The position numbers were made by a program, and so were the translations under genes. DNA of 22,076 bases from a virus. Of the stretch, positions 1 through 22,076 are shown piece by piece. The stretch lies in the IMG/VR virus record IMGVR_UViG_3300044640_003132, positions 1-22,076 of that record. One strand, given 5' to 3'. The notes under the pieces were generated by a model. That model saw only the letters and a list, made by a program, of their open reading frames with translations, was not told where the DNA came from and ran no database searches. Position 1 is the first letter of the stretch. Each line of letters starts with the position of its first letter.

Positions 1-211
1 CTGCGGTGACGTTGCCACCGTAGTATCCGCGGGCGATGACGAAGTTCGACTGGCCGCGGAATTCGGCTTCCTGGAACTCGATGTTCAGCTCAACGTCGCC
101 ACCGACCTCACCAATGGTGTAAATCGTGGTATACGTTGCTGCGACATTTGCTGGGTCAACACCTGAGACCCATGGGGCGACCGAAAGGGTACCCGATCCT
201 AGAGTTAGCAT
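1..211 (-). CDS. Probable major tail (tube) protein, C-terminus beyond window
   Basis: The N-terminal 70 residues are visible; the gene runs off the left edge. It starts at ATG 211 behind a good ribosome site (GAGGAG, about nine bases upstream), which overlaps the end of the preceding tail terminator gene. The readable part is beta-rich (VELNIEFQEAEFRG) with no signal peptide or Cys. A gene directly downstream of a tail terminator is usually the tail tube protein in siphophages, so the call rests mainly on gene order plus this beta-rich character. It could instead be another virion protein. Inference, moderate. Confidence 0.5.
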   Translation of the reverse strand, partial: MLTLGSGTLSVAPWVSGVDPANVAATYTTIYTIGEVGGDVELNIEFQEAEFRGQSNFVIARGYYGGNVTA

Positions 212-223
212 GCTATATACTCC

Positions 224-619
224 TCAAACTACTATCAATTTGTACCGAAGGCGCCTTCGATACTCCAATGTTGCCTCGTCGTATTCATCTCGTTCGGCAA
301 CCTTCTTAACGAAATGAACGGTTATACCCGACCCGAGAAAGTTCTTGGTATTGATTAGAACATCCACACGGTTTGAGATTTCGCTCAGTTGCGGAGATCC
401 AGTGGCCGAAACCACCAACAACTCCACCTCTGGGCGGTTGATCCCAAAAGCCGCATCAGACGTTCCGCTCTCCACCGAAATCTTTATCGCTGGCAAGGCA
501 GTCCGGACTGTTGCAGTGATCGGGTAAATCTTCTTGTCGCCAGCAGTGCCGCTGAGCGAGGTCTGCAAGGTTGCATCCCCGCCAAGTTTACTGAATAGCG
601 ATTCATAGATTCCCTTCAC
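224..619 (-). CDS. Tail terminator / tail completion-like protein (DUF3168-like)
   Basis: 131 residues, usual size for gp17/DUF3168-type tail completion proteins that cap the tail tube and join it to the head. The pattern fits: an N-terminal helix (IYESLFSKL), a strand with a PAIKISVE-type segment, then VELLVVSA, a helix with DVLINTKN and a final strand pair ending RRRLRYKLIVV. The start is GTG 619 with no Shine-Dalgarno site. Instead a TATTAT box lies seven bases upstream with a TTGCCC box 16 bases before it, so the mRNA may be leaderless. The stop falls just before the next gene's ATG at 211. Confidence 0.6.
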   Translation of the reverse strand: MKGIYESLFSKLGGDATLQTSLSGTAGDKKIYPITATVRTALPAIKISVESGTSDAAFGINRPEVELLVVSATGSPQLSEISNRVDVLINTKNFLGSGITVHFVKKVAERDEYDEATLEYRRRLRYKLIVV

Positions 620-626
620 AAAGAGG

Positions 627-654
627 ATAATACGCTATCTGACTCTATGGGCAA
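627..654 (-). promoter_or_regulatory. Putative promoter of the tail terminator gene, leaderless
   Basis: On the minus strand TTGCCC (654-649), a 16-base spacer and TATTAT (632-627) are followed by seven bases and the GTG at 619. Transcription would begin at or next to the start codon. No Shine-Dalgarno sequence is present. Confidence 0.45.
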
Positions 655-669
655 GGTGTACAGATTCTA

Positions 670-1107
670 CTATTCGGCTTCTACCCTATTCCAGCCCATC
701 GGATTTGCCTTCGGATGGAGCGGCTTAGGGCTAAATGGACGAAGCGGGCAGTCGCTAATTCGGCAAAAGCGGTCCCCCAGCGTACAGCCGTTGCACATCA
801 TTTCAATGGCCGACTGGCGAGCCAAAAGCCCGCTATTGGACTCAGAGGAAACAATCTTTACCGCCCTAGCCTGAATGTCAACTTGAATCCCCGCCTTACG
901 CACGGCGCTTGCTGGGATGGATCGCTCCCCGCGAAGCCAAGACCACACAGAGGACTTGCTATACCCCAATTCTGCGGACCAGAAATCAACAAATTCGCCA
1001 AGGCTCTTGCCCTCGCACTTTTTTTCGGTTAGGTACTGGAATTCCCTCCATGGCCCACTTGGGGCTAGGCTCTTCCAGAACTTTGTCTCCCTTGCTACCT
1101 CGCTCAC
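670..1107 (-). CDS. Small HTH protein with C-terminal Cys motif
   Basis: 145 residues. Residues 36-73 read as a helix-turn-helix-like segment (LGEFVDFWSAELGYSKSSV followed by a WSWLRGER turn). The C-terminal part has Cys105, Cys108, Cys115 and Cys120 in a C-x2-C-x6-C-x4-CPL-x-PF pattern. Small phage proteins often carry a similar CPL-x-P(F/Y) cysteine motif that probably binds zinc. It starts at GTG 1107 with AAGGAG five bases upstream. It follows the HNH nuclease gene with a 19-base gap, so the two are probably co-transcribed. A role in DNA binding is inferred; the exact function is unknown. Confidence 0.6.
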   Translation of the reverse strand: MSEVARETKFWKSLAPSGPWREFQYLTEKKCEGKSLGEFVDFWSAELGYSKSSVWSWLRGERSIPASAVRKAGIQVDIQARAVKIVSSESNSGLLARQSAIEMMCNGCTLGDRFCRISDCPLRPFSPKPLHPKANPMGWNRVEAE

Positions 1108-1126
1108 TTTTTCTCCTTTTCCGGGG

Positions 1127-1579
1127 CTATCTTTGGTTTAGCCCCCTAATCGCTGGGTCAAGCCTGCCGCCGTAATACTTACAGGTTCGGCATTCCCGAT
1201 CACCATTCCTTCTCCAGTACGTGTTTTCCCACGTGTACTCGTGACCGTGCCTGCAATGGGTCGCCCGAAGCTTCCCGGCATCACCCCTGCGGGTGTTCAT
1301 TCTTGGAGTCACGACCTCAAGATGCTCAAGGTTAACGCATTTGCGATTTCTACACAAGTGGTCCACCTGGAGGCCCTTCTGGATAGGGCCGTTTACATGC
1401 TCGTAGTGCCACTTGTGGGCATTGATTTTCTTGCCGTGCTGGTCCTTGAACGCCCCATAGCCAGACGGGTCCTTTGCGCCAGCCCATTCCCAGCAGCCAT
1501 TCTCCGCCTTTGAGACATGGTTAATAAACCGAACTAAAGGGTCGGTTTTAGGTCTGCCGCGCTTGGTAATCTGCTCCAT
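1127..1579 (-). CDS. HNH endonuclease, free-standing
   Basis: 150 residues. The HNH core is clear: a WEWAGAKDPSGYG segment (residues 30-42), a HKWHYE segment (55-60), then VDHLCRNRKCVNLEHLEVVT (72-91) with catalytic His74, Asn83 and metal-binding His86. A C-terminal zinc-type segment follows (CRHGHEYT...CRTC, residues 109-133). Such nucleases are common in phages as free-standing homing enzymes or recombination/packaging helpers. The gene sits between the lysis genes and a small HTH gene, as expected for an inserted homing-type nuclease, but no disrupted host gene is visible. ATG 1579 has no Shine-Dalgarno site and is preceded by a -10-like box. Confidence 0.88.
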   Translation of the reverse strand: MEQITKRGRPKTDPLVRFINHVSKAENGCWEWAGAKDPSGYGAFKDQHGKKINAHKWHYEHVNGPIQKGLQVDHLCRNRKCVNLEHLEVVTPRMNTRRGDAGKLRATHCRHGHEYTWENTYWRRNGDRECRTCKYYGGRLDPAIRGLNQR

Positions 1580-1585
1580 ACAGGG

Positions 1586-1591
1586 AGCATA
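1586..1591 (-). promoter_or_regulatory. -10-like box for leaderless HNH gene
   Basis: TATGCT on the minus strand is exactly six bases before ATG 1579, with a TG one base upstream of the box (extended -10 type). No Shine-Dalgarno site is present. Confidence 0.4.
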
Positions 1592-1618
1592 CCATAACCT
1601 TAAAGAAAAGGTTCTTGA

Positions 1619-1816
1619 TTACTCTTCTTCGGTAGAGACGCGCAGGGGCATTGTGACAAACCAGACAATAGTCAAGATAGCAAGGGTTGCTCCCACAAAG
1701 TTCCTTGTATCTCCGTCGGGCAGTACGATCCAACCTACAAGAAGTCCAAATACTGTCCAAGATTGTCCAACTATGTCGTTAATTGCTTGAGTAAGGATGC
1801 TCTTCCACTTGCTCAC
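1619..1816 (-). CDS. Small membrane protein, holin-like candidate
   Basis: 65 residues. Two hydrophobic stretches (about residues 18-32, [15 protein letters not shown], and 40-58, [19 protein letters not shown]) are separated by a short polar loop with Pro-Asp-Gly-Asp, and the tail is acidic (STEEE). The start codon overlaps the stop of the large exported protein gene as ATGA, so translation is probably coupled. Position after the XhlA-like and exported protein genes, with two membrane segments, fits a holin or a lysis accessory protein. The family is not recognised, and another small membrane role is possible. Confidence 0.6.
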
Positions 1817-3393
1817 TTCAGGTTTCTCCTCTGCCCACCTTTGATGGGCTTGCTATCTTGCGCCTTGGCCGGCGATGGCTTTGCTACGTTTCGTGCCGAT
1901 GGCTTTCCGCGCCCGCCTCCTGGGCGCTTCTTTGGACCTTCACCGCTGCCGCTAAACCCGCCGCCACCACCACCGCCACCGGATCTCATGGCAGCAGCAG
2001 ATACAGCAGCCTGAGCAATGGTGGTCATGATGACCGCTGGCCCAACAACCGTTCGCGCCTCTTCGCGCTCTTCCTCGGTAATCTCGTTACCAAGATTGGC
2101 AACAGTCGCAACGGCAGCGCCAACAGTTTCAGAAACGGCCGCGGCTACTTCGCCAACGGCCTCAGACACGGCGGCAGCAGCCTCGCCGATTGCCTCGGTT
2201 ACGGCTTCTACGGCAGCGCCCGGATCAATTGGTCCAGGTGCGTCAGTAGGTACAGGGCTGGGATCAACAGAAGGGGCAGGAGACTCCGTAGGGGCTTCTG
2301 TTGGCTCGGGCGACGGCTCGGGTGTGGCAGTCGGGTCCGGTGTCGGCTCATAGGTCACCTCTGGGCTTGGCGACGGCGTCGGAGTTGGTTCCGGCGTAGG
2401 CGTCGGGGTTGGCTCTATAGAAGGCTCTGGCGTAGGGCTAGGAGCCACGCTAGGGCTTGGCGTTGGCGGTTCTGGTGTCGGTGTGGGTGTTGGCTCTGGG
2501 GTGGGCTCTGGGGTTGGCGTTGGGCTTGGGGTTGGCGGAATAGGCGCAAAGAGGACTACTGAAACGGGTACTGACTCCCCTGAATACACTGCAAGGGTGT
2601 TGTTGTCAGCTCGGATTGTGAAGGCGTATTCCACGTCTGGGCCACCGGTGGCCGAGAAGACCTGCCACGGCAGCGTGATGGACGTCTCGTCGGAGCCCAC
2701 ACCCCACCCAGATTCCCCAACGCGCCAGGTGATGGCGTAGCGCTCAACAGGCGTACCGCTATCTAGTGGCGCATCCCACGTAAGGTTGACATCGCCGTTG
2801 CTGTACACCGTAACCATGAGGCCAGTTGGCGCGTTTAGGTATGGATCGGGTACTGGGGTAGGAGTTGGCTCTGGCGTTGGAGTTGGAGTTGGTTCCGGGG
2901 TTGGTGTTGGGGTTGGCGGTGGCGTTGGTGTCCATGTTGCAGATGGGGTTCCTGGCGCAAGCTCGGCTGCAAAGTTGCTGATTAGGTAGTAGTGGTTTCC
3001 ATAGAAGCGATCTGCCGCTGGGTCGCCGCAGCACACCCCAGCGCGCACGCGGTAATCACCAGCGGGCAGTGAAATGCGGATTGTTGAGGCCAGGGAATAG
3101 CCACCAGTATGCTCGGTCCAAGAGTCGTCATTAGCCGCAAGTAGTGTTCCCTGACCGTCATAAAGCCAGAGCATGGAGTCAACGGTTCCTGGGCACCATC
3201 CAGCGGTGGTGTCGTCGCAGAGATCGGTCCAAAGGTGGAGCTCGCCCTGCTCTGGAAGGGTGATCCAGAAGTCTTGCGTTCGATCAACGTAAAGATTCTG
3301 AGAGCCCTGGGTTGGTGAGGCAATAATTCCATAGGCCAAGGTAGAAATAATTAGCCAAACACTAGCAAGGATTACTGCAATTCTTGTATTCAT
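1813..3393 (-). CDS. Exported Pro-Thr-rich protein with FN3 domain and Gly-rich basic tail
   Basis: 526 residues. A signal peptide or membrane anchor spans about residues 5-25. Residues 33-145 resemble a pre-peptidase-type beta-sandwich ([16 protein letters not shown], then [13 protein letters not shown]). A first Pro-Thr linker spans about 150-185, a fibronectin type III-like domain about 187-280 (NLTWDAP, RYAITWR, YAFTIRA), and a second Pro-Thr-Glu-Ser linker about 285-390. An alanine-rich helical repeat follows ([19 protein letters not shown]-like, 394-432), then a hydrophobic segment (448-468), eight or nine consecutive Gly, and a basic tail. It overlaps both neighbours as ATGA. This is a cell-surface-type architecture inside the lysis cassette. 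Function unknown; host-envelope adhesion or lysis support are guesses. Confidence 0.85.
2265..2545. repeat. Low-complexity Pro-Thr coding minisatellite, long block
   Basis: GT-rich on the plus strand, made of short degenerate units such as GGCGTTGG and GGCTCTGG. It encodes the second Pro-Thr-Glu linker of the exported protein on the minus strand. A shorter block of the same kind lies at about 2840-2935 and encodes the first linker. The repetitive DNA could change length by slippage or recombination. Confidence 0.75.
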
Positions 3394-3575
3394 TTAGCCT
3401 GCCCGGAGAGCCAAGCCATAAGGCCGCTAATTCCAGTGAGCCCAAGAATGCCAATGACAAATTTTGCGAGACGATACGCGCCGCGTGTCTCTGCCATCTC
3501 CACGCGCATCGCGGAGAGTTCTTCGTCAATCTTATCTAGTCGGGCAAGAATCTGGTTGATGTTGTTCGCAGTCAT
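3390..3575 (-). CDS. XhlA-like small lysis/holin-associated protein
   Basis: 61 residues. An amphipathic coiled-coil N-terminus (about residues 5-32, [20 protein letters not shown]) is followed by one membrane segment (about 36-56, [20 protein letters not shown]). This is the layout of the phage hemolysin XhlA family, whose members work with a holin and endolysin in lysis. Its stop overlaps the start of the exported protein gene (ATGA). ATG 3575 has GAGG only a few bases upstream. A hairpin lies just upstream at 3589-3614. Confidence 0.65.
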
Positions 3576-3588
3576 ACCTCAACCTATG

Positions 3589-3614
3589 GTGTGGGTTTGG
3601 TTTTACACCCACAC
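3589..3614 (-). promoter_or_regulatory. Hairpin upstream of the XhlA-like gene
   Basis: Perfect 8-base inverted repeat GTGTGGGT / ACCCACAC with a 10-base loop. It has no clear T-run on either side, so a simple intrinsic terminator is not certain. It could instead be an mRNA processing or translation control hairpin between the small coiled-coil gene and the lysis genes. Confidence 0.45.
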
Positions 3615-3630
3615 TATAAGTTGTGTGCAA

Positions 3631-3795
3631 CTACTTAGCAATGCCCTTGGTGTCTGCTTTTTGTTCGCTAAGAGAGCGAAGTTTTTCAAGTTCTTCTTGC
3701 AGCAATTTAACATTACCTTCGGCAATATCAAGCTGCACTGTCATTGCGCCAATCTTCCGAAGAAGATCATCCATTGTTATTTGTCTGCTTTCCAT
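3631..3795 (-). CDS. Small coiled-coil protein
   Basis: 54 residues from ATG 3795, preceded by TAGGAG with a suitable gap. The whole protein reads as helix. Residues 18-48 (MTVQLDIAEGNVKLLQEELE and onward) have the heptad pattern of a coiled coil, ending in a Lys-rich tail. It lies between a small zinc protein and the lysis genes on the same strand. Function not recognised; a chaperone or structural accessory is possible. Coding nature is supported by the ribosome site, strand agreement and amphipathic pattern. Confidence 0.6.
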   Translation of the reverse strand: MESRQITMDDLLRKIGAMTVQLDIAEGNVKLLQEELEKLRSLSEQKADTKGIAK

Positions 3796-3870
3796 TTTAT
3801 TTTTTCTCCTACAGGGAACGCCCTACTTACTAAATTATCCTAAGAAAACAGATATTAGCACACTGCGGAT

Positions 3871-4047
3871 TTACTCAGCAGCTTCATTGCCCGCATCCGG
3901 ATTTGGGATCAAATCAACCTGGCAAACCCCACACACATAGTGCGGCAAGTCTCCGCTCTCAGTTAACTTAAGGATTGCGTTGGCAGAGATGCCATTGTTT
4001 GGACATCCCTCTGTTTCGCAACTAATTTCAACGCTTGCAAATTCCAT
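3871..4047 (-). CDS. Small zinc-ribbon-like protein
   Basis: 58 residues from ATG 4047, with GAGG six bases before the start. Cys10, Cys15, Cys39 and Cys42 form a C-x4-C...C-x2-C arrangement typical of small zinc-binding folds, with a conserved-looking HYVCGVCQVDLIPNP segment. It lies directly downstream of the collar protein gene. The following 75 bases (3796-3870) hold only the next gene's ribosome site. Function unknown. Confidence 0.65.
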   Translation of the reverse strand: MEFASVEISCETEGCPNNGISANAILKLTESGDLPHYVCGVCQVDLIPNPDAGNEAAE

Positions 4048-4055
4048 TTAATACC

Positions 4056-4799
4056 TCAAGTCTTGATGATGAAGTTCAGAAGAGTTGCCTTAGGGCTAAT
4101 GGTACCATCTGAAGAGGTGACGGATGTTGTGCCAAGAGACGTAACTCCGCCAGTAACGGTGTGAGTAAGGTTGGTGCTTTCTGCTCCGGATGTCACCGCC
4201 GCAGGGTTGGTTGTGTGCGTGTGGGAAGTGCTTGCGACACCTTGCGATGTGCCACTACCGGTGAATAGAACAACCGAAGTGCTACCAGTTGGAGCAGATG
4301 ATGTTGTAGAGGCAACGTCAACGCTGTGTGTGTGGTCGCCGTGGGTGGATACGGCAATAGTGTCCGCATGGGCGTGGGCAATGTTAGTTGTATGTGAATG
4401 GATGTTACCTGTGTTGGGGGCAAATGTTCCAGCATTGTTTGCCCAGCCATCTACTGTGGCCGCGCGTCCGCCAACAAAGCGATCTCGCATGTCTGGCAGG
4501 GCGAAAGTTCCAGAACTTACCCCAAATACAGCCGCAAGTGCTGGATATGCTGAGTAACTGATTGTAGATCCGTCTAGGAACAGCCATCCCGATGGTGCCG
4601 TACCAGTCATCCACATAACAACGGAGCCAGTCGGTGGAATTTGACTCGTTAGCGCAACTGCAACCCCCTCAACCGCAAGCGTTCCCGCAGCAGATCTAGA
4701 AAGCGTAGTGTCAGTTGCATGCCCAAGCTCAATCGTGCCGCCAACCGTAAGGTCGTCGGCTGAAGTTGAGAGGCTTACGTCGGAAAGAATCTTTACCAT
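4056..4799 (-). CDS. Tail collar domain fibre protein with HxH-rich tip
   Basis: 247 residues. The phage tail-collar domain is clear at about residues 55-110: a GSVVMWMTGTAPSGWLFLDG segment, then YPALAAVFG, GTFALPDMRDRFVGG. The C-terminal part carries several His-x-His pairs (134/136, 142/144, 156/158, 193/195), and the chain ends in LNFIIKT, the usual end of collar proteins. In T4 gp37, HxH motifs bind iron in the needle tip, so a similar metal-bound fibre tip that contacts the host is likely. ATG 4799 has no Shine-Dalgarno site; a TAAAAT box lies six bases upstream and includes the stop of the preceding fibre gene. Confidence 0.85.
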   Translation of the reverse strand: MVKILSDVSLSTSADDLTVGGTIELGHATDTTLSRSAAGTLAVEGVAVALTSQIPPTGSVVMWMTGTAPSGWLFLDGSTISYSAYPALAAVFGVSSGTFALPDMRDRFVGGRAATVDGWANNAGTFAPNTGNIHSHTTNIAHAHADTIAVSTHGDHTHSVDVASTTSSAPTGSTSVVLFTGSGTSQGVASTSHTHTTNPAAVTSGAESTNLTHTVTGGVTSLGTTSVTSSDGTISPKATLLNFIIKT

Positions 4800-4805
4800 G
4801 GGGGT

Positions 4806-4811
4806 ATTTTA
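4806..4811 (-). promoter_or_regulatory. -10-like box for leaderless collar gene
   Basis: TAAAAT on the minus strand lies exactly six bases before ATG 4799, and its first three bases are the upstream gene's stop codon. No good -35 box was seen. Confidence 0.3.
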
Positions 4812-6491
4812 CCCTAGGACGACAACTCTGTACGTCCCCGCAAGGCTAATTGTGACCGTCAACGTGTCAGTAGTGGCCGTTACCACATCACAGAACACCA
4901 AGGCATCGACAGAATCGTACACGGAAACTACTACGTCCTTGGTGCCGAGGCTGTGGGTGACCGTCTTGGCTTCGCCTGTAGTCCAGGTTGCGCTCGTGCT
5001 GTAGCGGCGTGCACCACCGTAAGTCGGGCTAATTGCCGCACCCTGCCACGTACCAGCAGAGATCGTGCCAACGGTCGTGATGCTGTCATCACCGCTGTAC
5101 GTTCCGCCAGCCACTGCGGCGAGAGTTGCATGATATGCCTGAACGTTTGTGCCAATTACAAGGCCGAGGGCAGTGCGGGCTGCGCTATCGCTGGTTGCGC
5201 CAGTACCACCGTTTGCAATAGCGATTGCGGTGCCATTCCACACACCGGTGGCAATCGTGCCAACCGAGGTCAGGCTTGAAGCAGTAACTCCGCTGCCGAG
5301 GGTTGTCCCGCTAAGGACTTCCGTCCCATTAATTCTGTATACCTTGCCATTGGCAATATTGACATGCTCAGAGAGTGTCCAGGCGTCGGTTGCATCAACC
5401 CAGTTGATGGTCTTGTCGGTAGCGCCCTTGAGTGTAATACCGCCGCCGTCAGCAGTTGCGTCGCTTGGCGTGGTGACCGAACCGAGCTCAATGTTCTTGT
5501 CGTCAACCGTAAGGGTTGTTGAATTTACCGTTGTTGTGGTTCCGTTGACCGTGAGGTCTCCAGAAAGCACAAGGCTTGTACCCGTTGCTGCGCCAATGTT
5601 TGGCGTGACAAGGGTTGGGGTGTTGGCAAATACCAACGCGCCAGTGCCAGTTTCATCGGAGATGACACCAGCAAGTTCGCTGGACGATGTTGCCGCAAAA
5701 TCGCTAAGTTTATTTGCGGTAAGCGCAACGGTACCCGTCGCATCTGGAAGGGTAATTGTGCGATCAGCGGTTGGGTCTGTGACCGTAAGGGTCGTCTCGT
5801 GAGCGTCTGCCGTCGCGCCCTCAAAGATTACGCCAGCACCATCAACAACAGGCGCGGTAAGCGTCTTATTGGTAAGGGTCTGCGAGCCAGTCTCGGTTAC
5901 ATAGCCCGTAAGCGATGGAATGTCCGAAATAAGCGCAATCGTGCCCGTTGACGATGGAAGGGTAACCGTTCCGCCTGCCGCAGCGGCTGGCTGAAGGGTG
6001 GTTGTGCCTGATGACGAGCCTGGGAGCGCAACGCTTGAAATCCCCGTAAGGGCAAGGTTTGCAGACGAGCGGTTTAGCGCAACGCTGGTAGTACCAACAA
6101 AGGTTGTGTCAGATGGGTTTGCCTTACCGTTAGCAAGGTCGTAAGCAGACTTTACAGACGCAGGCGTTGCAGCCTTGCTGGTTGAAGTGCTAGATACGGA
6201 ATCCTCTAGCTGTACGGCGCCCTTAACGGTTGTTGACGCATCAGCAATGCTGATAGCGGGAGTCGTGCCACCGCTTGAAGAAATTGCACCAGTTCCAGTG
6301 ACGGCTGTAACTGTTCCGCTTCCGGTTCCAATTACCTGCCAAGCGGAACCATCATAAACCTTAAGCACATCGTTAGTGCTGTTGTAGTAAACCTGACCCT
6401 GAACTGGAGAGGCTGGATCGGAGGCAAGGTTTTGAATAACAGCATTCTGTAGTTCATTTTTCTGAAGGTCAAGAACTGTTAGGAATTTCAT
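4809..6491 (-). CDS. Tail fibre protein
   Basis: 560 residues, rich in Thr, Ser, Gly and Ala, with beta-repeat phage fibre modules. The N-terminus has a QGQVYYNSTNDVLKVYDGSA segment typical of fibres (about 35-54), then a KGAVQLEDSVSSTSTSKAAT linker. Repeated units follow, such as GTVTLPSSTGTIALISD and RTITLPDATGTVALTAN, a TGSQTLTNKTLTAP unit, a GVWNGTAIAIANGGTGATSD unit, and a C-terminal domain with TVTHSLGTKDVVVSVYD. This last domain resembles the C-terminus of the next fibre protein upstream (THNLGRFPSVTIVDSAG). ATG 6491 follows an AAGGA ribosome site. Likely a receptor-contact or scaffold fibre. Confidence 0.85.
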   Translation of the reverse strand: MKFLTVLDLQKNELQNAVIQNLASDPASPVQGQVYYNSTNDVLKVYDGSAWQVIGTGSGTVTAVTGTGAISSSGGTTPAISIADASTTVKGAVQLEDSVSSTSTSKAATPASVKSAYDLANGKANPSDTTFVGTTSVALNRSSANLALTGISSVALPGSSSGTTTLQPAAAAGGTVTLPSSTGTIALISDIPSLTGYVTETGSQTLTNKTLTAPVVDGAGVIFEGATADAHETTLTVTDPTADRTITLPDATGTVALTANKLSDFAATSSSELAGVISDETGTGALVFANTPTLVTPNIGAATGTSLVLSGDLTVNGTTTTVNSTTLTVDDKNIELGSVTTPSDATADGGGITLKGATDKTINWVDATDAWTLSEHVNIANGKVYRINGTEVLSGTTLGSGVTASSLTSVGTIATGVWNGTAIAIANGGTGATSDSAARTALGLVIGTNVQAYHATLAAVAGGTYSGDDSITTVGTISAGTWQGAAISPTYGGARRYSTSATWTTGEAKTVTHSLGTKDVVVSVYDSVDALVFCDVVTATTDTLTVTISLAGTYRVVVLG

Positions 6492-6500
6492 TTTCTATCC

Positions 6501-6800
6501 TTAATTTAGATATGCCTTGCCGCCAAAGGGGCTCGAGAAGCTGACTATAACCTGATTGCTGGACGAATAAAAGACCTCCCCGATCTGAACGCTTCCGGCA
6601 CTGTCAACGATTGTTACGCTTGGGAACCTGCCAAGATTGTGGGTAATGGTCCAAGTTGAAGAAGAGGAAAGCTGGTTGTGCGTATATGTCGCGCCGCCGA
6701 TAATTGCGACAGAGGACGTAGTTGTGATGAGGTTGCTTGTGTCGGTAACTGTAATTGAGCCGCTAGACTCGGCAATAATCGCATTAAAGTCGTCAATCAT
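6501..6800 (-). CDS. Small tail fibre / tail tip protein
   Basis: 99 residues. The C-terminal domain (about 45-99) has the phage fibre pattern WTITHNLGRFPSVTIVDSAG ... QIGEVFYSSSNQVIVSFSSP and ends in GGKAYLN, a recurrent ending in siphophage fibre and tip proteins. The N-terminus is a short helix plus Thr/Ser-rich strands. Its ATG overlaps the stop of the upstream gene (ATGA), with GGAG about ten bases before, so translation is coupled. It probably forms a trimer-stabilising or receptor-binding tip module. Confidence 0.75.
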   Translation of the reverse strand: MIDDFNAIIAESSGSITVTDTSNLITTTSSVAIIGGATYTHNQLSSSSTWTITHNLGRFPSVTIVDSAGSVQIGEVFYSSSNQVIVSFSSPFGGKAYLN

Positions 6801-7144
6801 CTGGTAATTTCTCCGCTTACAAGAAACTCGCCTTCAACAACCCTGCTGACAATGCCGCTCGAAGAAACAACCTCAAGGTCGTACCGATACTTCCCCGCGG
6901 GGATAATTGCCGTAGTTGCGGCCGGCACGGTAATCTCTATTTCCCCAGAAGAATTGAGCGTAATTCCAGCGCCGCTGGTTGCAAGGGCCAGCTGCACTCC
7001 GGGGGCGCCCCGAGAAGAGCGCACCTTCATCCTGGCAGTATACGTAGAAAGATTTACCGCGACCCCGCTTGAGTCTTTGTACGTAATCTCCCGGACAAGC
7101 GTTGCACCTTGTTCGCAGATGATGTCATAAATACTTGCAGGCAT
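6797..7144 (-). CDS. Phage baseplate/fibre N-terminal type protein (BppU-like)
   Basis: 115 residues from ATG 7144. A longer upstream reading would run into the divergent terminase promoter and gene, so it was rejected. The MPASIYDIICEQGATLVREI start, VNLSTYTARMKVRSS, then IPAGKYRYDLEVVSSSGIVS and a closing GEFLVSGEITR follow the widespread small phage protein family related to the BppU N-terminal domain. These act in tail tip or baseplate attachment. It heads the minus-strand fibre genes and overlaps the next gene by ATGA. Confidence 0.75.
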   Translation of the reverse strand: MPASIYDIICEQGATLVREITYKDSSGVAVNLSTYTARMKVRSSRGAPGVQLALATSGAGITLNSSGEIEITVPAATTAIIPAGKYRYDLEVVSSSGIVSRVVEGEFLVSGEITR

Positions 7145-7220
7145 GCGGCCATTTTCTTCTAGTTTTTCAGTAAAGTCAATGCTTTGTGGTTTTACGTTGG
7201 GTATAGTGTAATATACAAGT
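7145..7220. promoter_or_regulatory. Divergent promoter region between structural genes and terminase
   Basis: 76 bases between two divergent genes. On the plus strand TAATAT (7209-7214) lies six bases before ATG 7221, and an overlapping TATAGT is at 7202-7207. There is no Shine-Dalgarno site, so the terminase mRNA may be leaderless. On the minus strand an AGAAGAAAA stretch precedes ATG 7144; a clear minus promoter was not seen. Confidence 0.4.
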
Positions 7221-7760
7221 ATGGGTAAGCCGGGGCGAAAGCCACAAGCACAGATCGACGCGTTGCGGGAGCAGATTACGCAACTGCTCCTTAACGGCGT
7301 GCCTACGGCACAAATCTCTAAGGCTACCGACCTTTCCGTCCACACCGTTCGGGAGCACATTCGGGCAATTAGGAAAAAGTGGGCAGAAGACCAACCCGAT
7401 CAAATCCTTACAAGGGCAGAGCTTGTCCAGCGCGCCAGAATGATTGGCCAGCAAGCTGCGGTTGGCGCCTCTAAGGCTCGTGGCTCGGCAATGGAGATCC
7501 AGTACCTAAAGATTCAAATTGAAATATTAGATAAGGTTGCAAAGCTGACTGGGGCCTACGCGCCAGTTCGCCAAGAGGTTAGCGGTGTTGATGGTGGGGC
7601 AATTGAGATTTCCAAAACCCCCCACGAGATTGACACGCTCACTTCTGGGGAACTTTCCGGCAGGCTTGCAATATGGGCAAGGCAGTTAGAGGAGGCGTCA
7701 AAGATTGCAGAACACGAAGCAGAAGCAAGGCAAATCGAAGATACCAGCGCCGCCGACTAA
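7221..7760 (+). CDS. terS: Terminase small subunit
   Basis: 179 residues. The N-terminus is a DNA-binding HTH (about residues 8-50: ALREQITQLLLNGVPTAQIS, then TDLSVHTVREHIRAI). A long helical region follows (LTRAELVQRARMIGQQAAVG) and then a helix with EIQYLKIQIEILDKVAKLTG, a pattern seen in many phage small terminases. The C-terminus is acidic and overlaps the large subunit gene by 56 bases in another frame. Its job is to bind the packaging start site and regulate TerL. The start at ATG 7221 lacks a Shine-Dalgarno site. Confidence 0.82.
   Translation: MGKPGRKPQAQIDALREQITQLLLNGVPTAQISKATDLSVHTVREHIRAIRKKWAEDQPDQILTRAELVQRARMIGQQAAVGASKARGSAMEIQYLKIQIEILDKVAKLTGAYAPVRQEVSGVDGGAIEISKTPHEIDTLTSGELSGRLAIWARQLEEASKIAEHEAEARQIEDTSAAD
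7691..7707 (+). promoter_or_regulatory. Ribosome site and TTG start of the large terminase gene
   Basis: GGAGG at 7691-7695, nine bases before a TTG at 7705-7707. This fixes an unusual TTG start inside the small subunit gene. No ATG near the frame start has a comparable site. Confidence 0.7.
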
Positions 7761-9168
7761 CGAGCAGTACCGCTCATGGCTTCGGGATAGGGCTGCCTCA
7801 GACGACGCTGCGTTTGCGGAGTATGTAAGCGGCCTAGTCTTCCCAAAGCACCTTAGAGAGATGGAGCACTTCCTCTCGGAGAATCCAAGGGCGCTTGTTC
7901 TAATGCCCAGAGGTCACGCAAAAACTACGCAGTTAATTCATCGCGCGGCGAGATTGGTTGGCGTGACCCAAGGAAAGATTCGAATCGGAATTGTTACATC
8001 CGTTCTTTCTGACGCGCTTGCGCGATCAAGGGCAATCAAGACAATTGTTGAGTCTGCAAGTTTTGCAGAAATTTTCCCCTGGGCAAGGGGCGGGGTTGCG
8101 GGCGGGAAGTGGACCGACGAAGTCTGGACCATTAAGGGCGTTAACCTTGGCAAGGACGCAACATGCTTTGCAGATGGCCTGACCTCAATTAAGCCCGGTC
8201 CGCGCCTTGACCTCCTAATTGCAGACGACATTGTTGGACTTAGGGAAAACGCTACCCCAACCCAGCGACAAAAGGCAAGTGAGACCTACTGGCAGGTTAT
8301 CGATCCAATGCTCGTTCCTGGCGCCACAAGATGGTACATCGGGACAAGATGGCACGAAGACGACTTCTATGCAGAGCTCACCAGCAAGGGAATTCCAACA
8401 TATCTAAGAAAATCCCTTGAGGACGCTGGTCCACTCTGGCCGGAAATGTATACCACCAACGATCTTGAGGTTAAGCGCGAAGAACTCGGCACGCCAATCT
8501 TCAACTTACAATACCAAAACGACGTTACCTCCATGGGTGGAAACATCTTCCGCTATGAATTCTTTCAGTATGTTGATCAGGTGCCACCGGGGGCAAGGAG
8601 GGTAGGCGTAGACCTTGCCGCATCCGAAAGGGAGAGGTCAGACTACACCGCTGCGGTCGAAGTCGTGGAGGATGACGATCATAATCTTTACGTCGTTGGA
8701 GCGTACAGAACAAGAATTCAGCAGGGTCACCAAAAGTGGCTAACGGGAGTTGACCGAGAGGGGTCAATCGTTGATGACTCGTCTAGCCCAAAGCTTCTTT
8801 GGCCAGCAAAGTTTGTTGGCCTGCGCGGGCAACGAGATACCTGGGGTGACGAGCCAAGAAAGTTTACCGAGGTTAACATTGAGGCCGTCCAATACCAGTC
8901 AACCTTTGTTCGCGAGTTGGTTAACGAGACTAGGCTTCCGGCCCGAGCCGTAAGGCCGGAAAGAGACAAGGTCTTTAGGTCCAGGTCCCTTGCCGCACGA
9001 TACGAAGCGGGTAAGGTGTTTCACCTAAAGAATGGACCAGGGATTAGACAGCTTGAGTCTGAAATGATGTCTTTCCCAAACAGCGAACACGACGACCTTA
9101 TTGACGCCCTTGTGTATGCCGCAGACGTTGGGACAATTGGATTCTACTTTACTGCCGCAAAGCGCTAG
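7705..9168 (+). CDS. terL: Terminase large subunit
   Basis: 487 residues, normal length. The ATPase half has Walker A LMPRGHAKTTQ (66-76), Walker B LDLLIADDIV (168-177) and a RWYIGTRWHEDD motif (209-220). The RNase H-like nuclease half has VGVDLAASERERSDYTA (300-316, Asp303), then an acidic strand with NIEAVQYQ (391-398, Glu393) and the closing HDDLIDALVYA (462-472). It pumps DNA into the capsid and cuts the concatemer. A stretch at about 340-388 between nuclease motifs looks longer than usual. The stop shares the tetramer CTAG with the stop of the convergent gene on the other strand. Confidence 0.95.
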   Translation: MQNTKQKQGKSKIPAPPTNEQYRSWLRDRAASDDAAFAEYVSGLVFPKHLREMEHFLSENPRALVLMPRGHAKTTQLIHRAARLVGVTQGKIRIGIVTSVLSDALARSRAIKTIVESASFAEIFPWARGGVAGGKWTDEVWTIKGVNLGKDATCFADGLTSIKPGPRLDLLIADDIVGLRENATPTQRQKASETYWQVIDPMLVPGATRWYIGTRWHEDDFYAELTSKGIPTYLRKSLEDAGPLWPEMYTTNDLEVKREELGTPIFNLQYQNDVTSMGGNIFRYEFFQYVDQVPPGARRVGVDLAASERERSDYTAAVEVVEDDDHNLYVVGAYRTRIQQGHQKWLTGVDREGSIVDDSSSPKLLWPAKFVGLRGQRDTWGDEPRKFTEVNIEAVQYQSTFVRELVNETRLPARAVRPERDKVFRSRSLAARYEAGKVFHLKNGPGIRQLESEMMSFPNSEHDDLIDALVYAADVGTIGFYFTAAKR

Positions 9169-9542
9169 GACTTCCTAAACTGCCAAATTGTTGATTGCTT
9201 CTTGCACTTCCAGCAAGAGGCGGTAATGATGGTTTCCACAATACTCGTCTTAAAGCCTTCGGTTGGCTTTTCTTGAGACCTAGTCCCACACGCAGAGCAC
9301 TCCCAGAACCCCGACTGAGCAGCCTTAGCGCAGATTCGATACTGCCAAATATCTCGCTTTGGGTCTGGGTGCGCCCTTGCCTCGATCTCGTGCCCGTCCT
9401 TCCTGAGCTCCTCAATTCTTGCGCCAAATCGACCGCCACCGCAATCCGGCTGCATGATCACGCTCCCATCAATCCATACATTGAGGTTTCTTTGGAGCAC
9501 CTCTAGCACTAGTTGCTTCCTGGTCTTCTTACTGGTATTCAC
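9165..9542 (-). CDS. Winged-helix plus zinc-ribbon protein
   Basis: 125 residues from GTG 9542, chosen because AAGGAG sits seven bases upstream; a longer upstream reading has no ribosome site. Residues about 6-65 look like a winged helix (KKTRKQLVLEVLQRNLNVWI, then RFGARIEELRKDGHEIEA with a wing ending WQYRICAK). The C-terminal third has C-x2-C (ECSACGTR) and C-x2-C (SCWKCKKQ) pairs, a zinc ribbon. Likely a small DNA-binding regulator or nucleic acid adaptor. A good promoter lies upstream at 9586-9615. Converges with terminase and shares stop bases. Confidence 0.7.
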   Translation of the reverse strand: MNTSKKTRKQLVLEVLQRNLNVWIDGSVIMQPDCGGGRFGARIEELRKDGHEIEARAHPDPKRDIWQYRICAKAAQSGFWECSACGTRSQEKPTEGFKTSIVETIITASCWKCKKQSTIWQFRKS

Positions 9543-9585
9543 GCTCAAACTCCTTTCAGGATGATACGGTTGTCTACCTGCCAAG

Positions 9586-9615
9586 ATGATACATCTGTCG
9601 CAAGTGTTTTGTCAA
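9586..9615 (-). promoter_or_regulatory. Sigma-70-type promoter for the winged-helix gene
   Basis: On the minus strand TTGACA (9615-9610), an 18-base spacer and TATCAT (9591-9586). The leader to GTG 9542 is about 35-40 bases. An 8-base direct repeat GATGATAC occurs at 9560-9567 and 9585-9592, 25 bases apart on the plus strand, overlapping the -10 box and leader. It could be an operator. Confidence 0.6.
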
Positions 9616-9642
9616 TGCTGGGAGAATGCCTAGTTTATGCCT

Positions 9643-9666
9643 AAAAACGTGCCTTGGAATTCAAGG
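9643..9666 (-). terminator. Candidate intrinsic terminator after the 73-residue gene
   Basis: Minus strand: stem CCTTG / CAAGG with a 5-base loop (9666-9652), followed after four bases by five T (9647-9643). It lies downstream of the stop at 9687. The stem is short, so strength is uncertain. Confidence 0.45.
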
Positions 9667-9686
9667 AATATTAAAGAAAACCAGGG

Positions 9687-9908
9687 CTAATCTTGATTTT
9701 TTGGCTTGGAATCGTTTGTATTAATTTCTTCCATAACGATCTCAAGCGCCCTGCGTAACCCAAGCACGTAGGAGAGCCTGGAAACAGAGTCAACCTTTCC
9801 CGGAAGGCTTGACTTGGACTGCTCGCTAAACGCTGCGGATATGGCGCCGGACAACCTCAAAACGATGCGCTTAGCCGCCAATTTCTGGGTCTGATCTGAG
9901 GATGACAT
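9687..9908 (-). CDS. Hypothetical small helical protein
   Basis: 73 residues, ATG 9908 with AAGGAG just upstream inside the end of the preceding gene (38-base overlap). The sequence is mostly helical and polar (LAAKRIVLRLSGAISAAFSE, then LSYVLGLRRALEIVMEEINT). There are no Cys, signal peptide or known motifs. The overlap and ribosome site support real translation. Function unknown. Confidence 0.6.
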   Translation of the reverse strand: MSSSDQTQKLAAKRIVLRLSGAISAAFSEQSKSSLPGKVDSVSRLSYVLGLRRALEIVMEEINTNDSKPKNQD

Positions 9909-10263
9909 TGATCTCCTTGTTGAGGCTCTCGGCTATTTCCTTGATGTCCCTTGCGGCAGCCAAAACTTGCGAGCTTTTTCCGTTGATAGAAAACCTTACA
10001 TCAAAAGTCCAAATTCCGCCTGTCTCCCTTGGCGGCTGGCACTTTACGGCAATATTGTCCTGCTCGCCGTCTATCCCATAGACCGAGATGATGCCGCTAA
10101 GGACGCGGAAGATATGGGCAACAATTTCACTTGCCTGTTCCTCTTCCGTCTCGCTAAAAAACTTCTTTGAAAAGACCTTAAGGGAGGACGCGTAGAGGTC
10201 GCCTACCGAATCTCGGCTTGGCTTTGACCAGGCAAGGTATCTTTCAAAATCGTCCATTGCCAC
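9871..10263 (-). CDS. Hypothetical protein
   Basis: Up to 130 residues from GTG 10263; ATG 10257 (128 residues) is equally plausible. A TACCAT box lies six bases before ATG 10257, matching the leaderless pattern elsewhere here, and no clear ribosome site is present. The sequence has an N-terminal helical part (FSETEEEQASEIVAHIFRVL) and a beta-rich part (GGIWTFDVRFSINGKSSQVL) before a final helix (EIAESLNKEINVIL). No family recognised. Translationally coupled to the 73-residue gene. Confidence 0.6.
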   Translation of the reverse strand: MAMDDFERYLAWSKPSRDSVGDLYASSLKVFSKKFFSETEEEQASEIVAHIFRVLSGIISVYGIDGEQDNIAVKCQPPRETGGIWTFDVRFSINGKSSQVLAAARDIKEIAESLNKEINVILRSDPEIGG

Positions 10264-10294
10264 ATGGTAGCAAGTGCCTTAGTTTTTTCTAGGG

Positions 10295-10936
10295 TCAACC
10301 GTGCTGCGGACGCCGGGAGAGGATGATATTTTCAGCGTTTTTTAGTACGGGCAGAAAGCCAAACTTTAGATACCTTTCAGTAATTTCCCTGTCCCTCCCG
10401 TCGTGCTCAATGCAGATCACGCTAGTGCAAAATCGATCTGGGTCAAATTGCAGGGAAAGGTCTGAAGACGTGCCCTCAACGTCAATCGATACAAAGTCTA
10501 TGATTGGGTTGATTGAATATGCGAGATCAAGCACTTCCTTCATCGTAACCACGGGGACATAAATCTCAGAAAATTCTGTGCCTGGGACTGGAATGTTTTT
10601 AACGTAATCTTTCCATTTTTCGTAGTTTTCTACTTCCATGGTTGAAACGCCAGAATGTGGAGACTCCCACATGAGCCGCATTCTCTCTTTTCCCTGAGGG
10701 TCGCCTGTAATCATTGCGTTGATAAGGGTCATTTTTTTGTCGCCCCGATAAAGATCAAAAAGCCTTCGGAACGAAAAAGAAGATCCGTCGATTAAAACCC
10801 CTGACCATCCGAGCTCCGCCAGCCTTCTCGTGTTGCTCATAGTGACCCCGTCGTAAGCGCCAATGTCAAGGAACGAGCCGACAGTGCCCTCAAATAATTG
10901 AAGGATTATCTCTTCCTCGTTATTTTGAGAATACAT
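10295..10936 (-). CDS. FkbM-family SAM-dependent methyltransferase
   Basis: 213 residues. The SAM-binding motif I is FLDIGAYDGVTMSNT (22-36), followed by the acidic end of strand two (GVLID, 46-50). The FkbM-type core has PIIDFVSIDVEGTSSDL (144-160). These enzymes O-methylate sugars or other hydroxyls, and phages use them with glycosyl cassettes. ATG 10936 directly follows the stop of the upstream gene, with no ribosome site, which suggests coupling. The substrate cannot be told, but the epimerase and glycosyltransferases at 15870-18171 make a sugar plausible. Confidence 0.85.
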   Translation of the reverse strand: MYSQNNEEEIILQLFEGTVGSFLDIGAYDGVTMSNTRRLAELGWSGVLIDGSSFSFRRLFDLYRGDKKMTLINAMITGDPQGKERMRLMWESPHSGVSTMEVENYEKWKDYVKNIPVPGTEFSEIYVPVVTMKEVLDLAYSINPIIDFVSIDVEGTSSDLSLQFDPDRFCTSVICIEHDGRDREITERYLKFGFLPVLKNAENIILSRRPQHG

Positions 10937-11101
10937 CTAAAGGGCGGCAATAAGGTCAACTGCGGCAGCAACGACTTCGTCCAGACTCTTGCTGACGGCG
11001 CTGCCGACCACGCGCTTGTCCCTGCGGTCCCAAATAATTGCAATCCACTCTGCGCCGTGTAGGCCAATGTGAATTACTTCGTAACGGTCTTTCTTGCTCA
11101 T
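10937..11101 (-). CDS. Small hypothetical protein
   Basis: 54 residues from ATG 11101, overlapping the upstream stop as ATGA. The pattern is two strands then a helix: YEVIHIGLHGAEWIAIIWD, then DKRVVGSAVSKSLDEVVAAA. It is compact, alternating and without motifs. Tight overlaps on both sides support a real gene in the same operon. Function unknown. Confidence 0.6.
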   Translation of the reverse strand: MSKKDRYEVIHIGLHGAEWIAIIWDRRDKRVVGSAVSKSLDEVVAAAVDLIAAL

Positions 11102-11454
11102 GACTTCACCAGCTTTGTATCTTTTGGATCAAATTTCTTACCCCAGACGCCACGCTTTAGGGCAATGGCAATGAGGGCATAGTTGGCGATATCGAGAAGA
11201 GCATCTTCAAGAAACTCGTCAACGTGCTCCTCTTTTATTGGGTCAAGTAGGACTTTACCATCGACAATCTTGCCATTCAAACTCTTCATGACTCGAGACA
11301 TCTTGTCGTTGGCAACCCTACTAAGGACTCCATACAATCCTAACTGCTCAATGTTCAAGTTGCCATACTTTGCCTGTCTTTCAACAAGCAGGGAAAACGC
11401 CTCCCCATAAATCTCTCGAAATGCCTCCTGGAACGTCGGCTCTGCTTTTGTCAT
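11098..11454 (-). CDS. DUF1599 / nucleotide modification associated domain 1 protein
   Basis: 118 residues from ATG 11454, which overlaps the upstream stop as ATGA and has GAGG upstream. A start 21 bases further up has no ribosome site. The pattern AFREIYGEAFSLLVERQAKY (11-30), LSRVANDKMSRVMKSL (44-59) and EDALLDIANYALIAI (83-97) matches the DUF1599 family, which has been linked by genomic context to phage nucleotide and DNA modification. The enzymatic role is not proven. Co-transcribed with the FkbM gene. Confidence 0.75.
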   Translation of the reverse strand: MTKAEPTFQEAFREIYGEAFSLLVERQAKYGNLNIEQLGLYGVLSRVANDKMSRVMKSLNGKIVDGKVLLDPIKEEHVDEFLEDALLDIANYALIAIALKRGVWGKKFDPKDTKLVKS

Positions 11455-11642
11455 CCGTTGTTCCTCACCATCCAAAGCATTGAGAGCACATTGCCAAATA
11501 AAACTGCCCCGGCAACAAAGAGCGCAAGCCCACCTCCGGGTTCATTTGATCTCCTGTAAACCTGAACAAACATCACCGAATGAAATATGGACAGCAGAAA
11601 CAGCCAGCCCACAATGATGTTACCGAGTAGTACCTGATCCAT
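11451..11642 (-). CDS. Small two-segment membrane protein
   Basis: 63 residues. Hydrophobic segments at about 5-26 (LLGNIIVGWLFLLSIFHSVM) and 39-58 (LALFVAGAVLFGNVLSMLWM) are joined by a basic, Gly-rich loop (YRRSNEPGGG). A purine-rich AAGGGGAAG ribosome site precedes ATG 11642. It overlaps the end of the upstream zinc protein and the next gene (ATGA). A membrane accessory or holin/antiholin-type protein is possible; no family recognised. Confidence 0.65.
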   Translation of the reverse strand: MDQVLLGNIIVGWLFLLSIFHSVMFVQVYRRSNEPGGGLALFVAGAVLFGNVLSMLWMVRNNG

Positions 11643-11814
11643 CTTTCTTCCCCTTTTTGAAAATCATTGGAAAGCACTCTGAGCAAACAAGTTGATTGCC
11701 CCAACCGCTTCCATCGTCGTAACCAACATTAATACAGGAACTTTTGCGCATGTGGCAAACGCCGCATCGCGGGTTCCTGGGGTTACTTTCTTCCTGCTTC
11801 TGTTCTCTTTGCAT
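11620..11814 (-). CDS. Small zinc-binding protein
   Basis: 64 residues from ATG 11814, which has AAGGA upstream; a longer reading to 11928 would lie inside the upstream gene without a ribosome site. Cys17, Cys20, Cys27, Cys44 and Cys47 form two C-x2-C pairs (RCGVCHMRKSSC ... LVCSECFPMIF), a zinc-finger-like knuckle pair, and the tail is basic. It overlaps both neighbours, so it belongs to the same operon. Function unknown; nucleic acid or protein binding is likely. Confidence 0.65.
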   Translation of the reverse strand: MQREQKQEESNPRNPRCGVCHMRKSSCINVGYDDGSGWGNQLVCSECFPMIFKKGKKDGSGTTR

Positions 11815-11992
11815 GTTCCTTGCAAGTATAGCGCATCCTTGAAGATGCTGATGCCCCAGTAAAGACAATCTCCTTGTAGCAAAAAATGCCGTTGGTCTTA
11901 AGTTGCGTACCGCACTCAATGCAGGCACGTGAAGACAGGGCCACCTTTGGGGGTGGTCCAGATTGCTTCTTTGCCGCTATCTTTGCTGCCAT
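11783..11992 (-). CDS. Small zinc-finger-like basic protein
   Basis: 69 residues. A Lys/Ala-rich N-terminus is followed by Cys24, Cys27, Cys38, Cys57 and His60 (RACIECGTQL ... FCYKEIVF ... YTCKEH). ATG 11992 has no Shine-Dalgarno site; a TATGAT box lies exactly six bases upstream, so this may be the leaderless first gene of the operon running to 10295. Function not recognised. Confidence 0.6.
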   Translation of the reverse strand: MAAKIAAKKQSGPPPKVALSSRACIECGTQLKTNGIFCYKEIVFTGASASSRMRYTCKEHAKRTEAGRK

Positions 11993-11998
11993 GAAAAA

Positions 11999-12004
11999 AT
12001 CATA
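11999..12004 (-). promoter_or_regulatory. -10-like box for leaderless zinc-finger gene
   Basis: TATGAT on the minus strand is six bases before ATG 11992, with TG one base before the box (extended -10). A TTGCCA lies 20 bases further up, a long spacing. Confidence 0.4.
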
Positions 12005-12059
12005 ACACAGAAAAAGTAAATTTATGGCAAAAACGAAAACAATCTGGCATTATTACCAA

Positions 12060-12128
12060 ACCGGCTTATGCCGGTAGGGTCTTTGGCCCTGGCCGCCTTG
12101 GGGTTTCCTCCTTTTCCCCTTGGCGGCC
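12060..12128 (-). terminator. Cluster of three hairpins downstream of the ParB-like gene
   Basis: Read on the minus strand after the stop at 12135: first a stem GGCCGCC / GGCGGCC extended by CCCC/GGGG across a mismatch (12128-12091), then AGGGCC / GACCCT with one wobble (about 12090-12076), then a perfect ACCGGC / GCCGGT with a 4-base loop (12075-12060). A T-poor stretch follows, so this is a possible non-classical terminator or structured RNA end. The first loop includes a GGAGG. Confidence 0.4.
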
Positions 12129-12134
12129 ACTTCT

Positions 12135-12815
12135 TTACGCGGGGATATCCTTCCCCTCAACAAGCCAGAGGAAGAACCCCGTTGCGGTGCCCTTCTTCTC
12201 AACGTATCTGCGATACGCCATGACCAAGGGTTCGGCTTCCTCTCTTGCAAGACGAAGCTCGATACCGCCAATCTTCACCATCATTGCCATGTTTGGGTCA
12301 AGTGGCGGAGCGGTTCTTTGGGCGATGCTGCCATCAAGCCCGTCAACAAATTCTGTTCTCATTGCATTCGGGTCTGACATCTGTGGGATTTGCGGGATGC
12401 TTCCGTTTTGCGCATCACCAGAAAAATCCAAATTTGGCTCGTCTTCGGAGTAGCCAGTTGCCAGAAACAAGTCCTGCTCTTGGATGCTATTGATCAACTC
12501 TTCGAGCAAGTCCTCATCGTAAAACCCAAGGTCCTGCGTCCGATTGTCAGCAAGGGCAAATGCGGTCGCGGTCTGGTCGTCATCCTGCACCCAAACAACA
12601 GCAATCTGCTTCCAGCCAAGTTGCTGGGCAGCCTGAAGTGTGTGGTTGCCGGCGATTACCTCGTTAGTGCTTTTGCGCACAACAATTGGTCGTCGCTGAC
12701 CAAACTTTGCAAGCGAGCGCGCAATTGCCTCAACGTTTCCTCGGCGCGGATTCTTCCCCCACGGCTTTAGCCCCTCAATAGGTGTCGCGAGTGGAATAAG
12801 GTCGTCAATAATCAC
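12135..12815 (-). CDS. ParB-like (ParB/Srx fold) DNA-binding protein
   Basis: 226 residues. The ParB N-terminal domain fills about residues 8-105: KPWGKNPRRGNVEAIARSLA (17-36), GQRRPIVVRKS (39-49), the GNHTLQAAQQLG box (56-67) and ALADNRTQDLGFYD (87-100). The C-terminal half is unlike ParB and ends in a helical EEAEPLVMAYRRYVEKKG segment. Phages use this fold as nucleases, CTP-dependent clamps or regulators. No ParA is present in the window. ATG 12815 overlaps the upstream HTH gene as ATGA, so the two are coupled. The palindromic array at 13432-13647 lies upstream of this operon. Confidence 0.85.
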   Translation of the reverse strand: MIIDDLIPLATPIEGLKPWGKNPRRGNVEAIARSLAKFGQRRPIVVRKSTNEVIAGNHTLQAAQQLGWKQIAVVWVQDDDQTATAFALADNRTQDLGFYDEDLLEELINSIQEQDLFLATGYSEDEPNLDFSGDAQNGSIPQIPQMSDPNAMRTEFVDGLDGSIAQRTAPPLDPNMAMMVKIGGIELRLAREEAEPLVMAYRRYVEKKGTATGFFLWLVEGKDIPA

Positions 12816-13180
12816 TTTGAAACTCCAGTCTCTTCTGCAACAGTTTTTCTTAATGCGCGAAGCGTTTCTGCTGAAGATTCAAACGCATTCGTAATTTCTT
12901 CAATGGACTTCAAAAGGTTTTCCCTACTGGCAGAAACCTTGACTACGGTTGACTGCTGGCTTGCCTCAACCTCAGAGAATTCCATCAAAATTCTCTTAGC
13001 GATTTTAGACTTTCCAGGAACGCCCTTGTGAGCATATGTTCTCATTGTCTCTGGCGTCACGCCGTAGTCTGCGGCCAACGCACGGCAAGCACCAGAAATG
13101 CTTGCCACCCCAATTGGGGATCGATGCATTAACACTTGCTGAACAATAATCTGGTCAACAACTCCTTGTTTTGAGTTCAT
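12812..13180 (-). CDS. HTH DNA-binding protein with coiled-coil tail
   Basis: 122 residues from ATG 13180, chosen for the GGAGG just upstream. Residues about 26-55 read as a helix-turn-helix (ISGACRALAADYGVTPETMR, then TYAHKGVP). The C-terminal half is a long helix with heptad character (SRENLLKSIEEITNAFESSA, then ETLRALRKTVAEE), likely for dimerisation. It precedes and overlaps the ParB-like gene (ATGA). Together they look like a DNA-binding pair next to the palindromic array. Regulatory or partition role inferred. Confidence 0.7.
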   Translation of the reverse strand: MNSKQGVVDQIIVQQVLMHRSPIGVASISGACRALAADYGVTPETMRTYAHKGVPGKSKIAKRILMEFSEVEASQQSTVVKVSASRENLLKSIEEITNAFESSAETLRALRKTVAEETGVSK

Positions 13181-13253
13181 TCTTCCTCCACTTTTTGCAG
13201 GAATAATCACCTGCCTGTGGATAGCCTACAGCATTGGCGCCCGTCGTGCAAAC

Positions 13254-13412
13254 TCAATAATAATCCGAGCACGACGCGTAGTAGCCACACTCGCAGATAA
13301 GTTTACATTTTCTTTCTTCCATCTTTTTGCCGCAATTTGCACAAGTTAGTACAATGTCCTCAGCCGATGAATCTGTCTTCTGTGTGTCTGGGCTTGACAA
13401 GTCAATTTCCAC
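13254..13412 (-). CDS. Small zinc-ribbon protein
   Basis: 52 residues from GTG 13412, with AGAGAGG nine bases upstream. Cys24, Cys27 (LTCANCGKKM) and Cys40, Cys42 (LICECGYYASC) form a compact zinc ribbon, with further Cys36 and Cys48. It is the first gene of the leftward operon (13412 to about 12135) and its 5' leader holds part of the palindromic array. Function unknown; a transcription-factor-like or RNA-binding role is possible. Confidence 0.65.
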   Translation of the reverse strand: MEIDLSSPDTQKTDSSAEDIVLTCANCGKKMEERKCKLICECGYYASCSDYY

Positions 13413-13513
13413 GTGTACAATCCTCTCTATTGTTCTCAGGGAACAGGAACCATATGGTTCTTAGGTATAACGGTACTTAGGTATTAGGTACTCTTAGAAA
13501 TACCTTGATCTTC

Positions 13514-13581
13514 CGGGTACAGCTATCCCTCTAGTTCCTTCGGTACTACGTACCTCAGGAACTCTCGGGATACTGTACCCG
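13514..13581. repeat. Nested hairpin A of the palindromic array
   Basis: Arms pair in three tiers separated by 3-base internal loops. The outer arm 13514-13529 pairs with 13567-13581 (15 pairs, one bulged base). The middle arm AGTTCC (13533-13538) pairs with GGAACT (13558-13563). The inner arm GGTAC (13542-13546) pairs with GTACC (13550-13554) around a TAC loop. Spacers facing each other are TCT/CTC and TTC/TCA. Total 26 pairs. Confidence 0.92.
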
Positions 13582-13647
13582 ATTACTACGGTATCTTAAG
13601 AACATTCGGTATTTCATACCTCATGTTCTTAAGATACCTTCGTAATC
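13581..13647. repeat. Nested hairpin B of the palindromic array
   Basis: The same plan as hairpin A with different sequence. The outer arm GATTAC (13581-13586) pairs with GTAATC (13642-13647). The middle arm 13590-13604 pairs perfectly over 15 bases with 13624-13638. The inner arm GGTAT (13608-13612) pairs with ATACC (13616-13620) around a TTC loop. Spacers are TAC/TTC and TTC/TCA. Total 26 pairs, equal to hairpin A. Confidence 0.93.
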
Positions 13648-13682
13648 CTATTTCCCCCTTTATCCCTACCCTTTTTCCCCCG
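13648..13682. other. Pyrimidine-rich tract next to the palindromic array
   Basis: An almost pure C/T stretch on the plus strand with three runs of C up to five long, between hairpin B and the promoter region. Strand-asymmetric tracts of this kind occur at unwinding or primer sites, but nothing here proves that. Confidence 0.5.
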
Positions 13683-13721
13683 TTGACGCATTTTGAGTAA
13701 GGACTTACTTTGATAGCCTGC

Positions 13722-13751
13722 TTGACAACCTCATTGTGGGTCGCCTATAGT
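13722..13751 (+). promoter_or_regulatory. Strong sigma-70-type promoter for the rightward operon
   Basis: TTGACA (13722-13727), an 18-base spacer and TATAGT (13746-13751). Transcription would start near 13758, giving a leader of about 34 bases to ATG 13792. A weaker second box (TTGACG at 13683) lies upstream. Confidence 0.7.
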
Positions 13752-13791
13752 GATTGTCCAAGCAAAGATGTCTTGGGGAAAGAAGGAGAAA

Positions 13792-14142
13792 ATGAAAACA
13801 GAGCAGGTCTCAATTCTTGAGGCAGCGCAGATCCTTGGAGTTTCCTACTCGGCGGCAGTGCAGGCTGCGCGACGATATGGCTGGACAAAGATTAGCGCCG
13901 GTCAAGGACCAAACGGCGGACGTCCGAGGATTATGTATCTTCGACCAGAAGTGGAAGCATACGGAAGTAATCGCAACCGACAAACGTTTAAGTCAAAAAA
14001 GGTTGACGAGAACCTTTTGCGAGAAGTAGAAAAAGCGGCAAGAAATAAAAAGCCGATCGGTCGCATTGCAAAAGAGTTGGGCGTAAGTCACTTCCTAATT
14101 GGCAGCGCCGCATACGAATTGGTTAGCAAGAGCAAGCGATAA
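13792..14142 (+). CDS. Double-HTH regulator candidate
   Basis: 116 residues from ATG 13792, preceded by AAGGAG with a short gap; an in-frame ATG at 13768 is possible but has a poor ribosome site. The N-terminal domain (residues 5-55) looks like an AlpA/MerR-type winged helix (SILEAAQILGVSYSAAVQAA, then PRIMYLRPEVEAYG). The C-terminal part has a second HTH (PIGRIAKELGVSHFLIGSAA, about 86-105). It is the first gene right of the palindromic array and strong promoter, so it may bind that array and control both operons. That link is inference. Confidence 0.75.
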   Translation: MKTEQVSILEAAQILGVSYSAAVQAARRYGWTKISAGQGPNGGRPRIMYLRPEVEAYGSNRNRQTFKSKKVDENLLREVEKAARNKKPIGRIAKELGVSHFLIGSAAYELVSKSKR

Positions 14143-14147
14143 TCTTC

Positions 14148-14223
14148 GCCGCCGTAGCTCAGTGGATAGAGCGACTGCCTTCTAAGCAGTTGGCCGCAGG
14201 TTCGATTCCTGTCGGCGGCGCCA
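14148..14223 (+). tRNA. tRNA-Arg (UCU), CCA encoded
   Basis: A complete 76-base cloverleaf. Acceptor GCCGCCG pairs with CGGCGGC. The D arm is GCTC...GAGC. Anticodon stem ACTGC/GCAGT holds loop CTTCTAA with anticodon TCT (14181-14183). The T stem closes around TTCGATT. Discriminator G and CCA (14221-14223) are encoded. It reads AGA/AGG codons, which are common in this window's genes, and sits five bases after the HTH gene stop. Confidence 0.95.
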
Positions 14224-14233
14224 TGATTTCTGC

Positions 14234-14239
14234 TATACT
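14234..14239 (+). promoter_or_regulatory. Extended -10 box for leaderless gene 14246
   Basis: TGCTATACT (TG-N-TATACT) ends six bases before ATG 14246, with no Shine-Dalgarno site. Transcription would begin at the A of the ATG, directly after the tRNA gene. Confidence 0.5.
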
Positions 14240-14245
14240 GCGCGC

Positions 14246-14584
14246 ATGACCAGGTCGGAAGCGTTGCAAATTATGAGAGAAACCAGTGCGCAACTAACCG
14301 TCGGCGACAACTGGCGAGAGGTTGTGGACCCGTCCTTCTACATCAAGGGCGGATGGCCAAAGGAATTTGTTGACTCGCTCATTCGCGAGCACGCATCAGA
14401 GCCCGTCGTCTCATACGGCGTTTGGCATAAAGAATTTCTTCAGGCACTTTGTGACATTTTAGAAGTTGCCCCAGAGGAATACAATCAAAAGCAAGGAATT
14501 GCAGCGCAATGCAAAGGCATGGCGATTTGCGTGTGGCTTGCTTTTTACGAGGAGGAGGAAAAACGTGGCAAAGCACAGGCATAA
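14246..14584 (+). CDS. Hypothetical protein
   Basis: 112 residues. The sequence is helical and globular, with a DPSFYIKGGWPKEFVDSLIR segment, a central helix (HKEFLQALCDILEVAPEEYN) and a C-terminal helix (MAICVWLAFYEEEEKRGKAQ). No motifs or signal peptide. It starts 22 bases after the tRNA, apparently leaderless, and overlaps the next gene by 20 bases. No family recognised. Confidence 0.65.
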   Translation: MTRSEALQIMRETSAQLTVGDNWREVVDPSFYIKGGWPKEFVDSLIREHASEPVVSYGVWHKEFLQALCDILEVAPEEYNQKQGIAAQCKGMAICVWLAFYEEEEKRGKAQA

Positions 14585-14783
14585 GCCTCGAAAAGATTTT
14601 TCTAAGATGAGTAACCTAGACCTTCTTGCCGTATCGGAAAGAAGGTCGCTGATGTTCAGTTGGGTGGCATACCTTGACGACAAGAGCGAAGAAGATCGCC
14701 TTAAGTTCATCAGCAGCGCAATGAAGAGCATTGCACTCGTAGACGAGGAGATGTCTCGTCGTGGTATTGGAACTTGCAGCTGA
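14565..14783 (+). CDS. Small basic-N-terminus hypothetical protein
   Basis: 72 residues from GTG 14565, fixed by GGAGG six bases upstream; a longer upstream reading lies in the previous gene and has no site. It has a basic N-terminus (KHRHKPRKDF) and then helices (NLDLLAVSERRSLMFSWVAY, EDRLKFISSAMKSIALVDEE). Possibly nucleic-acid binding. Function unknown. Confidence 0.65.
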   Translation: MAKHRHKPRKDFSKMSNLDLLAVSERRSLMFSWVAYLDDKSEEDRLKFISSAMKSIALVDEEMSRRGIGTCS

Positions 14784-15505
14784 GGCTTTTTCGCCTCTTA
14801 GTTTCCGCAATTGTAATTGCTTCACTGGCCCTTCCGACAACTTTGTTGACGGAGCCTAAGAAGCAATTCGAGTGGATTGCTGCTCCCCTTCCCTGCTCGG
14901 AAGAAACAGGGCAACCGTGCTGGTCCCAGCATCCCCCTGGAGTTTTTGATAAGTGGTCAACGGCAATTTTGGTCACCGGATATGCCACAACCTACGATGC
15001 GTTTTATACAAACAACACGCAGTCGTGGTACTCGTTGGGCAAGTCTGGTAAGCCAGGAAAGAACGGATACCTTGTTGAAAGCAAAGAGACATGCGAGAAA
15101 AATCCTGGTTGGAAATGTTTTGTTGTAGATATGGGCACGTGGGTTCAGTATCGAAGAAAGTGGACTGCAACAACTGAAAATTTGTACGCAGCGCTTGGCC
15201 CCTACCTCAGGGGAATTATTGGAAAGCAGATGCCCCGATATCACAGCATTCCAGTCCACAAGCTTAGGGTCACATCGCTTCAAACAAACATTTCCGTTGA
15301 GGTCTGGATTACCGACTACTGCCAGTGCAGCGGCTATGTAGTGTCTGGTGGCAAAAAGGTTCACCCTCTGGTAGACTTGAGCCCTCAGGCGTGGGCCGAG
15401 ATGGGGCGAGAAGAATATTACGTAAACGGCAAGAGATACTACCGAAACGCTGCCACGGGCGGTAAGTGGAGCAGCAACTGGATTACGGTAGAATATCTTC
15501 CATAG
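14774..15505 (+). CDS. Exported RlpA-like double-psi beta-barrel protein
   Basis: 243 residues from TTG 14774, overlapping the previous gene by ten bases with only a weak ribosome site. A signal peptide spans about residues 1-25 (LLVSAIVIASLALPTTLL). The C-terminal part has the RlpA/DPBB pattern: KLRVTSLQTNISVEVWITDY (163-182), the following CQC, then HPLVDLSPQAWAEMG (197-211), where V-D-L-S-P is the family hallmark. Six or more Cys suggest disulfides outside the cytoplasm. DPBB proteins bind or cut glycan strands of peptidoglycan. It may help lysis or remodel the envelope, though it lies far from the lysis cassette. Confidence 0.75.
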   Translation: MQLRLFRLLVSAIVIASLALPTTLLTEPKKQFEWIAAPLPCSEETGQPCWSQHPPGVFDKWSTAILVTGYATTYDAFYTNNTQSWYSLGKSGKPGKNGYLVESKETCEKNPGWKCFVVDMGTWVQYRRKWTATTENLYAALGPYLRGIIGKQMPRYHSIPVHKLRVTSLQTNISVEVWITDYCQCSGYVVSGGKKVHPLVDLSPQAWAEMGREEYYVNGKRYYRNAATGGKWSSNWITVEYLP

Positions 15506-15519
15506 GTGGGGTTCGGGAA

Positions 15520-15822
15520 GTGACTTGGGTTGAAGTAAAGTCGTGCGGTCGGTGTGGCGAGTCGTGGCCAAACTCCGTTGATTTTTATCAAAAACCCAAC
15601 GATAAAAATTGCAGAGCTTGCAAGTACGAAGTCAAAAAAGCACAGCATGATCGCGAGCCAAGCAGGGCAAAGAGCCCAGAGCAACGGGCAAAGGCGGCAG
15701 AAAAGCAGCGCCGCCGCTGGAGGCGCCTAAAGGGGGACCCAGTGTGGAAGGCAAAAATGGCAGAACGCCAAAGAAGAAAGCGCTATCAAAAAAAGGTTCA
15801 AAGTATGCTTGGCACAAGCTAA
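15520..15822 (+). CDS. Zinc-ribbon basic protein (HNH/endonuclease VII-associated type)
   Basis: 100 residues from GTG 15520; an upstream ATG lies inside the previous gene. The N-terminus has Cys9, Cys12, Cys31 and Cys34 (CGRCGESWPNSVDFYQKPND, then NCRAC), followed by a long Arg/Lys/Glu-rich helix (about 40-95). This N-terminal ribbon is often joined to phage HNH or endonuclease VII-like domains, but here the nuclease part is absent. Likely nucleic-acid binding, or a remnant of such a nuclease. Ribosome site uncertain (GGTGGGG and GGGAA nearby). Confidence 0.65.
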   Translation: MTWVEVKSCGRCGESWPNSVDFYQKPNDKNCRACKYEVKKAQHDREPSRAKSPEQRAKAAEKQRRRWRRLKGDPVWKAKMAERQRRKRYQKKVQSMLGTS

Positions 15823-15857
15823 AACACAAAGAACCCTGGCAATATAAGAAGTTTGTG

Positions 15858-15863
15858 TATACT
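15858..15863 (+). promoter_or_regulatory. -10-like box for leaderless epimerase gene
   Basis: TATACT is exactly six bases (all C) before ATG 15870. There is no Shine-Dalgarno site. The same box and spacing occur before ATG 14246. Confidence 0.5.
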
Positions 15864-15869
15864 CCCCCC

Positions 15870-16856
15870 ATGAAAAGCATTCTGGTTACTGGTGCAGGCG
15901 GGTTCATTGGCGGCTGGCTTGTTCGTGAGCTTGTCCGGCGTGATGAAGGCCAAGTTTTTGCTGTGGACAAGAAGCCCCTTTCGGAATGGGAGCAAATTTC
16001 CCCAATAGCAAAGTCGTATGGCGAGACAAACCTTGCCATTGCTGAGTACGCCAACATGTCGGCACTTGGCATGGATGAGGTGTACAACCTTGCGGCGGAC
16101 ATGGGCGGCATGGGCTTTATTGAGCACAACAAGGCCGCGTGCATGCTCTCCGTTCTTACCAGTACCAATATGTTGGTTGCTGCGCGAAAAGCAAACGTCA
16201 AGAGATTTTTTTATTCCTCTAGCGCTTGCGTCTATGCAGCAGACAAGCAAGTGGACGCAGACGTCACTGCGCTGAAAGAGGCTGACGCATATCCAGCAAT
16301 GGCAGAAGATGGCTACGGCTGGGAGAAGCTTTTTTCTGAGCGTATGGCACGACACTTCCGCGAGGATTTTGGGCTTGAGACCCGTGTCGCGCGATATCAC
16401 AATGTGTATGGACCAAGTGGCACGTGGACTGGCGGTCGAGAAAAAGCCCCCGCCGCTATTTGCAGAAAAGTTGCCGAAGCAGTTATTGGCAGAAAGCATG
16501 AGATTGAGATTTGGGGCGACGGAGAACAAACCCGGTCGTTCATGTACATTGACGATTGTGTTCAGGGGACAATTAAAATTATGCAGTCCGATGTCCACGA
16601 GCCTCTCAACCTTGGGTCGTCTGAGCTTGTCTCAATCAACCAGCTGGTTTCTATTGTTGAGGACATCGCTGGCGTCAGCCTGGATCGCCGATACAACCTT
16701 GATGCCCCAAGGGGAGTGCGCGGGAGAAACAGCGACAACACTATGATTCAAGACCGACTTGGTTGGCAGCCGTCAATTTCCCTGCGCAGTGGTCTTGAGA
16801 AAACTTATGAGTGGGTTTTTAAGCAAGTAGAAAAAAAGAAGCAAGAGGGCTCGTAA
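15870..16856 (+). CDS. GDP-mannose 3,5-epimerase-like NAD-dependent sugar epimerase
   Basis: 328 residues from ATG 15870, where the Rossmann fold begins (ILVTGAGGFIGGWLVREL, 4-21). Family marks of GDP-mannose 3,5-epimerase are present: YNLAADMGGMGFIEHN (72-87), FFYSSSACVYAADKQ (113-127), the catalytic Tyr149-x3-Lys153 (YGWEK), VYGPSGTWTGGREKAPAAIC (179-198) and GDGEQTRSFMYIDDCV (216-231). It would convert GDP-D-mannose to GDP-L-galactose or GDP-L-gulose. It starts an overlapping cassette with two glycosyltransferases, so the sugar is probably transferred to DNA, virion or host surface. Confidence 0.9.
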   Translation: MKSILVTGAGGFIGGWLVRELVRRDEGQVFAVDKKPLSEWEQISPIAKSYGETNLAIAEYANMSALGMDEVYNLAADMGGMGFIEHNKAACMLSVLTSTNMLVAARKANVKRFFYSSSACVYAADKQVDADVTALKEADAYPAMAEDGYGWEKLFSERMARHFREDFGLETRVARYHNVYGPSGTWTGGREKAPAAICRKVAEAVIGRKHEIEIWGDGEQTRSFMYIDDCVQGTIKIMQSDVHEPLNLGSSELVSINQLVSIVEDIAGVSLDRRYNLDAPRGVRGRNSDNTMIQDRLGWQPSISLRSGLEKTYEWVFKQVEKKKQEGS

Positions 16857-17443
16857 TGGTAAAGAAGCGCCTATCCCTGCTAATCCCGACCCTAAATGAG
16901 CGCTCCGCTATTTGCGAGCAGGTTACTTCGGAAATTGTTAATCAATTAACTACCGAGGTTGAAATGTTAATTCTTCCCGACGACGGAGAAAGTAGCATTG
17001 GCGCAAAGAGGAACATTTTGCTCGAGGGCGCAACGGGAGATTACGTTGCATTCATTGACGACGACGACATGATTAGCAAGGATTACATTGAAAAGGTTCT
17101 TGCTGCCCTTGAGGGCAATCCGGACTGCGCCTCGCTTGACGGGTACGTGTACTGGGCCGACGGAAGAAAACGTCTCTTTAGGCACTCTATTGAATACGAG
17201 GGTTGGTATACCAGTGGCGACGTGGACTACCGAATGCCTAACCACGTCAATGCCGTTAGGCGGGAATACGCCTTGCAGGTGCGATTTCCTGAAATTAATC
17301 ACGCAGAAGATCACCAGTACTCAAAAGACCTCCAGCAATACTTAAAGACAGAAGGAAAGATTGAGGGTGTGATTTACCACTACTATCAATCTACCGAGTT
17401 CCCAAAAACGCTCCGATCAGAACTGCTAAAGAACATTAAATGA
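16856..17443 (+). CDS. Family 2 glycosyltransferase
   Basis: 195 residues. GT-A fold: strand RLSLLIPTLNER (5-16), substrate segment SSIGAKRNILLEGATGDYVA (46-65), then FIDDDDMISKDYIEKVL (67-83) with the DxD metal/nucleotide-sugar motif. The C-terminal part keeps NHAEDHQYSKDL, an acceptor/catalytic-like segment. It is short, a compact GT2. The ATG overlaps the epimerase stop (TAATG) and the end overlaps the next gene (ATGA), so the three are co-translated. Acceptor unknown. Confidence 0.85.
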   Translation: MVKKRLSLLIPTLNERSAICEQVTSEIVNQLTTEVEMLILPDDGESSIGAKRNILLEGATGDYVAFIDDDDMISKDYIEKVLAALEGNPDCASLDGYVYWADGRKRLFRHSIEYEGWYTSGDVDYRMPNHVNAVRREYALQVRFPEINHAEDHQYSKDLQQYLKTEGKIEGVIYHYYQSTEFPKTLRSELLKNIK

Positions 17444-18171
17444 AACTTTTGATTAAGTTCCCAACAAGGCAGCGCCCTGAGCTCTTCTTCAAGACGCTGG
17501 AGAAGTACATTGCTATGGCCTCCGGCAGGCATGAGATTGAGATTATTGTTTCCATGGACAGCGACGATAAACTCATGAATAACGAGGTGGTCAGGGAGAA
17601 GTTTGAGCGAATTAAGGCAAATGGCAATGACCTTAAGTATTTTTACGGAAACTCTTCCACTAAGGTTGAGGCGATCAACGCGGACATGGATAAGGCAAGC
17701 AGCGACTGGGACATGGTCTTCAACGGGCAGGACGATATGATCCCGCTCTCGTTTGGATACGACGACATGATGCTTTCTCGACTTGTAGAGCACTACCCAG
17801 ACACCGACGGCGCACTCTGGCTTGATGATCACGCTATGGGAGGGACCAACAACTGCACTATCGTTGCCGCTGGAAGAAAATATTATGAGCGCTTTAATTA
17901 CATCTACTACCCAGGGTACAAGTCTTTGTTTGCGGACAACGAATACACCGAAGTTGGAGAGGGCCTTGGAAGGTTAACCTACATCGCGGACGATATTGTC
18001 AAGCACGAATGGATTGGCACCAACGAGTTTCGAGACCCACTCTTGGAGAGAAATGAGCAGCCATGGCTGTACACCTATGACAAGATGGTATTCGAGCGAA
18101 GAAAAAATCTTGGCTTCCCAAACGACGGAGGTGAAGTTTGGAAATCACACAAGAACGACCAGCAACCCTAA
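17440..18171 (+). CDS. Second GT2-like glycosyltransferase
   Basis: 243 residues, ATG overlapping the previous stop (ATGA). The start MKLLIKFPTRQRPELFFKTL is GT2-like, followed by EIIVSMDSDDKLMNNEVV (34-51), a KVEAINADMDKASSDW segment (75-90) and FNGQDDMIPLSFGYDDMML (94-112) with a QDD in the place of DxD. Further on are ALWLDDHAM and FADNEYTEVGEGLG. It probably transfers the epimerised sugar. Its end overlaps the following ParB-like gene by 34 bases. Confidence 0.75.
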   Translation: MKLLIKFPTRQRPELFFKTLEKYIAMASGRHEIEIIVSMDSDDKLMNNEVVREKFERIKANGNDLKYFYGNSSTKVEAINADMDKASSDWDMVFNGQDDMIPLSFGYDDMMLSRLVEHYPDTDGALWLDDHAMGGTNNCTIVAAGRKYYERFNYIYYPGYKSLFADNEYTEVGEGLGRLTYIADDIVKHEWIGTNEFRDPLLERNEQPWLYTYDKMVFERRKNLGFPNDGGEVWKSHKNDQQP

Positions 18172-18656
18172 AGCCTCATCCAGACAATCCCCGCTCTGGA
18201 GACGTTGGGGCAATCGTCGATTCTATTAAGAAAAACGGTTGGCACGGCGTGGTTGTCTGCCAAAAGTCCACCCGAAGAATCCTGGTAGGAAACCATCGCG
18301 TTAGGGCTGCGTTGATTCTTGACCTCAAAGAGATTCCGGTGCAGTGGGCTGACGTTGACGATCAGCGCGCACGAGCCATCCTTCTTGCGGATAACCGCGC
18401 CTCTGACCTTGGCGGGTACGACGACGAAATCCTTGCGCGAGTCGTGTATGAGTCTGCGGTTGACGGGCTTCTTGACTCAACAGGCTACGACCTAGAGGAT
18501 ATGGATCGGTTAGTGCGGCAGGCGATGGAGCCAGCGCCAATGGACCTAGATGAGAAGAAGACCGAGTGCCCAATGTGCGGGCACAGGTTTTACGCTATCG
18601 CCTCTGGCGGCAGGCGGTCCAGGCGACCTTCCCATCCTGGCGGGTCAAAGTCCTGA
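18138..18656 (+). CDS. Second ParB-like protein with C-terminal Cys motif
   Basis: 172 residues from TTG 18138, fixed by GGAGG six bases upstream. The ParB domain fills the N-terminal 110 residues: LKPHPDNPRSGDVGAIVDSI (11-30), GVVVCQKSTRRILVGNHRVR (37-56), ILLADNRASDLGGYDDEIL (81-99). The end has a TECPMCGHRFYA knuckle and a basic tail. It is shorter than the protein at 12135-12815 but shares the G-N-H box and LADNR motif, so the two are related in fold. Placement after the glycosyltransferases is odd. Overlaps a convergent gene by 67 bases. Confidence 0.82.
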   Translation: MEITQERPATLKPHPDNPRSGDVGAIVDSIKKNGWHGVVVCQKSTRRILVGNHRVRAALILDLKEIPVQWADVDDQRARAILLADNRASDLGGYDDEILARVVYESAVDGLLDSTGYDLEDMDRLVRQAMEPAPMDLDEKKTECPMCGHRFYAIASGGRRSRRPSHPGGSKS

Positions 18657-18820
18657 GGGACGCCAATCCAGTTCACGCTCACTGATCGCCCCGTAGCAAT
18701 CGAGAGCACCGCGTCAAGAGCTTCCTCTGGGGTAAGTGCCAAATGAATCTGACCGTCGGCGTCGACCCTCCACGAGTCAACGTTTCCCCGGAGCATGGTA
18801 ATCGTCGCAACGATCTTCAA
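18590..18820 (-). CDS. Small hypothetical protein behind thioredoxin
   Basis: 76 residues from TTG 18820, which overlaps the thioredoxin stop as TTGA, with a weak AGAAGG site upstream. The pattern is strand, strand, helix, strand: KIVATITMLRGNVDSWRVDA, then IHLALTPEEALDAVLSIATG and SVSVNWIGVPQ. The C-terminal 22 residues overlap the end of the ParB-like gene on the other strand. Not recognised. Coding nature is supported by the coupling and regular structure. Confidence 0.55.
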   Translation of the reverse strand: MKIVATITMLRGNVDSWRVDADGQIHLALTPEEALDAVLSIATGRSVSVNWIGVPQDFDPPGWEGRLDRLPPEAIA

Positions 18821-19119
18821 CGGTCGACCTTCTTGATCATGTCTTCGGCTCGCACAAGGCCAGTAGCGGAGGTGGGTGACCCGCCATTGTGGATAAACAG
18901 CAGCGTCGGGACCGACTTGATGTGATATTCTTGTACAAGATTAGGATGGTTGTCCACATTGATCTTAATGATCTTGATGTCTGGTCGTTTCTGATTGACC
19001 TTTTCAAGCTCGGCGTTAATTGCCTTGCACGGGTTGCACCAAGGCGCCCAAAAGTCTACAATGGCACTACTGGTCCCAATGGCTTCTTGGAGGGTCGTTG
19101 ACTCAAGGTTGGTAATCAT
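18817..19119 (-). CDS. Thioredoxin-like protein
   Basis: 100 residues from ATG 19119, with AGGAG upstream; the longer reading to 19203 crosses the promoter region. The thioredoxin fold is complete and short: IVDFWAPWCNPCKAINAEL (20-38) with active site Trp-Cys-Asn-Pro-Cys (usually WCGPC), IIKINVDNHPNLVQEYHI, the cis-Pro segment SVPTLLFIHNGG, and a closing helix. It reduces disulfides in the cytoplasm. Phage thioredoxins can serve ribonucleotide reductase or polymerase, but neither is in this window. Confidence 0.9.
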   Translation of the reverse strand: MITNLESTTLQEAIGTSSAIVDFWAPWCNPCKAINAELEKVNQKRPDIKIIKINVDNHPNLVQEYHIKSVPTLLFIHNGGSPTSATGLVRAEDMIKKVDR

Positions 19120-19235
19120 GGGGGGCTCCTGTCTACAGTGGTTATAAGCAGCATTATGACAGATTGCGGCGGAATATGCACCGCTGCTATGCTCTGCCAC
19201 CACCCCATGTCGGTGCGTAGTATGGAGCGTGTCCT
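19120..19235. promoter_or_regulatory. Divergent intergenic region, thioredoxin / metalloprotease genes
   Basis: 116 bases. Plus strand: TTGCGG, an 18-base spacer and TATGCT resemble a promoter, and GGAG sits before ATG 19236. Minus strand: TATAAC upstream of the AGGAG of thioredoxin is a possible -10. No convincing -35 was seen for the minus side. Confidence 0.35.
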
Positions 19236-19637
19236 ATGAAGATTGATAAGTTTAAGGCGGTTGAGGAGTGGGTCGCTGCGGCTGCAATCGTCTTCGGTAT
19301 CTCGCACTGGGAGATCGCAATCTCTAGAGAATTCGCTGACCCAGATGCCGATGCTGACATCGAAGTATCACCTCAGCGCAGCTACGCCGAGATGCGTTTG
19401 CAAAAAGATTTCTTCTCTTATGACCCAGAGAGGCAGCGTGTGACACTCTGCCACGAACTCGGACACATCGTCAACGCCGGAACGGATCGCGTCGTAGAGA
19501 ACCTGGAGGAGACGCTGGGGAAGATTGGCTGGGCTACCTTTGAGCCAAACTATCTTGACGCCACTGAACGCTCCACCGACCACTGGGCTCGCATCGTATC
19601 GCCACTGCTGCCGCTTCCTCAGTTCCCTAAGAGCTAA
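19236..19637 (+). CDS. HExxH putative zinc metallopeptidase, first of a pair
   Basis: 133 residues, ATG 19236 with GGAG upstream. The zinc site is VTLCHELGHIVN (69-80; His73, Glu74, His77). Before it lie a helix (KAVEEWVAAAAIVFGISHW), an acidic loop and a strand pair (YAEMRLQKDFFSYD) just ahead of the motif, as in small minigluzincin/SprT/ImmA-like phage proteins. The C-terminal helix ATERSTDHWARIVSP may supply the third ligand. No signal peptide, so cytoplasmic action is likely; the target is unknown. Confidence 0.75.
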   Translation: MKIDKFKAVEEWVAAAAIVFGISHWEIAISREFADPDADADIEVSPQRSYAEMRLQKDFFSYDPERQRVTLCHELGHIVNAGTDRVVENLEETLGKIGWATFEPNYLDATERSTDHWARIVSPLLPLPQFPKS

Positions 19638-19640
19638 CCT

Positions 19641-20117
19641 GTGTCGTTCTCGGACTTGCCGTTCCTCCTCTCCTTTGGCGACGGTATTGAATACGAGCGC
19701 CTTGAGGATTGGGATGTGGTTGTCGCCACCCTGAGCAGCGCCTGTACCGCCTATGACATTCCGCTCGCAGAGTTAGTGCTGCACTGCCATGGAGACGGAT
19801 ACCCGCAGGCAGACCACCCGATCGGGGAGACGACATTCTCCAAGCGATCCATCCAACTCTGCCGACCCGACATCCTGGTTGCGCTGCATGAGTTATCCCA
19901 TGTGTGGCTTCAGGAGGCGCACTCAAAGGATTGGGCTATGGGCTTCTTTGCGCTCATGAAGCAATACACACCAGACATATTTGACACCGAGGTGTGGACT
20001 GTGGCAAACTCATACCCACAAGCGATGGTCGCTGTGCGGGAGATGGTGCACGACGGTATCATCCCTGAGAATAGAAAGTTCGGTTGGAATAGCGGATATT
20101 TCCCAGCAGACACGTGA
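19641..20117 (+). CDS. HExxH putative zinc metallopeptidase, second of a pair
   Basis: 158 residues from GTG 19641, three bases after the previous stop, without a clear ribosome site, so probably coupled. The zinc site is ILVALHELSHVWLQEAHSKD (78-97; His83, Glu84, His87; a further His94 and Asp97). The order helix (WDVVVATLSSACTAYDI), strand, TFSKRSIQLCRPD, then HExxH matches the preceding protein, which suggests an old duplication or a functional pair, though sequence identity outside the motif looks low. Confidence 0.72.
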   Translation: MSFSDLPFLLSFGDGIEYERLEDWDVVVATLSSACTAYDIPLAELVLHCHGDGYPQADHPIGETTFSKRSIQLCRPDILVALHELSHVWLQEAHSKDWAMGFFALMKQYTPDIFDTEVWTVANSYPQAMVAVREMVHDGIIPENRKFGWNSGYFPADT

Positions 20118-20234
20118 GGGATCGAAGCCCGTAGGGGCAAGACTCGCGACAGCGAGGCTTGACCGTGAGGCGAGAGCCCGACCCGAGCCTGCGAGGGGCA
20201 CGCCCACATGGGCACCTAAGGAGAGGAGAAACAC
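20118..20234 (+). other. GC-rich hairpin cluster upstream of the sigma region 4 gene
   Basis: 117 bases without a convincing gene. Short hairpins follow one another: GCCC/GGGC (20127-20138), CTCGC/GCGAG (20143-20156), GGCT/AGCC (20156-20178), GGGC/GCCC (20196-20205) and alternatively GCCCA/TGGGC (20202-20213). A strong ribosome site (AAGGAGAGGAG) for the next gene ends it. The wording resembles GC-rich structured boilerplate sometimes seen in prophages. It could be a structured RNA leader, attenuator or mobile repeat. Confidence 0.55.
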
Positions 20235-20450
20235 ATGGGACGCAAACGAGTAGCAGTTTCAAACGACGAGCAAGGCACCTACCGAGTAGGGAAGCAGTTG
20301 ATCGGCACTGGTCGTCCATGGACACTAGAGGAGATCGCAGCAGAGTTCCGTATCTCTCGTGAACGTGTGCGGCAGATTGAACAGCGAGCACTCAAGAAGC
20401 TCAAGCACCCAGCACGTGCGTGGCTTATTCGTGATTTCTTGGGAGAGTGA
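20235..20450 (+). CDS. Stand-alone sigma-70 region 4 protein
   Basis: 71 residues, ATG 20235 with AAGGAGAGGAG upstream. Residues 29-69 match sigma-70 region 4 of primary sigma factors: WTLEEIAAEFRISRERVRQI (29-48) and EQRALKKLKHPARAWLIRDF (49-68), including the HTH that reads the -35 box and the R-x-RQIE-x-(R/K)AL-x-KL-x-HP signature. Regions 1-3 are absent; the first 28 residues are a basic extension. It may bind core polymerase or the -35 element and redirect host transcription, or block host sigma region 4. A remnant of a longer sigma is less likely given its own ribosome site. Confidence 0.88.
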   Translation: MGRKRVAVSNDEQGTYRVGKQLIGTGRPWTLEEIAAEFRISRERVRQIEQRALKKLKHPARAWLIRDFLGE

Positions 20451-20451
20451 G

Positions 20452-20811
20452 ATGCAGGGAGTGATTGACAACGCACTGGAAGCACACATTGCCGAGACCG
20501 TCTCCCTTGAGCGTGCATGGCAGTTATGGAATGCGGGCTCCCTCTCCCATGTCACCGTCATCTCTGTCGCGAAGCGCAGCGACTGCGAGTGCGGCGGAAA
20601 TCGTGATGGATTGATCTGCATGAACAGCGATCATATGGATCTTCGGGTCGCGATGATCAAAGGGCTTAAAGGCACCATCGATACCCTACGTGTGGGGGAT
20701 TTATACGGGATGCCGTCAAGTGAGGAGATCTTGGGGTCGTTCCGCGGTTTGAGCGCAGAGGAGCGTGGCGATGGGGTTGCGGATGGTGAAAAAGGTGATA
20801 CTATTGCGTGA
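20452..20811 (+). CDS. Hypothetical protein with Cys-x-Cys
   Basis: 119 residues from ATG 20452, one base after the sigma stop, with GGGAGAG upstream. It has helical segments (GVIDNALEAHIAETVSLERA), then VISVAKRSDCECGGNRDGLI with a C-x-C, DLRVAMIKGLKGTIDTLRVG, and an acidic Gly-rich end. No recognised family. Tight coupling to the sigma gene suggests joint expression. An upstream reading that lies inside the sigma gene was rejected. Confidence 0.65.
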   Translation: MQGVIDNALEAHIAETVSLERAWQLWNAGSLSHVTVISVAKRSDCECGGNRDGLICMNSDHMDLRVAMIKGLKGTIDTLRVGDLYGMPSSEEILGSFRGLSAEERGDGVADGEKGDTIA

Positions 20812-20924
20812 GGTTGGGTGGCGGTGAAATACCTGGGCCACCCCCCGGTCGAAAGCCTCCTGAAAAGGTTCAGGCTCACTCGTTAGGTTTTCGCTCGAAA
20901 CACGTAGGTATTCCGGGAGCTAAG
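20812..20924 (+). other. Structured leader-like spacer
   Basis: 113 bases. A stem GGGTGGC/GCCACCC encloses GGT/ACC around GAAAT (20816-20843). A second perfect stem CCTGAA/TTCAGG has a 4-base loop (20859-20874), and a small stem GTTT/AAAC sits at 20887-20901. The ribosome site of the next gene follows. A GTG at 20808 could give an N-terminal extension through this stretch, but the residues read as Gly/Pro-rich non-coding. Riboswitch, attenuator or small RNA are possible. Confidence 0.45.
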
Positions 20925-21122
20925 ATGACGCAATCAGACCAAAAGATAGGGATGTGCAACTACTGCCAAGAGCTGGGCCCTATCTACGAGCAGGAAGACG
21001 ACTCCAGGGTTATTTTTCTCATCTGTAAGCGCTGTATCACGGATGTCATCAAGCGGTTAGAGATTGATCAAAAACTAAAAAGGTTGCGCGCCCGTAAGGA
21101 ATGGGATCGGTACGACACCTAG
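20925..21122 (+). CDS. Small zinc-ribbon protein
   Basis: 65 residues from ATG 20925, chosen for GGGAG upstream. Cys11, Cys14 (MCNYCQELGP) and Cys34, Cys37 (FLICKRCITD) make a zinc ribbon, followed by a basic helix (EIDQKLKRLRARKEWDRYDT). The final G of the stop codon is the first base of the tRNA-Ile gene, so processing of the tRNA cuts at the gene's end. Function unknown; nucleic acid binding plausible. Confidence 0.7.
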   Translation: MTQSDQKIGMCNYCQELGPIYEQEDDSRVIFLICKRCITDVIKRLEIDQKLKRLRARKEWDRYDT

Positions 21123-21197
21123 GGGGTGTAGCTCAGTGGTTAGAGCAGTGAGCTTATATCTCACCGGCCCTTGGTTCAATTCCAAGCACCCCCACCA
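21122..21197 (+). tRNA. tRNA-Ile (UAU), CCA encoded
   Basis: A full 76-base cloverleaf. Acceptor GGGGGTG pairs with CACCCCC. The D arm is GCTC...GAGC. Anticodon stem GTGAG/CTCAC has loop CTTATAT with anticodon TAT (21155-21157). T stem CTTGG/CCAAG holds TTCAATT. Discriminator A and CCA follow. It would read AUA directly. Most bacteria read AUA with a lysidine-modified CAU tRNA, so this is an unusual specificity. Confidence 0.92.
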
Positions 21198-21215
21198 GTT
21201 ATTCGGGAGGCCCAT

Positions 21216-21386
21216 ATGCCCACCTACGACTACCAGTGCAAGAAGTGCGAGGCAGTTATTGAGCTCCTCCATAAGGCGGACGAACCACCAGAGTTAGTCC
21301 ATGGGGACTGCGGGGGTGAGTTAGTGCGCTGCATAAATAGTATCCAGGTTGTATACCGCGGAGAGGGCTGGGCCCGCCGGGGCTAG
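21216..21386 (+). CDS. FmdB-type zinc ribbon protein
   Basis: 56 residues from ATG 21216, with GGGAGG upstream. The start MPTYDYQCKKCEAVIEL is the signature of the FmdB/CxxC zinc-ribbon family (M-P-x-Y-[DE]-Y-x-C-x2-C). A second Cys pair is spaced DCGGELVRC (32, 39). Phages often carry these as small regulators. It sits 18 bases after tRNA-Ile and is likely co-transcribed. Confidence 0.85.
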   Translation: MPTYDYQCKKCEAVIELLHKADEPPELVHGDCGGELVRCINSIQVVYRGEGWARRG

Positions 21387-21393
21387 GTTATTG

Positions 21394-21478
21394 TCCGGGC
21401 TGGCGGGATCGAACAGAAGTTAGGGTCCGGGCTGGTGGGCTCGAACAAAGGTTATTCTCCGGGCTGGCGGGATCGAAC
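21394..21478. repeat. Three 32-base-phased direct repeats resembling a tRNA 3' end
   Basis: A 21-base core (TCCGGGCTGGCGGGATCGAA plus C) occurs at 21394-21414, 21426-21446 (two or three changes) and 21458-21478, exactly 32 bases apart, with 11-base spacers that share GTTATT or GTTAGG words. Read on the minus strand the core is GTTCGATC followed by CCGCCAGCCCGGA, i.e. a T-loop plus T-stem and acceptor 3' half. No matching 5' halves are visible for the first two copies. Confidence 0.9.
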
Positions 21479-21537
21479 CTAGGGGCAGAGTCCCAAGTTA
21501 GAACAACCGCACACCCAGATTTGCGCCACGCTGAGCA
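21458..21537 (-). other. tRNA-like remnant joined to the third repeat
   Basis: On the minus strand a D-arm-like TGGCGCAA, an anticodon-region-like TTGTTCTAA (possible TCT) and a T-loop GTTCGATC precede the third repeat. The anticodon, T and acceptor stems do not pair properly, so it is probably a decayed or atypical tRNA, not a working one. Confidence 0.35.
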
Positions 21538-21540
21538 ACG

Positions 21541-21574
21541 AAAACCCCCAACCTGGTATCCCAGGAGGGGGTTT
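21541..21574. terminator. Bidirectional intrinsic terminator
   Basis: Stem AAACCCCC/GGGGGTTT (8 pairs), a small bulge, then CCTGG/CCAGG with a TATC loop. T-rich bases follow on both strands (TTTGTCGTTT on plus, TTTTCG on minus). It separates the convergent units ending at 21386 and 21615. Confidence 0.85.
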
Positions 21575-21591
21575 GTCGTTTCCAGGGCTCC

Positions 21592-21619
21592 TAGCCCCCT
21601 AATCGGGGCTATTATTATT
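21592..21619 (+). terminator. Second terminator-like hairpin
   Basis: Stem TAGCCCC/GGGGCTA with a 6-base loop (21592-21611), followed by TTATTATT on the plus strand. It overlaps the last codons of the convergent gene. Confidence 0.6.
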
Positions 21620-21788
21620 CAGAATCGGGAACGTAGCCTCGCTTCTCCAATCCTGCGAAACACTCCTCGCACAAGAAGGCACCCTGCTCGCGCTTCGTTG
21701 CGGGGATGATGGTGAAGTACGGCTTGCCGTGATGGTAGTCCTCGCAGTCGTAGCAGAGGAACCGCTCGGTCGTCTGTTCTGCGATCAC
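21615..21788 (-). CDS. Small zinc-binding protein
   Basis: 57 residues from GTG 21788, overlapping the upstream stop as GTGA. Cys12, Cys15 (FLCYDCEDYHHG) and Cys40, Cys43 (AFLCEECFAGLEKRG) form a zinc-ribbon pattern, with His19-His20 nearby. No strong ribosome site, so it likely relies on coupling to the tiny gene before it. Function unknown. Confidence 0.65.
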   Translation of the reverse strand: MIAEQTTERFLCYDCEDYHHGKPYFTIIPATKREQGAFLCEECFAGLEKRGYVPDSE

Positions 21789-21862
21789 CGCTTCGAACCG
21801 ATCAGGGCAGAGCCAATCAGGACAAAAACGATTAACAACTGGAGCGCGATGGTTTCAATCAC
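21785..21862 (-). CDS. Tiny single-span membrane peptide
   Basis: 25 residues from GTG 21862, with GGAGG seven bases upstream. The chain is almost all hydrophobic (IALQLLIVFVLIGSALIG) and ends in Ser-Lys-Arg. It overlaps genes on both sides as GTGA. A small membrane toxin, holin-like peptide or anchor is possible. Strong signals make translation likely despite the size. Confidence 0.55.
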   Translation of the reverse strand: MIETIALQLLIVFVLIGSALIGSKR

Positions 21863-22076
21863 TTGAGTACCTCCTTAATTGCGTCAGAGATCAGGCTTCG
21901 GGCTTTCGCCACGGTCATCTCTGCGTCGATGTCATAATCCACAATCACCTCAGAACAGTCAAGGCACTCCAACGCAAGGTTGTGAATGTCGCTGATGTCA
22001 AAGAGTAACTGATCATTCTTGACGAGGTCGGGGCCGTATACCCCAACCTCGATCTCGTGTCCTCTGTGCCTATCTG
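21859..22076 (-). CDS. Hypothetical protein, start beyond window
   Basis: The C-terminal 72 residues are visible; the gene enters from the right edge. The frame is open to the edge: EIEVGVYGPDLVKNDQLLFD, then NLALECLDCSEVIVDYDIDA and AKARSLISDAIKEVLK. It has a Cys-x2-Cys pair and a C-terminal helix. The stop overlaps the next start (GTGA). No family recognised. Confidence 0.6.
   Translation of the reverse strand, partial: DRHRGHEIEVGVYGPDLVKNDQLLFDISDIHNLALECLDCSEVIVDYDIDAEMTVAKARSLISDAIKEVLK

Follow-up and report, generated by a model that had tools for sequence, protein, structure and literature searches.

The putRNA of HK022, a nascent RNA antiterminator, consists of two adjoining stem-loops with non-canonical pairs, located downstream of early phage promoters (PMC9378689). 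The N4 promoter hairpin, which serves the virion RNA polymerase, has a short stem and a 3-base loop (PMC4496689). Finally, on the side of DNA-binding proteins, BldC binds 9-bp direct repeats that are arranged head to tail (PMC5859096). The array analysed here, which consists of short repeated words and two adjoining hairpins, A and B, shares features with each of these systems and differs from each. Set beside put by description, it likewise has two adjoining stem-loops after an early-type promoter, on the plus strand as read from a promoter termed P1. However, put is ~70 nt long and found at both early promoters, whereas the double hairpin of the array spans ~134 nt and occurs once per genome. 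Moreover, put acts on the strand transcribed from its promoter, whereas the strand evidence for the array points away from the P1 transcript. Hairpins of the N4 type resemble it in their short stem and 3-base loop, which is GNA-like on one strand in several array members (PMC4496689), but the loop of hairpin A is not GNA in two groups of relatives (L027 and L017). As in BldC/Xis arrays, closely phased repeats lie beside the gene of a protein with a winged helix-turn-helix (HTH) fold, here HTH116, but the words of the array alternate in orientation, sit in covarying hairpins and have a step of ~8 bp rather than the 9 bp of BldC. The likeness to Rfam 15 families is restricted to weak scores of generic hairpin models: no model scored at any gathering threshold, and the sub-threshold scores came from models of the microRNA-precursor type. 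Array DNA had no match in GenBank phages, and relatives of HTH116 were found neither there nor in bacterial genomes. The statement of the first-pass annotation that no named family has this plan therefore holds for Rfam, GenBank phages and bacterial genomes, and the array is a narrow family of structured elements, not described before, of a known general kind.

The locus and its relatives

The window, meaning the whole stretch of DNA analysed, is a 22,076-nt fragment of the IMG/VR phage record IMGVR_UViG_3300044640_003132 (positions 1 to 22,076). The array lies in an intergenic region of ~380 bp between a leftward unit (zinc ribbon, HTH132, ParB_N) and the rightward gene for HTH116, and the double hairpin sits at the single divergence point of genes in these uncultured freshwater bacterial viruses. 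The first gene of the leftward unit (13254-13412, minus strand) has a GTG start, its Shine-Dalgarno sequence overlaps the -10 region of P1, and it encodes a 52-aa zinc-ribbon protein with the motif CxNCG..CKLxCxCGYYASCSDY. Relatives of this protein occur in 71 viral contigs, mostly in other gene contexts, and its PHROG match is marginal (phrog_672, E 0.006). It is followed by HTH132 (12812-13180, minus strand), a small HTH-like protein with 39-46% identity to its counterparts in other groups, and by a protein assigned to ParB_N by domain match (12135-12815, minus strand). HTH116 (13792-14142, plus strand) is predicted to have an N-terminal BldC/Xis-like winged HTH and a C-terminal helical HTH. 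Gene annotation of the flanks thus bears out that HTH and ParB-like genes bracket the array, as had been proposed, but two features had been overlooked, the zinc-ribbon gene and a conserved promoter (13394-13421). Elsewhere in the window, a second ParB_N protein is encoded on the opposite side of the array (18138-18656, plus strand), and the two are ~42-44% identical over 107 residues. The window also contains genes for tRNA-Arg(TCT) (14148-14223, plus strand) and tRNA-Ile(TAT) (21122-21197, plus strand), a 71-aa protein that is hardly more than a sigma-70 region 4 domain (20235-20450, plus strand) and a 526-aa protein with long PTPTPE-type repeats (1813-3393, minus strand).

Searches for relatives by ParB, HTH116 and the double apex, along the lines that had been suggested, converge on 12 other IMG/VR contigs with the whole array. 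They form five sequence groups with the array at the same genomic place in each; in a sixth group (L150) it is cut by the contig end. Three relatives of ~82.8, 85.1 and 84.6 kb are probably complete since their ends overlap. These relatives encode a portal, a maturation protease, a head-tail adaptor and a tape measure of ~3,500 aa, which indicates that the array phages are long-tailed. In their genomes the array marks the junction of a rightward block of ~20 kb and a mainly leftward remainder, and each full genome searched contains a single copy. More distant ParB relatives (L158-L176) lack the array. Nor is it present upstream of the zinc-ribbon gene where this occurs in 58 other viral contigs, and thus the gene is not generally controlled by the hairpins. 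In a single-apex scan of viral contigs all 69 new matches were without flanking stems and were rejected as chance; a double-apex scan of bacterial genomes gave six matches, which lie in repetitive sequence and lack the hairpins. A separate feature was seen ~20-28 kb to the right of the array in two genomes (G001 and G003; L042, L055/L056), where about a dozen small leftward genes stand in a run. Each of them is preceded by a unit of ~230 bp with the pieces CGGCGCTCCGCGCC, ACCTAAATGAATC, GGCATTCTCT and CCGTATAGT, and the units resemble a copied terminator-promoter-leader cassette.

Two covarying hairpins with a fixed core

Hairpin A (13514-13581) and hairpin B (13581-13647), both assigned to the minus strand, are defined by their fold, by covariation and by recurrence in relatives. 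The coordinates given by the first-pass annotation are correct, and each hairpin taken singly has the 26 standard pairs it had counted, but since G13581 is common to A and B the two cannot have 26 pairs simultaneously. The 15-bp tier of hairpin A contains a bulged C (13523). The array folds much better than expected by chance: against shuffled sequences the plus strand has z = -9.2 and the minus strand z = -10.9, and no shuffle out of 200 equals it.

Covariation was analysed in an alignment of nine sequences with 53 pairs, corresponding to 477 pair cells, and also after reduction to one sequence per group. Standard pairing is found in 99.2% of the cells, and 17 of the 53 pairs show compensatory double changes, which shows selection on the foldback pairing. 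The number of pairs with compensatory change stays at 17 with one sequence per group, and RNAalifold reports 18. Double-change cells number 44, compared to 13.8 +/- 2.9 in shuffles, and when partners are slid by 1-3 columns just 1-3 pairs have double changes; these controls preserve either column make-up or relatedness, never both, and sampling by five groups is modest, yet the difference is large. The earlier suggestion that the arms covary under selection on structure is thus confirmed.

The fixed core, read on the minus strand, consists of two apexes of the form 5'-UGAGGUAY-NNN-RUACCGAA-3', which are 66 nt apart in every array contig. Each hairpin is ~26-27 bp long and contains an internal loop, UGA/GAA, that does not vary, together with a 5-bp stem capped by a 3-nt loop. 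In the window the inner motif of A is UGAGGUAC-GUA-GUACCGAA (13539-13557, minus strand), with the loops GUA, AUA and UGU among relatives, and that of B is UGAGGUAU-GAA-AUACCGAA (13605-13623, minus strand), all 19 bases of which are invariant in ten sequences. The UGA/GAA loops themselves are identical in both hairpins of all ten sequences and consist of a U-A pair and 5'-GA-3'/3'-AG-5', arranged as in tandem sheared G.A pairs. The claim that the 3-base spacers stay unpaired therefore applies to the inner spacers. The outer ones vary or pair, with full pairing in the L017 group for both hairpins and in the L028 group for A, and for this reason the plan with swapped tiers (15/6/5 versus 6/15/5) describes the group of the window but not the family.

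Words of the GGWAY/RTWCC type are enriched around this core, as had been noticed, and steps of 8 bases are common, but 17 words were counted and not about 25: seven in the part to the left of the hairpins and ten within them, compared to 1.2 and 2.2 in dinucleotide shuffles, none of 500 of which reached such counts. Within the hairpins the enrichment, at ~8-bp steps, is found in every group. The left part (13428-13513), which is rich in words and contains short palindromes and imperfect 8-bp repeats, is conserved across groups neither in its words (none in L026, two in L027) nor in its fold, and the minus-strand segment from hairpin A to the zinc-ribbon gene has no conserved fold among relatives. 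To the right, the pyrimidine tract and the promoter that had been reported to follow the hairpins are both present. The tract (13650-13684) is a pyrimidine run on the plus strand and a quadruplex-type tract of four G-runs on the minus strand; it is near-identical in three groups, changed yet G-run rich in L027 and absent in the L006/L017 group.

Promoters and the folded strand

P1 (13394-13421, plus strand) is a sigma70-type promoter, TTGACA-16-TACAAT, that agrees with the consensus at 11 of 12 positions and reads into the array, with a start expected near 13428. It is kept in all five groups and has the form TTGACT-16-TACAAT in L150, so that TTGAC and TACAAT are invariant across six groups. 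By hand count, 11 of the 12 hexamer positions are invariant, compared to two of the 16 spacer positions (Fisher p 5e-5). P1 overlaps the start of the zinc-ribbon gene, and its position is fixed while that start codon shifts among relatives. Judged from this pattern, P1 appears to be under selection, and the array is very probably transcribed rightward from it. P1 is the only conserved promoter beside the array that reads through it. P3 (13722-13751, plus strand; TTGACA-18-TATAGT) would serve HTH116; relatives keep its -35 element, and its -10 element only as TAnnnT. In four relatives nearly all consensus promoters belong to the plus strand, where they sit at the array and within the early block. 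A conserved sigma70-like leftward promoter was not found to the right of the array, nor did a search of leftward intergenic regions reveal a promoter or motif by the array. Further left, TTGCAC-17-TAGGCT (13223-13251, minus strand), after the zinc-ribbon gene, is a candidate promoter for HTH132/ParB, of which relatives have the form TTGCAN-17-TAnnCT with a spacing that by eye is alike in most of them. If so, the zinc-ribbon gene may be a separate unit.

The eight non-Watson-Crick cells of the alignment are four G.U and four G.A when read on the minus strand, with no A.C, while on the plus strand the changes in the arms are A.C and Y.Y mismatches; the G.U signal stems from about three independent changes. 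In all ten sequences the RNA of the minus strand exceeds that of the plus strand in stability, by 5.6-13.6 kcal/mol, and DNA parameters favour the minus strand too, with a smaller gap (1.6-4.6), although energies and mismatch counts are not independent of each other. A polymorphism at 13597 has no cost for the minus RNA and costs the plus RNA 4 kcal/mol. On these grounds the minus strand seems to be favoured as the folded strand, with the plus strand kept as the alternative. Thus, the fold is apparently tuned on one strand and the conserved promoter P1 lies on the other.

Alternative readings and their meaning

The array is most likely a regulatory RNA, and of the four roles that had been proposed for it a structured RNA fits best, given the compensatory changes in the arms. 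Specifically, we propose a structured nucleic-acid element whose working form is the folded minus strand, in the simplest case as leader RNA of the leftward zinc-ribbon unit, to which we assign a probability of roughly 45%. Past the array, the minus strand has a start codon with a Shine-Dalgarno sequence. The leftward transcript would fold into two coaxially stackable rods, the two like apexes of which may be read by a phage or host protein, and this could control translation, stability or elongation of the transcript. Folded single-stranded DNA of the minus strand would give the same pattern.

It is possible, if less probable, that the plus strand is the functional RNA, with P1 producing an early RNA of ~220 nt that begins at the edge of the array and carries both hairpins, either as a free non-coding RNA or in a putRNA-like manner, in which the nascent element would alter host RNA polymerase for the rightward early block of ~20 kb. 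P1 is near-consensus and persists in every group whatever the position of the gene start that it overlaps, nearly all consensus promoters of the relatives have the same orientation, and in HK022 putRNA, too, a pair of adjoining stem-loops follows early promoters (PMC9378689). However, the arm changes produce mismatches on this strand, HTH116 downstream has its own promoter and the array transcript would have roughly three times the length of put. Moreover, hairpin B is AT-rich and has four U in the next eight bases of the plus strand, so that the plus RNA has no clear end. Hairpin B was not called as an intrinsic terminator with a GC-rich stem and T run; the true-looking terminators of the relatives are GC-rich, unlike B.

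We consider it unlikely that the array acts as DNA, either because HTH116 and/or HTH132 bind the phased GGWAY words or because negative supercoiling extrudes the hairpins and one folded strand is recognised. AlphaFold2 models of HTH116 (six sequences) have a mean pLDDT of 79.5 and a pTM of 0.47 and show a winged HTH followed by a helical HTH. Foldseek matches them to the DNA-binding domains of BldC, mycobacteriophage Pukovnik Xis and RacA with probabilities of 0.93-1.0 but E values of 0.04-0.2, which makes the likeness a fold-level hint; a sequence search against the PDB returned nothing significant. HTH116 and the array occur together in 12 of 12 related contigs, and HTH116 is found solely in array-bearing contigs, but co-occurrence is confounded with descent. 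Since BldC binds direct repeats (PMC5859096), the operator role suggested earlier stays alive, perhaps alongside a role of the RNA, and it accords with the word enrichment in the hairpins of every group. Extrusion would accord with the C-GTA-G apex of hairpin A, which resembles the extruding N4 promoter hairpin (PMC4496689), but not with the groups in which this loop departs from GNA. Operators do not need the compensatory changes in both arms of 17 pairs, which this role leaves unexplained; moreover, the left part is word-poor in L026 and L027, and the dyad has no repeat elsewhere in G001. An N4-type hairpin promoter loses further support as the ~3,500-aa protein matches a tail tape measure and no RNA polymerase was found, a result in which the PF00940 search, silent in its own controls too, has little weight.

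A replication origin, in which phage DNA synthesis would begin through joint action of the hairpins, the G-run tract and P1, is very unlikely. The GC-skew check that had been suggested does give a local cumulative minimum at the right end of the array, 300-355 bp right of P1 and just beyond the hairpins, in four of four relatives (for G004, which is linear, the minimum after detrending). However, third-position skew lacks a replication-type asymmetry on either side: on the coding strand it is -0.018 for right plus genes, -0.061 for left minus genes and -0.003 for left plus genes, values in which some small opposite-strand ORFs may be false genes. The genes for an initiator-like protein (phrog_3926) and a DnaC-like loader lie ~33 kb from the array, no clear iterons were found near the initiator gene and one group lacks the G-run tract. 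We therefore regard the switch in skew as following from gene orientation, and the origin proposed earlier loses support. Paired changes can arise without selection when templates are switched within quasi-palindromes; a functionless palindrome kept perfect in this way is nevertheless extremely improbable, since the inner mismatches have been kept and not erased and one sequence is common to both apexes. An assembly artefact is refuted by the array in twelve further contigs from separate samples. For a partition site there is no evidence, the flanking ParB_N proteins being of a kind common in phages. An attP with Xis arm sites was rejected as well: tyrosine and serine integrases or resolvases (PF00589, PF00239) are absent in six records, with positive controls.

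Returning to the leader RNA on the minus strand, opposite-sense transcription from P1 could oppose it by antisense pairing or collision, and the two RNAs might contribute to a switch that selects the rightward early or the leftward block. The full form of this idea, in which the minus leader and the P1 transcript compete as a sense/antisense switch through two coaxially stacked hairpins with duplicated UGA/GAA apexes without a classical repressor, is decidedly speculative; if true, it would set the choice between the rightward early and the leftward programme. Few cases would compare with an RNA-based switch or with a polymerase controller made of RNA alone, and an operator or hairpin promoter would still explain the ordering of the phage gene programme. 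The element has clear evolutionary evidence of folding and stands outside every RNA family library tested, and a promoter conserved on one strand with a fold seemingly tuned on the other makes it a testable puzzle.
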